Shown piece by piece: positions 1-64,000 of a stretch of DNA of 64,000 nt. The translations under genes and the position numbers were made by a program. The notes below the pieces were generated by a model. It worked only from the letters and a program-made list of their open reading frames with translations, was not told the origin of the DNA and did no database searches. The DNA lies in the NCBI RefSeq assembly GCF_030580935.1, contig NZ_JAUQOM010000007.1, positions 124,001 through 188,000 on the forward strand, written 5' to 3'. Each line of letters opens with the position of its first letter. Position 1 is the first letter of the stretch. Source of the DNA: Sphingobium cyanobacteriorum (GTDB lineage: Bacteria; Pseudomonadota; Alphaproteobacteria; Sphingomonadales; Sphingomonadaceae).

Positions 1-169
1 AGGCGTTGACGACCGTTTCATCCGGTCCGGCATTCAGATTGGGCTGGTAGCTGCGCGGCCAGACGCCCCAGGCGATCAGCAACCCCGCCGCCGCGCCGCC
101 GCCGACCAGCAATGTCCGCCGGTCGATGCCCCTGTTCCTGTCCGTTCGCTTCCGCGGTGCGCGCGCCAT
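1..169 (-). CDS. Molybdopterin-binding oxidoreductase subunit, N-terminal part only
   Basis: Only the first 56 codons lie in the window. They begin at an ATG and show a twin-arginine type leader: a basic N-terminus, DRRTLLVGGGAAAGLLIAWG, then WPRSYQPNLNAGPDE. This leader followed by a WPR-x-Y segment is typical of the large subunit of the isoquinoline 1-oxidoreductase / xanthine dehydrogenase family of exported molybdopterin enzymes. The family call rests on the leader alone, since the catalytic domains are outside the window. It reads leftward, away from the CoA-binding protein gene, and may share a transcript with it (38 bp gap). Confidence 0.6.
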   Translation of the reverse strand, partial: MARAPRKRTDRNRGIDRRTLLVGGGAAAGLLIAWGVWPRSYQPNLNAGPDETVVNA

Positions 170-207
170 CCCCGCCTGATAGAGGGGCGTGGCGCGGATG
201 CCTAGCG

Positions 208-642
208 TTAATCGGCGGAGATCGGCGCAAGCCCCAGCCGGGGGATTTCGATCGCGGGGCAGCGATCCATCACCACCTTCAGGCCTGCCGCTTCGGCGCG
301 GGCGGCGGCGGCATCGTTGATGACCCCGATCTGGAGCCAGACCGATTGCGCTCCGATCGCGATGGCTTCGTCCACAGCCTCCCCCGCCGCGCCGGGACGA
401 CGAAAGATGTCGACCATGTCAATCGACACACCGATGTCGGACAGGCGACCCCAGACAAATTCGCCATGGACATGTTCGCCCGCGATCTGCGGATTGACGG
501 GCAGCACCCGATAGCCATGCCCTTGCAGGAAGCGCATCACGCCATAGCTGGGACGATCGGGCCGGTCGGAAATGCCGACGAGCGCGATGGTACGGGTTTG
601 GGCAAGCAGGGTGGCTATGGCCTGCGGGTCGGTGAACGGCAT
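208..642 (-). CDS. CoA-binding domain protein (YccU-like)
   Basis: This is a 144-residue single-domain protein with a Rossmann-type CoA-binding fold. The nucleotide-binding loop VGISDRPDRPSYGVM lies near residues 21-35, followed by YRVLPVNP, and the later VWLQIGVINDAA and VVMDRCPAIE segments are characteristic of the YccU family. Length matches that family (about 140 residues). The precise cellular role of the family is not settled; proteins of this group bind CoA and are often near redox genes. It precedes the molybdopterin enzyme gene on the same strand. Confidence 0.85.
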   Translation of the reverse strand: MPFTDPQAIATLLAQTRTIALVGISDRPDRPSYGVMRFLQGHGYRVLPVNPQIAGEHVHGEFVWGRLSDIGVSIDMVDIFRRPGAAGEAVDEAIAIGAQSVWLQIGVINDAAAARAEAAGLKVVMDRCPAIEIPRLGLAPISAD

Positions 643-764
643 GGGCGTCTCCTTCGCTGTCGAGATGGGGATGCCGCCGGGCGATGCAAGCCGTCACCGA
701 TTGAAGGACCATCCCTGCCCCGTTGGGCAAGCCCGTCCATTCGGTCAGGGAGAAGGGGAAAAGG

Positions 765-1730
765 TCAGGCCGTCGCCTTGAGCCAGTCCGCGACCTTCCG
801 TGCAATCGCGTGGAAGGCGCCGGCATGGGGCCCTTCGCCGGCCGCCGGGGGATCGCCAGCGTCAGACCGGCTGCGAATGTCGATCGCCAGCGGAATACGG
901 CCGAGGAAAGGCATGGACAGGTCGCCCGCTGTGCTTTCCGCGCCGCCCTGACCAAAGGGATCGGAGACTTCGCCGCAATGGGGGCAGGCATAGCCGGCCA
1001 TATTTTCCACCAGCCCGACCATCGGCACGCCGGCCTGGTTGAACAGGCTGACCGCGCGGGTAGCGTCGATCAGCGCCAGATCCTGCGGCGTGGACACGAT
1101 CACCGCGCCGGCCGGCTTGTGCTTTTGAACCATCGACAATTGGATATCGCCGGTGCCGGGCGGCATGTCGACCACCAGCAATTCGGCATCGCCCCAATGC
1201 GCGTCGATCAGTTGCGACAGCGCATTGCCCGCCATCGGCCCGCGCCATGCCAGCGCCTTGCCCGGTTCGACCAGATGCGCCATCGACAGCATCGGGATGC
1301 CCAGCGTGCCGGTGACAGGCACCAGCTTCTTGTCGCGGGCGACCGGCTTCTGGTCCTCGCTGTCCATCAGTTTCGCCTGCGACGGGCCATAAATGTCGGC
1401 ATCGACCAGCCCGACCCGGATTCCCAGTCGATGCAAGGCGACGGCGAGATTGGCGGACAGGGTGGATTTGCCCACCCCGCCCTTGCCCGACGCGATGGCA
1501 AGGATGCGCAAGGCCCTGCGTTCAGCGGTCATGGCCAGTCGCACGTCCGTCACCCCCGGCACCGTCAGGGCGCCTTCGCGGATCGCGGCGGCCAGGCCGT
1601 CACGCTGTTCCATGGACAATCCGCCCACGTCGAGCGCGATCGTCATCACCCCGTCCCTGACGCGCGGGGGGCTGGCACGGCCGTCGGTCAGGGCGGTCAG
1701 GCGGGCGGCGAAATCGTCTAGATCGGTCAT
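765..1730 (-). CDS. apbC: Mrp/NBP35-type iron-sulfur carrier ATPase (ApbC)
   Basis: The protein (321 residues) starts with a short MIP18/DUF59-like part (residues 1-65) and continues into a ParA/MinD-type P-loop ATPase. The deviant Walker A GKGGVGKST is at residues 82-90, the ATPase motif VVDMPPGTGD near 187-196, and the cluster-binding CPHC pair at 249-252. This order defines Mrp/ApbC proteins, which load and transfer Fe-S clusters in the cytoplasm. The neighbours on the left are an unrelated CoA-binding protein and a molybdoenzyme. A divergent promoter region of about 70 bp separates it from hflK. Confidence 0.92.
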   Translation of the reverse strand: MTDLDDFAARLTALTDGRASPPRVRDGVMTIALDVGGLSMEQRDGLAAAIREGALTVPGVTDVRLAMTAERRALRILAIASGKGGVGKSTLSANLAVALHRLGIRVGLVDADIYGPSQAKLMDSEDQKPVARDKKLVPVTGTLGIPMLSMAHLVEPGKALAWRGPMAGNALSQLIDAHWGDAELLVVDMPPGTGDIQLSMVQKHKPAGAVIVSTPQDLALIDATRAVSLFNQAGVPMVGLVENMAGYACPHCGEVSDPFGQGGAESTAGDLSMPFLGRIPLAIDIRSRSDAGDPPAAGEGPHAGAFHAIARKVADWLKATA

Positions 1731-1803
1731 GGCGAGGCTCTCTAGGAAAGTTTCGCAGCCTTTGGCACTGTTTTTCGTGAAAAAGCCTTCCTATAGATGA
1801 AGC

Positions 1804-2925
1804 ATGAAAAGACTATCCGGGTGGATGCCCGCAATCGCAGCAATGGTTCAAGGCCCCTGGGGCGGCAAGAATGACGGCCCTGACGGGGACGGGCAGAAGG
1901 GCGGCGATGGCGGCCCGCGCAATCCGTGGACCCAGCCGGGCAAATCCGGCGGTGGCCAGAAAGGCCCTTCCGCAATCGAGGAATTGCTGCGCCGGGGCCG
2001 TGAAAGCTTCGGCCAGGGCGGCGGCGGTGGCGGCGGCTTTGGCGGCCTGCCATCCCGTGGCAGCGGCAAGGCGCTGTGGCCACTGGCGATCGGGCTGGTC
2101 GTTATATTGTGGGTGGTGCTCACCAGCTTCCACCGCGTCGGCCCGCAGGAACGCGGCGTCGTGACCATGCTGGGCAAATATAGCCGCACCCTTTCACCGG
2201 GCATCAGCCTGACCCTGCCCGCCCCGTTCGAGGCGGTAACGACGGTCGATGTCGAGGAAATCCGCACCATCGATATCGGATCGGTCAGCGCGGAAAGCGA
2301 AAATCTGGTGCTGACCGGCGACCAGAACATCATCGACCTGGCCTATTCGGTGCGGTGGAACATCCGCAACCCGGAACTTTATCTGTTCCAACTGTCCGAC
2401 CCGGACGCCAGCGTGCGCGAAGTCGCCGAAAGCGCCATGCGCGCGGTGTTGGCCAGCGTCAGCCTGGACGATGCGCTGGGCGCGGGCCGCACCGGCATCG
2501 AGCAACAGGTCGAACAGAAGATGCAGGAAATATTGGACGGATATCGTTCGGGCATCCGCATTCAGGGTGTCGCGATCAAGCAGGCGGACCCGCCCACCGC
2601 GGTCAACGACGCCTTCAAGGGCGTGTCCGCCGCGCAACAGACGGCGCAGACCTATCTGAACGAAGCCCGCGCCGCCGCGCAGCAGGTGACGGCCAAGGCG
2701 CAGGGCGAGGCCGCCGCCTTCGACAAGGTGTATGAACAATATAAGCTGGCGCCCGACGTAACCCGCCGGCGCATGTATTATGAAACCATGGAGGGCGTGC
2801 TGTCCAACGTCGACAAGACCATCGTCGAAGGCGGCAATGTGACGCCCTATCTGCCACTGCCCGAAATCAAGCGCCGGGCGCAGGCATCCCCTGCCCAGGG
2901 CGCCGCCGCCACGGAGGGCCAGTAA
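1804..2925 (+). CDS. hflK: FtsH protease modulator HflK
   Basis: This 373-residue protein is the HflK half of the HflKC complex that surrounds and restrains the membrane protease FtsH. It has a glycine-rich cytoplasmic N-terminus (residues 18-80), one membrane segment LWPLAIGLVVILWVVLTSF at 91-109, and then an SPFH/band-7 domain with the HRVGPQERGVV start and an alanine-rich helix near the C-terminus. The start is uncertain: ATG at 1842 would give a protein beginning MVQGPWGG, more like other family members, but neither site has a strong ribosome binding site. hflC follows one base after the stop codon, so the two are surely co-transcribed. Confidence 0.93.
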   Translation: MKRLSGWMPAIAAMVQGPWGGKNDGPDGDGQKGGDGGPRNPWTQPGKSGGGQKGPSAIEELLRRGRESFGQGGGGGGGFGGLPSRGSGKALWPLAIGLVVILWVVLTSFHRVGPQERGVVTMLGKYSRTLSPGISLTLPAPFEAVTTVDVEEIRTIDIGSVSAESENLVLTGDQNIIDLAYSVRWNIRNPELYLFQLSDPDASVREVAESAMRAVLASVSLDDALGAGRTGIEQQVEQKMQEILDGYRSGIRIQGVAIKQADPPTAVNDAFKGVSAAQQTAQTYLNEARAAAQQVTAKAQGEAAAFDKVYEQYKLAPDVTRRRMYYETMEGVLSNVDKTIVEGGNVTPYLPLPEIKRRAQASPAQGAAATEGQ

Positions 2926-2926
2926 G

Positions 2927-3763
2927 ATGCGCCATCCCGTCGCCGCCGCCCTGATTGCCCTGGTCGTGCTGATCCTTGTGGGCAGCACCATCGCGATCGT
3001 GCCGGAAACCAAGCAGGGCGTGATCGTCCGCTTCGGCAACCCGGAATATATCGTCAACCGCTATCGCCAGAATGAGAAGTTCGGCCAGACCGGCGCGGGC
3101 GTGATCGTGCGCGCGCCCTTCATCGACCAGATCGTCTGGATCGACAAGCGCGTGCTGTCGGTCGAGATGGAGCGGCAGCAGGTGCTGTCGACCGACCAGT
3201 TGCGGCTTCAGGTCGACGCCTTCGCCCGGTATCGCATCGTCGATCCGCTGCGCATGTATATCGCGGCGGGCAATGAGGAACGTGTGGGAGAGGCGCTGCG
3301 CCCCATCCTGGGCTCCGCCCTGCGCAACGAACTGGGCAAGCGGCCCTTCGCCGCGCTGCTCTCGCCCGAACGCGGCCAGGTGATGGACAATATCGAGGCA
3401 GGGCTCAATCGCGTCGCCCGCCAATATGGCGCGCAGATTGTCGATGTGCGGATCAAGCGCGCCGACCTGCCCGATGGCACGCCGCTGGACAATACGTTCA
3501 CCCGGATGCGGACGGCCCGCGAGCAAGAGGCGGCGACGATCCGCGCCCAGGGCGCCAAGCAGGCGCAGATCATCCGCGCCGAGGCCGACGCCAATGCCGC
3601 GCGCATCTACGCCGAAAGCTATGGCAAGGACCCGGCCTTCTATGATTTCTACCGGGCGATGCAGAGCTATCGCTACACCTTCGCCCCCGAACGGGGTGGC
3701 CAGACCAATATCATCCTGTCGCCGGACAATGAATTCCTGCGGCAATTCCAGGGACGGCGTTAA
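2927..3763 (+). CDS. hflC: FtsH protease modulator HflC
   Basis: The 278-residue HflC partner has an N-terminal signal-anchor (PVAAALIALVVLILVGSTIA, about residues 4-23) followed by the SPFH/band-7 domain opening with VPETKQGVIVRFGNP. The C-terminal half has the charged, alanine-rich helix (AREQEAATIRAQGAKQAQ) found in prohibitin-like proteins. It sits directly after hflK, and the degP-type protease gene is next on the same strand, so the segment codes for a membrane and periplasmic quality-control set. Confidence 0.94.
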   Translation: MRHPVAAALIALVVLILVGSTIAIVPETKQGVIVRFGNPEYIVNRYRQNEKFGQTGAGVIVRAPFIDQIVWIDKRVLSVEMERQQVLSTDQLRLQVDAFARYRIVDPLRMYIAAGNEERVGEALRPILGSALRNELGKRPFAALLSPERGQVMDNIEAGLNRVARQYGAQIVDVRIKRADLPDGTPLDNTFTRMRTAREQEAATIRAQGAKQAQIIRAEADANAARIYAESYGKDPAFYDFYRAMQSYRYTFAPERGGQTNIILSPDNEFLRQFQGRR

Positions 3764-3794
3764 ACTTTCGTCATGATCCGCCGCGGATCATTAC

Positions 3795-3820
3795 GGAACC
3801 AGCGCCATTCAATGAGGGTT
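3795..3820 (+). promoter_or_regulatory. Candidate EcfG-type (general stress) promoter before degP
   Basis: GGAAC at 3795-3799 is separated by 17 bases from GGTT at 3817-3820, about 80 bp before the protease start. The alphaproteobacterial general stress sigma factor EcfG recognises GGAAC-N16/17-CGTT, so the -35 matches fully and the -10 matches at three of four positions. A stem (TGATCCG-CCG-CGGATCA, 3773-3789) just upstream separates it from hflC. This is a motif match only. Confidence 0.3.
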
Positions 3821-3898
3821 AAGGGAAAGCGGCGCAGTCAGGGCTTCCTAAAAGTCCCGCCTTCCTTAATCCTGAAGCTTTGAAGAGGACCGTCACGA

Positions 3899-5404
3899 GT
3901 GCGTTACGCTTATGCCATTACCGGCGCCCTGCTGCTCGGCGGCACCGCCATCGCCGTCACGACCAGTTCCAATGTCGGCGCGCAGGTCGCACAGAATGAA
4001 GGATTGCAGGCCGCCGCGCCGGCCGGCGCCCCCGCCAGCCTGGCCGACATGGTCGAAAAACTGCAACCGGCCGTCGTCAACATCTCCACCAAGCAGCGGG
4101 TGAAGGTCCAGAACCCGTTTGCCGGCACCCCCTTTGGCGAACTGTTCGGCCAGGGCCAGGGCGGCGGCCAGCCGCAGACCCGGCAGGCCCAGTCGCTGGG
4201 TTCGGGCTTCATCATCTCGGCCGACGGCTATATCGTCACCAACAATCATGTGGTGTCGGCCGGGGCGGAAGGCGCGTCGGTGGATTCGATCACCGTGACG
4301 CTGACCAACAAGGAAGAATATTCCGCCAAGCTGGTCGGCCGCGACGCCGCGACCGACCTGGCCGTGCTGAAGATCGAATCGACCAAGCCCCTGCCCTTCG
4401 TCAAGTTCGGCGACAGCACCAAGGCGCGCGTGGGCGACTGGGTGGTCGCGATCGGCAACCCCTTCGCCCTGTCGGGCACGGTGACGGCGGGCATCATTTC
4501 CGCCCTGCATCGCGGCACCGGCGGCAGCTATGACAAGTTCATCCAGACCGATGCGTCGATCAACCAGGGCAACTCCGGCGGCCCGATGTTCGACATGCGC
4601 GGCAATGTGATCGGCATCAACAGCCAGATCCTGTCGCCATCGGGCGGCAATGTCGGCATCGGCTTTGCCATCCCGTCCGAACAGGCGGCGCCGATCGTCG
4701 ACACGCTGCGCAAGGGACAGGCGATCAAGCGCGGCTATCTGGGCGTGCAGATCAGCCCGCTGGGCGAGGATCTGGCCGACTCGCTGGGGCTGGCCAAGAA
4801 TCGCGGCGAATTCGTCCAGGGCGTGGAGCCGGGCAAGGGTGCGGAAAAGGCCGGGATCAAGGCGGGCGACGTGATCGTCAGCGTCGCTGGCCAGGAAGTC
4901 AGCCCCGACCAGAATCTGTCTTCCATCGTCGCCAATCAGCCGATCGGCGCGCGTGTGCCGATCGTGCTGCTGCGCAACGGCCAGCGTCAGACCGTGACCG
5001 CCGTGGTGGGCGAACGGCCGTCGGAAGAGGAACTGAACAGCTTCGCCCCCCAGCAGGACGATGATTTCAGCCAGCAGGACCAGAATCCGGGTCAGGCGAC
5101 GCAACAGTCGCTGGGCATTTCCGCGATCCCGCTGACACCCGGCATCATCCGCCAGCTCGGCATCCCGGCCGACACGCGCGGCATCGTCATCACCGCAGTC
5201 GACGGATCGACCGATGCCGGCGCCAAGGGCCTGCGCCGCGGCGACGTGATCATCAGCGCCAACAACCAGCCGGTCGCCACCCAGGCGCAGCTCGACGCTC
5301 AGGTCAAGGCGGTGGCGGCCCAGAACCGCAGCGCCATCCTGCTCCAGGTGCTGCGTCGCGGCCAGCCGGTGACATTCCTGCCGGTGCGTTTGCGCGACAA
5401 ATAA
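3899..5404 (+). CDS. Do/DegP-family periplasmic serine protease
   Basis: This 501-residue HtrA-family protease starts at GTG with AGAGGA upstream. It has an N-terminal signal sequence ending near residue 28, then a trypsin-like domain with the full catalytic triad: His117 in TNNHVVS, Asp153 in DAATDLAVLKI and Ser226 in GNSGGPM. Two PDZ domains follow, near residues 270-370 and 400-495. A linker rich in Gln and Asp (QQDDDFSQQDQNPGQ) separates them. It degrades or refolds misfolded envelope proteins. The upstream gap has a candidate stress promoter, and a hairpin with a T run follows the gene. The exact DegP/DegQ/MucD subtype cannot be set by eye. Confidence 0.95.
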   Translation: MRYAYAITGALLLGGTAIAVTTSSNVGAQVAQNEGLQAAAPAGAPASLADMVEKLQPAVVNISTKQRVKVQNPFAGTPFGELFGQGQGGGQPQTRQAQSLGSGFIISADGYIVTNNHVVSAGAEGASVDSITVTLTNKEEYSAKLVGRDAATDLAVLKIESTKPLPFVKFGDSTKARVGDWVVAIGNPFALSGTVTAGIISALHRGTGGSYDKFIQTDASINQGNSGGPMFDMRGNVIGINSQILSPSGGNVGIGFAIPSEQAAPIVDTLRKGQAIKRGYLGVQISPLGEDLADSLGLAKNRGEFVQGVEPGKGAEKAGIKAGDVIVSVAGQEVSPDQNLSSIVANQPIGARVPIVLLRNGQRQTVTAVVGERPSEEELNSFAPQQDDDFSQQDQNPGQATQQSLGISAIPLTPGIIRQLGIPADTRGIVITAVDGSTDAGAKGLRRGDVIISANNQPVATQAQLDAQVKAVAAQNRSAILLQVLRRGQPVTFLPVRLRDK

Positions 5405-5457
5405 GCGGCACTTGCGATAATAGGTTTCCGTTCTTTAGAATGGAGACGCCATATCAG

Positions 5458-5544
5458 ACCCGTTCGGGCTGAGCCTGTCGAAGCCATCGCCTTCTGCAAC
5501 GGAAGAGCCCTTCGACAGGCTCAGGGCGAACGGGTTGTTTTTTT
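5458..5544. repeat. Long palindromic repeat with T run, likely doubling as terminator of the protease gene
   Basis: The left arm (5458-5483, CGTTCGGGCTGAGCCTGTCG within it) pairs with the right arm (about 5510-5536, CGACAGGCTCAGGGCGAACG within it) around a loop of about 26 bases. Seven T residues follow at 5538-5544. The core GAGCCTGTCGAAG recurs in intergenic regions of many sphingomonad genomes (from general knowledge, not searched here). Hairpin plus T run at a gene end fits a rho-independent terminator carried on a repeat. Confidence 0.7.
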
Positions 5545-5558
5545 GGGGGTGAGGCAGC

Positions 5559-7175
5559 ATGAGCGACGGCATTTTCATCGGCCTTGGCGCACCGGAGAAA
5601 GAAGGCCCGGACGGTGCGAAAGGCGTGCCGCAGTCGCTGAACCTGCGCCGCGCCAACCGCCACGGGCTGATCGCGGGGGCAACCGGCACCGGCAAGACGG
5701 TGACGTTGCAGGGCATCGCCGAAAGCTTCTCTGCCCTGGGCGTCCCGGTGTTCATGGCCGATGTGAAGGGCGACCTGGCCGGCATCGCCATGGCGGGATC
5801 CCCCACCGCGAAAAATGCCGACAAACTCGTCGCGCGCGCCGCCGAAGTCGGCATCCCCAACTATGTCTATGCCGACAATCCGGCGATCTTCTGGGATCTG
5901 TACGGGCAGCAGGGTCATCCGGTCCGCACCACGGTCAGCGAAATGGGGCCGCTGCTGCTGGCGCGGTTGATGGGCCTTAACGAAACGCAGGAAGGCGTGC
6001 TGACGATCGCCTTCACCTATGCCGACGAGGAAGGATTGCTGCTGCTGGACCTGGACGATCTCCAGGCGATGCTGGCCTATTGCGCGGACAATGCCGATAT
6101 GCTGTCGACCCGCTACGGCAATGTGACGAAGGCCAGTGTCGGGGCGATCCAGCGGCAATTGCTGCAACTGGAATCCCAGGGCGGCGACCATTTTTTCGGC
6201 GAGCCCGCGCTCGACATTCAGGACATGTTGCAGGTGGACGATCAGGGCCGCGGCTATGTGAATGTCCTGGCGGCCGACAGGCTGATGCAGAGCCCGAAAC
6301 TGTATGCGACCTTCCTGCTGTGGCTGCTGTCCGAACTGTTCGAAACGCTGCCGGAGGTGGGCGACCCCGACAAGCCCAGGCTGGTCTTTTTCTTCGATGA
6401 AGCCCATCTGCTGTTCGAGGATGCGCCCAAGGCATTGACCGACAAGATCGAACAGGTGGTTCGCCTGATCCGGTCCAAGGGCGTGGGCGTCTATTTCGTG
6501 ACGCAAAACCCGATCGACATTCCCGAAGATGTCGCAGGCCAGCTCGGCAACCGGGTGCAGCATGCGCTGCGCGCCTTCACGCCGCGCGACCAGAAAGCGA
6601 TCAAGGCGGCGGCGGAGACGTTCCGCATCAACCCCGATCTGGATGTCGAGACGGCGATCACCCAGTTGAAGGTCGGCGAGGCGCTGGTGTCGCTGTTGCA
6701 GGAGGACGGATCCCCCGGCATCGTGCAACGCACGCTGATCGCCCCGCCCCGCTCGCGACTGGGGCCGCTGGACGCCAGGGAGCGGGCGATCATCCAGTCG
6801 ACCTCACCTGTTGCAGGCAAATATGACCAGGCGGTCGACCGGGAATCGGCGGAGGAAATATTGGCGGCACGGGGACAGGCCGCCGCTGCCGCCGCACAGG
6901 CACAAAAGGCGCAGGCCGAGGCGGACAAGGCCGCCGCCGCACAGGCAAAGGCCGAAGCGAAACAGCGCGAGGCCGAAGCGCGCGAAGCGGCCAGGCCCAG
7001 CGCCTTCGACAAGGCGATCCAGTCCGCCACCCGCGCGGCGGGATCATCGGTCGGGCGGCAGGTCGCCAACGAACTGGGCCGCGCCGTGTTCGGCGGATCG
7101 TCGCGCCGCAAGTCATCGGGTGGCGGCATCGCCGGCCAGTTGGTGCGCGGCATATTGGGCAGCCTGTTCAAATAG
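5559..7175 (+). CDS. HerA-like ATPase, DUF853 family (YjgR-like)
   Basis: This 538-residue protein has a Walker A motif GATGTGKT at residues 40-47, a Walker [14 protein letters not shown] near 270-282, and the arginine-rich [18 protein letters not shown] sensor region. These are the features of the DUF853/HerA-like group of P-loop ATPases. The C-terminal 100 residues are an Ala/Glu/Lys-rich predicted coiled coil ending in a Gly/Ser tail. Family members form hexameric motor-like ATPases, but their substrate is not established. It follows a hairpin terminator, so it is probably transcribed on its own. Confidence 0.88.
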
Positions 7176-7225
7176 GCTAAGGTGGCGCGCCGGCAGACAG
7201 GCGGCGGGCCAGGGAGGCAGAAACC

Positions 7226-7618
7226 ATGAAAGCGACAGCGAGTGGAACAGCTATATTGATGGTGCTGGCGTCGCCGGTGCAGGCCCAAAACGGCATTCAT
7301 CCCCGTGATGTCGTGACAGCGGCGATCGCCAGCGACATTGCCCGCGACCGTCAGGCCGAGCGCGATGCCACGCGCACGCCCTATGCGTCGCCCGGCTATG
7401 GCCGGATCGGGTCGGCCGCGGCAGCCCGCGACGCCTGCGCGGCCAAGGCGCTCCAGCAGGCCGGACGCCAGGCGAAACTGATCGGCCGGCCAAGCGCCAG
7501 CAGCATGTCGACCGGCTGGGAGGTGGAAGGCGCGATCGCCCTGCCCGACGGCGGCGATGTCCCCTTCGTCTGTTCAGTGCGCAACGGATCGGTCAGCGGG
7601 GTGCTGTTGCGGTGGTAG
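7226..7618 (+). CDS. Exported hypothetical protein
   Basis: The 130-residue product begins with a short signal peptide (SGTAILMVLASPVQA, then cleavage before QNG). The mature part is small and soluble, with two cysteines (in ARDACAAK and PFVCSV) that could form a disulfide, and a C-terminal beta-rich segment (WEVEGAIALPDGGDVPFVCS). I do not recognise a named family. It is on the same strand 50 bp after the HerA-like ATPase. AGGGAGG lies about ten bases before the ATG. Confidence 0.7.
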   Translation: MKATASGTAILMVLASPVQAQNGIHPRDVVTAAIASDIARDRQAERDATRTPYASPGYGRIGSAAAARDACAAKALQQAGRQAKLIGRPSASSMSTGWEVEGAIALPDGGDVPFVCSVRNGSVSGVLLRW

Positions 7619-7872
7619 CAACAGCATGGGATGAAGGACTGGCGGGCCGGCACCGTCAGGGATCATGGCGCGGCGCTAAAGCCGGCTGCGTGGCCATCCT
7701 TGCCCGGACAAGGCAGGATGATGGTGGCTGAGCGGGTTGGGAAGGCCCGGCCATAAATCCTGCCCCTCATGTCCCGTCCTTTGCGCAGCCGGTCCAGCAT
7801 TTCCTGTTCTATTTTCCCGGAAGGCCAATCGCCGCCTTCACCCAGCGCCACTCCTGCCCTACATGGGTCGTC

Positions 7873-8295
7873 ATGAATGCCCCCCTCTATAACAAGGACA
7901 TATTGCGGCTGGCCGCCAGCATCCCGCATCATGCGCGTCTGGCGGACGCGCAGGCGAGCGTGGAGAAGCGGTCGCCGACCTGCGGATCGCGGGTGACGGC
8001 GGACGTGCGGATGGCCGATGGCCGGCTGGCCGCGATGGGGCTGGACGTGAAAGCCTGCGCATTGGGGCAGGCATCGGCGGCGCTGATGGCGGCGCAGGCG
8101 ATCGGGCTGAGCGCCGACGAACTGGCCGACGCGCGTGATCGGCTGGCCGCTTATCTGTCCGGGGCGAGCGACGATCTCGACTTCTGGCCGGGCCTTGCCG
8201 TGCTGGCCCCGGCGCGCGGATACCCCGCCCGTCACGCCTCCATCAAGCTGGGCTTCGAGGCGATCGCCGAAGCCGCCCGCATGGCCGACGCCTGA
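7873..8295 (+). CDS. IscU/NifU-like iron-sulfur scaffold family protein
   Basis: The 140-residue protein has the IscU/SufU fold signatures: an N-terminal region with SPTCGSRVTADVRM, a second cysteine in VKACALGQASAALM, and a C-terminal helix (PARHASIKLGFEAI). The first two scaffold cysteines are present, but the third position near the C-terminus, normally Cys after an Arg-rich turn, is Ala or Leu. It may therefore be a non-canonical scaffold or have another role. Its stop codon overlaps the start of the antiporter gene. The 254-bp gap before it (7619-7872) shows no gene. Confidence 0.78.
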   Translation: MNAPLYNKDILRLAASIPHHARLADAQASVEKRSPTCGSRVTADVRMADGRLAAMGLDVKACALGQASAALMAAQAIGLSADELADARDRLAAYLSGASDDLDFWPGLAVLAPARGYPARHASIKLGFEAIAEAARMADA

Positions 8296-10094
8296 TGGCA
8301 GCGCATCCCGCCGTGAGCGCAACCGACATATTATTGTCCGAAGGCGTCATCCTGTTGGGGGCCGCCGTATTTTTCGTGCTGCTGTTCCGGCGGTTCGGGC
8401 TGGGTGCGGTGCTGGGCTATCTGGTCGCGGGCGCGCTGGTCGGGCCGCAGGGGCTGGGGCTGGTGGGTGGCGGCGAATCGAAGCTGGCCATCGCGGAAAT
8501 CGGCATCGTGCTGCTGCTGTTCCTGGTCGGGCTGGAACTGCACCCGGCGCGACTGTGGCGATTGAAACGTGATATCTTCGCGCTCGGCCTGGCGCAGGTG
8601 GTGACGTGCGGCTGCGCGCTCACCGCGATCATCTTCTATTCGACCGGCTTTACCTGGGGCGCGGCGATCGCGCTTGGCCTGCCGCTCGCCCTCTCCTCCA
8701 CGGCGCAGGTGCTGCCGGGGCTGAAATCGAGCGGACGCATCAACTCGCCCTTTGGCGAGAAGGTGTTTTCGATCCTGCTGTTCCAGGATCTGTCGATCGT
8801 CCCGCTGATCACCATCGTCGCCGCCCTGTCGCGCAATCCCGATGATGTCGGCGGGCCACCGGGATGGATGATGGCCGCCTATACCGTGGCCGCCATCGCC
8901 GGGCTGGTGCTGGCGGGACGTTTCATCCTGCGGCCGTTATTGGCGCTGGTCGGGCGGATGGGCGAGCGTGAACTGTTCGTGGTCGTCGGCCTGTTCACCG
9001 TGCTGGCGGCGGCTGCATTGATGCACGCGCTGCACCTGTCGACCGCGCTGGGCGCCTTCGTCGCGGGCGTCATGCTGGCCGATTCGCCCTATCGGCATGA
9101 GATCGAATCGGACGTGGAACCGTTCCGGTCGATCCTGCTCGGCCTGTTCTTCCTGGCGGTCGGCATGGTGCTGGACCTGCACGCCGTTGCCGCCAACCCG
9201 CTATTCGTGGTGACGATGGCGCTGGCGCTGGTGGCGACCAAGGCGGCAATCATCGCCGGCCTGGCCCGTTTGTTCGGCATGGAATGGCGTCCTGCGATGG
9301 GTGCGGGGCTGCTGCTGAGCCAGGGGGGCGAGTTCGGCTTCGTGCTGTTCGCGCAGGCGCAAAATGCGCTGCTGATCGCGCCCGAAGCGTCCAGCCTGTT
9401 CAGTGCGATCGTCACTTTCTCCATGGCGACGACGCCGTTCCTGATGCTGTTCGCCCGCCGGTTCGAATTCGCCAAGCCCAGGGAGGGCGACGCCCCGCCC
9501 GGCCCGGAGGATGCGCCGCGCGGCAGCGCCATCATCGTGGGCTATGGCCGGTTCGGCCAGACAGTGGCGCAGATGCTGATGGGCCATGGCTTCGCCGTCA
9601 CCCTGATCGACAAGAAGCCGGCGCAGATCGAGGTGTCGAGCCGGTTCGACATGAAGGTCTATTATGGCGACGGAACCCGCATGGACCTGCTCCACCGCGC
9701 TGGCGCGGACGAGGCGCGGCTGATCGCCTTCTGCATCGACGATCCCTCGCTCGACGCGCGTGTGCTCCAGCCGATCGCTGAGGCATTTCCGCAAGCGGCG
9801 CTGATGGTTCGCGCGTTCGACCGGCGACAGGTGCTGGCCTTGCAGGAAATGGACCTGGCCGGCATCGTCCGCGAAGTCTATGAATCCGCCATCTGCATGG
9901 GCGTGCAGGCAATGGAGGCGCTGGGCGTACCGCAGGAGGAAGTGGAAGAGGTCGAGCGCCAATATCGCGCCAATGACGAACAGCGCCTGGTGCTCCAGAT
10001 CGAACATGGCAATTTGCTGGCGGCCAAGGACTTAATGTATCGGCCCGGCCGGGCCATGCGCCTGCTGAGCCGGGGGGATGGAGAAGAGGCATGA
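8295..10094 (+). CDS. CPA2-family cation:proton antiporter (KefB/KefC-like)
   Basis: The 599-residue protein has about twelve membrane segments over residues 10-390, with the RFGLGAVLGYLVAGALVGPQ and STALGAFVAGVMLADSPYRHE motifs of the CPA2 monovalent cation/proton exchangers. A cytoplasmic TrkA-N (RCK) domain follows, opening with AIIVGYGRFGQTVAQMLMGH, which binds NAD(H) and gates the transporter. It probably exports K+ in exchange for protons under electrophile or pH stress. The start ATG overlaps the previous stop, and the DUF423 gene start overlaps its stop, so all three are in one transcript. Confidence 0.9.
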   Translation: MAAHPAVSATDILLSEGVILLGAAVFFVLLFRRFGLGAVLGYLVAGALVGPQGLGLVGGGESKLAIAEIGIVLLLFLVGLELHPARLWRLKRDIFALGLAQVVTCGCALTAIIFYSTGFTWGAAIALGLPLALSSTAQVLPGLKSSGRINSPFGEKVFSILLFQDLSIVPLITIVAALSRNPDDVGGPPGWMMAAYTVAAIAGLVLAGRFILRPLLALVGRMGERELFVVVGLFTVLAAAALMHALHLSTALGAFVAGVMLADSPYRHEIESDVEPFRSILLGLFFLAVGMVLDLHAVAANPLFVVTMALALVATKAAIIAGLARLFGMEWRPAMGAGLLLSQGGEFGFVLFAQAQNALLIAPEASSLFSAIVTFSMATTPFLMLFARRFEFAKPREGDAPPGPEDAPRGSAIIVGYGRFGQTVAQMLMGHGFAVTLIDKKPAQIEVSSRFDMKVYYGDGTRMDLLHRAGADEARLIAFCIDDPSLDARVLQPIAEAFPQAALMVRAFDRRQVLALQEMDLAGIVREVYESAICMGVQAMEALGVPQEEVEEVERQYRANDEQRLVLQIEHGNLLAAKDLMYRPGRAMRLLSRGDGEEA

Positions 10095-10417
10095 TCGCGA
10101 TACTGGCCTGCCTGTCTGCGGCACTGGCGATCGGCGCGGGCGCGTTCGGCGCGCATGGCGTGGCCGATCCCAAGGCGGCGGAATGGCTGCGCACCGGCGG
10201 CATGTATCAACTGATCCACGCCGTCGCGGCGGTGGCGATACTGGGCGTGGCGCGTGGCGCGGCGGCCGTAATGCTGGTCGGCGCGGCAATCTTTGCCACC
10301 TGCCTTTATGTCATGGCGCTGGGCGGTCCCAAATGGCTGGGCGCGGTCACGCCGGTCGGCGGCACGCTGATGATCGGCGGATGGCTGTGGGCGGCCTGGT
10401 GCTTCCACCGGCCTTAA
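10091..10417 (+). CDS. DUF423 small membrane protein
   Basis: The 108-residue product is almost wholly hydrophobic, with four predicted membrane helices. It carries the DUF423 signature: an AGAFGAHGV turn after the first helix, then the YQLIHA segment. The function of DUF423 proteins is not known. The start overlaps the antiporter stop (ATGA), which indicates translational coupling. The following gene is a Fur-family regulator 47 bp downstream. Confidence 0.88.
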   Translation: MIAILACLSAALAIGAGAFGAHGVADPKAAEWLRTGGMYQLIHAVAAVAILGVARGAAAVMLVGAAIFATCLYVMALGGPKWLGAVTPVGGTLMIGGWLWAAWCFHRP

Positions 10418-10464
10418 AACGCCCTCCCCTTGCCGGAAGGCAGAGCCACGCATAGATTGGGACC

Positions 10465-10929
10465 ATGGCCAACCACGCTCACCACCATCATCAGGAACCG
10501 ACCGGCGCGAAGCTGGCCGACGCTGCCCGCGCCACGCTGGAGGCGCAGAACGAGCAATGGACGCCGATGCGCGCCGCCATTTTCGATGCGCTGGCGGCCG
10601 AGGAAAAGCCCGCATCCGCCTATGACATCGCCGACAATGTATCGAAAGCGCGCGGCAAGCGGGTGGCACCCAACAGCGTCTATCGCATCCTGGACCTGTT
10701 CGTGGCGAACAATATCGCGATGCGGGTGGAAAGCGCCAACGCCTATATCGCCAACGCCCATCCCGGCTGTCACCACGACTGCATCTTCCTGGTCTGCGAC
10801 ATTTGCGGACAGGTGACGCATATCGACAATGATCCGATCACATCGTCGTTGCGGATGGCGGCGGAAGCGGCGGGATTCACCCCCCGGCGTGCGGTGATCG
10901 AAATGCGCGGCGCGTGCAACGCGCACTGA
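10465..10929 (+). CDS. Fur-family metalloregulator, probably Zur
   Basis: This 154-residue protein has a winged-helix DNA-binding half (WTPMRAAIFDAL, then ARGKRVAPNSVYRILDLF) and a metal-binding dimerisation half with HPGCHHDC and LVCDICG. The HHDC/CxxC pattern and the short C-terminal ACNAH resemble zinc-sensing Zur more than iron-sensing Fur. The N-terminus has a run of five histidines broken by one alanine (HAHHHH), which could add metal binding. It lies between DUF423 and pnuC on the same strand. Confidence 0.88.
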   Translation: MANHAHHHHQEPTGAKLADAARATLEAQNEQWTPMRAAIFDALAAEEKPASAYDIADNVSKARGKRVAPNSVYRILDLFVANNIAMRVESANAYIANAHPGCHHDCIFLVCDICGQVTHIDNDPITSSLRMAAEAAGFTPRRAVIEMRGACNAH

Positions 10930-10942
10930 GCGCCGCTTTGCC

Positions 10943-11512
10943 ATGAACATGGTCGAATGGGGCGCGGCCGCGCTGGGCCTCGTAAACATCGTTCTGGTCG
11001 CGCGCCGGTCCTTGTGGAACTATCCGTTCGGCATCGCGATGGTGGCGCTCTATTTCTTCGTTTTTGTCGAGGCAAAACTGTACAGCGACGCGCTGCTCCA
11101 GATCTTCTTCCTGGTCATCAACCTCTATGGCTGGTGGAACTGGATGCGGAGCGACCGGATTGCCGATGGCGGCGTTGCGGTCGGGCGGCTCGACCATCGC
11201 GCGCGGCTGCTCTGGCTGGCCGGCACGGCGGTCGCGGCGCTGGCATGGGGCGCGATGATGGCGCGCTTCACCGATGCCGCCGCGCCCTTTGCCGATGCGA
11301 GCATCGCAGGCATGAGCGTGGCCGCGCAAATCCTGCAATCCCAGCGCAAATATGAAAGCTGGGTCTTGTGGATCGCGGTCGATGCATTGGCGACGGGCCT
11401 GTTCTGGAGCCGAGGGCTGGTGGCGACGGCGATCCTCTATGCGATCTTCTTCGGGGTCGCGCTGTGCGGGCTGGTCGCGTGGCGGCGGACGATGGCGCAG
11501 GCGGCGGCATGA
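10943..11512 (+). CDS. pnuC: PnuC-type nicotinamide riboside transporter
   Basis: The 189-residue membrane protein has the PnuC signatures: WNYPFGI near residue 30, an acidic LYSDALLQIFF segment, and NLYGWWNW. A later QKYESWVLWIAVD segment also fits the family. PnuC proteins admit nicotinamide riboside by facilitated diffusion, trapped inside by phosphorylation. The next gene codes for a NadR-like kinase and overlaps the stop by four bases, which supports this assignment strongly. Confidence 0.92.
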   Translation: MNMVEWGAAALGLVNIVLVARRSLWNYPFGIAMVALYFFVFVEAKLYSDALLQIFFLVINLYGWWNWMRSDRIADGGVAVGRLDHRARLLWLAGTAVAALAWGAMMARFTDAAAPFADASIAGMSVAAQILQSQRKYESWVLWIAVDALATGLFWSRGLVATAILYAIFFGVALCGLVAWRRTMAQAAA

Positions 11513-12063
11513 CGATCAGCGTGGTCCTGCATGGGGTCGAGAGCACGGGCAAGTCGGTGCTGGCGGAGCGGTTGGCCGGGCATTTCGGCACGATATGGGT
11601 GCCTGAATATGGCCGCACCCATGCCGAAATCCATGGCGTGGCGATGGACGAGGCGGACCTGCTGTTGATCGGCCGGACGCAGGCGGCAATGATCGCGGCG
11701 GCGATGCCGCGGGCGAACCGCTTCCTGTTCGCCGACACCGATTCGCTGATGACCGCCGCCTGGGCGCAGATGATGATCGGGCATGTCCCTAAAGACCTGA
11801 TGACGTATCAGAGGGCCGACCTGTATCTTCTGCTGGAACCCGATGTAGCCTGGGTGCCTGATGCCCTCCGCATCTATGGCGACGATCCGGTCCGGGCGCG
11901 CTTTGCCGATATCAGCCGGGCGGTGCTGGAACAGGCGGGCGTGCACTGGGCCTCGATCGGCGGCGATTGGGACGCGCGTTTCGCCCAGGCGGTGACGATC
12001 GTGGAGAATTTCGCCCCGCCAAAGTCATTGCAAGGGTTCGACTTGCGCCGAGAAAACGAGTAG
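11509..12063 (+). CDS. NadR-like nicotinamide riboside kinase (P-loop ATPase)
   Basis: Starting at the ATG that overlaps the pnuC stop, this 184-residue protein has a Walker A GVESTGKSV at residues 9-17, the VPEYGRTHAE segment of NadR kinase domains, and FADTDSLMTA. It is the kinase domain alone, without the regulator or adenylyltransferase domains of enteric NadR. It should phosphorylate nicotinamide riboside taken in by PnuC, feeding NAD salvage. A longer upstream reading frame exists but would run deep into pnuC. Confidence 0.87.
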   Translation: MTISVVLHGVESTGKSVLAERLAGHFGTIWVPEYGRTHAEIHGVAMDEADLLLIGRTQAAMIAAAMPRANRFLFADTDSLMTAAWAQMMIGHVPKDLMTYQRADLYLLLEPDVAWVPDALRIYGDDPVRARFADISRAVLEQAGVHWASIGGDWDARFAQAVTIVENFAPPKSLQGFDLRRENE

Positions 12064-12072
12064 GCACATCCC

Positions 12073-13995
12073 ATGTCCAGTCCCGCCACGCCGTTGCTCG
12101 ATACGGTCAACACCCCCGCCGACCTGCGCCAGTTGCAGCCCGACCAGCTCCGCCAGTTAGCCGACGAACTGCGCGCGGAAACCATTGCGGCGGTCGGTGT
12201 AACCGGCGGTCATCTGGGGTCTGGCCTGGGCGTCGTCGAACTGACGACCGCCATTCACTATGTATTCGATACGCCCAACGACAAGCTGGTCTGGGACGTC
12301 GGCCATCAATGCTATCCGCACAAGATTTTGACCGGCCGGCGCGACCGCATCCGCACCCTGCGCACAGGTGGCGGCCTGTCCGGTTTCACCAAGCGCGCCG
12401 AATCCGAATATGATCCGTTCGGCGCGGCGCACAGCTCGACCTCGATCAGCGCGGCGCTGGGCTTTGCCGTCGCCAACAGGATGCAGGACCAGCCGGGCAA
12501 GGGCATCGCCGTGATCGGCGACGGTGCCATGTCGGCGGGCATGGCCTATGAAGCCATGAACAATGCGCGGGAGGCCGGCAACCGGCTGATCGTCATCCTC
12601 AATGACAATGACATGTCGATCGCCCCGCCGGTGGGCGGCCTGTCCGCCTACCTCGCCCGGCTGGTGTCGAGCCGCGAATTTCTGGGCCTGCGCGACCTGG
12701 CCAAGCGGCTGGTGCGCCGTCTGCCCCGCCCGCTCCACAATGCCGCCCGCAAGACCGACGAGTTCGCGCGCGGCATGGCGATGGGCGGGACATTGTTCGA
12801 GGAACTGGGCTTTTACTATGTCGGCCCGGTCGACGGCCATAATCTGGACCAGTTGATCCCGGTGCTGGAAAATGTCCGCGACGCGGCGGAAGGACCGTGC
12901 CTGATCCATGTCGTGACGCAGAAGGGCAAGGGCTATGCCCCGGCCGAAGCGGCGGCCGACAAATATCATGGCGTGCAGAAATTCGATGTCATCACCGGCG
13001 CGCAGGCGAAAGCGCCGCCCGGACCGCCCAGCTATACCAATGTGTTCGCGCAGGCGCTGATCGCCGAGGCGCAGCGCGACGCCAAGGTGTGCGCCATCAC
13101 CGCGGCGATGCCGTCGGGCACGGGCCTCGACAAGTTCCAGGCGGCCTTCCCCGACCGGACGTTCGATGTCGGCATTGCCGAACAACATGCCGTGACCTTT
13201 GCCGCCGGCCTTGCGGCGCAGGGGATGCGCCCCTTCTGCGCCATCTATTCGACCTTCCTGCAACGCGCCTACGACCAGGTGGTGCATGATGTGGCGATCC
13301 AGAATCTGCCGGTCCGCTTCGCCATCGACCGGGCTGGGCTGGTCGGTGCGGACGGCTCTACCCATGCCGGCAGTTTCGACGTGACCTATCTGGCCAGCCT
13401 GCCCAATTTCGTGGTGATGGCCGCCGCCGACGAAGCGGAACTGGTGAACATGGTCCATACCTGCGCCGTCCATGACAGCGGGCCGATCGCGGTGCGCTAC
13501 CCGCGCGGCAACGGCACCGGCGTCGCCATGCCGGCCATTCCCGAACGGCTGGAAATCGGCAAGGGCCGGATCGTGCGCGAAGGGCGGCAAGTGGCCATTC
13601 TTTCGCTCGGCACAAGGCTGGAGGAAGCGATGAAGGCGGCCGAAGCGCTGGAGGCCAAGGGCCTGTCCACCACCATCGCCGACCTGCGCTTCGCCAAGCC
13701 GCTGGACGAAGCGATGATCCGCCGGCTGCTGACCACCCATGAGGTCGCCGTCACCATAGAGGAAGGCGCGATCGGCGGCCTTGGCGCGCATGTGCTGACG
13801 CTGGCGAGCGACCTGGGCCTGATCGACAATGGCCTGAAACTGCGCACCATGCGCCTGCCCGACATTTTCCAGGACCAGGACAAGCCGGAAAAACAATATG
13901 CCGACGCGCGGCTGGATGCGGATGCAATTGTCACTACCATCCTGACCGCATTGCGGCATAACAGCGCGAACATGGGTGCGGAGGTCCGCGCCTGA
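12073..13995 (+). CDS. dxs: 1-deoxy-D-xylulose-5-phosphate synthase
   Basis: The 640-residue enzyme has the transketolase-like thiamine diphosphate site ([19 protein letters not shown]), the DHVGHQ-type segment [16 protein letters not shown] near the N-terminus, and the pyrimidine-binding [15 protein letters not shown] segment. The length equals that of typical Dxs. It condenses pyruvate with glyceraldehyde 3-phosphate, the first step of the MEP isoprenoid pathway. It starts nine bases after the kinase gene, so it is probably part of the same transcript. Confidence 0.96.
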
Positions 13996-14017
13996 AGCTC
14001 TTGATTCAGGGGGACTG

Positions 14018-15049
14018 ATGACGAATGCGATTGCCCGCCATGTCGAGGAACATGGCTTTATTCCGCTGAGCTGGGCGGCCGGGACCAAGGGCGCGGACTA
14101 TCTGAACCTGGGCGACGCGCTCAGCCCCGCCATGCTGTCGATGCTGACGGGCCTGCCGGTCCAGCATGAACCGATGGTGGGCGACATGCTGCGCATGGCG
14201 TCGGTCGGGTCGATCGGGCAAAATTATGCGCGGGGCGAAGTCTGGTTCTGGGGCACGGGTTCGTCCCACTATACCATTGGCGCCGGTGGAGAAAAAACGC
14301 TCTACAGCCGGCCGGCAGGCACCGATGTGCATATCTGCTCCACGCGCGGTCCCTTTTCCCGCAAGGTGCTGAACGATGGCGTGCCGGTTGCGCCGGATTC
14401 GGCCTTTGGCGACCCGGTGTGGATTTTGCCGGACTTCTATCCGGGACCAGTCGAGAAGAAATGGGATCTGGGCGTCCTCATCCATCTGGTCGACCTGGCC
14501 GATCGCGATACCGAAGCGCATCCCAAGGATTATGCCCGCTATGTCGTGCCGGATGAATTTGCCGGATCGGTCAAATTGCTGAACACCGTCACGCCCCGGA
14601 CGGTCGATGGACTGAAACAGCGGCTGGACGACATTCTCTCCTGCCGCCGGCTGGTGTCGACCAGCCTGCACGGCATGGTCTTTGCTGAAAGCTATGGCAT
14701 CCCCTGCCTGTATTTCGGGGTGCGCGGCCCGAACAAGGGGCTGGCCATGATCGACCTGGACGTGAATGACGACAAGCAGATCGATACCCGCTTCACCGAC
14801 CTTTATCTGGGCATGGGCAAGCCGCGCCTGCCCATCTATGTGCAGAATCGCAAGCTGCCGACCGATTGGGCGGATGTGATGCGCGCGGTTGACCGCGGCT
14901 GGACGCCGGTGGGCTTTGATGCCCAGCCGATGATAGACGCCTGCCCCCTGCCCGCCAATCCGATCAAGGCGCCCGACGGCGGCACGATATTCGACCATCC
15001 GCTGATTCGCGGGATGCCGCTGCTGGGCGGGGAGCGGACGACGCTCTGA
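14018..15049 (+). CDS. Polysaccharide pyruvyl transferase family protein
   Basis: The 343-residue protein starts at an ATG preceded by CAGGGGGA. It carries the pyruvyl transferase motifs: NLGDALSP near the N-terminus, FWGTGSSHY, and STSLHGMVFAESYGIP, where the SLHG loop is the family hallmark. Such enzymes add ketal-linked pyruvate to sugars of exopolysaccharide or cell-wall glycans (WcaK/CsaB group). No other polysaccharide gene lies nearby, so its substrate is open. A convergent hairpin terminator follows. Confidence 0.85.
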   Translation: MTNAIARHVEEHGFIPLSWAAGTKGADYLNLGDALSPAMLSMLTGLPVQHEPMVGDMLRMASVGSIGQNYARGEVWFWGTGSSHYTIGAGGEKTLYSRPAGTDVHICSTRGPFSRKVLNDGVPVAPDSAFGDPVWILPDFYPGPVEKKWDLGVLIHLVDLADRDTEAHPKDYARYVVPDEFAGSVKLLNTVTPRTVDGLKQRLDDILSCRRLVSTSLHGMVFAESYGIPCLYFGVRGPNKGLAMIDLDVNDDKQIDTRFTDLYLGMGKPRLPIYVQNRKLPTDWADVMRAVDRGWTPVGFDAQPMIDACPLPANPIKAPDGGTIFDHPLIRGMPLLGGERTTL

Positions 15050-15055
15050 CTTTCA

Positions 15056-15086
15056 GGACGACGCTTTGGCGTTCAGAGCGTCGTCC
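15056..15086. terminator. Hairpin between convergent genes
   Basis: GGACGACGCT (15056-15065) pairs perfectly with AGCGTCGTCC (15077-15086) across an 11-base loop. It lies 6 bp after the pyruvyl transferase stop and 12 bp before the stop of the DUF3035 gene on the other strand, so it can serve both. There is no strong T run. Confidence 0.55.
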
Positions 15087-15098
15087 CATGTCATGCCT

Positions 15099-15515
15099 TT
15101 ACTGTTGCGACGTGGCGGCGCGCGCGTCCTGGCCGTCGCCTTCGGGCGCGGCGATGATGCTGCGGGTGGTGGCGCCCTTGTCCACCACTTCGGTCGCCGG
15201 ATCGCCAGCGGTCGAGCGGATGCCCGCCGCCGCATTGGCGCGGCCGGCGGCGCTCAGGGTCGTCGTCTCGCTGGCGCTGCGGGCGGCGGGACCGCCGAAC
15301 ATGGCCTGCATCGCTTCGCTGCGCGAATCGACCACGGCGGCTGCCGGTGTGCCGGGGGCGGGCGGCACCAGCGCGAAATCGGGTGGGATCACCAGCGGCG
15401 CCTGGCGCGAAACGGCGAATTCATCGGGGCGATCACGGTTGAACAGGCCGCCACCGCCGCCACAGGCGGACAGGGTTGCAACAAGGCCGGCGGCGAGGAT
15501 CAGGTTACGCTTCAC
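15099..15515 (-). CDS. DUF3035 lipoprotein, BamF-like
   Basis: This 138-residue lipoprotein has a signal peptide with the lipobox LSAC near residue 18 and then RDRPDEFAVSRQAPLVIPPD. The RPDEF-x6-PL-x-IPPDF pattern is the motif shared by BamC and the alphaproteobacterial BAM-complex lipoprotein BamF. The rest is low complexity, rich in Ala, Ser and Gly. It therefore probably joins the outer-membrane assembly machine. The start overlaps the lspA stop (ATGA), so the lipoprotein is made from the same message as its own signal peptidase. Confidence 0.72.
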   Translation of the reverse strand: MKRNLILAAGLVATLSACGGGGGLFNRDRPDEFAVSRQAPLVIPPDFALVPPAPGTPAAAVVDSRSEAMQAMFGGPAARSASETTTLSAAGRANAAAGIRSTAGDPATEVVDKGATTRSIIAAPEGDGQDARAATSQQ

Positions 15516-16027
15516 TTCAAATTCTCCGTCTTTGCGCCCTTGTCGCGCAGCAGCAGCGCGCGCGCAAGCAGGATCAGCACGCCGATGGTGATGGCGGCGT
15601 CAGCCAGGTTGAAAATCAGGAAAGGCCGCCATTCGCCGAAATGCAGGTCCGCATAATCAATGACATAGCCCAGCCGCATCCGATCGACGATATTGCCGAT
15701 CGCGCCGCCCAGGACCAGGCCCAGCGCCGCGACATCCTGCCGCGCGCGCTCCCGCCACATCCACACGCCGACGAAACCGGCGATCAGCATGGTCATGCCG
15801 ACCAGCGCCCAGCGGGCAGTGTCGTTATCGGCGTGGAAGAAGCCCATGGAAACGCCGCGATTTTCCAGCCAGCGCAGGCGGAAGAAGGGCAGTATCTCGA
15901 TCCCTGCATCGGCGCGGCTTTTGAGCGCCAGCGGATAGGTGACGCTATATTTGATGAGCTGATCGAGCGCGAGCGTGACGATCGCGACGGTCAGGCCAAG
16001 CGGGCGGTGGTTGACGGGCGCGGTCAT
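15512..16027 (-). CDS. lspA: Lipoprotein signal peptidase
   Basis: The 171-residue membrane protein has four membrane helices and both catalytic aspartate motifs: GAIGNIVDRMRLGYVIDY and FNLADAAITIG. It cleaves prolipoproteins after lipid attachment, in the inner membrane. The start ATG overlaps the ileS stop; a longer upstream frame would lie inside ileS. The order ileS-lspA is widespread in bacteria. The DUF3035 lipoprotein gene overlaps its stop. Confidence 0.95.
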   Translation of the reverse strand: MTAPVNHRPLGLTVAIVTLALDQLIKYSVTYPLALKSRADAGIEILPFFRLRWLENRGVSMGFFHADNDTARWALVGMTMLIAGFVGVWMWRERARQDVAALGLVLGGAIGNIVDRMRLGYVIDYADLHFGEWRPFLIFNLADAAITIGVLILLARALLLRDKGAKTENLK

Positions 16028-18981
16028 GCGTCGGCCTTCAGCACATCGTCGCAACGGTTGCAGAGCGATCCGTCCTCCGTCACTTCGGGCAGCAGCCGCC
16101 AACAGCGGCCGCATTTGTGCCAGTCGCTCGGCTTGACGATGATGCCGTCGCCCACGCCCATCTCGATGCGGGCGACGATGGCGATCTCGGCGAAGTTCAC
16201 ACCGTCGCTGGGCAGCAATTCACCCATCGTCACATCGGCCTCCAGGCTGGAGCGAATGATCTTTTCGCGGCGGAAGGGTTCGATCGCTTCATTGACCTGT
16301 TCGCGCTGGTCGCGCAGCAGCGTCCACTTGTTGTCCAGATGCTGGTTGATCCAATGCTTGTCGATCTCCGGCCATTCCAGGAAATGGACGCTATCCTCGT
16401 CACTTGGGAAACGGCTTTGCCAGATTTCCTCAGCAGTGAAGGGGATGATCGGCGCGACATAGCGGACCAGCGCATGGAACAGCGTGTCGAGCAGGGTGCG
16501 ATAGGCACGGCGCCTGGGGTCGGATTGCGCGTCGCAATAGAGGCAATCCTTGCGAATGTCGAAGAAGAAGGCGGACAGGTCGCTGTTGGCGAAATCGAAG
16601 ATCGCACGGGTGTAGCGGCTGAATTCAAGCCAGTTTTCGCTATTCGCAACCTTGTCCACGACCGATCTGAGTTCAGCGTCCAGTGTCGCCAGCCGGTGGA
16701 GCATATAGCGTTCCAGCTCCGGCATTTCGGCATAGGAAACTGCTTCCGTTTCCTCATCATAGTCGGAAAGAGCGCCGAGCATATAACGGAAAGTATTGCG
16801 TAATTTGCGATAGGCGTCGGACGAACCGGCCAGCACTTCCTTGCCGATGCGGACATCATCGAAATAGTCGGTGCTGGCGACCCATACGCGCAGAATGTCC
16901 GCGCCGCTTTCGCTCATGATCTTGAGCGGATCGACGCCATTGCCCTTGGCCTTCGACATCTTTGTGCCATCAGCGGCGAGCGCGAAGCCGTGGGTCAGCA
17001 CCGCGTCATAGGGTGCGCGGCCCCGCGTGCCGCAGTTTTCCAGCAGCGAGGACTGGAACCAGCCGCGATGCTGGTCGGACCCTTCGACATAGAGATCGGC
17101 GCGGGTGCCTGCCCCATAGCGGGCCTCCACGACGAAACTGTGGGTGGAGCCGCTGTCGAACCAGACGTCGAGAATGTCGTTCACGACCTCATAGTCATTG
17201 AGGTCGTAGTCCGGGCCGAGCAGTGCCTGATGATCCGCCCCGAACCACGCATCCGCACCGCCGGCCTTGAACGCTTCGACGATCCGGGCATTGACTGCCT
17301 GATCAACCAGATACTCGCCGCTCTTGCGATGGACATAGAGGGCGATCGGCACGCCCCAGGCGCGCTGGCGGCTGATGACCCAGTCGGGGCGACCTTCGAC
17401 CATGGAGCGGATGCGGTTCGTCGAGCGCTCCGGCACCCAGCGAGTGTGTTCGATGGCGTCGAGCGCGACTTCGCGCAGCGTCGGGCCGTTGCCGCCACTC
17501 AGCACAAGAGAGCCGCTCAACGTGCCCCTGCCGAGTTCCCCCGTCCGGTCCATCGGGATGAACCATTGCGGGGTGCAGCGATAGATAAGCGGGGCTTTCG
17601 AGCGCCAGCTATGGGGATAGCTATGCCGCGTGCTTTCATCGTTGCGGACAGTCAGCAATGCGCCCGCGGCCCTGAGATCGCTGCAAATCGGGCCATCCGG
17701 TGCGAGCAGCTTCTTGTTGATGACCGACAGCGACTTGTCCTGCGGCCAGATCCAGTCGTCCCGATAGGTGCCATCGCCTTGCACCGCGAATATCGGCGCG
17801 AGGGGGAGCGATTTCGTGCCAAGCGTCGGTGCAAATCGCTTGCACAGTTCAAAGTCATCCTCGCCATGGTCGGGCGCCATATGGACAAGACCGGTGCCAG
17901 CGTCGGTGGTGACGAAATCGCCGGGCAGGAACGGGCGCGGTTCAGCGAAGAAACCGCCGAGCGCGTGCATCGGGTGACGGGCGGTGGCACCAGCGAGGTC
18001 GGAGCCTTTAATACGCAGCACGTTGAACGGGAAGATTCGTGACCCCGCTCCAAATCGAAGCTCAATGTCTCGATTCATCCGAATAAAAAGAGATTCGAGC
18101 AAAGCCTCTGCAACCAATATTCTACGACCTCTTGAAAACTCCAAAAGCTCATTCGAACTGGTCGAACGATTCTCCTCACCGACCCCAAAGTCTACGAGGA
18201 CATACTCAATATCTTCCCCATAAGCGATCGCCTGGTTCACCGGGATCGTCCAGGGCGTCGTCGTCCAGATCACCGCATAAGCGCCAACCAGCTCCGGCGC
18301 ATTAGGAGCGTCCACGATTTCGAATGCCACGTCGATCTGGGTCGAGGTCACATCCTCATACTCAACCTCGGCCTCGGCCAGCGCGGTCTTTTCGACCGGG
18401 GACCACATCACCGGCTTGGCACCGCGATAGAGCTGGCGGTTTTCCGCGAATTTCAGCAGTTCGCCAACGATGGTAGCTTCGCTATCGAACTTCATCGTCA
18501 GATACGGATCGGCCCAGTCGCCCATCACGCCCAGCCGCTTGAACTGCTCCTTCTGCACGCCCACCCATTTGTCGGCATAGGCGCGGCACTGGGCGCGGAA
18601 TTCGGCGGCGGGCACCTCGTCCTTGTTCAGCTTCTTCTTGCGATATTCCTCCTCGATCTTCCATTCGATCGGCAGGCCGTGGCAGTCCCAGCCGGGGACA
18701 TAGGGCGCATCCTTGCCCAGCAGCGACTGGCTGCGGACGATGATGTCCTTCAGCACCTTGTTCATCGCATGGCCCATATGGATGTCGCCATTGGCGTAGG
18801 GCGGGCCGTCATGCAGGATGAAGCGTTCGCGCCCAGCGCGCCGCTCACGCAGCTTGCCATAGAGGTCCATCGCCTCCCACTTGGCGGCGATGGCCGGTTC
18901 CTTCTGCGCCAGCCCCGCCTTCATCGGAAAGTCGGTGACAGGGAGGAATACGGTGGCTTTATAGTCGGGCTGGTCGGTCAT
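16024..18981 (-). CDS. ileS: Isoleucyl-tRNA synthetase
   Basis: This 985-residue class I synthetase has the HIGH-type motif HMGH at residues 68-71, the TTPWTIP start of the CP1 editing domain, the anticodon-binding domain, and a C-terminal zinc motif (CGRCW, CNRCDD). The KMSKS loop reads KMSKA at 674-678, a deviation at its last serine. Within the editing domain, about residues 255-315 form an unusual stretch (ENRSTSSNELLEFSRG and after) coded by AT-rich DNA: 82 of the 180 bases at 18,061-18,240 are G or C. The gene is intact. It is the only obvious IleRS in the window. Confidence 0.95.
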   Translation of the reverse strand: MTDQPDYKATVFLPVTDFPMKAGLAQKEPAIAAKWEAMDLYGKLRERRAGRERFILHDGPPYANGDIHMGHAMNKVLKDIIVRSQSLLGKDAPYVPGWDCHGLPIEWKIEEEYRKKKLNKDEVPAAEFRAQCRAYADKWVGVQKEQFKRLGVMGDWADPYLTMKFDSEATIVGELLKFAENRQLYRGAKPVMWSPVEKTALAEAEVEYEDVTSTQIDVAFEIVDAPNAPELVGAYAVIWTTTPWTIPVNQAIAYGEDIEYVLVDFGVGEENRSTSSNELLEFSRGRRILVAEALLESLFIRMNRDIELRFGAGSRIFPFNVLRIKGSDLAGATARHPMHALGGFFAEPRPFLPGDFVTTDAGTGLVHMAPDHGEDDFELCKRFAPTLGTKSLPLAPIFAVQGDGTYRDDWIWPQDKSLSVINKKLLAPDGPICSDLRAAGALLTVRNDESTRHSYPHSWRSKAPLIYRCTPQWFIPMDRTGELGRGTLSGSLVLSGGNGPTLREVALDAIEHTRWVPERSTNRIRSMVEGRPDWVISRQRAWGVPIALYVHRKSGEYLVDQAVNARIVEAFKAGGADAWFGADHQALLGPDYDLNDYEVVNDILDVWFDSGSTHSFVVEARYGAGTRADLYVEGSDQHRGWFQSSLLENCGTRGRAPYDAVLTHGFALAADGTKMSKAKGNGVDPLKIMSESGADILRVWVASTDYFDDVRIGKEVLAGSSDAYRKLRNTFRYMLGALSDYDEETEAVSYAEMPELERYMLHRLATLDAELRSVVDKVANSENWLEFSRYTRAIFDFANSDLSAFFFDIRKDCLYCDAQSDPRRRAYRTLLDTLFHALVRYVAPIIPFTAEEIWQSRFPSDEDSVHFLEWPEIDKHWINQHLDNKWTLLRDQREQVNEAIEPFRREKIIRSSLEADVTMGELLPSDGVNFAEIAIVARIEMGVGDGIIVKPSDWHKCGRCWRLLPEVTEDGSLCNRCDDVLKADA

Positions 18982-19001
18982 ATGGCTGCGCTTATATTAA
19001 A

Positions 19002-19093
19002 CCGTCCGGTTCGAGCAGCTTCGAGCGAAGTCGAGAAGCGCCAGTCGAGAACGGGGCTTCAAGATCAGTTCTCGACAAGCTCGAACCGAGCGG
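19002..19093. repeat. Intergenic palindromic repeat, family B copy 1
   Basis: The outer ends CCGTCCGGTTCGAG (19002-19015) and the region ending CTCGAACCGAGCGG (19080-19093) are near-inverted copies. On the other strand the element reads CCGCTCGGTTCGAGCTTG at its start and GCTCGAACCGGACGG at its end. Both ends match the copy at 32,553-32,645 closely, so this is a mobile-like repeat family. It lies between ribF and ileS. Confidence 0.65.
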
Positions 19094-19119
19094 ATGTTGG
19101 GTCAATCAGGCCCGGTGCC

Positions 19120-20046
19120 TTAAGCGAGCCGGGGCGTTCCCGCAAGGATTTGCCGCGCATCGTCGCAGTCGCGCGCGATGCCGGCCATCAGCGCGTCGAG
19201 GCCATCATATTTCCGTTCGGCATGCAGATAGCGGATCAACTGCACCTCCATGACCTGATCATAGAGGCTTTCGGCGAAGTCGAAGAAATGCGGCTCCAGC
19301 AATTCCTTGGGCGGGTCGAAGCTGGGACGGATGCCCAGGTTCGCCGCGCCGTCGAGAACCCGGCCGTCTGCCAGCAGGCCGCGCACCGCATAGATGCCGT
19401 AAGCGGGGCGCAGATATGGCCCCATGTCGATATTGGCGGTGGGAAAGCCGATGGTGCGGCCCAGCTTGTCGCCATGCTGGACCATGCCCGCAATCGCGAA
19501 GGGTCGGGTCAACAGGCGGGTGGCGGTATCACAATCGCCCGCGCGCAGCGCGTTGCGGATGCGGCTGGAGGAAATGGCCCCCTGCCCGTCCACCACCGGC
19601 GCGACCGCTTCCGCCGGCAGGCCGAACTGCGCGAAGCTGCCGACCGTGCCGGCGCGCGCGTGGCCGAAGGTAAAATCCTGGCCGGTGACGACGGCGGCGA
19701 CGCCCAGGCGATCGGTCAGCAGCGCGACATAGGCGGCGGGATCGAGCGCGGCCAGTACAGGGGTGAAATCGAACACCAGCATCGCGTCGGCACCGGCGCG
19801 GGCGAACAGCGCCTGCCGCTGGTCGAGCGTGGTGAGGCGAAAGGGCGGCGTGTCCGGCCGGAACAACCGCATCGGATGCGGATCGAAGGTCGCGACGATC
19901 GCCGGTCGCCCCTCGGCACGGGCGCGCGCGATGGCGCGGCCCACCACCGCCTGATGACCGGCATGAAAACCGTCGAAATTGCCCAGCGCCATGATGCTGC
20001 CGCGCAGATGCGCGGGGATCGGGGCGCTGCTAGAAAGCCGCTCCAT
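19120..20046 (-). CDS. ribF: Bifunctional riboflavin kinase / FAD synthetase
   Basis: The 308-residue protein has an N-terminal nucleotidyltransferase domain with LGNFDGFHAGHQ and the LTTLDQRQALFARAGAD segment, then a C-terminal riboflavin kinase domain with GRTIGFPTANI and the late YDQVMEVQLIRYLHAE segment. It converts riboflavin to FMN and then FAD. The start at 20,046 leaves 65 bp after folA; an in-frame upstream ATG gives 12 more residues but is less likely. Neighbours are cofactor and purine genes. Confidence 0.93.
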   Translation of the reverse strand: MERLSSSAPIPAHLRGSIMALGNFDGFHAGHQAVVGRAIARARAEGRPAIVATFDPHPMRLFRPDTPPFRLTTLDQRQALFARAGADAMLVFDFTPVLAALDPAAYVALLTDRLGVAAVVTGQDFTFGHARAGTVGSFAQFGLPAEAVAPVVDGQGAISSSRIRNALRAGDCDTATRLLTRPFAIAGMVQHGDKLGRTIGFPTANIDMGPYLRPAYGIYAVRGLLADGRVLDGAANLGIRPSFDPPKELLEPHFFDFAESLYDQVMEVQLIRYLHAERKYDGLDALMAGIARDCDDARQILAGTPRLA

Positions 20047-20111
20047 GGCGCGGCCTATAGGGGGGTGCGGGGGGCGTGGCAATGGACCGCCTGCTTACGC
20101 CACGAATGCGG

Positions 20112-20594
20112 TCAGCGCCGCACCAGCGTCACGAAACTATAGGCCGGTCGGCCGTCCAGCGCGGGATGATCGGCACGCGCGATTTCGCGCCAGTGCGCCG
20201 GATCGGGACAGGGAATGACGGTGTCGCCCACCGCATCGACATGCACTTGCGTCAGCTCGATCCGGTCCGCCCGGTCCAGGAACAGGCGGTAGATTTCCGC
20301 CCCGCCGATGACCATCACGGACGGCGCGGCCGCCTGCGCCAATGCGGCGTCCACATCATGGGCGACCTCCGCCCCCTTGCCCGTCCAGCCACTGTCGCGG
20401 GTCAGCACGATATGGCGGCGGCCAGGCAGCAGGCCGGGCAGGCTGTCGAAGGTCTTGCGCCCCATGATCATCGGATGGCCGGCGGTGATCGCCTTGAAAT
20501 GTTTAAGGTCGGCCGGCAGCCGCCAGGGCAGGTCGCCATCCCGGCCGATCACGCCATTGTCGGCACGGGCGAGGACAAGGACAATCTCGCTCAC
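20112..20594 (-). CDS. folA: Dihydrofolate reductase
   Basis: The 160-residue enzyme has the standard DHFR pattern: VLARADNGVIGRDGDLPWRL at the N-terminus, the catalytic acidic residue in PADLKHFK, MGRKTFDSLP for NADPH binding, and VIGGAEIYRLFL. It reduces dihydrofolate to tetrahydrofolate for thymidylate and purine synthesis. It overlaps purK by four bases (ATGA), so it is coupled to the purine genes. Thymidylate synthase is not in the window. Confidence 0.95.
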   Translation of the reverse strand: MSEIVLVLARADNGVIGRDGDLPWRLPADLKHFKAITAGHPMIMGRKTFDSLPGLLPGRRHIVLTRDSGWTGKGAEVAHDVDAALAQAAAPSVMVIGGAEIYRLFLDRADRIELTQVHVDAVGDTVIPCPDPAHWREIARADHPALDGRPAYSFVTLVRR

Positions 20595-21661
20595 AGCGAC
20601 AACCGCGTCACATGCCCCATCTTGCGGCCGGGGCGCGCTTCATGCTTGCCGTAGAGGTGGAGATGATTGGCGGGGTCGGACAGGATCGCCTGCCACTCAT
20701 GCGCCTCATCGCCGATCAGGTTGCGCATCGCCACGCCGCGCGCGGCCAGGGCGGTGTCGCCCAGCGGCAGGCCGCAGATCGCGCGGACATGATTTTCGAA
20801 CTGGCTCGTCACCGCGCCCTCGATCGTCCAATGGCCGCTATTATGGACGCGCGGGGCCATTTCGTTGAATACCGGCCCATCGGCGCTGGCGAAAAATTCG
20901 CAGGTCAGCACGCCGACATAGTCAAGCGCGTCGGCGATCCTGCGCGCCATCGCGCGGGCCTGCTCCACCTGCCCCTCGATCAGCGCGCCAGCAGGCACGG
21001 TCGATGTGGCGAGGATGCCGTCGACATGGACATTGGCGGAGGAATCCCAGAAGCGGACCGCGCCGTCATGACCGCGCACCAGGATCACCGAAAATTCCTG
21101 GTCGAAGGTCACGAACCCTTCCAGGATCGCGCTCTGCCGCCCGATCGCGTTCCAGGCGCCGACCGCATCGCCCGGTTCGGACAGGCGGGCCTGCCCCTTG
21201 CCGTCATAACCCATGCGGTTGGTTTTCAGGATGGCGCGGCTGCCGACCTGCCCGATCGCGCTTTCCAGGTCGTCCAGGCTCTCGACCGGCGCGAAAGGCG
21301 CGGTCAGGCCGCCCAGGTCGCAGACGAAGCGCTTTTCGGCCAGCCGGTCCTGCGCCACGCGCAGCGCCTGCGCGCCGGGGCGGACAAGGCCGTGGGTGGC
21401 CAGCACCTCGACCGCGGACGGATCGATATTCTCGAATTCATAGGTGACGACATCGACGCTGTCGGCAAAGTCGCCCAGCGCAGCGGCATCTTCATATTCG
21501 CCGCGCGTCCAGTTGGGCGACACATCGGCGGCCGGGCCGCTGTCTTCGGGCGCATAGATATGGGTGCGATAGCCAAGTTGCGCCGCCGCGATGGCGATCA
21601 TCCGGCCGAGCTGGCCGCCGCCAAGGATGCCGATGGTCGAACCGGGCGCGATCATGGTCAT
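20591..21661 (-). CDS. purK: 5-(carboxyamino)imidazole ribonucleotide synthase
   Basis: The 356-residue ATP-grasp enzyme has the N-terminal GILGGGQLGRMIAIAAAQLG motif, the ILKTNRMGYDGKGQ ATP-binding loop, and the VLTCEFFASADGPVFNEMAPR metal-binding segment. With PurE it makes CAIR from AIR in purine synthesis. purE is nine bases upstream and folA overlaps its end, so this is one operon. Confidence 0.95.
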   Translation of the reverse strand: MTMIAPGSTIGILGGGQLGRMIAIAAAQLGYRTHIYAPEDSGPAADVSPNWTRGEYEDAAALGDFADSVDVVTYEFENIDPSAVEVLATHGLVRPGAQALRVAQDRLAEKRFVCDLGGLTAPFAPVESLDDLESAIGQVGSRAILKTNRMGYDGKGQARLSEPGDAVGAWNAIGRQSAILEGFVTFDQEFSVILVRGHDGAVRFWDSSANVHVDGILATSTVPAGALIEGQVEQARAMARRIADALDYVGVLTCEFFASADGPVFNEMAPRVHNSGHWTIEGAVTSQFENHVRAICGLPLGDTALAARGVAMRNLIGDEAHEWQAILSDPANHLHLYGKHEARPGRKMGHVTRLSL

Positions 21662-21670
21662 CGGTTACTC

Positions 21671-22159
<489 letters not shown>

Positions 22160-22273
22160 ACGCCTTCCCCTGATCGTGCGGCATGGCGAGCCGCCCGGAA
22201 AGCACAGCCCCTTAGCGGCAGCGGGGGCGTTGGGCAAACGTCAAAACGCACCACCGACACCCCGAACGCTGCG

Positions 22274-22293
22274 GCTCCCGCGCAGGCGGGAGC
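22274..22293. terminator. GC-rich hairpin after gpmA
   Basis: GCTCCCGC (22274-22281) pairs perfectly with GCGGGAGC (22286-22293) around a four-base loop. It lies just past the gpmA stop on the minus strand and ahead of purE. No T run is present, so it may be a repeat rather than a true terminator. Confidence 0.4.
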
Positions 22294-22301
22294 ATGCCCC
22301 C

Positions 22302-22988
22302 TTATCGTTCCGACAGATAATAGCGGTCGATTGCGCCCAGATCGTCCGCCAGATCATAGACGATCGGCTGGCCGGTCGGGATTTCCAGTTCGGTGATCTC
22401 GTCATCGGGGATGTTCGACAGATGCTTGACGAGCGCGCGCAGCGAATTGCCGTGGGCGGAGATGAGGACGCGCTTGCCGGCTTTCAGGTCGGGGGCGATC
22501 TTCGCATCCCAATAGGGCAGGACGCGGGCGATCGTGTCCTTGAGGGATTCGGTCGAGGGGATCGGGATGCCGGCATAGCGACGGTCCTTGCTCAGGTCGA
22601 ACTCGCTGCCCGCTTCCAGCACCGGCGGCGGAATGTCGAAGCTGCGGCGCCAGATCTTGACCTGCGCGTCGCCATGCCTGGCCGCCGTCTCCGCCTTGTC
22701 CAGCCCGGTAAGACCGCCATAATGGCGTTCGTTGAGGTGCCAGTCCTTTTCCACCGGCAGCCACAGCCGGCCCATTTCCTCCAGCGCCAGGTTCAGCGTC
22801 TTGATCGCGCGGGTCTGGACCGAGGTATAGCACTGGTCGAAGTCCAGCCCCTTGGCCTTCATCAGCCGCCCGGCCGCGCGCGCTTCCTCCGCGCCCTTTT
22901 CGGTCACATCCACGTCCCACCAGCCGGTGAAGCGGTTTTCCAGGTTCCAGGCCGACTGGCCATGACGGATAAGGACGAGCGTGGGCAT
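22302..22988 (-). CDS. gpmA: 2,3-bisphosphoglycerate-dependent phosphoglycerate mutase
   Basis: The 228-residue enzyme has the catalytic histidine motif [20 protein letters not shown] at the N-terminus, the acid/base region [18 protein letters not shown], and the second histidine in [15 protein letters not shown]. Length and motifs fit the cofactor-dependent mutase of glycolysis. A clear ribosome binding site (CAGGAGACG) precedes the ATG at 22,988, so the longer frame is rejected. Confidence 0.95.
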
Positions 22989-23141
22989 TAGTCGCGTCTC
23001 CTGCACGAGATTTGCAAATGATGGCTCGTCCATAACGGGCAAAATCAGTGGTGCAAGCTTGTCCCTGCGCGCCGTCCCACCACATTGCAGTGGACGGGCC
23101 GATGGGTTAGCCGTTGCGCTTCAACCGGAAGGACATGGCAG

Positions 23142-25025
23142 TTGGCATTTGTGAAGGGCGCGTGGCGCATATTGGTCGCGATCAAGGATGGCCTCGTCCT
23201 GCTGCTGCTGCTGCTCTTCTTCGGGGCGCTCTATGCCGCCCTCTCCTTCTCGCCCAAGCCGGGCAAGACCATGTCGTCGGGCGCGCTGCTGATCGACCTG
23301 GACGGCAGCATCGTCGAACAACCGGCCGAAATGGGCGCGATGCAGTTGCTGGGCGGGTCCGGCCCCGGTATGAAGGAATATCGCCTGTCCGACATCGTCG
23401 CCGCGCTGGATGCGGCCAGGCGCGACGACAATGTCAAGGCGGTGGTGCTGAACCTGGACGGTTTCCTGGGCGGCGGGCAGGTGGCGATCGCACGGGTCGG
23501 CAAGGCGCTGGACGGCGTGCGCGCGGCCAAGAAGCCGGTGCTGGCCTATGCCACCCTCTATAGCGACGACAGCTATCAGATCGCCGCCCATGCCAGCGAA
23601 GTGTGGAGCGATCCGCTGGGCGGCGTCGCGATTCTGGGCCGGGGCGGGTCGAACCTCTATTATAAGGGGCTGATCGACAAGCTGGGCGTCAACACCCATG
23701 TCTATCGCGTCGGCACCTACAAGAGCTTCGTCGAACCCTTCACCCGTACCGAACAATCGCCTGAAGCAAAACAGGCCAATCAGGCGCTGGCCGGGGCGCT
23801 GTGGCAGAATTGGCAGGAGGACGTGACAAAGGCCCGGCCCAGGGCGAAGATCGTGGCCTATGCCGCCGATCCGCTGGCCGCCGCGCGCGCTTCGGGTGGC
23901 GACATGGCCAAGGCGGCGCTGGCCAGCGGGCTGGTCGACAGGCTGGGGGACGAGGCCGCGTTCGGCGCGCGGGTCGCCACCATTGCCGGCGCGGCGAGAC
24001 AGAACAAGGCGGGCAGCTTCGCGACGATCGACCTCGCCACCTATGTCAAGGCGCGCAAGCCCGCCAATGACGGGCAGATCGGCGTGCTGACGGTCGCGGG
24101 CGACATTGTCGATGGCGAAGGCGGCCCCGGCACGGCGGCAGGGGACACGATTTCCGACCTGCTGCTGACCGCGTTGCAGGAAAAGGACTTGAAGGCGCTG
24201 GTGGTGCGGGTCGATTCGCCGGGCGGATCGGTCATGGCGTCGGAGAAGATTCGCAGCGCGATCCTGCAAGCGAAGAAGGCCGGGCTGCCGATCGTCGTGT
24301 CCATGGCCAATGTCGCGGCGAGCGGCGGCTACTGGATATCGACCCCGGCCGATATCATCTTTGCCGAACCGGACACGATCACCGGGTCGATCGGGGTGTT
24401 CGGCATATTGCCGAGTTTCGAAGGCACGCTGGCGAAAATGGGCATCACCACCGATGGCGTCCGCACCACGCCCTTGTCCGGGCAGCCCGATGTAGTGGGC
24501 GGCACGACGCCTGCGTTCGACCAGATCATGCAATTGGGGGTCGAGGATATCTATCGCCGCTTCGTCGGACTGGTGGCGCAATCGCGGCGCAAAACTCCCG
24601 CGCAGATCGACGCGATCGCGCAGGGCCGCGTCTGGGACGGCGGCACCGCGCGGCAGATCGGCCTGGTCGATCGCTTCGGGGGGCTGGAGGACGCGATCGC
24701 CGAAGCGGCGCGACGGGCCAAGATCGATCCCGCCCAGGCGCGCGCCTATGCGATCGAAAAGAAGCCCGATGCCTTCACCCAGTTCATCCAGTCGATCGCC
24801 GAGCGCGAACAGGACGACGCCGACGCGCCCCGCGACATGCTCGCGCGGCAGGCGGCGGCGCAGCGCGGCTGGGCCAGCCAAGCGGTGGCGGATGTGCGGG
24901 CGCTGGTCACGGGCGCAGGCATCCGCGCCGACTGCCTGGAATGCCGGGGATACGGCGCGCCGCGCCTCCGCAACGCGGCGGAAGAACGCAGCATGATGGC
25001 GATGATCGCGGGGTTGTGGCGGTAG
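23142..25025 (+). CDS. sppA: Signal peptide peptidase SppA, 67-kDa type
   Basis: This protein of about 627 residues has an N-terminal membrane anchor and two tandem ClpP-like halves. The general-base lysine is in the N-terminal half (RVGTYKSFVEPFTRTEQSPEA contains it) and the nucleophile serine in the C-terminal half (MANVAASGGYWIS), the arrangement of long SppA proteins, which clear leftover signal peptides. I chose TTG at 23,142, preceded by GGAAGGACA, because the product then begins MAFVKGAWRILVAIKDG, like its homologues; an ATG at 23,085 would add 19 residues of poor fit. Confidence 0.92.
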   Translation: MAFVKGAWRILVAIKDGLVLLLLLLFFGALYAALSFSPKPGKTMSSGALLIDLDGSIVEQPAEMGAMQLLGGSGPGMKEYRLSDIVAALDAARRDDNVKAVVLNLDGFLGGGQVAIARVGKALDGVRAAKKPVLAYATLYSDDSYQIAAHASEVWSDPLGGVAILGRGGSNLYYKGLIDKLGVNTHVYRVGTYKSFVEPFTRTEQSPEAKQANQALAGALWQNWQEDVTKARPRAKIVAYAADPLAAARASGGDMAKAALASGLVDRLGDEAAFGARVATIAGAARQNKAGSFATIDLATYVKARKPANDGQIGVLTVAGDIVDGEGGPGTAAGDTISDLLLTALQEKDLKALVVRVDSPGGSVMASEKIRSAILQAKKAGLPIVVSMANVAASGGYWISTPADIIFAEPDTITGSIGVFGILPSFEGTLAKMGITTDGVRTTPLSGQPDVVGGTTPAFDQIMQLGVEDIYRRFVGLVAQSRRKTPAQIDAIAQGRVWDGGTARQIGLVDRFGGLEDAIAEAARRAKIDPAQARAYAIEKKPDAFTQFIQSIAEREQDDADAPRDMLARQAAAQRGWASQAVADVRALVTGAGIRADCLECRGYGAPRLRNAAEERSMMAMIAGLWR

Positions 25026-25113
25026 GACGCGCTGTTACCCTGAGGGGTATAAACATGGGCTAATCGCTTGACATATCCTCCACGCATAGATTCCCATGCG
25101 CGATGGAGGCATT

Positions 25114-25266
25114 ATGCAGCAGCGGCAAAATCACACCACACAGCAGATCAAAGCATTTTTAAGATATGATCGCCCAGTGATGGCTTTTCTAGTTGCTTAC
25201 AGACGTGTGATTGGCTCTTTTGTAGCCACAATTACTGTAATCATAGCCGTTAAGTTAGGTGTTTGA
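25114..25266 (+). CDS. Small ORF, candidate 50-residue membrane protein
   Basis: This short frame (50 codons) starts at ATG with a strong GGAGG five bases upstream. The product is basic and glutamine-rich at its N-terminus (MQQRQNHTTQQIKAFLRYDR) and ends in a hydrophobic helix (SFVATITVIIAVKLGV) suited to the membrane. The DNA is clearly richer in A and T than its neighbours. It fills an otherwise empty gap between sppA and the TRIC channel gene. I know no family for it. It could be a real small protein or chance. Confidence 0.4.
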   Translation: MQQRQNHTTQQIKAFLRYDRPVMAFLVAYRRVIGSFVATITVIIAVKLGV

Positions 25267-25273
25267 AACTCAG

Positions 25274-25915
25274 TCACACCTCATCCCGATACACCGGCAA
25301 CCCCAGCCCACGCCGGATCGCCATCGCGCGCAGGGTAAAGCCCAGCAGCGCTGCGATGACGCCCGCGACCGGCACGTCCAGCCCGACCCAGCGCAGCGCC
25401 ACGAACAGGCCGGAAGCGAAAGCGGCGACGGTTACATAGAGTTCCGGGCGCAGCAGGATCGACGGCTCGCCGGCCAGCAGGTCGCGCATGATGCCGCCGA
25501 CGCAGCCGGTGACGACACCCATCATCCCCGCGACAAAGGGCGGGATGCCAAAACTCATCGCCTTGGCCGCCCCGAACACGGCGAAGGCGGCCAGGCCGAT
25601 CGCGTCGAGCCAGTCGAGCGCGCGGGCGCTCCACCAGCGGCGGGGGGTGAACCACACGACCAGGGCCGCCCCCATGCAGGCGATCGCAGGCACCGGATCG
25701 ACCACCCAGAAAACCGGCGCGCCGATCAGCAGGTCGCGCACCGTGCCGCCCCCCACCCCCGTCACCAGCGCGAAGAAGGCGAAGGTCACGAGCGTCTGCC
25801 GCAACCGCGCCGCCGCCAGCGCGCCGGAGGCGGCAAAGACGAAAGTGCCACCGATGCTGAGGGTTTCGAGCACCGGGCCGATCGAGGTGACGAGCGAGGG
25901 ATTAGGTGAGAGCAT
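25274..25915 (-). CDS. TRIC / UPF0126 family cation channel
   Basis: The 213-residue membrane protein is built of two repeats of three helices plus one, each repeat carrying a glycine-rich RD motif: GVGGGTVRDLLIG in the first and CVGGIMRDLLAGE in the second. This is the prokaryotic TRIC (YicG/YvgT) family of trimeric cation channels, probably passing K+ or Na+. It is transcribed toward sppA and ends eight bases past the small ORF on the other strand. Confidence 0.9.
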   Translation of the reverse strand: MLSPNPSLVTSIGPVLETLSIGGTFVFAASGALAAARLRQTLVTFAFFALVTGVGGGTVRDLLIGAPVFWVVDPVPAIACMGAALVVWFTPRRWWSARALDWLDAIGLAAFAVFGAAKAMSFGIPPFVAGMMGVVTGCVGGIMRDLLAGEPSILLRPELYVTVAAFASGLFVALRWVGLDVPVAGVIAALLGFTLRAMAIRRGLGLPVYRDEV

Positions 25916-26000
25916 GACGCGATCTAGCCCTTTTCCCGGCAGGATTGAAGCGCTACGCGGCCGCCCTCGACTATCCCGTTCCCAAGCGCGGGCGTTGCCC

Positions 26001-27311
26001 TTATTTCCGTCCCTTCTCCGCCGCGAGGCGGCTCATCAGGATCGCGGCGCGCTTGGCCTGACGCTTCATGCTGACAAGGTCCACTTTCTCTGCCGGGCTG
26101 TGATCGCCGCTGGAGGCGGGGCCAAGACCGACCAGTCCGTCCACGTCCGCCGCGACGAAGCTGATGTCGCCCGCGCCGCGTTTCAGTGGATCGAGCGCAG
26201 GCATTTCGGCCAGGCCAAGATCGCGATTGATGCCGTTCAGCCTGGCCAGCAGCGCCCTGTTGCCATCGGTCGGGGCCATCGACGGATAGCCAAGGTCAAA
26301 GGCGATGCTGGCCCCGGTGCCGGTCAGGTGCCCGGCATTCACGATCGCCTGCATCTTCGCCTGCACCCGCCTTGTCTGTTCTTCGCTCAGCGTGCGGAAG
26401 TCGCCCTTCGCCACCGCGACCGGCGGGATGATGTTGGTCTTGCCCGTCACCGCGATGCGCACGCCATCCTTGTCGATATCGGCACTCTGGCCGCCGCCGA
26501 TCAGGCCAACGTTGAAGGTCAGATCGGGTTCGGGCAGTTCCTTGCGAAAGGCCGTGATGATGCGGGCCAGTTCGTAGATCGCGCCGTCCCCGGCGCTGGC
26601 GGAGAAGATGCCCGAACTATGGCCGGACGTGCCGGTCGCGGTCAGCGTCCAGCTGTTGGAGGAGCGGCGGGCGATCGAGCCCATGTCCTTGCCCCCCTCC
26701 TGGCTCAGCCCTTCAAAATCGAGCGCCACGTCGGCGCGCTTGCCGGCCGCGATCAGGTCTGCGCGGGCGACGCTGACCGGATCGCCCGAATCCTCCTCGT
26801 CCCCGGTCAGCACCACTTCGATATGCGCGTTTTTGAGCGTACCCGCCGCCTGCATCGCCCTGAGCGCCAGCAGCATCGTCGCCACCCCGCCCTTGTCATC
26901 GGCCGCGCCGGGGCCACGGGCGAAGTCGCCTTCGCGCACGAACGTCTGGAACGGCGAGTCCGGTTCGAACACGGTGTCGAGATGGCCGATCAGCAGCATC
27001 TTCGTGCCGCCCGCCCTGCCCTTGTGCACCGCGATCAGGTGGCCCGCCCGCTTTGCGGCGTCCATCGGCTTCCAGGTGACGGTGAAGCCCAGCGCCTCAT
27101 ATTCCGGGCGCAGCATATCGGCGACCGCCTTCACCCCCGCCAGGTTCATCGACCCGCTATTCTGGTTCACCAGCCGTTCGAGCAGCGCCACGGCCGTCTC
27201 ATGGCCCGCATCGACCGTTGCGCCGATGGTCCGTTCGGCCGGGCTGAGCGCGGCATGGGCGACGGGCGCGCCGCCCAGAAGCAGCGCGCCCATAACCAGC
27301 GACCGGATCAC
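26001..27311 (-). CDS. Exported M20-family metallopeptidase
   Basis: The 436-residue protein has a cleavable signal peptide (VMGALLLGGAPVAHA) and the M20 di-zinc ligands in order: GHLDTVFE, GAADDKGGV, the general base pair TGDEEDSGD, and the distal histidine in SSGDHSPAE. The dimerisation domain lies between. The family includes glutamate carboxypeptidase and acetylornithine deacetylase; this one is probably a periplasmic peptidase or carboxypeptidase. Its start overlaps the glutathione peroxidase stop by four bases. Confidence 0.9.
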   Translation of the reverse strand: MIRSLVMGALLLGGAPVAHAALSPAERTIGATVDAGHETAVALLERLVNQNSGSMNLAGVKAVADMLRPEYEALGFTVTWKPMDAAKRAGHLIAVHKGRAGGTKMLLIGHLDTVFEPDSPFQTFVREGDFARGPGAADDKGGVATMLLALRAMQAAGTLKNAHIEVVLTGDEEDSGDPVSVARADLIAAGKRADVALDFEGLSQEGGKDMGSIARRSSNSWTLTATGTSGHSSGIFSASAGDGAIYELARIITAFRKELPEPDLTFNVGLIGGGQSADIDKDGVRIAVTGKTNIIPPVAVAKGDFRTLSEEQTRRVQAKMQAIVNAGHLTGTGASIAFDLGYPSMAPTDGNRALLARLNGINRDLGLAEMPALDPLKRGAGDISFVAADVDGLVGLGPASSGDHSPAEKVDLVSMKRQAKRAAILMSRLAAEKGRK

Positions 27312-27853
27312 TTGGCCAGTTCCGCCTCGATCGCGGCGATCAGCGCCGGGTCATTGGGCGCGGTGGTCGGCGCGAAACGCGCGGCGACGCTGCCGTCTTT
27401 GGCGATCAGGAATTTTTCGAAATTCCACAGCACTTCGGGCACCGGATTGGGGGTCATGCCATAGCCTTTCAGCTTCTCGCGAAACGCATCGCCCTCGCCC
27501 TGCGCCTCCGGCTGCGCACTGGTCAGCGCGGCATAGAGCGGATGCTTGTCCGGGCCGGTGACGACGATCTTTTCGAACATCGGAAAATCCACGCCGAAAT
27601 TGGTGGTGCAGAAGGTCGCGATCTCGTCATTGCTGCCCGGCTCCTGCGCGCCGAAATCATTGGCCGGGAAGCCCGCGACCACCAGCCCCTTGTCCTTGTA
27701 ATCGGCATAGAGCGCCTCCAGCCCTTCATATTGCGGGGTCAGGCCGCATTTGGAGGCGACATTGACCGCCAGCACCACCTTGCCCGCATACTCGGCCAGG
27801 CTCGCGTCCGCGCCCTTGATAGTCTTGAGCGGGATTTGCTGGATATCGGTCAT
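27308..27853 (-). CDS. Glutathione peroxidase family protein
   Basis: The 181-residue protein has the active-site segment NVASKCGLTPQYEGLEALY with a cysteine (not selenocysteine) nucleophile, the glutamine in FGAQEPGSNDEIATFC and the tryptophan in LWNFEKFLI, which complete the catalytic set. The second cysteine in ATFC suggests a thioredoxin-dependent peroxidase mechanism. It reduces hydrogen or lipid peroxides. The ribosome site CAAGGAGACG precedes the start. It is coupled to the peptidase gene. Confidence 0.93.
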   Translation of the reverse strand: MTDIQQIPLKTIKGADASLAEYAGKVVLAVNVASKCGLTPQYEGLEALYADYKDKGLVVAGFPANDFGAQEPGSNDEIATFCTTNFGVDFPMFEKIVVTGPDKHPLYAALTSAQPEAQGEGDAFREKLKGYGMTPNPVPEVLWNFEKFLIAKDGSVAARFAPTTAPNDPALIAAIEAELAK

Positions 27854-27894
27854 GTCTCGTCTCCTTGGGAATCAGGTCGGGGCGGACCTTGGCA

Positions 27895-28608
27895 TCAAAT
27901 CGCCGCGCCGAACAGATGCCCCGCGCCCGCCGTCGCCGCCATCGCCAGCGCGCCCCACAACAGCGTCCGCATGATCGAGCGCAGCGGCTTTGCCCCGCCC
28001 AGTTTCGCGCCGACATGGCCAAGCAGGACGAGGCAGAGCAGGCAGGTGCCCACGATCGCCGGGATCGCGCCGCTGGCCGGTGCGATGGCCGATGCCAGCA
28101 CCGCCGGGGTGGCGCCCACGGCAAAGCTGGCGGCAGACGCCAGCGCCGCCTGCACCGGGCGCGCGGTCGCAATGTCGGAAATGCCTAGTTCGTCGCGCGC
28201 ATGGGCGCCCAGTGCATCCGCCTCCATCAACTGCTGCGCCACCTGCCCGGCAAGCTCCAGCGTCAGGCCACGATCGACATAGATATCGCGCAACTCCGCC
28301 CATTCAGCATGGGGCTGGGCGGCGAGCGCCGCTTTTTCCTTGGCAAGGTCGGCGCGTTCCGTATCGGACTGGGCGCTGACCGACACATATTCGCCGGCCG
28401 CCATCGACATGGCCCCCGCCACCAGCGCGGCGATGCCGGTCAGCAGGATGGTTTGCGCGTCCGCGCCGGACGCGGCGATACCCGTCATCAGGCTGGCGGT
28501 CGAAATGATCCCGTCATTGGCCCCCAGCACCGACGCCCTGAGCCAGCCGACGCGATTGACATAATGGACCTCATGATGCGGCTGTGCGGATGCGGTCTGC
28601 GTGTCCAT
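27895..28608 (-). CDS. VIT1/CCC1-family iron or manganese transporter
   Basis: The 237-residue membrane protein has the family start VNRVGWLRASVLGANDGIIS, the AGAMSMAAGEYVSVSAQSD segment, a cytoplasmic Glu-rich helix region (residues 80-140) and three C-terminal membrane helices. VIT1/CCC1 proteins move Fe2+ or Mn2+ out of the cytoplasm. The start ATG at 28,608 is preceded by GAGGGGGA. It lies 41 bp upstream of glutathione peroxidase on the same strand. Confidence 0.9.
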   Translation of the reverse strand: MDTQTASAQPHHEVHYVNRVGWLRASVLGANDGIISTASLMTGIAASGADAQTILLTGIAALVAGAMSMAAGEYVSVSAQSDTERADLAKEKAALAAQPHAEWAELRDIYVDRGLTLELAGQVAQQLMEADALGAHARDELGISDIATARPVQAALASAASFAVGATPAVLASAIAPASGAIPAIVGTCLLCLVLLGHVGAKLGGAKPLRSIMRTLLWGALAMAATAGAGHLFGAAI

Positions 28609-28671
28609 GACGTCCCCCTCTTGTCTGCCCTATCCTGGCGTTCGCCGGCCACGAAGTCGAGCGTTCCATGG

Positions 28672-28701
28672 TCCATCCGCCTGCGCAAGCAGGCGCATGG
28701 A
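28672..28701. terminator. Long hairpin after the ABC-F gene
   Basis: The stem TCCAT-C-CGCCTGC pairs with GCAGGCG-C-ATGGA around a GCAA loop, giving 12 paired positions and one C-C mismatch. It lies just past the stop of the ABC-F gene and ahead of the transporter gene start. A GCAA tetraloop makes it very stable. It has no T run, so a repeat function is possible too. Confidence 0.5.
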
Positions 28702-28703
28702 AA

Positions 28704-30485
28704 TCAGGTCGCCAACCCTTCCGCCTTTTCCGCCAGTTCCAGCCAGCGTTCTTCGGCTGCATCCTTTTCGGCCCGCGCCTTCTCGATCGCGCCGGTCAGG
28801 GCGTCGAACCGCTTGCGATCGCGCGTGAACAGGGCCGGGTCCGCCAGCATATCCTCGTCCCGCGCAATCGCCGCTTCCAGTTCCTCGACCCGCCGGGGCA
28901 GCAATTCAAGGTCGCGCTGGTCCTTGTAACTGAGCTTGGCCGATACCGGCTTTGGCGGCGGCGGCGGCGCGACCGCCTTCTTCTCCTGCCGCACCGCCTT
29001 GCGCGGATCGCGCTTGGCGATCCAGTCGGCATAGCCGCCGACGATCACGTCGACCACGCCGGTCCCGTCCAGCCCCAATGTCACGGTGACGGTGCGGTCC
29101 AGAAAATCGCGGTCATGGCTGACGATTAGGACGGTGCCGTCATAGTCGGCAATCACTTCCTGCAACAGGTCGAGCGTTTCGAGGTCAAGGTCGTTGGTCG
29201 GCTCGTCCAGCACCAGCAGGTTGGATTCGCGGGCAAATTCGCGCGCGAACAGCAGGCGCGACCGCTCGCCGCCCGACAGGGTCGCCACCTTCGCCTCCGC
29301 CAGGCCCGGATCGAACAGGAAATCCTTGAGATAGCCATGGACATGCTTGCGCACCCCCCGCACGTCGATCCAGTCGCCCCCTTCGGCCAGCACGTCGCGC
29401 ACCGTCTTGTCGCCCTGCATCAGGCTGCGCTGCTGGTCGATGAAGATCATGTCCAGTGTCTTGGCCAGCGTCACGCTGCCGCTGTCGGGCGCGAGTTCGC
29501 CGGTCAGCAGTTTCAGCAGCGTCGATTTGCCCGCGCCATTGCCGCCCACGATGCCGATCCGGTCGCCCCGCTGCACCCGCAGCGACAGGTCATCGATGAT
29601 GGTCCGATCCCCGAACGCCTTGGTGACATGCTCGACCTTGATGACGCTCTTGGTCTTGCTGTCGTCGCTGGCCACGGCGATCTTGGCAGTGCCCTGCGGC
29701 CCCTGCATCGCGGCACGCTGGGCGCGCATTTCCCACAGTTTCGACAGGCGACCCTGGTTGCGCTTGCGCCGCGCGGTGACGCCCCGTTCCAGCCAGTGCG
29801 CCTCCAGCTTCAGCTTCGCGTCCAGCTTTTCGGCCGCGCGCGCCTCCTCGGCATAGACCGCCTCCATCCACTGCTCGAAGCCGCCGAAGCCGATTTCGTT
29901 GCGGCGCATGATCCCCCGGTCCAGCCACAGCGTCTGGCGCGTCAGCCGCGTCAGGAAGGCGCGGTCATGGCTGATGACGATGAACGCGCCAGTATAGCGC
30001 GCCATCCAGTTTTCGATCCAGTCGATCGCGGCGATGTCCAGATGGTTGGTCGGCTCGTCCAGCAACAAAAGGTCCGGCTCGCTTGCCAGCGCGCGGGCGA
30101 TGGCGGCGCGGCGGCGCTCGCCCCCGCTCGCGGTTTTCGCCTCGCGCGACAGGTCGATGCCAAGCTGGTCGGCGATCGCCTCCACCTCATGCGCGGGTGG
30201 CGCGAATTCGCCCGCCAGCGCGAAATCATGCAGCGTGGCGAAGGGCGTCACGTCCGGGTCCTGCTCCAGCGTGATGACCCGCGCGCCCGGCTGCACGGAG
30301 CGCACCCCCTCGTCCGCCTCGATCTGACCACCCAGCAATTTCAGCAAGGTCGTCTTGCCCACGCCGTTGCGGCCGATCAGCGCGAGCCGGTCCTTCGCGC
30401 CGACGGCGATGTTGAGGCCGCGAAACAGCCAGTGAGAGCCTTGCGAGAGGCCAAGATTTTCGAACGAGAGGATCGGTGCTGCCAT
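28704..30485 (-). CDS. ABC-F family ATPase (Uup-like)
   Basis: The 593-residue protein has two ABC ATPase domains and no membrane segments. Walker A motifs are GRNGVGKTTLL and GGNGAGKSTLL; the signatures are ASGGERRRAAIA and LSGGERSRLLFA. A charged linker joins the domains, and a C-terminal coiled coil (from KLSYKDQRDLELLP to the end) fits Uup. ABC-F proteins act on ribosomes or DNA rather than transport. The start at 30,485 is set by the family N-terminus MAAPILSFENL. Confidence 0.9.
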   Translation of the reverse strand: MAAPILSFENLGLSQGSHWLFRGLNIAVGAKDRLALIGRNGVGKTTLLKLLGGQIEADEGVRSVQPGARVITLEQDPDVTPFATLHDFALAGEFAPPAHEVEAIADQLGIDLSREAKTASGGERRRAAIARALASEPDLLLLDEPTNHLDIAAIDWIENWMARYTGAFIVISHDRAFLTRLTRQTLWLDRGIMRRNEIGFGGFEQWMEAVYAEEARAAEKLDAKLKLEAHWLERGVTARRKRNQGRLSKLWEMRAQRAAMQGPQGTAKIAVASDDSKTKSVIKVEHVTKAFGDRTIIDDLSLRVQRGDRIGIVGGNGAGKSTLLKLLTGELAPDSGSVTLAKTLDMIFIDQQRSLMQGDKTVRDVLAEGGDWIDVRGVRKHVHGYLKDFLFDPGLAEAKVATLSGGERSRLLFAREFARESNLLVLDEPTNDLDLETLDLLQEVIADYDGTVLIVSHDRDFLDRTVTVTLGLDGTGVVDVIVGGYADWIAKRDPRKAVRQEKKAVAPPPPPKPVSAKLSYKDQRDLELLPRRVEELEAAIARDEDMLADPALFTRDRKRFDALTGAIEKARAEKDAAEERWLELAEKAEGLAT

Positions 30486-30624
30486 GCTCGTGCAGCTAAG
30501 GCCTGTGACGGCTGGGGGCAAGAGTGGAACCGGAAAGCTGTCCCACGGCTTTCAACGCATGTCAGCGTCCATTCATCGCATCCGGTTCACATGCGGGTGC
30601 AACGCTCATAGAGGAGACATATCC

Positions 30625-31356
30625 ATGAAATCCGCTCTCGCCCTGATGGCGCTCGGCGTCGCCGCCCTTCCCGTGGCGGCCTTGGCCCAGACCAGCGTCA
30701 CCATCGCCGAGACGGCGCCGGTGGTGACATTGAACGTCACCGAAAGCGTCGAGGCCGCGCCCGATGTCGCGACCATTGGCACCGGCGTCCAGACCCGCGC
30801 GCTCACCGCGCAGGCCGCCATGCAGGACAATGCCGCCAAAACCGACAAGCTCATCGCCGCGCTCGCAAAGGCTGGCATCGCCCGGAAGGATATCCAGACC
30901 AGCGGCATCACCCTGTCCGCCCAATATGATTACAGCAATCAGGATGGAAAGCCCGAAGGGCCGCGCTTCATCGGTTATGAGGCGTCGAATCAACTGACCG
31001 TGAAACTGCGCGATATCAAAAAGGTCGGCGCGTCGCTGGATGCCATGGTCGCGGCAGGCGCAACCAGCATCAGCGGCCCAACCTTCTCCATCGACGATCC
31101 TTCGCCGCTGATCGTGCAGGCGCGTGGAACGGCACTCAGGAGCGCCAAGGCGCAGGCGGATTATTATGCGCAGGCGGCGGGCTTCCGCACCGCGCGCCTC
31201 GTGTCGATCAGCGAAAGCAGCAGCGGCGGGCAGCCGCCGATGCCGATGCTGCAAAGCGCCCGTTTCAAGGCGGACGCAGCCCCCACCACCCCGGTCGAAC
31301 CCGGTCAGGTCAGTGCATCGGTGACGCTGACGGTGCAATATGCGCTGGACAAATAA
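30625..31356 (+). CDS. SIMPL-domain (DUF541) periplasmic protein
   Basis: The 243-residue protein begins with a signal peptide (LMALGVAALPVAALAQ) after a GAGGAGA ribosome site. The remainder is a SIMPL/DUF541 domain: NVTESVEAAPDVATIGTGVQ at its start, DIQTSGITLSAQYDY, and a final SVTLTVQYALDK. Family members are periplasmic or outer-membrane proteins tied to oxidative stress in some bacteria; the molecular role is unclear. A strong terminator follows 52 bp downstream. Confidence 0.88.
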   Translation: MKSALALMALGVAALPVAALAQTSVTIAETAPVVTLNVTESVEAAPDVATIGTGVQTRALTAQAAMQDNAAKTDKLIAALAKAGIARKDIQTSGITLSAQYDYSNQDGKPEGPRFIGYEASNQLTVKLRDIKKVGASLDAMVAAGATSISGPTFSIDDPSPLIVQARGTALRSAKAQADYYAQAAGFRTARLVSISESSSGGQPPMPMLQSARFKADAAPTTPVEPGQVSASVTLTVQYALDK

Positions 31357-31408
31357 GGCGCTTCATTCAACCATGATCGTCATCCCCGCCTGCACGCGAT
31401 GATCAAGG

Positions 31409-31450
31409 ACAGAAAAGGCGGCGATGCTTGTGCGTCGCCGCCTTTTCTGT
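31409..31450. terminator. Rho-independent terminator
   Basis: ACAGAAAAGGCGGCGA (31409-31424) pairs with TCGCCGCCTTTTCTGT (31435-31450), a perfect 16-bp stem with a ten-base loop and a T-rich descending arm. It closes the SIMPL gene. It lies 48 bp before the PepSY gene and rules out starts for that gene inside the hairpin. Confidence 0.8.
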
Positions 31451-31503
31451 TCATCTGCGCGCCATTCACCACCTGTTCAATGCCTGTCGCCTATGCCATG
31501 CCC

Positions 31504-31818
31504 ATGATGATGAAGAGGAAGAAGCTGACGGCTGCGATCGCGGCGGTGCTTGCCCTGGCGGTGGGCATCCCTGCCGCCGACGCGGGCAATCGCAGGGACG
31601 AACAGGATGCCGCACGCCGGGCGATGCTGGACGGGCAGGTCATGCCGTTCGCGATGATCAAGCGCCGCGTGGATGCGGCGGTCGGCGGCGCCACCTATGT
31701 CGGCAGCGAATTCAATCCCGGCTCCAACCATTATCGCCTGAAATATGTGAAGGACGGCAAGGTCATGTGGGTTGATGCGGACGGCCGGACCGGCGATATC
31801 ATCGGCATGGCGCGCTGA
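31504..31818 (+). CDS. PepSY-domain periplasmic protein
   Basis: The product (104 residues from ATG 31,504; 31,498 is also possible) has a lysine-rich start, a signal peptide (AVLALAVGIPAADAG) and one PepSY domain. That domain has MIKRRVDAAVGGATYVGSEF and the typical YRLKYVKDGKVMWVDADGRTG. PepSY proteins of this type often sit beside two-component systems and are thought to modulate sensors. Here a response regulator and sensor kinase follow directly, so a regulatory link is probable. Confidence 0.85.
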   Translation: MMMKRKKLTAAIAAVLALAVGIPAADAGNRRDEQDAARRAMLDGQVMPFAMIKRRVDAAVGGATYVGSEFNPGSNHYRLKYVKDGKVMWVDADGRTGDIIGMAR

Positions 31819-31867
31819 CCCGCGCGCCGCACAACACCTGTTCCATAACAGAAAACGGAAAAGCCCC

Positions 31868-32533
31868 ATGCGTCTGCTGATCGTCGAGGATGAACCGAAT
31901 CTGGGCCAGCAGCTCAGGAACACGCTGGAGGGCGCGGGCTATGCCGTCGACCTCGCCACCGATGGCGAGGACGGGCATTTTCTCGGCTCGACCGAAAGCT
32001 ATGACGCGGTGGTGCTGGACCTGGGCCTGCCCACGATCGACGGGCTGACCGTGCTGGACCGCTGGCGCAAGGAAGGCCGCGCCTTTCCCGTGCTGGTGCT
32101 GACCGCGCGCGATAGCTGGTCGGACAAGGTTGCCGGGCTGGACGCGGGGGCGGACGACTATCTGGCCAAGCCGTTCCAGAGCGAGGAACTGATCGCCCGG
32201 CTGCGCGCGCTCATCCGCCGCGCATCGGGCAATGCGTCGAGCGAGCTGATCGCGGGCGATGTACGGCTCGACACCCGTTCGGGCAAGGTGACGCTGAAGG
32301 GCGATCCGGTGAAGCTGACGGCGCAGGAATATAAGCTGCTGTCCTACCTGCTCCATCACAAGGGCAAGGTGGTGAGCCGCACCGAGTTGATCGAACATAT
32401 CTACGATCAGGATTTCGACCGCGATTCCAACACGATCGAAGTGTTCGTGACCCGCATCCGCAAGAAATTGGGGGCCGATGTCATCACCACGATCCGCGGG
32501 CTTGGCTACAGCCTGGATGAGCCGGGGCGGTAA
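31868..32533 (+). CDS. OmpR-family response regulator
   Basis: The 221-residue protein has a receiver domain (RLLIVEDEPNLG, phospho-acceptor in AVVLDLGLPTIDG, lysine in DDYLAKPFQSEE) and a winged-helix DNA-binding domain (KLTAQEYKLLSYLL, RTELIEHIYDQD, and the final TTIRGLGYSL). It resembles PhoP-type regulators. It sits 49 bp after the PepSY gene and 118 bp before the kinase; that gap holds repeat B2. Confidence 0.93.
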   Translation: MRLLIVEDEPNLGQQLRNTLEGAGYAVDLATDGEDGHFLGSTESYDAVVLDLGLPTIDGLTVLDRWRKEGRAFPVLVLTARDSWSDKVAGLDAGADDYLAKPFQSEELIARLRALIRRASGNASSELIAGDVRLDTRSGKVTLKGDPVKLTAQEYKLLSYLLHHKGKVVSRTELIEHIYDQDFDRDSNTIEVFVTRIRKKLGADVITTIRGLGYSLDEPGR

Positions 32534-32552
32534 ACATCATCGCCCTGCCTCT

Positions 32553-32645
32553 CCGTTCGGTTCGCGCTTGTCGAGAACGGGTTCTGGCGCCCGTTTATCG
32601 GCTGGCCTCTTTCCGACTGCGCTCGAAGCGGCTTGAACCGAACGG
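32553..32645. repeat. Intergenic palindromic repeat, family B copy 2
   Basis: Both ends, CCGTTCGGTTCG and TTGAACCGAACGG, are inverted copies, and the inner segments GCTTGTCGAGAAC and CGCTCGAAG match the reverse complement of the copy at 19,002-19,093. It sits between a response regulator gene and its kinase gene, so it lies within an expected operon. Confidence 0.65.
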
Positions 32646-32651
32646 CTTTTC

Positions 32652-34016
32652 GTGACTGACGCGGCAAGCCCTCCCCCCGTCCGTTCCACCGGCTCCATCA
32701 GCCGGCGGATGATCGGCATCGCCGCCCTGTGGATCAGCGTGCTGTTGCTGGGCGGCGGCGTGGCGCTGGACCGGGTGTTGAGCGATGCAATCACGCGCAA
32801 TTTCGACGACGGCATGAACTATGTGCTGACCGCGATGATCGCCGCGTCGGAAATCGGCCCGGACGGCGAAGTATTGTTCAATCGCGAACTGGCCGACCAG
32901 CGCTTCCTCGAACCCAATAGCGGGCTTTATTACCAGATCAGCGCCAAGGGGCATGAGGACTGGCGCTCGCGCTCGCTGTGGGACCGGGCGCTCAAGGCAC
33001 CGGCGGACCATCATGACCGGCACTTGCATGTCTATGACAGCAAGCAGTTTCCCGGCGAGGATCTGCGCATCATGGAGCGCACCGTGCTGCTGCCCGGCTC
33101 CAACACTCGCTGGCTGTTCATGGTGGCGCAGGCGCGCGAAGGGCTGGACGGGCAGATCAAGACGCTGCGCTCCACCCTGTTCAAGAGCTTCACGCTGCTG
33201 GCGATCGGGCTGTTCGTGCTGGCGAGCCTCCAGACCATCTATGGCTTGCGCCCGCTGCGCAAGGTCCGGCTGGAGATCATCAGGATGCGCGGCGGCGAAA
33301 AGAGCCGCGTGACCGAACCCATGCCGGCCGAAGTGCTGCCCATGGTCGAGGAGTTGAACGCCCTGCTGGCCCATAATGAGCGGCAAGCGGAGGAGGCGCG
33401 CACCCATGCGGGCAACCTTGCCCATGCGCTCAAGACGCCGCTGACCGTCATCATGAACGCCGCGACCGCGCAGGCGCCGGACCTGGGCGACGCGGTGATC
33501 CGCGAGGCGACGACGATGCGGCGCCAGGTCGACCATCATCTCGCCCGCGCCCGCGCCGTGGGCCGGCGCGGCGCGGCGCAGAGCCGCGCGGATGTCTGGG
33601 CCAGCCTCACCGCCGTCGAACGCGCGGTCCAGCGCCTCTATCCGCACGCGCGCGTCGACATGGATGGCGACCGGCAGGCCGCCGTCCGGGTCGAGCGCCA
33701 GGACCTGGACGAGATGCTGGGCAACCTCATCGAGAACGCCGCCAAATATGGCGGCGGCAGCGTGTTCGCGACGGTCGTGGCGCGTGCGGACGGCATGGTG
33801 GAGATTCAGGTCGAGGATGACGGCATGGGCATTCCCGAAGCCGACCGGGTGCGCATTTTCGACCGTGGCGTGCGGCTGGATTCGGGCAAGCCCGGCACCG
33901 GCCTTGGCCTTGCCATCGTGCGCGATGTGGCGGAAATCTACGGTGGGTCCGTGACGCTGGAGGAAAGCGAGGATCTGGGCGGGCTGCTGGTCCGGTTGCG
34001 GTTGCCCGCCGCTTGA
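32652..34016 (+). CDS. Sensor histidine kinase (PhoQ-like)
   Basis: The 454-residue kinase starts at GTG. It has two membrane segments (about residues 20-40 and 175-195) around a periplasmic sensor loop, a short HAMP-like link, the H-box HALKTPLTVIMNAAT, the N-box NLIENAAKYG and the G2 loop GTGLGLAIV. It should phosphorylate the response regulator upstream. The periplasmic loop has no recognisable domain. Together with the PepSY protein it makes a three-gene sensory unit interrupted only by repeat B2. Confidence 0.92.
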   Translation: MTDAASPPPVRSTGSISRRMIGIAALWISVLLLGGGVALDRVLSDAITRNFDDGMNYVLTAMIAASEIGPDGEVLFNRELADQRFLEPNSGLYYQISAKGHEDWRSRSLWDRALKAPADHHDRHLHVYDSKQFPGEDLRIMERTVLLPGSNTRWLFMVAQAREGLDGQIKTLRSTLFKSFTLLAIGLFVLASLQTIYGLRPLRKVRLEIIRMRGGEKSRVTEPMPAEVLPMVEELNALLAHNERQAEEARTHAGNLAHALKTPLTVIMNAATAQAPDLGDAVIREATTMRRQVDHHLARARAVGRRGAAQSRADVWASLTAVERAVQRLYPHARVDMDGDRQAAVRVERQDLDEMLGNLIENAAKYGGGSVFATVVARADGMVEIQVEDDGMGIPEADRVRIFDRGVRLDSGKPGTGLGLAIVRDVAEIYGGSVTLEESEDLGGLLVRLRLPAA

Positions 34017-34178
34017 CGGCCGGGATACCCCAAGCGCGCCTTTATGGCCCGTGATCATGCCGCACGTTCAGGAAAATTCGCTTCAGACCGCCCCCGCGCA
34101 TCCGCGCCTTGCCATCGCCCGCCGCAGATGCGAAGCAATAGCATCACAGCGGCGACGCGCGGCTGGAACAGGATAGTC

Positions 34179-34532
34179 ATGCGGCAGCACCTATATTTCA
34201 TCGCAGGATGCATCGCGATCGCTCTGGGTACGGTGGGCGCGTTCCTGCCATTGTTGCCGACCGTGCCGTTCATGATCCTGGCCGCCTTCTGCTTTGCGCG
34301 GTCCAGTCCCCGGCTGGAGGCGAAGCTGCTCGATCACAAGCATTTCGGCCCGCATATCCGCCGCTGGCGGGCGCGCGGCGCGATCAGCCGCAAGGGCAAG
34401 ACAGCCGCGCTTGGCGCTTTCGCCTTCAGCGTGGTGCTGGCACTGATCTTCTCGCCATGGCCCTGGTTTCTGATCCCGGTCGCGGCCGCGATGATTGGCG
34501 GCGGCTGGATATGGACCCGCCCGGAGGCGTGA
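34179..34532 (+). CDS. DUF454 (YbaN-like) membrane protein
   Basis: The 117-residue protein has a hydrophobic pair of helices at the N-terminus with GTVGAFLPLLPTVPFMILAA, the conserved core of DUF454, then FCFARSSPRLEAKLLDHKHFG, and two C-terminal helices. The function is unknown. The start ATG is at 34,179; the longer frame has no support. The gap 34,017-34,178 holds no gene. It converges on phaZ. Confidence 0.85.
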   Translation: MRQHLYFIAGCIAIALGTVGAFLPLLPTVPFMILAAFCFARSSPRLEAKLLDHKHFGPHIRRWRARGAISRKGKTAALGAFAFSVVLALIFSPWPWFLIPVAAAMIGGGWIWTRPEA

Positions 34533-34578
34533 AGCGCAACGACAAACCGCGCCCTTCCTCCAGGATGCGGCGGGGATT

Positions 34579-35802
34579 TCAGTTCATCGCCAGAATCATG
34601 TTCCGCACCTGCGGATAGACCTGCTTTTCCCATTTGCTGCCGGAAAAGACGCCATAATGGCCGACGCCCGGCTGGAGGTGATGGCGTTTCATATGCGGGC
34701 GCAGGCCGGTGCACAGGCCATGGGCGGCAGAGGTCTGGCCCACGGCGCAGACATCATCCTTCTCCCCCTCGACCGTCAGCAGGGCGGTCTTGCGGATCGC
34801 GCCGGGATCCACCTTGCGCCCGCGCACCATCAATTCCCCCTTGGCCAGCAAGGTCCGCTGGAACACCATGTCCACGGTTTCAAGGTAGAATTCCTTGGTC
34901 ATGTCGAGGACCGCGAAATATTCCTCGTAAAATGTCTTGATCCGGTCCGCCTCCACCGTCTTGCCATCGGCCAGCAACTGATAGAGTTCGCGATGCTGCC
35001 CGCCATGCCGTTCCAGATTCATGGATACGAAGGCGGAGAGTTGCACAAAGCCCGGATACACTTCCCGCCCGCGCCCGGCATAACGGAAGGGAACGACCGA
35101 AATCAGATTTTCCTCGAACCAGGCGATCGGCTTTTCATTGGCCAGATCGTTGACCACGGTTGGCGCGGCATTGGGATCGATCGGTCCGCCCATCAGCGTC
35201 ATCGACCGCGGCGTCGCCTTGTCCTTGTCCTCCGACATCAGCGCCACGGCGGCGAGCGCGGGAACGCAGGGCTGGCACACCGATACCAGGTGCGCACCCT
35301 CGCCCATTTCCTGGAGGAAGCGAATCACATAATCGACATAATCATCAAAGCCGAAACGCCCGGCCGCCAACGGCACATCGCGCGCATTTTTCCAGTCGGT
35401 GATGTAAACATCATGGTCGCGCAGCAATGTTGCAACCGTGCTGCGCAGCAAGGTCGAAAAATGGCCGGACATCGGGGCCACCACCAGCACTTTGGGCTGA
35501 TGCGCCTCCACTTCGTCCTTCACGAAATGGAGCAGGTCGCCGAACGGCAGGTCGAGCGCGATCTCCTCCCGCACCGAAACCTCGGCATTGCCGCTGGTCA
35601 CGCTGTGAATATCATAGGCCGGCCGCTTATGCGTCAGCTTCGCGCCCTGAAAGACATCCATCAGCGCAAACATGCGTCGCGGCATGGCCCAATCGGCCAT
35701 CGGCCCCATCCTGTCCCGCATGTTCAGCGCCCATTGCGCGCCGAGTCGCGCCGGGGCGAGCATGTCGTTCCAAGCCTGATAACCACTATAAAGCATACGC
35801 AT
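34579..35802 (-). CDS. phaZ: Intracellular polyhydroxyalkanoate depolymerase
   Basis: The 407-residue protein matches the PhaZ family of intracellular depolymerases: MLYSGYQAWNDMLAPAR at the N-terminus, the lipase-box-like SVCQPCVPALA with a cysteine nucleophile, MGGPIDP, and the late GVGHYGVFSGSKW that supplies the histidine. It breaks down stored PHB granules to hydroxybutyrate oligomers. No PHA synthase is in the window. The AT-rich upstream gap holds a TTGCACTGCA palindrome. Confidence 0.93.
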   Translation of the reverse strand: MRMLYSGYQAWNDMLAPARLGAQWALNMRDRMGPMADWAMPRRMFALMDVFQGAKLTHKRPAYDIHSVTSGNAEVSVREEIALDLPFGDLLHFVKDEVEAHQPKVLVVAPMSGHFSTLLRSTVATLLRDHDVYITDWKNARDVPLAAGRFGFDDYVDYVIRFLQEMGEGAHLVSVCQPCVPALAAVALMSEDKDKATPRSMTLMGGPIDPNAAPTVVNDLANEKPIAWFEENLISVVPFRYAGRGREVYPGFVQLSAFVSMNLERHGGQHRELYQLLADGKTVEADRIKTFYEEYFAVLDMTKEFYLETVDMVFQRTLLAKGELMVRGRKVDPGAIRKTALLTVEGEKDDVCAVGQTSAAHGLCTGLRPHMKRHHLQPGVGHYGVFSGSKWEKQVYPQVRNMILAMN

Positions 35803-35927
35803 AGCGAGATTTGAGCCTTAATTTGTGTCCGCGAACCGAATCAGTCTTTAGCTGAAACGCTATACAATCTTTTTGTGTTGCACTGCATCATCATAAATGG
35901 GACGTTGAGGTGAAGCGGAGGACAGGC

Positions 35928-36584
35928 ATGGCGGTCGCGGAACTCACTCTTTCAAGCAAGAATTATTCTTCATGGTCGCTGCGGGGCTGGCTGCTCTGCC
36001 GGCTGGCGGGGCTTGAGGTGGCCGAAAAGCTGATTGCGCTGGACGACCCGGAAAACCGGGCGGAATTGCTGCTGCTCTCACCATCCGTGCTGGTGCCGCG
36101 CCTGACGCATGAAGGCGCCAGCGTGTGGGACACGCTGGCGATCGCGGAATATCTGCATGAACTTTATCCACAGGCCGGCATGTATCCCGCCGACCGCATC
36201 GCCCGCGCCCATTGCCGGTCGGTGTCGGGAGAAATTCATTCGGGCTTCGCCAACCTGCGATCAGCGCTGCCGATGAATTTGAAGGTGCGCCATGCCCGCT
36301 TCCCGATCTTTTCGGGCGCCAAGGCCGATATCGAGCGGATCGAGACGATCTGGGCCGAATGCCTGGACAGCCATGGCGGCCCCTGGCTGTTCGGAAAGGC
36401 GCCCACGGTCGCCGACGCCATGTTCGCCCCGGTGGCACAACGTTTCCTGACCTATGCCGTGCCGGTGTCGCAGACCACGGCCGCCTATTGCCAGACGATC
36501 AATGACTGGTCGCTGATGCGCGAATGGATCAAGGCAGCGCGCGCAGAGCCGGAAGAAATGGCTGAACTGGAAGTGGAATTCTGA
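35928..36584 (+). CDS. Glutathione S-transferase family protein
   Basis: The 218-residue protein has the thioredoxin-fold N-terminal domain (LSSKNYSSWSLRGWLLC, with the catalytic serine region) and an all-helical C-terminal domain ending with LMREWIKAAR. The SWSLRGWL pattern fits a serine-type GST. ATG 35,928 is preceded by GGAGGACAG, better than the upstream frame start at 35,910. It is divergent from phaZ across about 120 bp. Confidence 0.88.
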   Translation: MAVAELTLSSKNYSSWSLRGWLLCRLAGLEVAEKLIALDDPENRAELLLLSPSVLVPRLTHEGASVWDTLAIAEYLHELYPQAGMYPADRIARAHCRSVSGEIHSGFANLRSALPMNLKVRHARFPIFSGAKADIERIETIWAECLDSHGGPWLFGKAPTVADAMFAPVAQRFLTYAVPVSQTTAAYCQTINDWSLMREWIKAARAEPEEMAELEVEF

Positions 36585-36721
36585 AGGGGCTTTTCCCCGG
36601 CCATGCATCTGGATGACCGGATTGGCGGGCCTGCCCGCCGACCGGCATGGAAAGCAGGGTCGAAGTCAGGGCGATCCGCGACGAAAGTGCCGCACCAAGG
36701 CCATCGGCCTGCCATGACCCG

Positions 36722-37423
36722 TCACGTCCCGATCCCCGCCAGCCATTCGCCGATCATCGCCCGACCCGCCGCCACCGCGACCGGGCCGTGCCGATCATGA
36801 TCCTCGCGCAGCGCGACGCCGCATTGCTGCGCCACGTCCAGATCGGCCCAGAAATGGGTCAGCCATTCCTCGAAACGGGGGTCCTGGCCCATTTCGGCAT
36901 GGAATTGCAGCGCCAACAGGTTCGGGCCGCGCCGGAATGCCTGATGGGCATAGCGGCCGGTGGACGCGAGCAACTCGACATTGGCGGGCAAATCGAACGT
37001 GTCACTGTGCCAGTGCAGGATCGGCACGCCGTCGATATGGCGCAGCGGCGACGCCGCGCCCGCGCCGTTCACATGCACCGGCGCAAAGCCCAGTTCCATA
37101 TGCCCGCCGGGATAGACCCGCGCACCCAGCGCCGCCGCGATCATCTGGCTGCCCAGGCACACGCCCAGCGTCGGCCGGTCGACGGCAAGCCGCGCGCGCA
37201 GTTTTTCAAGCTGCACCGCAATCCAGGGATGACGATCCTGTTCATACACCCCCATCGGCCCGCCCATCATGATCAACAGGTCGGGGGCACACAGATCGAC
37301 ATGGGCGAAATCCGGGCTGGCGACATCGATGCGGTCGATATGATAGCCCGCCGCCTCGATCGGCTGGAGATAGCCTGCCGCACCTTCACGCGGAACATGT
37401 CGGACGATCAACGCTCTTTTCAT
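36722..37423 (-). CDS. Class I glutamine amidotransferase family protein
   Basis: The 233-residue protein carries the complete class I catalytic set: nucleophile cysteine in GVCLGSQMIAAALGARVYP, histidine and glutamate in LLALQFHAEMGQD. It resembles the stand-alone GuaA-like amidotransferases (YfeJ/GMP synthase-like), with MMGGPMGVYEQD near residue 60. No synthase domain is present, so its partner or substrate is unknown. The start is set at 37,423 where the family sequence MKRALIVRH begins. Confidence 0.87.
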   Translation of the reverse strand: MKRALIVRHVPREGAAGYLQPIEAAGYHIDRIDVASPDFAHVDLCAPDLLIMMGGPMGVYEQDRHPWIAVQLEKLRARLAVDRPTLGVCLGSQMIAAALGARVYPGGHMELGFAPVHVNGAGAASPLRHIDGVPILHWHSDTFDLPANVELLASTGRYAHQAFRRGPNLLALQFHAEMGQDPRFEEWLTHFWADLDVAQQCGVALREDHDRHGPVAVAAGRAMIGEWLAGIGT

Positions 37424-37507
37424 TGCTGATCGGGATACTAGACAATTGCAGCGGCCGTCGCCACCCCAAGCTTTCTTGACCTGTGACAATCCATGCTATT
37501 GGCAGCG

Positions 37508-38308
37508 CTACCGGCCGGCCCCGCCGCTATCGCCCGGCGCCAGCGTCCGTTTATAGTCGATCTTTATGCGCACCCAGCTTCCAACCATCATCTTGCCGTT
37601 GAGCCGGGGCGGCCGCACCAGAAATTGCCAGGCGGCCAGGCGCACCGCCCGCGCCAGTCCCGATCCGGGCGGCGATTCCCCCAGTGTCTGACAATTTTCG
37701 ACATGGAAATGATCGACCGTCTTGCACGCGACCAGCCCATAGCCTTCGGCCGGGGCATTGGCGGGCAGATAGGGCGACAATTCGGCGTCGGTCGGTCGCC
37801 GATACCATTCCGCCTCGAACAGTTGCACGCCCCCTGGCCCTTCGCCCGGCCCCGCCACGGCGGCGCTGTCGCCCTGCCCCGCACCCGCGCCCTGCACGCC
37901 CTTGGGCATGGTGCCGATGTCCGCAGACGCCATCTGCTCCCTGTTCAGGGTCAGGAAGGGAAAGGGCGACGGCGGTTGTTCGGCGGGTTTTTCCTGCCGG
38001 ATCGGCGGCCGCGCCACCCGATCCACCATTTTTCGCGGCGCCGCCTTGTTCTGTGCGCGCTTTTGCGCCTTGTCCGCCTTGGCCTGTTGCTGGTCTCTGG
38101 AACCGGCCTCGACATCGAACGTCACAGGCAGCCGCTCATCGGCCTTTGGCGGATCGATCGCCGGCGACAGGGTGAACAGTGCCAGCAACAGCAGCAGGTT
38201 CAGCACCAGCGCGAACGCCATGCCACCTGCGCGCTGCCGCACTGTTGCCCAGGATATGGTGGGGATGTTCAAACGTGCGGACCCAAAGGGCGGGGGAAGG
38301 GGCGTCAT
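37508..38308 (-). CDS. TonB-like energy transducer family protein
   Basis: The 266-residue protein has one membrane segment (AFALVLNLLLLLALFTL) near the N-terminus, a long proline- and charge-rich periplasmic region (PRKMVDRVARPPIRQEKPAE), and a C-terminal domain (ARAVRLAAWQFLVRPPRLNG, SWVRIKIDY) that resembles the TonB C-terminal fold. A Gly-rich linker lies between. It is not part of the TonB cassette at 60 kb. Start could also be 38,332. Its receptor or role is unknown. Confidence 0.62.
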   Translation of the reverse strand: MTPLPPPFGSARLNIPTISWATVRQRAGGMAFALVLNLLLLLALFTLSPAIDPPKADERLPVTFDVEAGSRDQQQAKADKAQKRAQNKAAPRKMVDRVARPPIRQEKPAEQPPSPFPFLTLNREQMASADIGTMPKGVQGAGAGQGDSAAVAGPGEGPGGVQLFEAEWYRRPTDAELSPYLPANAPAEGYGLVACKTVDHFHVENCQTLGESPPGSGLARAVRLAAWQFLVRPPRLNGKMMVGSWVRIKIDYKRTLAPGDSGGAGR

Positions 38309-38409
38309 GCCCAGACGGCACGAAACAATCAACCCCGTCGCCTGCCGCCCCGCTTCACGGTCCGTTGGACAATAGGCCGCCGCACAGACCGGGCATGGTC
38401 AACAAATGC

Positions 38410-38652
38410 TCAGCACACATCGGCTTCCTGCACGACCGGCCGGGCTTCGCGCGTCGCGCGCATCCGGCTCGCCTTGTCATCGGGATTGCTGGTCAGGACG
38501 ACATGATCTTCATGCACTTCCAGCAGAACCCCTGCGAAAGGAAAGCCCTCCAGGCTGCCCGTCACCCGATAACTCACTGTGTCGCCGACCTTGAATGTCG
38601 CCGGTTCGGTATTGAAGCTGAAGGGACAATCGCCCTCACCCATGCCTTGCAT
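38410..38652 (-). CDS. Small conserved-type hypothetical protein
   Basis: The 80-residue soluble protein starts at 38,652 after a GGGAGAGATGAT ribosome site. It has FKVGDTVSYRVTGSLEGFPF and LLEVHEDHVVLTSNP, a small beta-barrel-like pattern (SH3-like in appearance). One cysteine lies at each end. I do not recognise a family. It reads toward the TonB-like gene. Confidence 0.65.
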   Translation of the reverse strand: MQGMGEGDCPFSFNTEPATFKVGDTVSYRVTGSLEGFPFAGVLLEVHEDHVVLTSNPDDKASRMRATREARPVVQEADVC

Positions 38653-38753
38653 ATCATCTCTCCCTCGCCTGCCTTCTATCATCTCGACCTGTCCGATCAA
38701 GACCGCCCAAAAGCGCTGGCGGCCATCCGCCATCTCGGCTAGGCCCGGCCGCG

Positions 38754-39392
38754 ATGCTTACCAGGCTCTACCAATGGACGCTGGCGAAGGCCGCGCACCG
38801 CCACGCCGAACGCTGGCTTTTCGCCATCAGCTTCATGGAATCGAGCTTCTTCCCGATCCCGCCGCATCCGCTGCTGGGCCTCATGTGCCTCGCCCGCCCG
38901 GAAAAGGCGCTCCGCTTCGGCTTCATCTGCACCCTCGCTTCGGTGCTGGGCGGGCTGCTGGGCTATGGCATCGGCCATTTCCTCTATGAAACGGTGGGAC
39001 AGCAGATCCTGTCCGCGCTCGGCCTCGCCGCCAAATTCCCGGTCGCCGCCTGCTATCTGCGCGATTACGGCGCGGAAATCATCCTGATTAAGGGCGCGAC
39101 GCCGATCCCGTTCAAGCTCATCACGATCACGGCGGGCTTTGTCGGCCTGTCGCTCGTCACCTTCCTCTGGGCCAGCATCCTCAGCCGCGCCTTCCAGTTC
39201 ATGTTGGTCGGTTTCCTGTTCTGGAAATTCGGACGGCCGATCAAGGCGTTCATCGAAAAATATCTCGCCCTGCTGTCGGCCGCCTTCCTCATCCTGATCG
39301 TCGGCGGCTTCATCGCCGCCTCGATGCTGACCGGCGGCGGGAAGAAGGACGACAAATGCTCCCACGCCACCATGGCGTCGATCGGCCGTTAA
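38754..39392 (+). CDS. YqaA/DedA-like SNARE-associated membrane protein
   Basis: The 212-residue membrane protein has the VTT/SNARE-associated motif: the SFMESSFFPIPPHPLLG segment near the N-terminus and IKGATPIPFKLITITAGF, where the re-entrant glycine-rich loop lies. YqaA-type proteins are relatives of DedA and may flip lipids. It reads into lnt, 8 bp away, in a probable operon. Confidence 0.88.
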   Translation: MLTRLYQWTLAKAAHRHAERWLFAISFMESSFFPIPPHPLLGLMCLARPEKALRFGFICTLASVLGGLLGYGIGHFLYETVGQQILSALGLAAKFPVAACYLRDYGAEIILIKGATPIPFKLITITAGFVGLSLVTFLWASILSRAFQFMLVGFLFWKFGRPIKAFIEKYLALLSAAFLILIVGGFIAASMLTGGGKKDDKCSHATMASIGR

Positions 39393-39400
39393 GGGGCCTC

Positions 39401-41056
39401 ATGCGCATCCTCCTCGCCCGGCCCAAGCTGGTCGCCCTGCTCGCCGGCTTCCTCTCGGCAACCGGCTTTGCCCCCTATAATCTCTGGCCCGTCACCCTCG
39501 CCTGCCTGATCGCGCTGATCCTGGTGATAGAGGATGCCCCCGACCGCCGCGCCGCTTTCCTGCGCGGCTGGCTGTTCGGCGTCGGCCATTTCACGTGTGG
39601 CCTCAACTGGATCGCCCACGCCTTCACCTTCCAGGACTCGATGCCGCACTGGTTCGGCTATGGCGCGGTCATCCTGCTGTCGCTGTACCTGGCGGTTTTC
39701 CCAGGATTTGCGACGCTGGGCGCATGGTGGCTTTGCAATTCCTCCCCTTTAAGGGGAGGGGGACCGCCGCGTAGCGGTGGTGGAGGGGTGCCCACCTATC
39801 GAGAGGACGACACCCCTCCGTCATCGCTTCGCGATGCCACCTCCCCTTGCAGGGGAGGATCGGCGTTCCTCCCACTTCCCCTCTTCCTCGCCGCCACCTG
39901 GCTCGCCACCGAATATCTGCGCGCCACCCTCTTCACCGGCTTTGCCTGGAACCCGCTGGGCGCGATCCTGCTGCCCACCGGCATGGCGATCGGCGCGACG
40001 CTGATCGGCACCTATGGCCTGGGCGCGCTGACCATCCTCGCCGCCGGGGCGATCCTGCTGGCGCTCCGCCGTCAGGTCCGCCCCGCTGCCGCGATCCTCG
40101 CCCCCCTCGCCGCGCTCGTCCTGTGGGGCCTGCTCGCCCCTGCCCCCGCCACGCCCTCCGGCGCGCCGCGCGTCCGCATCGTCCAGCCCAATATCGGCCA
40201 GGACGAGAAATATTCGGTGGAGGCGGAATATCGCAATTTCCGCAAGCTCACCGCCCTTTCCGGCCAGCCCCGCCCGGCCCCGCGCCTCATCTTCTGGCCC
40301 GAAGCCGCGATCCCCGCCTATCTCGACATGGAACCCGACTGGCGCGCGCGCCTTGCCGGCCTGCTCGGTCCCGGCGACCTGCTGCTGACCGGCGGAGACA
40401 AGGTTTATTTCAAGCCGGTCGAACAGGACGGCGTCCTCGTCAACAAACTGGTCGGCGCGAACAACAGCGTCTGGATCGTCACCCCCCGCGCCACCATGCT
40501 TGGCCGCTATGACAAGGCGCATCTGGTCCCCTATGGCGAATATCTGCCGATGCGCGGCATCCTCGAACCGATCGGCCTGTCGCGACTGGTGCCGGGCGAC
40601 GCGGATTTCTGGCCCGGCCCCGGCCCGCAAAGCCTGACGCTCCCGGCGACGCTCGGCCGCCCGGCACTGAAAATGGGCGTGCAAATCTGTTACGAGATCA
40701 TCTTCTCAGGCCATGTGATCGACGCCGCCAACCGCCCCGATTTCCTCTTCAACCCGTCCAACGACGCCTGGTTCGGCAATTGGGGTCCGGTCCAGCATCT
40801 GGCGCAGGCCCGCCTCCGCGCGATCGAAGAGGGCATTCCCATCATCCGCGCCACCCCCACCGGCGTCTCCGCGATCATCGACGCGCGTGGCCAGGTCGTC
40901 CACGCGCTCGGCCTTCACCGCGCGGGTTTCCTCGACGCCGGCCTGCCCCCCGCGCTGCCGCCCACGCTGTTCGCGCGGCTGGGCAACTGGGCACCGTTGG
41001 CGCTGATGCTCCTGCTGCTCGGCGCGGCCCTTGCGCTCCGCAAAGGCAAAAGCTAA
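39401..41056 (+). CDS. lnt: Apolipoprotein N-acyltransferase with in-frame repeat insertion
   Basis: The 551-residue enzyme adds the third acyl chain to lipoproteins. The nitrilase-type triad is complete: glutamate in WPEAAIPAY, lysine in RYDKAHLVPYGEY and cysteine in VQICYEIIFSG. Six to eight membrane helices form the N-terminal half. Residues about 114-153 (SPLRGGGPPRSGGGGVPTYR and after) are coded by a palindromic repeat inserted in frame between two helices. This makes the protein longer than usual by about 40 residues. Expression with metK downstream is likely (57 bp). Confidence 0.93.
   Translation: MRILLARPKLVALLAGFLSATGFAPYNLWPVTLACLIALILVIEDAPDRRAAFLRGWLFGVGHFTCGLNWIAHAFTFQDSMPHWFGYGAVILLSLYLAVFPGFATLGAWWLCNSSPLRGGGPPRSGGGGVPTYREDDTPPSSLRDATSPCRGGSAFLPLPLFLAATWLATEYLRATLFTGFAWNPLGAILLPTGMAIGATLIGTYGLGALTILAAGAILLALRRQVRPAAAILAPLAALVLWGLLAPAPATPSGAPRVRIVQPNIGQDEKYSVEAEYRNFRKLTALSGQPRPAPRLIFWPEAAIPAYLDMEPDWRARLAGLLGPGDLLLTGGDKVYFKPVEQDGVLVNKLVGANNSVWIVTPRATMLGRYDKAHLVPYGEYLPMRGILEPIGLSRLVPGDADFWPGPGPQSLTLPATLGRPALKMGVQICYEIIFSGHVIDAANRPDFLFNPSNDAWFGNWGPVQHLAQARLRAIEEGIPIIRATPTGVSAIIDARGQVVHALGLHRAGFLDAGLPPALPPTLFARLGNWAPLALMLLLLGAALALRKGKS
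39741..39859. repeat. Palindromic repeat inserted within lnt coding sequence
   Basis: CCTCCCCTTTAAGGGGAGG (39741-39759) at the left end and CTCCCCTTGCAGGGGAG (39841-39857) at the right end are each self-complementary, and inner parts GGAGGGGTG and CACCCCTCC are inverted too. It is a composite palindrome of about 119 bases. Similar elements are common between genes in sphingomonads (general knowledge). Here it is read through in frame as about 40 codons. Confidence 0.8.
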
Positions 41057-41113
41057 TAGGCACATAAAGTTTTCTTTATATCCTTTAGTCCGTCCTAGTC
41101 TTACGGGAGTCTC

Positions 41114-42313
41114 ATGCGTAGCCAATTCCTCTTCACCTCGGAATCCGTGTCCGAAGGCCATCCCGACAAGGTCGCTGACCAGATTTCCGACTCGATCGTC
41201 GATCTCTTCCTGTCGAAAGACCCCGAAGCCCGCATCGCCTGCGAAACGCTGACCACGACCCAGCTCGTCGTCCTGGCCGGAGAAATCCGCTGCAAGGGCG
41301 TCTATGAAAATGGCGCCTGGGCGCCCGGCGCCAAGGAAGAGATCGAAGCCACCGTCCGCGAAACGGTCAGGCGCATCGGCTATGAGCAGGACGGCTTCCA
41401 CTGGCAGACCTTCCGCTTCGAAAACAACCTCCACGGCCAGTCCGCCCATATCGCCCAGGGCGTCGATGAAAGCGGCAACAAGGATGAAGGCGCCGGCGAT
41501 CAGGGGATCATGTTCGGCTATGCGTCGGACGAAACCCCCGACCTCATGCCCGCCACTCTCTATTACAGCCACAAGATCCTGGAACGCATGGCCGCCGACC
41601 GCCATGCCAAGGTCGTCGACTTCCTGGAGCCCGACGCCAAGAGCCAGGTGACGCTCGAATATGTGAATGAAAAGCCGGTCCGCGCCACCGCCCTGGTCGT
41701 CTCGACCCAGCACGCCGCCGGCATGGACAATGACGAAAGCCGCGCCAAGCTGCGCGATTACGTCAAGGGCGTGATGGCCGACATCCTGCCCGAAGGCTGG
41801 CTGCCGGGCGATGAAGCCATCTATGTCAACCCGACCGGCCTGTTCGAAATCGGCGGCCCGGACGGCGACGCTGGCCTCACCGGCCGCAAGATCATCGTCG
41901 ACACCTATGGCGGCGCATCGCCCCATGGCGGCGGCGCGTTCAGCGGCAAGGACCCGACCAAGGTTGACCGTTCGGCCGCCTATGTCACCCGCTATCTGGC
42001 GAAGAACATCGTCGCCGCGGGCCTTGCCCGTCGCTGCACGATCCAATTGAGCTACGCGATCGGCGTCGCCGAACCGCTTTCGCTCTATGTCGACCTGCAC
42101 GGCACCGGCACCGTCGAAGCCTCCGCCATCGAGGCGGTCCTGCCGACCCTGGTGCGCCTGACGCCCAAGGGCATCCGCACCCATCTCGGCCTCAACAAGC
42201 CCATCTACCAGAAAACCGCCGCCTACGGCCATTTCGGACGCACGCCCGAAGGCGATTACTTCCCCTGGGAAAAGACCGACCTAGTCGACGCGCTCAAGGC
42301 CGCTCTGGCCTGA
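41114..42313 (+). CDS. metK: S-adenosylmethionine synthetase
   Basis: The 399-residue enzyme has the N-terminal [20 protein letters not shown] motif, [12 protein letters not shown], the [16 protein letters not shown] phosphate-binding loop and the late YGHFGR segment. It makes SAM from methionine and ATP. The 57-bp leader has a small stem (ATAAAG-TTTT-CTTTAT, 41064-41079). No SAM riboswitch pattern was seen. A palindrome and a strong terminator follow. Confidence 0.97.
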
Positions 42314-42315
42314 TC

Positions 42316-42337
42316 CCCCTCCCGCATGCGGGAGGGG
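42316..42337. repeat. Perfect 22-bp GC palindrome after metK
   Basis: The sequence is CCCCTCCCGC joined by AT to GCGGGAGGGG, a perfect palindrome two bases past the metK stop. It opens a stretch (to about 42,390) with GCGCGCGCAGCGCG, typical of sphingomonad intergenic repeats. It could add to termination. Confidence 0.5.
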
Positions 42338-42398
42338 CAGCGAGACTTGCGCGCGCAGCGCGTCAGTTGCGGCGGGGCGGGCACAGCGCCCAACCCCA

Positions 42399-42440
42399 CA
42401 GAAAAGGGCGACGAAGCACCCGCTTCGTCGCCCTTTTCTG
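42399..42440. terminator. Rho-independent terminator after metK
   Basis: CAGAAAAGGGCGACGAAGC (42399-42417) pairs with GCTTCGTCGCCCTTTTCTG (42422-42440), a perfect 19-bp stem with a four-base loop and a T-rich descending arm. It ends the lnt-metK transcript. Its base, AGAAAAGG to CCTTTTCT, matches the terminator at 31,409. Confidence 0.85.
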
Positions 42441-42567
42441 CTGTCAACTTCGCTGTCCGCAACATGACGAAAAGTTCATTGGCGTCGCGCCCCGCCCCGG
42501 CGCATACAGCCCCTGTCGGGCTCGCACCCCTGTCGAGCCCGGCACCCTCTCCCCCAAAGAGGTTCCC

Positions 42568-42684
42568 ATGATCAGGACGCTCGTTCCCGCCCTCATCGGC
42601 CTGTCATTCATGGCCGGCAGCGCCGCTCCTGCGTCTGCCGCCCCCTGCAAGGACGCGAAGGGGCGTTTCATCCCGTGCAAATGA
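42568..42684 (+). CDS. Small secreted two-cysteine peptide
   Basis: This 38-residue ORF codes for a signal peptide (LIGLSFMAGSAAPASA) and a mature peptide of about 14 residues, APCKDAKGRFIPCK, with two cysteines nine residues apart that could close a ring. AAAGAGG lies seven bases before the ATG. A terminator upstream separates it from metK. The CKDAKGRFIPC core resembles short exported proteins seen in sphingomonads (general recollection, unsearched). Function unknown. Confidence 0.6.
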   Translation: MIRTLVPALIGLSFMAGSAAPASAAPCKDAKGRFIPCK

Positions 42685-42834
42685 CCTGACGAACCATGGG
42701 CGGCAGGCGGGCTTTCAGCCCTCATCCTGCCGAAACCCGACGGCGTCTCTTCTCGTCGCCCTCGGCCAGCCACTTTTCATTCTGCCCCTTTCCGTTACTC
42801 TGCTGCACCGTAGGGGTTCGGAAAGGGGCAGTTT

Positions 42835-43944
42835 GTGCAAAAGACCATATGGCGCCTGGCCATCGCACTGGCAGCATTGGTTGCCGCTATTCCGGCATCA
42901 CCCCAGAATCAGGCCCCCACGGCCATCGCCGCAAAGGCTGGCAAGCCTTGGCTCCACAAGCCATCCGGCATCGCGCTGCCCGCCACCATGGACGGCTTCG
43001 CCCGCGGCGAAATCCTCGACCTCAGCGATGGTCCGCTGCTCGATATGTCGATCGCCTATGACGATCCGATCGGCCGCACCCATGTCAACATCTACATCTA
43101 TCACGCCGCCCAGCCATCGACCGCGCTCTGGTTCGATGTCGCCGCGACCATGATCGCCACCAATGAAAGGTTCGGCACGGTCACGCCGCAGGGCGCGCCC
43201 ACCCCCTTCGCCATCCCCGGCGCCACCGTCGCCGCTGGCCTGCGCCAGAGTTTCTCCGTCACCCAGATCGGTCGCAGCAGCGGCGTCGCGCTCATCGGCC
43301 TGGGGGAATGGGTGGTAAAGCTGCGCATGACCTCCGCCGTCTACGATGCCGCGCAACTCGACGCCGCGATGAACCGGATGATACAGCAGGTCGGCTGGCC
43401 GAAGAAACTCCCGCCCCTCGCCGCCGCAACGCCCATCCGCTCGTGCGCCCAACCGCGCAGCTTCGGCCCGCCAGCCGAAAAGGCGAAGCAGGATGACGCT
43501 GCGCTGCTGCTCGGCGCGATGATGGGCAGTCTGGTAACAGACAATGACCAGAAGGCGCGCAAGAAGGGCAAAGCCCCCGCCGCCCCGACACTCTGCGTCC
43601 ATCCCGACCGGATCGGTGGCCGCTTGCCCATCTATCAGGGCGAAGGAGACGATGCCGGCTATGTCATTCCTCTAGGCGACTCCGGCGTCCTGCTCGACGT
43701 CGGCCGGGATTCGCTGTCCGGCCTGCTGACGCCCGACAAGGACAAGGATGCCAGTCCCACCCCATGGTTGGTCATGGTCAAGCGACTGGACCGCTGGCTG
43801 CAATATCCCAGCTATGTGACCCTGCCACCACCCGCCCAGGCCATCGACATTTTCCAGAAGGAAAAGCCGCTGTCCGCGACCAGCATATACGGCAAGGGCG
43901 GCACCCGGATCAGCATCTCGCCCGACGCGATGAAGAAGGACTAG
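42835..43944 (+). CDS. Exported hypothetical protein
   Basis: The 369-residue protein starts at GTG after GGAAAGGGGCAG and has a signal peptide (LAIALAALVAAIPASPQ). The first half has a beta-rich pattern (YDDPIGRTHVNIYIYHAAQ) of the kind seen in uncharacterised sphingomonad envelope proteins. The middle has a linker (QKARKKGKAPAAP). I recognise no family. It lies between the small peptide gene and trmB; trmB starts 38 bp later. Confidence 0.72.
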   Translation: MQKTIWRLAIALAALVAAIPASPQNQAPTAIAAKAGKPWLHKPSGIALPATMDGFARGEILDLSDGPLLDMSIAYDDPIGRTHVNIYIYHAAQPSTALWFDVAATMIATNERFGTVTPQGAPTPFAIPGATVAAGLRQSFSVTQIGRSSGVALIGLGEWVVKLRMTSAVYDAAQLDAAMNRMIQQVGWPKKLPPLAAATPIRSCAQPRSFGPPAEKAKQDDAALLLGAMMGSLVTDNDQKARKKGKAPAAPTLCVHPDRIGGRLPIYQGEGDDAGYVIPLGDSGVLLDVGRDSLSGLLTPDKDKDASPTPWLVMVKRLDRWLQYPSYVTLPPPAQAIDIFQKEKPLSATSIYGKGGTRISISPDAMKKD

Positions 43945-43982
43945 GTTGCCCCCATCGCTCCGCCCGGCTATCGGCGCACCCC

Positions 43983-44678
43983 ATGACAGCGCATAAATCC
44001 GGCGACCCGACCACGCTCAACCGCCTCTATGGCCGCCAGTCGGGGCCAAAGCTCCGCAAAGGCCAGCAGGAACTGGTCGACACGCTGCTCCCCGCGATCG
44101 CGGTGCCGCAGGAAGGCGCGGTCACGGCTGCCAATCTCTTCGGCTATGATCGCCCGCTCCATTTCGAGATCGGCTTTGGCGGTGGCGAGCATCTCGCCTG
44201 GCGCGCCGACCTGCTGCCCGACCACGGCTTCATCGGTTGCGAACCGTTCCTCAACGGCGTCGTTCAGGCGCTCGGCCATGTCCGCGACGGCGCGCTGGGC
44301 AATGTCCGCCTGCACATGGGTGACGCACTCCAGGTTTTAAGCCGCATTCCCGACGGATCGCTGAGCTTTGTCTATCTGCTCCACCCCGATCCCTGGCCCA
44401 AGGCGCGTCACGCCAAGCGGCGGATGATGAACCCCGGCCCGGTCGCGATGATCGCCAGGAAACTCAAGCCCGGCGGCGAGTTCCGTTTCGGCACGGATCA
44501 TCCGGTCTATCTGCGCTGGGCGCTCATGGTGATGAACGGCCATCCCGATTTCGACTGGCTGGCCAACGAGCCCAAGGATTTCCAGAACCGCCCCGGTGGC
44601 TGGCCCGAAACCCGCTATGAAGCCAAAGCCCGCCGTATCGGGCATGAGGTCTGGTACTTCCGTTTCCGGCGGATTTAG
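43983..44678 (+). CDS. trmB: tRNA (guanine-N7)-methyltransferase
   Basis: The 231-residue enzyme has the SAM site HFEIGFGGGEHLAW, the GCEPFLNGVV segment, and the TrmB hallmark YLLHPDPWPKARHAKRR. It makes m7G46 in tRNA. The start at 43,983 is set by the family N-terminus. Its end is the last core gene: the integrase follows 128 bp later, so the 3' end of trmB or the gap is the probable integration site. Confidence 0.93.
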   Translation: MTAHKSGDPTTLNRLYGRQSGPKLRKGQQELVDTLLPAIAVPQEGAVTAANLFGYDRPLHFEIGFGGGEHLAWRADLLPDHGFIGCEPFLNGVVQALGHVRDGALGNVRLHMGDALQVLSRIPDGSLSFVYLLHPDPWPKARHAKRRMMNPGPVAMIARKLKPGGEFRFGTDHPVYLRWALMVMNGHPDFDWLANEPKDFQNRPGGWPETRYEAKARRIGHEVWYFRFRRI

Positions 44679-44763
44679 ATCAATAGCTTATCACAGATAA
44701 ACAAGATATATCAGTATCATAGTCCGAAACCCGCCGCCGCCTGCCGCCGCCGGTTTCCGCTCC

Positions 44764-44784
44764 GGTGATTGCTGGGTGATTACT
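44764..44784 (+). repeat. Direct repeat upstream of the integrase
   Basis: GGTGATTGCT (44764-44773) and GGTGATTACT (44775-44784) differ at one base and are one helical turn apart (11 bp). The position just before the integrase gene suits an arm-type integrase binding site. Confidence 0.35.
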
Positions 44785-44806
44785 TTTCTGGTACATGAGG
44801 TTCGTC

Positions 44807-46033
44807 ATGGCCACGGGAAAAATCACCAAGCGAACCCTCGATGCGCTTCAGGCAGGAGCTGTTACCGGCTTCCTTTGGGATGACGAACTGAAGGGGTTCG
44901 GACTGAAGATCACCGCGGGCGGCTCTGCGTCCTATGTCGTCCAGTATCGCATGGGTGGCCGCGAGGCGAAGACGCGTCGCTACACCATCGGCGGTCACGG
45001 CTCGCCATGGACGCCCTTCACCGCTCGCGAGGAGGCGACGCGACTCCTCCGCCTCGTCGCCCAAGGGATCGACCCCGTCGAATCGGACAAGCAGCGACGG
45101 CGAGAGGCTGTCGACCTTGCCTTTTCCAACTACGCTGATCGCTTTGCGGCGGACTGCAAAGGGAAAGGCTGGTCGACGCTCGTATCGCGATCCCTTCGGC
45201 GACACGTCAAGCCCGTCTTGCGGGACAAGGCGCTTCCTACAATCACGCGCATCGACGTGGTAGCGGTGTTCGATCGCATGCCGCCAAATCAGGCCGCCAA
45301 TCGTCGCAACGTGTTTGCGGTGCTAAGGCGCCTATTTCGATGGGCGGTGAGCCGTGGCGACATCGACAGAAGCCCGATGGAAGGCATGGAAACGCCGAAA
45401 GCCGTAAAACCTCGCGAACGCTGGCTGAGCGACAGCGAGTTGGCGAGGGTCTGGATTCGGGCCCCGGAATGCCATCGGTGCTTTGGGCCGATCGTGCGAC
45501 TCCTGATTGCCACCGGCCAGCGTCGGGAAGAGATCGGCGGGCTTCACTGGCAGGAGTTGGATCGCGGAGAACGTGAGATGCGGCTGTCCGGCGATCGGAC
45601 CAAGAACGGCGAGCCGACCACCATACCGCTCAATGACCTCGCGATGTCCGAACTCGACAAGGTGGCAGGTAGCGAAAAGTGGCCAAATCGCGGGAGGGTG
45701 TTTCCTACGGCGACCGGCGCCGCGTTCATGGCCTATCACAAGGGCAAGACGAAGCTCGACAGGCTGATTTCAAAGGATGGTGGCGCTCCGATGCCGGGTT
45801 GGCGCCTCCACGACCTCAGGCGATCACTGGCAACCGGCTTCCAAAGGCTCGGCGTCCGGTTCGAGGTGACGGAAGCGGTTCTCAACCACGTCGGCGGATC
45901 ACGCTCCGGAGTGGCAGGAATCTATCAACGCCACGATTGGAAACCTGAGAAGCGTGAGGCACTGGCAACGTGGAACGATCACCTTTCCGAGGCTATCGAC
46001 GAGAGTTCCAATCTCTCCCGCCCCGCCAGATAG
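44807..46033 (+). CDS. Tyrosine site-specific integrase
   Basis: The 408-residue protein (ATG 44,807; 44,795 is possible) has an N-terminal DUF4102-type arm-binding domain (DDELKGFGLKITAGGSASYV), a SAM-like core-binding domain, and the catalytic domain with ATGQRREEI (Arg), LHDLRRSLAT (His-x-x-Arg), LNHVGGS (His) and IYQRH (Tyr). All catalytic residues are present, so it is probably active. Such integrases insert islands at tRNA or gene ends. It reads into the island. Confidence 0.93.
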   Translation: MATGKITKRTLDALQAGAVTGFLWDDELKGFGLKITAGGSASYVVQYRMGGREAKTRRYTIGGHGSPWTPFTAREEATRLLRLVAQGIDPVESDKQRRREAVDLAFSNYADRFAADCKGKGWSTLVSRSLRRHVKPVLRDKALPTITRIDVVAVFDRMPPNQAANRRNVFAVLRRLFRWAVSRGDIDRSPMEGMETPKAVKPRERWLSDSELARVWIRAPECHRCFGPIVRLLIATGQRREEIGGLHWQELDRGEREMRLSGDRTKNGEPTTIPLNDLAMSELDKVAGSEKWPNRGRVFPTATGAAFMAYHKGKTKLDRLISKDGGAPMPGWRLHDLRRSLATGFQRLGVRFEVTEAVLNHVGGSRSGVAGIYQRHDWKPEKREALATWNDHLSEAIDESSNLSRPAR

Positions 46034-46184
46034 TCAATCACGGCACTCAAACCGCACATGTGTCCCACATCGTCGCGGCACTTCGGCGAAAACTATTTGA
46101 TGCCAACGAGAAAGGCGAGCACGCCGAACTCCTTGTGAACCGGATACATCCATTCAAACTTGGCGACAGTGCTTTCCGGCAGTG
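46034..46184 (+). other. Short gap with coding-like reading frame
   Basis: In the frame that opens near 45,970, the bases 46,036-46,190 read as HGTQTAHVSHIVAALRRKLF and so on without a stop and with no repeats. This could be a remnant of a larger gene or chance. There is no clear start or ribosome site of its own. No other gene is seen between the integrase and the outer-membrane factor gene. Confidence 0.2.
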
Positions 46185-47600
46185 TCATCGCGGTGTCTCC
46201 GTTATCATGTCCCCGCCCAGCGCGCGGTAGAGGGCGGTAGCGCTGGTCAGTTCATCGCGGCGCGTTATCAGCACCGCCTGCTGCGCGGCATAGGCTGTGC
46301 GTTGCGCGTCGAGCAATTCGAGACGACCCGTCGTTCCTGCCCGATAGGACAGTCGTGCGAGGGCGAGACGCCGTTCCGCCTGCGCGACGACGGCCTGCTG
46401 CTCGCTCGACTGACTGGCGAAGGTCGCGCGCGCGGCCAGACCATCGGCAACCTCGCGGAACGCGGTCTGGATACTCTTTTCATAAGTGGCTACCGCGATC
46501 GACGTTCGCAGCCGGGCCAGGTCGAGGTTGCCGCGCAATTCGCCGCCGCGAAAGATCGGGAGCGATATCGCCGGAGTGTACGACCAGCTCTGGTTGGCGC
46601 CGTTGAACAGCCCGCCCAGGGCAAGGCTGGCGAAGCCGAACGCTCCCGTCAGCGACAGACGCGGCAGAAACGCCGCGCGCGCCGCGCCGATATCCGCATT
46701 GGCGGCGCGCAGTTCATGCTCGGCCTGTGCAATGTCGGGGCGGTGCAGCAACAGATCCGATGGCGTGCCCGCGTCGAGCGCAGTGCGGATGGACTGCTGC
46801 ATCAGCGGGATCGGATGCGGGAGATCGGCGGGCAGCGGCGCACCGACCGCCAGCGTCAGCGCATTGGTGGCCTGCATCCGCTCCCGCTGGCGCTGGGCAA
46901 GGTCCGCCTGTGCCTGCCGGGCGAGGCCCTCGGCCTGGGCCAGATCGACGCCGCTTGCCTGGCCGGCATCGTGCAGCCGCCGCGCGATGGCGAGCGAGGA
47001 TTGCCAGTCGGTCAGCGTCGCTTCGGTGAGGCTCAGTTGCTCCTCCGCCAGCCGCTCCGCCAGAAAGGCATCGGTCACCGCGCCGATCACTGTCAGCCGA
47101 ACCGCGCGCTGTCCCGCACGCGAGGCCAGATAGCGCTCCGTCGCGGCGGTGTTCTGCGCACGCAACCGACCGAACAGGTCGACCTCGAACGACGTCAGCG
47201 CCGCCTGCGCGGTGATCTGGCCGAAGGTGACGCCGGACGACGGGGCGTTGTTCAGCCCCACGCCTGCGCCCGCGACGCTGCCGGGCTGATGCTGGCGGGA
47301 ATAGCTGCCGTCCAGGCTAACGTTCGGCAAGCCCTGCGCGCGCGTCACGCGGATCTGCGTGCGCGCCGCCTCCGCATTGAGCGCGGCGATGCGCAGATCG
47401 CGATTGTCGGTGAGCGCGAGGGCGATCAGCTGTTGTAGACGCGGATCGCCGAACATGCCGCGCCATGCGGGGATCGCCTCCCCGTCCAGCGCGATGGGAT
47501 AATCGGGAGCAACCGGCGCGGCGGGCAGCGCCAGCTTCGGCGTCATCGAGCAAGCGGTCGTGGCCAGCAACAGTGCGAGGGGAAATGCGCGCATCGTCAT
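46185..47600 (-). CDS. RND efflux outer-membrane factor (NodT/OprM family lipoprotein)
   Basis: The 471-residue protein has a lipoprotein signal (LLLATTACS), then two outer-membrane-efflux repeats with the typical SYEVDLFGR-like TSFEVDLFGRLRAQN and LLHRPDIAQAEHELRAANADI and a C-terminal RTAYAAQQAVLITRRDELT. It forms the outer-membrane channel of the tripartite pump. Its ATG overlaps the permease stop by four bases. Confidence 0.93.
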   Translation of the reverse strand: MTMRAFPLALLLATTACSMTPKLALPAAPVAPDYPIALDGEAIPAWRGMFGDPRLQQLIALALTDNRDLRIAALNAEAARTQIRVTRAQGLPNVSLDGSYSRQHQPGSVAGAGVGLNNAPSSGVTFGQITAQAALTSFEVDLFGRLRAQNTAATERYLASRAGQRAVRLTVIGAVTDAFLAERLAEEQLSLTEATLTDWQSSLAIARRLHDAGQASGVDLAQAEGLARQAQADLAQRQRERMQATNALTLAVGAPLPADLPHPIPLMQQSIRTALDAGTPSDLLLHRPDIAQAEHELRAANADIGAARAAFLPRLSLTGAFGFASLALGGLFNGANQSWSYTPAISLPIFRGGELRGNLDLARLRTSIAVATYEKSIQTAFREVADGLAARATFASQSSEQQAVVAQAERRLALARLSYRAGTTGRLELLDAQRTAYAAQQAVLITRRDELTSATALYRALGGDMITETPR

Positions 47601-50600
47601 GCCGACTTGCCCCCGCGCCGTTCGGCCAGCCCGACCACGACCACGAAGAACACCGGCACGAACAGCACCGCCAGCACCGTGCCGGTCAGCATCCCGCCGA
47701 ACACCCCGGTGCCGATCGCCGCCTGCGTCTCCGCGCTCGCGCCGCGTGCCAGCATCAGCGGCATGACGCCGAGCGTGAAGGCAAGGCTGGTCATCACGAT
47801 CGGGCGCAGTCGCACCTTCGTCGCAGCCAGCGCGGCCTCGACCAGCTCCATCCCCTCCGCGCGAAAGCGCTTGGCAAACTCGACGATCAGGATCGCATTC
47901 TTCGCGCTGAGGCCGATGATGGTGATGAGGCCGACGCGAAAGAAGATGTCGTTCGCCATCCCGCGCAACATCACCGCCGCAACCGCGCCGATCAGCCCGA
48001 GCGGCACAACCAGCATCACCGCAGCCGGGATCGACCAGCTTTCGTACAGCGCCGCCAGCACCAGAAATACGACCAGCATCGACAGCGCCAGCAGCAGCGG
48101 AGCCTGCGCGCCCGCATCGCGTTCCTGCAACGATGCCCCGGTCCATTCGATCGCGAAACCGCGTGGCAGCTCTGCGGCAATCCGTTCCATCGCCTTCATC
48201 GCATCGCCGCTCGACACGCCGGGTGCCGGCGATCCAGTGATGCTGATGGAGGGATACCCATTATAGTTGGACAACTGCAGCGGCCCATGTTGCCACACCG
48301 GCGTCACCAGTTCGGCCAGCGCCACCGTCCCACCGCCGCTATTGCGGACGCGCAGCGCCAGCACATCGTTGAGGTTCATGCGGTGCGACGCATCCGCCTG
48401 CACGATCACCTGCTGCAACCGTCCCGCGTTGGGAAAATCGTTGACATAGCTGCTACCGAGCGATGTCCCGATCATGTCGGTGATTGCGGTGAACGATACG
48501 CCCATCGCGCGCGCCTTAGCCCGGTCGATGTCGAGCCGGACATTGGTGCCGCCGGGCAGGCCATCTGCATAGACGTTCGACAGCTTCTCGCTTTTGGCGG
48601 CAAGTTTCAGAATCAGGTCGCGCGCAACCCCCAGCGCCTCGCGCCCCTTGCCCGCGCGATCCTCCAGCCGCAACGCGAAGCCGGACGAGGTGCCGAGTTC
48701 CTCGATTGCGGGCGGCATCAGGTTCATCACCTGGCCTTCATGGATAGCCCTGCCCATCGCCGCATCGGCGGCCGCGATCTCGGCCCGCACATCGGCACCG
48801 GGCTTCAGCATGGTGTAGATCATCGCGGCATTGGCCCCCGAACCGGAAAAGCCGAAGCCGAGGATCGATTGCGTCGTCAAAACACCGGCGCGCGTCGCGG
48901 CAAAGCGCTCAAAGGTGGTGACCGCCTCCAGTGTCCGCGTGGCGGTGGCGTCGGCGGGCAACTGGAAACTGGTCATGTAATAGCCCTGATCCTCCTCGGG
49001 CAGGAAGGACGACGGCAGGTTGGCGAATCCGATGGCCAGCAACCCGACGATCAGCGCGAACACCGCCATCACCCGCCCGCTGCGCCGGAGCAACGTCGCA
49101 ACCCACGACTGGTAGCGCGCCGTTGTCGCATCGAGCCAGCGGTCGAAGGCGCGGAAGAAGCGGTTCTTCGACCTCGCCGTCTCCACCGGCTTCAGCAAAG
49201 TGGCGCACAGCGCGGGCGTTAGCGTCAGCGCGAGAAAGGCAGAGAAGAGGATCGACACGGCCATCGCCATCGAGAACTGGCGATAGATCGTGCCCATTGA
49301 TCCCGACGCCAGCGCCATGGGAATGAACACCGCCGACAGGACCAGCGTGATGCCGATGATCGCGGGCGTAATCTCGCCCATCGCGCGGACAGTCGCGTCG
49401 CGTGGGGACAAATGCTCCTCGTGCATCAGCCGCTCGACATTCTCGACCACCACGATGGCGTCATCGACGATGATACCGATGGCGAGGACCATGCCGAACA
49501 TCGTCAGCACGTTGATCGAATAGCCAGCCAGCAGCATCACCGCGATCGTGCCGAGCAGCGCGATTGGCGCGACGATCGCAGGGATCAGTGTGTAGCGGAA
49601 ATTCTGGAGGAACAGGTACACCACCAGAAAGACGAGGATCATCGCTTCGACCAGCGTATGCAGCACCTTTTCGATCGACACCTTCACGAACGGAGCGGTA
49701 TCGAAGGGCGCGGACCAGCTGACGCCCGCTGGAAAGCCGCGCGCCAGTTCGGCCATGCGCGCCTTCACCGCCTTCGACACCGCAACCGCGTTCGCGCCCG
49801 GCGACAGCTGGATCGCGGCGGAGGCGGCGACCTTGCCCTCTTCTCGCGTCGCAGTGCCGAAGCTCTGCCGACCCAATTCGATCCGCGCGACTTTATCGAG
49901 CGTCACCGACGATCCGTCGGTGTTCGCTTTCAGGACGATGCCCGCGAAATGCTCGGGCGTCTTCAGCTGGCCGTCGGCGGTCAGCGGCACGGTCACGCGC
50001 TGGCCGGTCGTCGTCGGCTCGGAACCCAGCGCACCGGGCGCGATCTGGACGTTCTGCTCGCCAATCGCCGCCGTCACGTCGCTGGCGGTCAGACCGTAGC
50101 CCGCAAGCCTGGCCGGATCGATCCAGATCCGCATGGCGCGTTCGGCGGAGAAATTCTGCACCCGCCCAACACCTTGCACCCGCTTCAGCTCATCGACGAT
50201 GCGGCGGGTCATATAATCGGCCAGCGCGACCTCGTCGTGCCGTCCATCGTCGGACATCAGGCTGACGATCATCAGGAAGCCCGACGAGGCGGATTCGACG
50301 GTGACGCCGGTCTGGCGGACCGCCTGCGGCAGGCGGGACTCGATCGCCTTCAGCCGGTTTTGCACATCGACCTGCGCCAGCTCGACGTTGGTGCCCGGGC
50401 GGAAGGTGGCGGTGACGGTGGCGCTGCCCGAGGTATCTGTGCTGCTGTCGAAATAGAGGAGGTTCTTGACCCCTGACATCTCGCGCTCGATCAGCGAGAC
50501 AACACTGTCGTTGAGCGTCTGCGGTGTCGCGCCGGGATAGGTGGCAAACACGCTGACGCTGGGCGGTGCAACGCTGGGGAAACGCGCGACCGGCATCTGC

Positions 50601-50683
50601 GGGAGAGCTATCGCGCCGAGCAGCACGATGGCGATGGCGATGACCCAGGCGAAGACCGGGCGGTCGATGAAGAAGCGGGCCAT
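47597..50683 (-). CDS. RND multidrug efflux permease, HAE1 type (MexF/AcrB-like)
   Basis: The 1028-residue protein begins MARFFIDRPVFAWVIAI and has twelve membrane helices. The proton-relay aspartates are in IGIIVDDAIVVVENVERLM, and the paired late signature VFLVLAALYESWSIP is present. This class exports hydrophobic or amphiphilic drugs and solvents from the periplasm, driven by protons. It is the middle gene of the MFP-RND-OMF operon, with the adaptor three bases upstream. Confidence 0.95.
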   Translation of the reverse strand: MARFFIDRPVFAWVIAIAIVLLGAIALPQMPVARFPSVAPPSVSVFATYPGATPQTLNDSVVSLIEREMSGVKNLLYFDSSTDTSGSATVTATFRPGTNVELAQVDVQNRLKAIESRLPQAVRQTGVTVESASSGFLMIVSLMSDDGRHDEVALADYMTRRIVDELKRVQGVGRVQNFSAERAMRIWIDPARLAGYGLTASDVTAAIGEQNVQIAPGALGSEPTTTGQRVTVPLTADGQLKTPEHFAGIVLKANTDGSSVTLDKVARIELGRQSFGTATREEGKVAASAAIQLSPGANAVAVSKAVKARMAELARGFPAGVSWSAPFDTAPFVKVSIEKVLHTLVEAMILVFLVVYLFLQNFRYTLIPAIVAPIALLGTIAVMLLAGYSINVLTMFGMVLAIGIIVDDAIVVVENVERLMHEEHLSPRDATVRAMGEITPAIIGITLVLSAVFIPMALASGSMGTIYRQFSMAMAVSILFSAFLALTLTPALCATLLKPVETARSKNRFFRAFDRWLDATTARYQSWVATLLRRSGRVMAVFALIVGLLAIGFANLPSSFLPEEDQGYYMTSFQLPADATATRTLEAVTTFERFAATRAGVLTTQSILGFGFSGSGANAAMIYTMLKPGADVRAEIAAADAAMGRAIHEGQVMNLMPPAIEELGTSSGFALRLEDRAGKGREALGVARDLILKLAAKSEKLSNVYADGLPGGTNVRLDIDRAKARAMGVSFTAITDMIGTSLGSSYVNDFPNAGRLQQVIVQADASHRMNLNDVLALRVRNSGGGTVALAELVTPVWQHGPLQLSNYNGYPSISITGSPAPGVSSGDAMKAMERIAAELPRGFAIEWTGASLQERDAGAQAPLLLALSMLVVFLVLAALYESWSIPAAVMLVVPLGLIGAVAAVMLRGMANDIFFRVGLITIIGLSAKNAILIVEFAKRFRAEGMELVEAALAATKVRLRPIVMTSLAFTLGVMPLMLARGASAETQAAIGTGVFGGMLTGTVLAVLFVPVFFVVVVGLAERRGGKSA

Positions 50684-50686
50684 CGC

Positions 50687-51796
50687 TTAGCGCGCCCGCC
50701 ACGGCCGCGTGGCAACCGGTGTGCCGACCTGCACCCGGTCCTGCCCTTCGACGATCACCCGCTCTCCCGCGCGCAAGCCCGAAAGGATCAAATAGCGGCC
50801 ATCCACGACTTCACCCACGCTGACACGGCGGACATGCACCCGATCCTGCTGATCGACGACGCTGACCTGCGCAGTCCCGCTGCCATCGCGTGTCACCGCT
50901 TGTTGCGGCACGCTGAGCGCGGCGGGCATCGTGGCGCGCGGCAGGCGCGCGCGGACGAACATGCCGGGCAGCAACCGTTCACCTGGATTATCGACCGCGA
51001 CTCGCACCAGAACATCGCCGGTGCCCGGATCGACAGCGATACCGGAGAACAGGACATGTCCTTTGATGGGGAGGGCCTGCCCGTCGGCGGTGAGAATCTC
51101 GACCGGCAGATCGGTCTTTCCCGATGCCCGCAGTGCCGCGAAGCGATCGGCGGGCTGACGCAGATCGACATAGACGCGATCGATCTGCTGTACGGTCGCC
51201 AGCGGTGCGGCGTCGCCCACACTGACCAGCGCCCCTTCCGTCACGTTCGCCGCGCCGATCCGCCCCGCGATGGCAGCAGACACCCGCGAGAAGCCGAGAT
51301 CGAGTTGTCGCCGCCGCAGCGTCGAGCGCGCCTCCGCCACCTCCGCCGTAGCCTGCGCGCGCGCGGCAACCGCATCGTCAAAGCTTTGCCGGCTGATCGC
51401 GTCTGCCGCGAGCAGTGGCTTCAATCGCTCCACCTGCACCTGAGTTCGGATCAGCGCCGCGCTCGCCTTTTGCAGCGTCGCGCGTGCGGCATCGGCATCG
51501 GCGCGATAGGGCGCGGGGCTGATCTGGAACAGCGGTTGGCCAGCACGAACCAACGCGCCTTGCTCGAACAATTGTCGCAGCACGATACCGCCGACCTGCG
51601 CCCGGATTTCGGCGGTCCGCCATGCGGCGACGCGACCGGGCAGTTCGTCGGCGATTGTCATCGGCGCGGGCGCGACCGTGGAGGTCAGCACCTCTACGGT
51701 GTCCGGTTTGGCGGCAGGCGCATCAGCGACGCATCCGGCCAGCAACGGGGCAAACAACAGGGGAGTAAGTGAAAGGCGAAGAGATGCATCGATCAT
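50687..51796 (-). CDS. RND efflux periplasmic adaptor (MexE/AcrA-like)
   Basis: The 369-residue protein has a lipobox (PLLAGC), a biotinyl-lipoyl/barrel-sandwich hybrid domain (AEIRAQVGGIVLRQLFEQGA), an alpha-hairpin of about 70 residues (near 100-170), a beta-barrel and a membrane-proximal domain. It links permease and channel. The start at 51,796 follows from the lipoprotein signal; the divergent regulator gene starts 99 bp away. Confidence 0.93.
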   Translation of the reverse strand: MIDASLRLSLTPLLFAPLLAGCVADAPAAKPDTVEVLTSTVAPAPMTIADELPGRVAAWRTAEIRAQVGGIVLRQLFEQGALVRAGQPLFQISPAPYRADADAARATLQKASAALIRTQVQVERLKPLLAADAISRQSFDDAVAARAQATAEVAEARSTLRRRQLDLGFSRVSAAIAGRIGAANVTEGALVSVGDAAPLATVQQIDRVYVDLRQPADRFAALRASGKTDLPVEILTADGQALPIKGHVLFSGIAVDPGTGDVLVRVAVDNPGERLLPGMFVRARLPRATMPAALSVPQQAVTRDGSGTAQVSVVDQQDRVHVRRVSVGEVVDGRYLILSGLRAGERVIVEGQDRVQVGTPVATRPWRAR

Positions 51797-51842
51797 GACG
51801 ACACCCTTTCGCTCCGTTGCATGGCGTATCGGTCGAGATTGT

Positions 51843-51859
51843 GTGGAGGTTGCGTGGAG
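51843..51859. promoter_or_regulatory. Direct repeat in the pump/regulator divergent promoter
   Basis: GTGGAG at 51843-51848 and at 51854-51859 are spaced 11 bp, the spacing of OmpR-type response regulator half-sites, midway between the divergent adaptor and regulator genes. It could be the operator of the system beside it. Confidence 0.3.
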
Positions 51860-51894
51860 AGCACTGGCCATCACCCGGGCACCACTGCTATTCC

Positions 51895-52578
51895 ATGTGC
51901 ATGAACCCGCTCGCCCTGATCGCCGAGGATGACAAGGACATCGCCGATATCGTGCGCGCTTATCTTGAGCGTGAGGGTTTCCGCACCGTCCAGGCCAGCG
52001 ACGGGCGCACCGCGCTCGAGCTGCATCGGGCGCTGCGCCCCGATATCCTCCTGCTCGACATCACCATGCCGCAGGTCGACGGATGGGAGGTGTTGTCCGA
52101 GGTGCGGCGTCGCGGCGACACGCCAGTGGTCGTCATCACCGCACTCGACCAGGATCTCGACAAACTTCAGGCGCTGCGCGTCGGTGCCGACGATTATGTC
52201 ATCAAGCCATTCAACCCGGTCGAGGTTGTCGCGCGGACCAAAGCCGTGCTGCGCCGCGCTGGCGGGCCGGGTGCCAGCGGCGTGCTGCGCGTTGGCCCGG
52301 TCGCGATCGACACCGCCAGTCATATCGTCCGCGTCAAAGACCGCGACGTTGCGTTGACTCTCACCGAATTTCGCCTGCTTGCGCACATGGCGCGCAACCC
52401 CACGCGGGTCTTCACGCGCGGCGACCTGGTCGATGCCTGTTTGCCGGGATCGGACGCGCTCGACCGCACTGTAGACAGCCATATCAGCAAGCTGCGCCGC
52501 AAGCTGGACCAGGCTGGAGCGCCCGACATGCCGGAAGGCGTGCGCGGTGTCGGTTATCGGATGACGGCACGCGCATGA
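51895..52578 (+). CDS. OmpR-family response regulator of the RND pump
   Basis: The 227-residue regulator (start at 51,895 or 51,901) has a receiver domain (LIAEDDKDIADIVRAYLERE, phospho-aspartate in ILLLDITMPQVDGW, lysine in DDYVIKPFNPVE) and a winged-helix domain (LTLTEFRLLAHMARNP and RKLDQAGAPDMPEGVRGVGY). It resembles BaeR/AdeR regulators that control efflux operons next to them. Its stop overlaps the kinase start. Confidence 0.93.
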   Translation: MCMNPLALIAEDDKDIADIVRAYLEREGFRTVQASDGRTALELHRALRPDILLLDITMPQVDGWEVLSEVRRRGDTPVVVITALDQDLDKLQALRVGADDYVIKPFNPVEVVARTKAVLRRAGGPGASGVLRVGPVAIDTASHIVRVKDRDVALTLTEFRLLAHMARNPTRVFTRGDLVDACLPGSDALDRTVDSHISKLRRKLDQAGAPDMPEGVRGVGYRMTARA

Positions 52579-53648
52579 AGACCGGGAATAGCCTGGCCCG
52601 GCAATTGTGGTCGGCAATGGCGGCGCTCTCGATCGTGACGATCATCACCAGCACCGCCGCCTTCTACTTCATCTACGCGCTGCTGGAACGCTGGCGCATC
52701 GTCGCGCCTATGCCCGCAGGCATTGAGGATACGACCGGGCTGGACGTCGGCATCACACTTGGCGTCTGTGTGTTGGGACTACTGCTGGCGCTGGCAGTCG
52801 CCGTCTGGCTGGCGCGGCGAATTGTGCGGCCACTTGCCGCCGTAGGCGCGGCGGCGCGGCAGATCGCCAGCGGCGATCTCGCCACCCGCATTGACACGGT
52901 GCCGGACGTCCAGGGCGAAACCGCAATGCTGATTGCCGACTTCAACGCGATGGCAGATCGTTTGCAGCAGATGGCCGAGGATGTCAGCATCTGGAACGCG
53001 CAGATCGCACATGAACTACGCACCCCGCTCACGATCCTGCAAGGCCGTTTACAAGGCGCGAAGGATGGCCTCTTCCCGCTGGACGAAACCCTAGTCGAAG
53101 CACTGCTCACGCAGGTGGCAGGTCTGACACGGCTGGTCGAGGATCTGCGCAGCGTCAGCCTCGCCGACAGCGGGCGTTTGGAGTTGCTGCTCAGCGACGT
53201 GGATCTTGCCGGGGAAATTCAGGACATGGCACCGACCTTGCGCGCGATGCTGGAGCCGTCCGGCTTTTCGCTGGCCCTCGACCTGGCGGCAGGCACGGTG
53301 CTTGCCGATGCCAGCAGGCTCCGGCAGGCGATCCTTGCGCTTGTCGACAATGCCCACCGCCATGCCGACCCCTGCATACTTTCGATCGCGACGCGCTTCA
53401 CCAGTGGCCACGTCACGATTACCGTTGCCGATACCGGCCCCGGCCTGCATCCCGATATCGAGCATTCCGCCTTTCGCCAGTTCGTGCGCGGACCACTTTC
53501 CAGTGGAGGCACGGGCCTTGGTCTCGCCGTGGTTCGCGGCATCGCGCGTGCCCACGGCGGCGATGTGCGATATCGTCGGGAGGACGGCGTTTCCGCGTTT
53601 GATATCAGCCTGGACAGCATTGCCGCCCCGATTTTTAGCTCTCGATGA
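52575..53648 (+). CDS. Sensor histidine kinase of the RND pump
   Basis: The 357-residue kinase has two membrane helices (about 13-35 and 58-80), a short periplasmic loop, HAMP, the H-box QIAHELRTPLTILQGRL, the N-box LVDNAHRHA and G boxes DTGPGL and GTGLGLAVV. It is small for a BaeS/AdeS-type sensor with a minimal periplasmic loop, so it probably senses within the membrane. ATG overlaps the regulator stop (ATGA). Confidence 0.92.
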   Translation: MKTGNSLARQLWSAMAALSIVTIITSTAAFYFIYALLERWRIVAPMPAGIEDTTGLDVGITLGVCVLGLLLALAVAVWLARRIVRPLAAVGAAARQIASGDLATRIDTVPDVQGETAMLIADFNAMADRLQQMAEDVSIWNAQIAHELRTPLTILQGRLQGAKDGLFPLDETLVEALLTQVAGLTRLVEDLRSVSLADSGRLELLLSDVDLAGEIQDMAPTLRAMLEPSGFSLALDLAAGTVLADASRLRQAILALVDNAHRHADPCILSIATRFTSGHVTITVADTGPGLHPDIEHSAFRQFVRGPLSSGGTGLGLAVVRGIARAHGGDVRYRREDGVSAFDISLDSIAAPIFSSR

Positions 53649-53714
53649 TCGCCCGACCGGCCCTAAAAAATATGTTACAAGCCCCTGTTAGACGACCGCT
53701 TAGCCAATCGGTGT

Positions 53715-54108
53715 TCAATACCGAACCACTTCAGGCCAAGGACGTACCCCGGTTGCGAGACGCTGGAGCTGGATTTCAAGACCTTTGCGATCAGACTGAA
53801 TCCAATATTCGGTTATCTTGCCGCCGCTGACTCGATACACCGCCGTCATGATTTCCGTCACGGGCCACCGGTCGGGCTCTCGCCGCCCACAGATGCCAGA
53901 TGATGACCATCCTGCCGCCAGCGAACGAAGACCCGATCGTCCTGGGCGATGACATCCTCGACCCGGAAGAATAGCTACCAAAGGTCTCGAGGAACTCGCG
54001 AACATAAGCGGCATAGTCGGCGGGTGTGCGGTTCGCTCCGGCACTCAGCGCAACGACTGAAGACACGGTGCCGTTTCCTCCCGGAGTGACAGAAAACATA
54101 GTTTTCAC
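53715..54108 (-). pseudogene. Frameshifted NTF2/SnoaL-like gene remnant
   Basis: Three reading frames on the minus strand join into one plausible protein: TPADYAAYVREFLETFGSYS, then RVEDVIAQDDRVFVRWRQDG, then VTEIMTAVYRVSGGKITEYW and QSDRKGLEIQLQRL. The pattern (VxxVIAxDDRVxVRWxxxG, then AVYRVxxGKIxEYW) is typical of SnoaL-like/NTF2-like polyketide-cyclase family proteins. Two frameshifts disable it. Confidence 0.6.
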
Positions 54109-54280
54109 ATTCTTTCCGATCTCGACGATGGTGCGAGCGGGACACAGGATACGAATATCGCTGGCGGGCGCCGACGCGGATTATTATGAGCGCGTGTCCG
54201 TTCAAGGCGCTACGACCTATACGTTCTCCTTTGGCGGGAACGCTCCGAGTTATGTAGACCTTCTCATCGTCGCACCGTGA
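54093..54280 (+). pseudogene. C-terminal fragment of a CocE/NonD-type hydrolase
   Basis: The frame ending at 54,280 reads FTFFPISTMVRAGHRIRISL, AGADADYYER and SYVDLLIVAP, like the C-terminal beta-sandwich end of CocE/NonD (X-Pro dipeptidyl-peptidase-like) hydrolases. The catalytic N-terminal part is absent, so it is a truncated remnant. It abuts the NTF2-like remnant head to head. Confidence 0.55.
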
Positions 54281-54309
54281 TGTTGGGCGCCGTCTTTTCA
54301 ACGCGCCGC

Positions 54310-54849
54310 TCAGTGCGGCAAACCGATCCATTCCTTCTTCAGGATGGCGAATTGGAGGGAGTCGACATAGATGGGTATCCCCGCTTCATCGGTTTCGAAG
54401 GATATGAACTCGCGAAACACGCCTTCCTGCCTCATCCCTAGGCGTGAGCATAGTCGTTGGGACGGCAGGTTGTCGGATTCGACATAGGCATAGATGCGTC
54501 GGACGCCCCGCACCTCGAAGAGATGGTCGATAACCGCTCTCGCCGCTTCGAAGGCCAGCCCTTGCCGGCAAAACTCGGTATTAATCTGCCATGCGATCGA
54601 AAATGAGTCGGGCAGCTCGAAATGGCCGAACACCTCACCGATCAACCGACCGCTTTGTCGATGCTCGATGGCGAAGATATCCTCCGCATTAACCCGCTTG
54701 ATCGCTTCCGCGCGTGCCGCCTGGAGGTCATCGAGCTTCATCGACAAAAAGCAACTCGCCCCGGGGCGATGCAGATAGGCAAAGAGATCGTCAGCATCGG
54801 TCTCGCGAAAGCCGCGTATTATGAGCCGGTTAGTGTAAAGCGGATCCAC
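54310..54849 (-). CDS. GNAT-family N-acetyltransferase (RimJ/RimL type)
   Basis: The 179-residue protein has the GNAT fold: TNRLIIRGFRETDADDLFAY at the N-terminus, FSIAWQINTEFCRQGLAFEA (the acetyl-CoA loop region), RRIYAYVESDNLPSQRLCSRLGM, and GVFREFISFETDE. This arrangement is typical of RimJ/RimL-like acetyltransferases that act on protein N-termini or small molecules. It lies between decayed genes and the sigma factor gene. Confidence 0.88.
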   Translation of the reverse strand: MDPLYTNRLIIRGFRETDADDLFAYLHRPGASCFLSMKLDDLQAARAEAIKRVNAEDIFAIEHRQSGRLIGEVFGHFELPDSFSIAWQINTEFCRQGLAFEAARAVIDHLFEVRGVRRIYAYVESDNLPSQRLCSRLGMRQEGVFREFISFETDEAGIPIYVDSLQFAILKKEWIGLPH

Positions 54850-54924
54850 CTATTTCTCCAAATCTGCAGTGACACACCTCATGTGGGGTGCGAGGAAGAC
54901 AAATATAGCGGCAGATCTTCACCT

Positions 54925-54943
54925 ATTGCGAGTCACTCGCAAT
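54925..54943. promoter_or_regulatory. Perfect 19-bp palindrome, Fur-box candidate
   Basis: ATTGCGAGT-C-ACTCGCAAT is perfectly symmetrical. It lies 20 bp before the start of the iron-type sigma factor gene and between it and the GNAT gene. Length, symmetry and position fit a Fur-type operator governing the iron cassette. Confidence 0.5.
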
Positions 54944-54962
54944 CTGCTACAGCCTTGCGTAA

Positions 54963-55478
54963 GTGTCGACCAACGCCATAGCCCTATCGCGTCTTCTGAT
55001 CGCGGAGCGCGCATCGCTTGTGCGGTGGCTGACACGCATTGTCGGCAGCGGCCCGGCTGCCGAGGACGTGGCGCAGAGCCTCTACATCCGCATCCAAAAT
55101 GTCCGCGATCACCCGCCGATCGTCAACACGCGCTCCTTCCTGTTCCGCCTGGCGTCGAACCTGGCGATTGATCATCTGCGATCAGTGCGTCGTCATGAAG
55201 CGGTCTTTCCGGCCGACGCTGATACCTCGCAGGCTTCCTGTACGGTTCCCAGTGCCGAGGCGCGTGTTCTCGACCAGGAAAAGCTCTGTCGGATCGCTGC
55301 CGCTGTGGACACGATGCCTCTCCGCTGTCGGCAGGTGTTTGTTCTCATCAAGTTCGACGAACTGAGCGTGGCCGAGGCCGCGGCGCGGCTCGGCATCAGC
55401 CAAGACATGGTGCGCAAGCATATCCGCCACGCGCTCGTCATCTGTCATCAGGCGCTGGCGAACGATGAGGTCGAGTGA
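54963..55478 (+). CDS. ECF sigma factor, FecI type
   Basis: The 171-residue protein starts at GTG. Sigma region 2 (GPAAEDVAQSLYIRIQNVRD, then SFLFRLASNLAIDHLRSVRR) and region 4 (MPLRCRQVFVLIKFDELSVA, then RLGISQDMVRKHIRHAL) are both present. These match FecI-type sigma factors that read the TonB-receptor signal through FecR. FecR follows 101 bp later. The palindrome at 54,925 probably controls it. Confidence 0.9.
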   Translation: MSTNAIALSRLLIAERASLVRWLTRIVGSGPAAEDVAQSLYIRIQNVRDHPPIVNTRSFLFRLASNLAIDHLRSVRRHEAVFPADADTSQASCTVPSAEARVLDQEKLCRIAAAVDTMPLRCRQVFVLIKFDELSVAEAAARLGISQDMVRKHIRHALVICHQALANDEVE

Positions 55479-55579
55479 TCTTTTTTGCTGAGGTCACGTC
55501 TCGTTTGCCTCGACCTAAACGTCCTGACAGGGAGGGCTCTTGCTGCCTGACCTGGGTGGCAGGAGGCTGAGGAGTGCTT

Positions 55580-56572
55580 ATGGTCGGGCCTTCCGAAGAC
55601 CCCATATCGCAAAACATCGCGAACGAAGCCGCGCACTGGCTGGCTGCGGCTGAGGGAGACAATCTCACGGGTGAGGAGAAGCTGGCCTTGGCGCGATGGC
55701 TCGCCGCAGACCCGCTTCATGCACAGGCTTATGCGGAGATGCAGGATCTCTGGTCGCATATGGGGCGAGTTCCGGAGACCTCATCCCTGCGAGCCAGTCT
55801 TGCCGGGCCGCCGCAACGCCGACGCTGGCGACAAGCTTCGCGATCCATCTGGCCACGCAGGCATCCGTGGTTCGGCCCGGCCATCGCCGCAGGTCTCGCG
55901 CTGATCTTCATCGGCGTCGCCCAGGATTGGCCCACCCGCCTGCAAGCTGACGCGATGACAGCAACAGGCGAACGACGCACTATCACGCTGCCCGACGGAT
56001 CGACGGTCTATCTCGATACCCAGAGCGCCATCGCGTTCAGCTTTGCTGACGACCGGCGCCTGATCCGCCTGCTTCGAGGAGAAGCTGCATTCGTCGTCGC
56101 GCCCGATCCAAAGCGTCTATTTACCGTCGAGGCTAAGGGCGGATCGGCGACCGCACTCGGCACGCGTTTTCTGGTGCGCGGGGAGGAAGGCGGGGCTCAG
56201 GTGATAGTGACCGAGCACAGCGTTCGCGTCGCCTATCCCGTCGAGGAGGGCGCGTCGAAGATCGTGCGCGAGGGGCAGAGCGTTACTTACGACGGCAATG
56301 GTCTGGAGCGCGTCATGGAGGTGAACACGTCCGACGCAATGGCGTGGACCGAAGGTGTGCTGGTGTTCCAGGACAAGCCTCTCGTCGATGTCGTCGCCGA
56401 GATCGGGCGCTATCATCGCGGCTACATGGGTGTCCTCGGCAACGCCCGGGCTTTGAGGGTAAGCGGCGTCTTTCGCATCGACGATCCCGTCGCCGCAATC
56501 GGTCAACTTCAGCGTTCGCTGGGTCTGCGCTCCACCCGAATAGGCGACCGCCTGATACTCCTTTCGAGCTGA
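55580..56572 (+). CDS. FecR-family anti-sigma / signal transducer
   Basis: The protein (about 330 residues; GTG at 55,574 gives two more) has the N-terminal DUF4880 domain (EAAHWLAAAEGDNLTGEEKL, RWLAADPLHAQAYAEM), one membrane helix (AIAAGLALIFIGVAQDW), the FecR domain (RTITLPDGSTVYLDTQSAI) and the C-terminal DUF4974-like domain (GVLVFQDKPLVDVVAEIGRY). It passes the signal from the receptor to the sigma factor. GAGGAG lies five bases before the ATG. Confidence 0.92.
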   Translation: MVGPSEDPISQNIANEAAHWLAAAEGDNLTGEEKLALARWLAADPLHAQAYAEMQDLWSHMGRVPETSSLRASLAGPPQRRRWRQASRSIWPRRHPWFGPAIAAGLALIFIGVAQDWPTRLQADAMTATGERRTITLPDGSTVYLDTQSAIAFSFADDRRLIRLLRGEAAFVVAPDPKRLFTVEAKGGSATALGTRFLVRGEEGGAQVIVTEHSVRVAYPVEEGASKIVREGQSVTYDGNGLERVMEVNTSDAMAWTEGVLVFQDKPLVDVVAEIGRYHRGYMGVLGNARALRVSGVFRIDDPVAAIGQLQRSLGLRSTRIGDRLILLSS

Positions 56573-56634
56573 CCCAAAAAAACGCAACACCGACCTCTCG
56601 TTTCCCGCTTCAGCATCGTCATAGTTGCAACAGA

Positions 56635-56648
56635 CTCGCATTAGCGAG
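56635..56648. promoter_or_regulatory. Small palindrome before the receptor gene
   Basis: CTCGC-ATTA-GCGAG is symmetrical and shares the GCGAG/CTCGC half with the palindrome at 54,925. It lies 30 bp before the receptor start, where a regulator or sigma contact would be expected. Confidence 0.3.
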
Positions 56649-56678
56649 AAATGTGGGCAATGAACGCGGGGCGGGACA

Positions 56679-58934
56679 ATGAATGATCTGACTAAGAATG
56701 GGCATGGGTGGAGGGTATCCGCATGGGCGCGCGCGCTACTGCTCGCCACGACAACCTTGGCTGCGACTGTCGGCACCGCGTCGCCGTCACACGCGCAGGA
56801 AGCTCGCGTCTATGACATTCAGGCAGGCGCCTTACCGGACGTGCTCAACACCTATGCTCGGCAGGCTGGCGTTGAACTCGCCTATCCGGCCGATTTGACA
56901 TCGGGTGGCTCAAGCGGCGGTCTCCAAGGCCGCTTTGGCGTGGCGGAAGGTTTGTCGCGCATCTTGTTGGGCACAGGTATCAGCTTTCGCAAGACGGGTC
57001 CCCGCGCCTTCACCCTCGAAGCGGCACCGGCGGTGAGCGCCGATGCGATCCAACTCGGCCCGGTTCGCGTCGAAGGGGCTCGTGACAGCGCATCCAGCGG
57101 AGCATATCTGGCGAGCGAAGGGACAGGCTCCTACGCCGCGCAGGCCGTGACGATCGGTCGCCAGCCGCAAAAGCTCAGGGAAATCCCCAATTCAGTCAGC
57201 GTCGTAACCCGGCAGCAGATCGAAGACCGCAACGTCAACAGCGTCGCCGACGGACTAAAGCAGGTCGCCGGGGTTCAGGTGGTGCAGTACGCACTGGGCA
57301 ATTTTGGCTTCACCTCGCGGGGGCTCGATATAACTACGCTCCAGGTGGATGGCCTTCAGACGGCCGACACTCAGGGCGCCTGGACGACCGACAGTTTCGA
57401 TATCACCGTCTATGACCGGATCGAACTGGTCCGAGGCCCTGCGGGTCTGTTTCAGGGCAGCAGCGCGCCAGGCGGCGCGATCAACCTCGTCCGCAAGCGC
57501 GCGCTGGCGGACACTCAGATCAAGCTGATGGCGCAGGCCGGTTCATGGGATCGCTATCGCGGCGAGCTCGACGTGACCGGCGCTCTCAATCCGACCGGCA
57601 GCTTTCGCGGTCGCCTGGTCGCCGTTTATGACCATCGCGGCAGCTACATGGACAATGTCTTTGCGCGGAAGCTCGTGCTGTACGGCACGCTGGAATATGA
57701 TCCGACGCCCGATACGACGATCGCTGTCGGCGCTATTCATCAGGGCGGTCCTTCCAGACCGATATTCGGCCTGCCCAACTATGAAGACGGGGGTCTCTAT
57801 CAGGGGCGGCGCAGCGTCTACATGGGATCATTGTGGGACCGCAAACGCGACGATGCGGAGCGTTACTTCGTCGATGTCGAGCATCGGCTGGCAAATGGCG
57901 GCGTGATCCGGATGCGCGGCGACAGGACCGACCGCGCCTATCATTTCAAGTCCGGCGCCTTCACCGACAGCTATATCGACCGCGCCACAGGCAATGTCGC
58001 CATCCAGCAGATCGCGGGCAGCGGCCGATCACGCGATCAGGCCGCCGATCTCAGCCTGACGCTTCCCGCGCTTTTCACGGCCGCCGACAGCCTTGTGGTG
58101 GGAATCAACCATAGTCGCAACAGCACCTACACGCTGTGGACCTATGGTCCGGTCATCACCCGCAACATCTTCGCGCCGGATCCGTCCACGCCGGAGCCGG
58201 AATTCGCCAACGAGCCGCCCACGACAGCCCGCACGATCCAGACGGGCCTTTACGCCAATGCGCGCGTAAAGCTCCTCGAACGCCTCATCCTGACGGCAGG
58301 AGGTCGCCTAGCCTGGTACAAGGGGTCCGGCAACGGACAGGCGAGCGACAACAGGGTTTCGGGACGTTTCGTGCCCTATGGCGCACTGAGCTACGACATC
58401 ACGCCGCAGCTATCGGCTTATGCGAGCTTCGCCTCCACATTTGTTCCGCAGACCAGCATCGATCGCGATGGAAACCTGATCAAGCCGCGCACCGGCAATC
58501 TCTATGAGGTGGGCCTCAAGGGCGAGTGGCTTGACGGCGCGCTGACCGGTCATGCGGCGCTCTACCAGATCATCGATCGCAATCGCGCCGTTACCGATCC
58601 TGATTTTCCGCAGGCATCTGTCGCGCTGGGCAAAGTGCGCAGCCGGGGATTCGAGGCGGAGATTGTCGGTGAACCCGCATCGGGGTGGAACGTCACGTTG
58701 GGCTATGCCTATACGCGGACCCGCTATCTGACCGCCGATCAGGGACTTGCCGGGCTTGTGTTCGCGCCCGGAACGCCGCGACATGACCTCAAGCTGTGGG
58801 CGGTGCGTGATTTCAGCAAGAATAGCGGTCGAGGCCTCATCCTCGGCGGCGGCGTCACGGTCAGCAGCGGCATCTATGCCGAAGTGGGCGATCTGCGGTG
58901 GAAGCAGAGTGCCTATGCTGTACTCTCTGCCTAG
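56679..58934 (+). CDS. TonB-dependent siderophore receptor, cut by an in-frame amber codon
   Basis: This FecA/FpvA-type receptor has a signal peptide, an N-terminal STN signalling domain (VYDIQAGALPDVLNTYARQA) that contacts FecR, a plug domain (REIPNSVSVVTRQQIEDRNV) and a beta-barrel. The frame ends after 751 codons at TAG (58,932-58,934). The same frame then continues for 50 more codons to TAA at 59,087 with typical last barrel strands. The original gene had 802 codons counting the amber. A C-to-T change in a CAG codon would explain it. The barrel lacks its last strands unless the amber is suppressed. Confidence 0.9.
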   Translation: MNDLTKNGHGWRVSAWARALLLATTTLAATVGTASPSHAQEARVYDIQAGALPDVLNTYARQAGVELAYPADLTSGGSSGGLQGRFGVAEGLSRILLGTGISFRKTGPRAFTLEAAPAVSADAIQLGPVRVEGARDSASSGAYLASEGTGSYAAQAVTIGRQPQKLREIPNSVSVVTRQQIEDRNVNSVADGLKQVAGVQVVQYALGNFGFTSRGLDITTLQVDGLQTADTQGAWTTDSFDITVYDRIELVRGPAGLFQGSSAPGGAINLVRKRALADTQIKLMAQAGSWDRYRGELDVTGALNPTGSFRGRLVAVYDHRGSYMDNVFARKLVLYGTLEYDPTPDTTIAVGAIHQGGPSRPIFGLPNYEDGGLYQGRRSVYMGSLWDRKRDDAERYFVDVEHRLANGGVIRMRGDRTDRAYHFKSGAFTDSYIDRATGNVAIQQIAGSGRSRDQAADLSLTLPALFTAADSLVVGINHSRNSTYTLWTYGPVITRNIFAPDPSTPEPEFANEPPTTARTIQTGLYANARVKLLERLILTAGGRLAWYKGSGNGQASDNRVSGRFVPYGALSYDITPQLSAYASFASTFVPQTSIDRDGNLIKPRTGNLYEVGLKGEWLDGALTGHAALYQIIDRNRAVTDPDFPQASVALGKVRSRGFEAEIVGEPASGWNVTLGYAYTRTRYLTADQGLAGLVFAPGTPRHDLKLWAVRDFSKNSGRGLILGGGVTVSSGIYAEVGDLRWKQSAYAVLSA

Positions 58935-59087
58935 ATCGGTTATCAGTTCAACGAAAGGTTCAATCTGCGGCTGACCGGAGAGAATCTCACCGATCGGAAA
59001 TATTATACCCGTATCGAGGGCTGGTCCCGGCAAAGCTACTTTGGCGATCCGCGCAACGTCATGTTGACAGCCCGGCTGGCTCTCTAA
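58935..59087 (+). other. In-frame remainder of the receptor beta-barrel
   Basis: After the amber codon the frame reads IGYQFNERFNLRLTGENLTD, RKYYTRIEGW and YFGDPRNVMLTARLAL before TAA. This is the standard end of a siderophore receptor: a -NLTDRKYY- turn and the final strand with a hydrophobic last residue. It shows that the stop is a lesion, not the natural end. Confidence 0.85.
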
Positions 59088-59097
59088 GCCTCGCAAT

Positions 59098-60297
59098 ATG
59101 CGCGCCATACTCGTCCAGCTTCACCGTTATGTCGGACTGTCCGTAGCTGTATTTCTCATGATAGCCGGACTGACCGGCAGCATATTGGCGTTTCAGTCTG
59201 AGATCGACGCTGTCCTCAATCCACGCCTGTTCAGGGTCGAGAATCCCGGCCGCCCTCTGCCCCTGTCGACGCTGGTGTCGCGGGTTGAAACCGCCATGCC
59301 CGGCGCAAGCGTGCGCGGCGTCACCTTACCGACCGACGCAGGCGGCAGCATCCACGTGTCCCTTGCCGCAGTGGGCCAGAAGCAGCTCGATCAGGATGAG
59401 ATTTTTGTCGATGGAGCCACGGGCCAAATCCTTGGTGGACGCCTTTGGGGGGCGGCCCGGGTCGACCGTCCCCACCTGATCCCGTTTATCTATCGGCTGC
59501 ATTACTCGCTTCATATGCCGGGAAGCTGGGGCGTGTGGCTCATGGGTGGCGTGGCGCTGGCCTGGATGCTCGACTGTTTCGTCGGATTTTATCTGACTTT
59601 ACCGCGCGGGACGCAGTTCTGGAAGAAATGGCGGCCGATCTGGAAGATCAAGCGCGGCGCGGGTCATTATCGCCTCAACCTCGATGTACATCGTGCCTTC
59701 GGACTGTGGTTGTGGGCCGCGCTGTTCCTGCTGGCCCTGACCAGCGTCGCGTTCAATCTCAACACGCAGATCTTCCGTCCGGTGCTGACCGCATTGCTGC
59801 CGATGAGTCCAAGCATATGGGATCGCTCATCGCTTCCCTTGCCACCGCCTGTACGCGTTGGCTGGGATCAAGCGACGACTCTCGCCCGCGCGGAGGCGGT
59901 GCGGCTAGACTGGCCGCACCGCCCCGTTCAGCGCATTGCCCTCGCGCGGGAGGCCGGCTTCTATCAGGTCCGGTTCGGGAACCGACACCAGGCCGGTTTC
60001 GGCACTTGGGCGCTCTATGTCGCGACCACTTCCGGTCATATCATCGGTGCCGAACGCGGTGGCGACGGCCAGGCCGGTGATATCGTCGACGCACTCATCT
60101 ATCCGATCCATTCGGGCCAAATCGCGGGTTTGCCAGGTCGCATCCTCATTTGCCTTACCGGCCTTGTCGTCGCGATGCTGTCCGTGACCGGCGTCTACAT
60201 CTGGTGGAAGAAGCGCGCACCGCGTGCCGCACGCCGCCATCACGAGCGCAGCAAGGGTCCATCAACCCAAGCGGAGGCAATCCATGCTGCTGAATGA
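59098..60297 (+). CDS. PepSY-associated membrane protein (PiuB-like)
   Basis: The 399-residue protein has about four membrane helices with the family start LHRYVGLSVAVFLMIAGLTG, a periplasmic PepSY portion (HVSLAAVGQKQLDQDEIFVD), GRLWGAARVDRPHLIPFIYR, a central helix block, and a C-terminal helix (ICLTGLVVAMLSVTGVYIWW). Such proteins are found with siderophore receptors and are thought to reduce ferric siderophores. It starts 10 bp after the receptor gene ends. Confidence 0.9.
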   Translation: MRAILVQLHRYVGLSVAVFLMIAGLTGSILAFQSEIDAVLNPRLFRVENPGRPLPLSTLVSRVETAMPGASVRGVTLPTDAGGSIHVSLAAVGQKQLDQDEIFVDGATGQILGGRLWGAARVDRPHLIPFIYRLHYSLHMPGSWGVWLMGGVALAWMLDCFVGFYLTLPRGTQFWKKWRPIWKIKRGAGHYRLNLDVHRAFGLWLWAALFLLALTSVAFNLNTQIFRPVLTALLPMSPSIWDRSSLPLPPPVRVGWDQATTLARAEAVRLDWPHRPVQRIALAREAGFYQVRFGNRHQAGFGTWALYVATTSGHIIGAERGGDGQAGDIVDALIYPIHSGQIAGLPGRILICLTGLVVAMLSVTGVYIWWKKRAPRAARRHHERSKGPSTQAEAIHAAE

Positions 60298-61051
60298 TGT
60301 CCGCCCGAACGCAAACGAACGCGCGGAGCGAGCCTCGCCGCCTGTCGTACGGGCTAGCTGCGATACCATAGTCGAGCGGCATGGCTATCGGGCACCTGCG
60401 AGCTCGCGCTGGCTGGGTCTGTGCGGTACCATACTCCTTGCCATCATGGTGATTGCCGTGTTCCTGTTCGCAATCTCGACGACATTTGCGCCGCCGCCGC
60501 AGGCGACACTGACTGTCCTGAACCTCGCGCCGCGGGCGTCACCTCCCCAAACGCCGCCGAGGGAAAAGCCGGCTCACGAACCTGTCCAGAAAGAGGAGCG
60601 ACCGGAAACGCCGCCAAAGCGGGTCGTCACGATCGCCCCCGTCTCGCCGGTTCCCGCTCCTGTCCCCGCGAGCTTACCTAAGGCTGCAGAACGCCCCGCC
60701 CAACCCGAAGAGGCGGCGCTTAGGACTTTTCCTGCTCCGCCTGCGCCGCAAGTTGCGAGCAATGATGCGGAGAGTTGGGAGGGCCGTGTGCTTGCACAAC
60801 TGAACAAATATCGTCGTTACCCCCGTTCGGCGCTGCTGCGCCGCCGGCAGGGCGTCCCATATGTGCGCTTTGTCATGGACCGCGATGGTAACGTTCTGTC
60901 CTCGACCTTGGAGCGATCAAGCGGTGTCGTGGAACTCGATCGCGAAGCGGTGAGCTTGCCCGAGCGCGCGGAACCCTTGCCAAAGCCACCGGGCGACAAA
61001 CCCGGCACTACCCTTGAACTTGTCGTACCCGTGGAGTTTTTCGTCGGGTGA
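60284..61051 (+). CDS. TonB energy transducer
   Basis: The 255-residue protein starts at the ATG overlapping the previous gene by 14 bases. It has one membrane helix (TILLAIMVIAVFLFAIS, about 48-64), a proline-rich spacer (RASPPQTPPREKPAHEPVQK) and a C-terminal TonB domain (NKYRRYPRSALLRRRQGVPY, VRFVMDRDGNVLSSTLERSS, and VVPVEFFVG). It powers the receptor in this cassette. A frame starting at 60,224 has no support. Confidence 0.9.
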   Translation: MLLNDVRPNANERAERASPPVVRASCDTIVERHGYRAPASSRWLGLCGTILLAIMVIAVFLFAISTTFAPPPQATLTVLNLAPRASPPQTPPREKPAHEPVQKEERPETPPKRVVTIAPVSPVPAPVPASLPKAAERPAQPEEAALRTFPAPPAPQVASNDAESWEGRVLAQLNKYRRYPRSALLRRRQGVPYVRFVMDRDGNVLSSTLERSSGVVELDREAVSLPERAEPLPKPPGDKPGTTLELVVPVEFFVG

Positions 61052-61255
61052 AGTGATTCGACGCTCCGCCCGGCCGCGCGGATCGAAGCCTGACAATCGC
61101 TGCCGTCAGGAACCCGTGACGTGACGCTGGGTCCTGGTGGCTTCTGAGAGCATTACATACCGCCGTCGCTTCGTTTAATTTACCCGGTTTTTTACGGCGA
61201 TCCATGCTTTCGCTTGCCTGTATTTCATTGTGGTAAAGTCAATGGAGAGGCAGGC

Positions 61256-61393
61256 ATGACCGATCGAAATTATGCGCTGCCATTGGGGCACGTCGACACC
61301 GCCGATTATGATCTTGCCATTGGACGTTGGACGCGGAAGAACCGCCCGAGCAGCAGGCGGCGCAGCGCGAGCGAATCGCGCGTAGTGCCATAG
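61256..61393 (+). pseudogene. Short ORF, probable 5' fragment of a lost gene
   Basis: The 45-codon frame starts with GGAGAGG seven bases before ATG and reads MTDRNYALPLGHVDTADYDL, then turns into a basic tail (RWTRKNRPSSRRRS) that is the reverse strand of the facing fragment. This suggests a real N-terminus that was cut at about 61,320. The parent family is not recognised. Confidence 0.3.
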
Positions 61394-61611
61394 TCGGACA
61401 GCACCGCGTCTTCGGCGCGACCGAGCGCCCTTAGTCCCTTCGGAAGCGCGGCATTCGGCATCCAGTCTGCCGGCAGCCAGCCGCAGCCAGGCTTGAGTAC
61501 GGTCGGGTCGGCATCGAGCGACTGCCGGGACACCCATATCCAAGCGGGGTCAGCCATCATGTGAAGCAACTGGGGGACGATTCTCCACCCAGCAAATCTA
61601 AGCTGATACAA
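61306..61611 (-). pseudogene. Unrecognised ORF, probable fragment
   Basis: The 101-codon frame reads PAWIWVSRQSLDADPTVLKP, GCGWLPADWMPNAALPKGLR and SDYGTTRDSLALRRLLLGRF, with composition like a true protein, but it starts close to the IS-like end and lacks a ribosome site. I cannot name a family. It may be the 3' part of a truncated gene. Confidence 0.3.
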
Positions 61612-61650
61612 GTGGCTGCCATTCTGAAGCCTTCAACCGCAACTGATATC

Positions 61651-61664
61651 GTGGACGGCTCTCC
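61651..61664 (+). repeat. Left inverted repeat of the IS1111-type element
   Basis: GTGGACGGCTCTCC is the exact reverse complement of bases 62981-62994. The transposase start codon lies 40 bp inside it. Confidence 0.85.
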
Positions 61665-61704
61665 ACCCTGCGGGGTAAATTCTGCGGACGAGTAGGAGAG
61701 GAGA

Positions 61705-62739
61705 GTGACGATGGAGCAAGTATCGGTAGTTGGACTGGATCTGGCAAAGTCGGTTTTCCAGGTTCACGGTGTCAACGCGCAGGGCGAGGCAGTGCTGCGG
61801 CGCAGGCTTTCCCGTGGTCAGCTGCTGAAGCTGTTCGAGAAGCTGCCGCCGTGCCTTGTCGGCATGGAAGCCTGCGCCTCGGCCCACCACTGGGCACGTG
61901 AGCTGACCGCGCTAGGGCACGAGGTCAAGCTCATGCCGCCGCAATACGTGAAGCCCTATGTGAAGCGCGGCAAGAACGACGCGGCCGATGCCGAAGCCAT
62001 CTGCGAGGCGGTGACCCGGCCGACGATGCGGTTCGTCGGCGCGAAGTCGCCCGACCAGCAGGCGACCATGATGCTGCACCGGGTGCGCAAGATCTTGACC
62101 CGCCAGCGCACCCAGATCAGCAACGCCCTGCGTGCCCACATGGCCGAGTTCGGCATCACCGCAGCCATCGGGCGCGGAGGACTGGAGCGGCTGATCGCGG
62201 TCATCGCCGATCAGGATGATGCACGCTTGCCTGACGAGGCGCGGGCCTGCCTCGCAGTGCTGAGCACCCAGCTCGAGATGGTCAAGGAGCAGATCCTCGA
62301 CAACGATCGCCGCATCCTTGCCGATGCCCGCAGGACCGAAGCGGGCCGCAGGCTGATGAAGATTCCCGGCATCGGTCCCCTGCTGGCCAGCGCGATCGTG
62401 GCCTGCGTCCCCGACCCTTCTACCTTCGGCGGCGGACGAAGCTTGTCGGCATGGATCGGCCTCACACCGCGCCAGAACTCGAGCGGCGGCAAGGAGCGGC
62501 TCGGCAGTATCACGAAGGCCGGCAACACCTACCTGCGCGAGTTGCTCGTGGTCGGTGCCATGGCCGTGGTACGGCAAGCAAAACAGGGCTGCCCGAAGTG
62601 GCCGTGGGTGGCGCGGCTGCTGGAGCGCAAGAAGCCCAAGGTTGCCGCTGTCGCGCTGGCGAACAAGAACGCCCGGATCATCTGGGCGATGATGGCAACA
62701 GGCGAGGCCTACCGCGAAGCGGAGTTGGCGGCAGCCTGA
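61705..62739 (+). CDS. IS110-family (IS1111 group) DEDD transposase
   Basis: The 344-residue recombinase has the RuvC-like DEDD N-terminal domain: VVGLDLAKSVFQVHG, glutamate in LVGMEACASAHHW and aspartates in KRGKNDAADAEAICEA. The C-terminal Tnp domain has KIPGIGPLLASAIVA and RQNSSGGKERLGSITKAGNT, where the catalytic serine lies. Such enzymes move the element with a bridge RNA made from the non-coding end. The ribosome site AGGAGAGGAGAG precedes the start. Confidence 0.94.
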   Translation: MTMEQVSVVGLDLAKSVFQVHGVNAQGEAVLRRRLSRGQLLKLFEKLPPCLVGMEACASAHHWARELTALGHEVKLMPPQYVKPYVKRGKNDAADAEAICEAVTRPTMRFVGAKSPDQQATMMLHRVRKILTRQRTQISNALRAHMAEFGITAAIGRGGLERLIAVIADQDDARLPDEARACLAVLSTQLEMVKEQILDNDRRILADARRTEAGRRLMKIPGIGPLLASAIVACVPDPSTFGGGRSLSAWIGLTPRQNSSGGKERLGSITKAGNTYLRELLVVGAMAVVRQAKQGCPKWPWVARLLERKKPKVAAVALANKNARIIWAMMATGEAYREAELAAA

Positions 62740-62980
62740 GAGATCGCGCCCCAGGGCGTTACACGAGTTGGAGAGGGCAGACTGAACTGACGCAACAAGC
62801 CGGTTGAAACCGCCGGAGCAGGAAAACCCGTCCGACCCCAGCACTTCGAGTGCGTGCAATTGGGAGGGACCTGACCCGCGCGAATGGCATCAGGGCCAGC
62901 GGCCATGCAAAGCCGCGCTGAAAGGCCGGACACATGGGCGCCACGACCAGCAAGCGCAGTGCAGAAATACCCTTGCCAAC
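62740..62980 (+). ncRNA. Candidate bridge RNA region of the IS1111-type element
   Basis: The 241 bases between the transposase stop and the right inverted repeat hold no gene but several stems: GGTT-GA-AACC near 62,802, GCACT-TCG-AGTGC at 62,841-62,853, and ATGGC...GCCAT around 62,884-62,906. In the IS1111 group the bridge RNA comes from this end. The exact RNA ends are not visible. Confidence 0.45.
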
Positions 62981-62994
62981 GGAGAGCCGTCCAC
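62981..62994 (-). repeat. Right inverted repeat of the IS1111-type element
   Basis: GGAGAGCCGTCCAC matches the left repeat exactly in reverse. It is followed by ACAAGG and a near-palindrome (GGGG-TCGTACGA-TCCCC, 62999-63015) in the flanking DNA. Confidence 0.85.
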
Positions 62995-63173
62995 ACAAGG
63001 GGTCGTACGATCCCCGCAAGTGGATTTATTACGCGGGCAAAATGGGCAGCCTCGGCATCCGCTCACATATACCGCTGCTGTGACAGTAACACCATCGTTA
63101 CACGATATATCGCCTGCGTGGGACAACGTTCCGGATTTCCGTCCGCGCCGCGCTGCTGTGCGGGATTGAAAGG

Positions 63174-63977
63174 CTAAGGATCGCTCTCCATACAAAGCAG
63201 TACGACCAGCCGGTAGTCGGGATGTCGCATCGGCATGAACGTCATCTGCTCGGCCTGCACTTCGCCTCGCGACAGGTGGTTGAAGCGCCTGATGCCGCCC
63301 TCTCGTGAGAGAACCCGGTGGTTGGTCCAGAGACGTGCAAAATCGGTGCTTTTGGCCGTCAGTTCACTAACCAGCCGGGCAATCTCCTCGTCATCGAGCG
63401 AGTGGGCCATGTCTGCGCGGAATTCCGCAAGCAGCCGCTGGGCGCGTTCTTCCCAGTCCACTACGAAGGATCGCGCCGAGGGGTCGAGAAACATATACCG
63501 CAGTAGGCTCGCATCGCCCTCCGACAGCCAGGGCCCGAGCAGCGCGGCCGCCGCTTCGTTCCAATGGCACGCCCGGAACAGCCGGTCGCTGACATAGGCG
63601 GGATGGCTGATCCCGTCGATCATCGCCGCAACCTCGGCGGGCAAGTTCTCCTGACGCGCGCCGACCGGCTCGGCCGGGTCGCGATGCCGGCTTAGTTCGA
63701 ACAGATAGGCGCGTTCCGCCGCACTGAGCGACAAGGCATTCGCCAGCTGGGCCAGCGCGGTCGCCGACATCGAAATATCCCGGCCCTGTTCCACCCAGGT
63801 GTACCACGTCGTGCTGATCCCGGCGAGTTGCGCCACTTCCTCCCGGCGCAGGCCCGGCGTACGCCGCCGACCATGCGGCGACAGGCCATGGTCCAGCGGC
63901 AACAGCGCTTCGCGGCGCGCGCGGATGAAGGCGCCCAACGCGCGACGCTGTTCGATCGTCAGCAACATGTTAGGCAA
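63174..63977 (-). CDS. XRE-family regulator with MmyB-like ligand domain
   Basis: The 267-residue protein has an N-terminal helix-turn-helix (LGAFIRARREALLP, then TPGLRREEVAQLAGISTTWY, VEQGRDISMS) and a C-terminal MmyB-type ligand-binding domain (HWNEAAAALLGPW, LRYMFLDPSARSFVVDWEER). Such repressors often control the divergent gene beside them; that gene would be beyond the right edge. ATG at 63,968 is an alternative start. The stretch 62,995-63,173 before it shows no gene. Confidence 0.9.
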   Translation of the reverse strand: MPNMLLTIEQRRALGAFIRARREALLPLDHGLSPHGRRRTPGLRREEVAQLAGISTTWYTWVEQGRDISMSATALAQLANALSLSAAERAYLFELSRHRDPAEPVGARQENLPAEVAAMIDGISHPAYVSDRLFRACHWNEAAAALLGPWLSEGDASLLRYMFLDPSARSFVVDWEERAQRLLAEFRADMAHSLDDEEIARLVSELTAKSTDFARLWTNHRVLSREGGIRRFNHLSRGEVQAEQMTFMPMRHPDYRLVVLLCMESDP

Positions 63978-64000
63978 GATACCAGGATAAAGTCGATCCT

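Follow-up and report, generated by a model that had tools for sequence, protein, structure and literature searches.

Palindromic repeats that are translated as part of a host protein have been described in Rickettsia. The Rickettsia palindromic elements (RPEs), as presented in the portions of the literature available to us, are dispersed sequences of 100 to 150 bases that lie in frame in conserved genes and fall in solvent-exposed areas of the products, and palindromic elements occupy the same region of the biotin ligase genes of Wolbachia and Rickettsia (PMC2229807; PMC3767692). The Rickettsia japonica paper, in the part that we consulted, records orthologs whose corresponding loci hold different RPE groups; its authors favored a common origin of RPE-4, -6, and -7 and left hotspots open (PMC3767692). 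According to the sections available of another study, CGTC and GTAG REPs are sometimes intragenic in many bacteria, among them S. alaskensis and E. lithoralis, CGTC REPs predominate in alphaproteobacteria, and one same-site case is known, in recB of two Xanthomonas species (PMC3733652). A further structured repeat of alphaproteobacteria, the Caulobacter CIR, measures about 110 bases, is intergenic, carries GANTC sites and stop codons in all frames, and is described in the accessible text as not found intragenically (PMC2229807).

The locus studied here belongs to a window of 64,000 nucleotides from Sphingobium cyanobacteriorum, by which we mean the whole stretch of DNA that was analyzed; its genome (4.49 Mb, 72 contigs) is called G000 below. 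The gene of interest, lnt, encodes an apolipoprotein N-acyltransferase and is the only one of its kind in G000 at an E value of 1e-80 or lower. Its product scored 237 bits against TIGR00546 (cutoff, 132.9) in a profile search and has both the LNT_N (PF20154) and the nitrilase-type CN_hydrolase (PF00795) domains together with a Glu-Lys-Cys triad. The triad residues, Glu301, Lys372, and Cys430, align with E267, K335, and C387 of E. coli Lnt and showed no variation across 40 aligned Lnt proteins, in agreement with the initial annotation, which had called the catalytic residues intact. An AlphaFold2 model of the protein (mean pLDDT, 86) had E. coli Lnt (5vrg) as its top fold match. The coordinates of the features discussed are collected in Table 1; the names of the neighboring genes, such as metK and fliP, are those that we presume from their sequences.

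Table 1. Features of the lnt region, in positions of the window
Feature	Positions	Strand	Basis or remark
lnt, apolipoprotein N-acyltransferase, 551 aa, frame intact	39401..41056	+	TIGR00546; PF20154 and PF00795; fold match
Transmembrane helix 4, end (model helix, residues 99-113)	39695..39739	+	AlphaFold2 model; helix numbering via E. coli Lnt homology
Family A palindromic repeat, 120 bases, in-frame residues 114-153 (SSPLRGGGPPRSGGGGVPTYREDDTPPSSLRDATSPCRGG)	39740..39859	+	Sequence, arms, fold, dispersed copies
Outer arm, 5' side, with 19-base hairpin CCTCCCC-TTTAA-GGGGAGG	39740..39762	+	87% complementary to 39837-39859
Inner inverted repeat, arms 39768-39800 and 39801-39833	39768..39833	+	76% complementary
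Outer arm, 3' side	39837..39859	+	87% complementary to 39740-39762
Transmembrane helix 5 (model helix, residues 158-179)	39872..39937	+	AlphaFold2 model, E. coli alignment
Family B copy just downstream of metK-like gene (41114-42313)	42316..42381	+	G000:C67:166316-166381, 79% identity to the lnt copy of L112

A composite palindrome inside lnt, with the reading frame running through it, had been proposed from the sequence, and this description holds: the element makes up exactly 40 of the 551 codons, and the lnt frame crosses it without a stop codon. Of the extent first given, 39741-39859 or about 119 bases, the end was right and the start was one base late. The RNA of positions 39738-39862 is predicted to fold at -84.2 kcal/mol, against a mean of -51.9 for shuffled sequences (z = -7.6), and none of 200 dinucleotide shuffles folded as well. 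The element is thus an imperfect palindrome within the 100- to 150-base range that has a strong stem-loop, lies in frame in a gene whose relatives include forms without it, and leaves the conserved residues in place. An Rfam search at gathering thresholds over positions 39300-41200 matched no family, and a simple pattern count in the window (4 matches with up to 3 mismatches, all 4 in fact without mismatch, versus 3.06 expected) is not informative alone.

As the initial annotation had it, the insert sits between two membrane helices of the protein, and the model places it as coil of low confidence (pLDDT of about 50). Residue 157 of the window Lnt aligns with residue 122 of the E. coli protein, and the start of helix 5 aligns with residue 123. 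Since Arg123 of E. coli Lnt has been placed at the cytoplasmic end of H5, as stated in the part of the structural paper that we consulted (PMC5500888), the loop between helices 4 and 5 is predicted by homology to be cytoplasmic. The suggestion that the repeat may create new loops needs rewording: it lengthens an existing loop and does not create one.

The palindrome has dispersed kin in its own genome, as had been anticipated, and a chance origin is excluded because of these copies. BLAST gave 36 family A matches in G000 at an E value of 1 or lower, 17 of them below 2e-6; they trace to about 26 places, of which some are fragments; the lnt copy is among the 36, and a place that matched on both strands counts twice. 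Thirty loci were read with their flanks, of which 9 overlapped others, leaving 21 places, while 5 further places without a locus were left out. With an intragenic filter based on GC content by codon position and ORF length, lnt was the only convincing intragenic copy among these 21. Absence of the repeat from the rest of the genome, which would have spoken against the proposal, was not what we saw. Copies in L009, L010, L011, L014, and L025 fall in open stretches that are short, antisense, or 5'-terminal, and we judged them to be spurious or upstream of the start. Family A also occurs on sphingomonad plasmids (17 records, 176 places); at the best place of each of the 17 records, a named feature lay under 2 and none under 14, and one record was unannotated, the gene table being incomplete.

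Compared with an RPE, the window repeat is alike in its way of working, being a dispersed palindrome of similar size placed in frame in a conserved gene. It differs in that the other places read in G000 are not convincingly intragenic, whereas RPEs proper have many in-frame copies in different genes of one genome; the likeness to Rickettsia that had been claimed stands in this restricted form. It resembles the Caulobacter CIR in being a structured repeat of similar size from an alphaproteobacterium and is unlike it in having an open frame and no GANTC between 39740 and 39859. With respect to CGTC-tagged REPs, family A has, by reading, a single CGTC, and the stem behind it is about 5 bases long, short of the usual 8 to 9. 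Family D, found in relatives, shows by reading the CGTC tag with a stem of 8 bases, a loop of 4, and a tail of 3, as well as a second, oppositely oriented unit. Among the top listings of open-licence articles in PubMed Central, we found no account of repeats in lnt or of dissimilar families succeeding one another at a single site. Both S. alaskensis and E. lithoralis are sphingomonads. The view that in-frame elements are rarely described in this group has to be qualified in that intragenic REPs have already been reported from these two species, at least in the text that was available (PMC3733652).

We then determined how the same loop is filled across the genus. All 94 genomes searched had lnt, and the loop could be read and aligned in 89, none of which showed a frame break. 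A recognized palindromic repeat was present in 37 of the 89 loops, at full length in 32. The remaining 52 had no recognized element; their slice of the alignment held 18 to 31 residues (median, 21) and that of the window 58, so that a loop of equal length in all relatives, which would have spoken against an insertion, was not what we saw. Insertions of at least 6 residues opened at residue 117 in 35 of the 89 rows and at any other position in no more than 3. Beyond the 89 loops, G021 carries a B2-type repeat with a nested insert in lnt, the contig of Sphingobium sp. Ant17 (L099) has B2 in the loop, the G032 contig begins within a family A repeat, and those of G041 and G067 do not extend to the loop. 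The clean 40-residue gap expected in close relatives was seen against short loops only, such as those of L125 and L127 (21 residues versus 58), which are 86% identical to the window Lnt over residues 155-551; many other relatives hold a different repeat there. For the window copy, no empty site with otherwise near-identical flanks was found in the genus set, and its sister in the tree, L104, carries B.

Elsewhere in Lnt, insertions at residues 224-239 (L160, L162, and L169) were considered as repeats and rejected, having no palindromic fold. In L177 (G074:C31), a palindrome that is partly F-like (family F is described below) occupies the loop between helices 2 and 3 (z = -5.5); an F query found that insert as its sole match in G074 (28 bases, 89%). 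In L102 (G101), both outer arms of the family A repeat are changed relative to L101 with hairpin pairing kept, by reading, which suggests arm correction or replacement by another copy.

For convenience, the repeats in the loop are called families A (the window type; L109 has a subtype, A2), B, B2, C, D, and E. Families were first told apart by eye, and the assignments were then checked with alignment scores, for which 60 mononucleotide shuffles served as the reference; five half-hairpin loops (L133, L136, L137, L142, and L151) were put in C by eye. Families A, A2, B, C, D, E, and F are dispersed in their own genomes. In counts that include the lnt copy and both-strand matches, A2 had 22 matches in G072; B had 16 in G089 and 30 in G090 (16, 30, 6, 7, and 4 in the five genomes with B in lnt) and 2 in G000; C had 67 in G095 and between 0 and 70 in nine genomes searched earlier; D had 74 in G055 (74, 27, 11, and 19 over four genomes); and E had 14 in G014. 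In the window, a B copy lies about 2.5 kb downstream of the lnt loop (Table 1), and three relatives have one at the same distance (G089:C5:715942-716011, G090:C36:1084835-1084902, and G043:C34:135915-135965).

Among the copies read, intragenic ones are rare apart from lnt, since 23 copies of C, 7 of B, and 36 of D together with two C places gave no convincing interior case. Specifically, 24 C copies were read in G095, where the filter let through lnt and five further ORFs; on reading, these five were rejected as upstream of a start (L215 and L225) or antisense (L217, L218, and L223). Five of the 12 B loci were lnt itself, and the other 7 had no interior ORF. The 36 D and C loci (16 from G000 and 20 from G055, taken from more) yielded 13 ORFs in 11 loci that passed, none convincingly interior. 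As a separate observation, a family D repeat on the minus strand ends directly before a gene that we take to be fliP in two species (L242, G000:C1:680055-683087; L261, G055:C4:854372-857462), with an in-frame Met at the repeat end just before the signal peptide, and the repeat may supply the start codon. Similarly, a family C repeat stands in an open frame right before the apparent signal peptide of the same protein in two species (L225 in G095 and L249 in G000).

Pairs of close relatives bear on how the loop came to be filled. L109 (A2) and L114 (C) have an identical 18-base upstream flank and neighboring DNA that is 94 to 95% identical, yet their repeats are dissimilar (z = 1.0); the same is true of L103 (C) and L105 (B), with flanks 90 to 94% identical (z = 0.2), and of L115 (D) and L118 (B2), with flanks 95 to 96% identical (z = 2.7). 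These pairs contradict descent of all the loop repeats from one ancestral insert, and the tested families have dispersed copies in their own genomes, which also argues against it. Common ancestry is tenable only for the deep relationships among A, B, and E: a GC-rich outer hairpin is common to A, B, B2, and E, and a core to some C and D repeats (z of about 4 to 11 in several pairs). One pair across these two superfamilies, L105/L120, reached 4.0. As an account of the loop, we regard common ancestry as extremely improbable.

To count changes, we used a quick tree of the 89 Lnts with the loop omitted, in which 27 of the 86 inner branches had support below 80. Parsimony with eight states gave 24 changes, or 21 when branches with support below 95 were collapsed and resolved most favorably. 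Presence versus absence of a repeat alone required 6 to 8 changes, and changes of repeat type, with all gains and losses counted, came to 17 to 24. Because of the shared core and the shared outer hairpin, the count was repeated with two superfamilies (three states), which required at least 14 to 18 changes, or 11 to 15 without the five half hairpins. Among the 32 fully occupied rows, switches of superfamily numbered 6 to 8, close to the shuffled means of 7.6 to 9.5, and superfamily identity therefore carries little phylogenetic signal. Taken on the tree as it stands, these counts point to more than one insertion event at the lnt loop.

Could something in the loop draw the repeats in? A DNA feature of the loop, or a resident palindrome, acting as a target for further repeats would fit the narrow range of starting points (counted from the beginning of the aligned slice, 27 of 30 measured repeats start at 17 to 24 bases and the other three at 9, 30, and 35) and the excess of type changes over those required by occupancy. 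It would also fit the filling of the same loop in five lnts of three other genera and the nested inserts in L106, L120, L123, and L162; in these and in L190, a second small insert lies within the lnt repeat with the frame unbroken. No target motif was seen by inspection, however, and the same pattern is expected from tolerance here and purifying selection elsewhere. A Y1 transposase (PF01797, with RAYT and IS200-type proteins pooled) was matched in just 23 of the 94 genus genomes, with one match in G000, and is not supported as a general mover. We consider such targeting unlikely. In a stronger form, the resident palindrome would be a landing pad through which later unrelated repeats enter or replace it by a targeted process, which seems to us improbable; if it were true, most of the short-repeat families found in Sphingomonadaceae would use one codon position of an essential gene in common as their integration site.

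The inserts of families A and B resemble those of other lnts more than copies in their own genomes (for B, one own copy per genome was compared). The window insert, for instance, matches the lnt of L101 at 105 of 114 positions and the best of 14 own-genome copies at 106 of 118. Part of the pattern may therefore be inheritance or exchange, and it is conceivable that a few old insertions occurred and that homologous recombination between the lnt alleles of different species has scattered the loop. L105 and L116 match at 110 of 121 positions in the loop with flanks at merely 0.80 to 0.85, and L106 and L162, which are distant on the tree, carry the same nested composite. If loops had moved in this manner, flanks next to repeats of the same family should be unusually alike. 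In 86 same-family pairs, the differences in likeness were -0.029 upstream (up60 minus up300) and +0.049 downstream (down60 minus down900), and in 220 different-superfamily pairs they were -0.035 and +0.044, that is, there was no excess in the same-family pairs (L189 and the half hairpins were left out). The comparison offers no indication that the loop was exchanged recently, although exchanges over short stretches may still have taken place. Moreover, own-genome matches were slightly better for C in L114 (62/66 versus 60/66) and for D in L115 (75/85 versus 70/86). Exchange as the chief source of the scattered pattern is possible, and we are doubtful of it.

We also asked whether the insert serves the cell, either through its charge as a linker in the cytoplasm or, at the mRNA level, through a hairpin that would delay translation between the two membrane helices. 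The strong fold of the window insert, shared by many other occupied loops, would suit such a role. On the other hand, 52 of the 89 genus loops lack a recognized element, and the folds of L104, L108, L147, and L160 are not clearly better than those of shuffles (z = -0.4 to -1.6). In eight representatives, the frames in use have a net charge of -1 to +2, and the alternative open frames in these repeats often carry more charge. Codon positions 1, 2, and 3 differed at 267, 223, and 235 sites among same-family inserts (808 codon comparisons), compared with 2,215, 1,487, and 4,896 in the rest of lnt (15,430 codon comparisons); the counts are summed over 33 nonindependent pairs, and the insert alignments are rough. 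With this even spread and the lost folds, the insert looks tolerated rather than selected as a peptide or a hairpin, and a selected role is in our estimation very unlikely. Judged by codon positions, the inserts lack constraint at the protein level. The window insert is probably translated and nearly neutral.

Two neighboring genes served as controls. In 69 loci, neither the adjacent membrane protein gene (50 with a match) nor the gene presumed to be metK (67, of which 65 nearly whole) had an insertion of more than 13 residues or one recognized as a repeat. Insertions of 6 to 13 residues occurred in metK in four cases, and one membrane-gene match runs past a stop codon.

Outside the genus, 248 genomes of other genera had an lnt match, and 60 were fetched in a nonrandom and therefore biased manner, all 14 of the listed matches that span the loop being taken first. 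A palindromic repeat occupied the same Lnt loop in 5 of these 60 (L271, L272, L274, L280, and L281), which belong to three genera (g43, g22, and g81). The repeat of L281 is A2-like and is read in a different frame than in Sphingobium. Those of L271 and L274 belong to a further family, F, with 43 and 73 matches in the two genomes. Ten long loops (28 residues or more) of the sample had no palindrome and were not counted. A different kind of loop was seen in L273, L275, L277, and L278 of genus g32, where 58 Arg/Lys-rich residues with a conserved KLKGLIP stand at the same place and are not palindromic; this is perhaps an old insert that has since become fixed.

In the explanation that we consider likely, the lnt loop is a tolerant site that takes up dispersed palindromic repeats and at which one repeat can be replaced by another in a nearly neutral way. 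The insert would be a copy of a repeat that is dispersed and as a rule intergenic. It would have come to lie in the lnt frame, in the loop that joins helices 4 and 5 on the cytoplasmic side, and its 40 codons would be translated as a flexible linker. The loop would face away from the periplasmic active site and appears to tolerate about 11 to 37 extra residues, which would let in-frame, stop-free insertions survive. With several repeat families at hand in Sphingobium and related genera, the loop would have been occupied many times, and one repeat would often have given way to a dissimilar one, either newly inserted or acquired from another lnt allele by exchange. Inheritance may have a part in the pattern alongside these two routes. 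What counts against this explanation is that tolerance alone leaves the frequent hits at the lnt loop unaccounted for, the control proteins being the two neighbors.

In-frame palindromes themselves were already known; the new part is the turnover of dissimilar repeat families at one site. Whether one old, diverged insertion or repeated hits at shared sites lie behind such loci was left open for Rickettsia, as far as the text available to us goes (PMC3767692). The lnt loop differs from the RPE loci in that a single site holds dissimilar families in closely related bacteria, and most of these families have dispersed kin within the genome concerned. With such kin, and with differences between close relatives, the case for different origins is more direct here. 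For one gene, the Sphingobium lnt loop answers the question, since genes that are nearly identical carry dissimilar repeats in this loop. It also offers a natural series of many alleles of one enzyme, from bacteria that are free-living, and makes insertion, replacement, choice of frame, and decay open to study.
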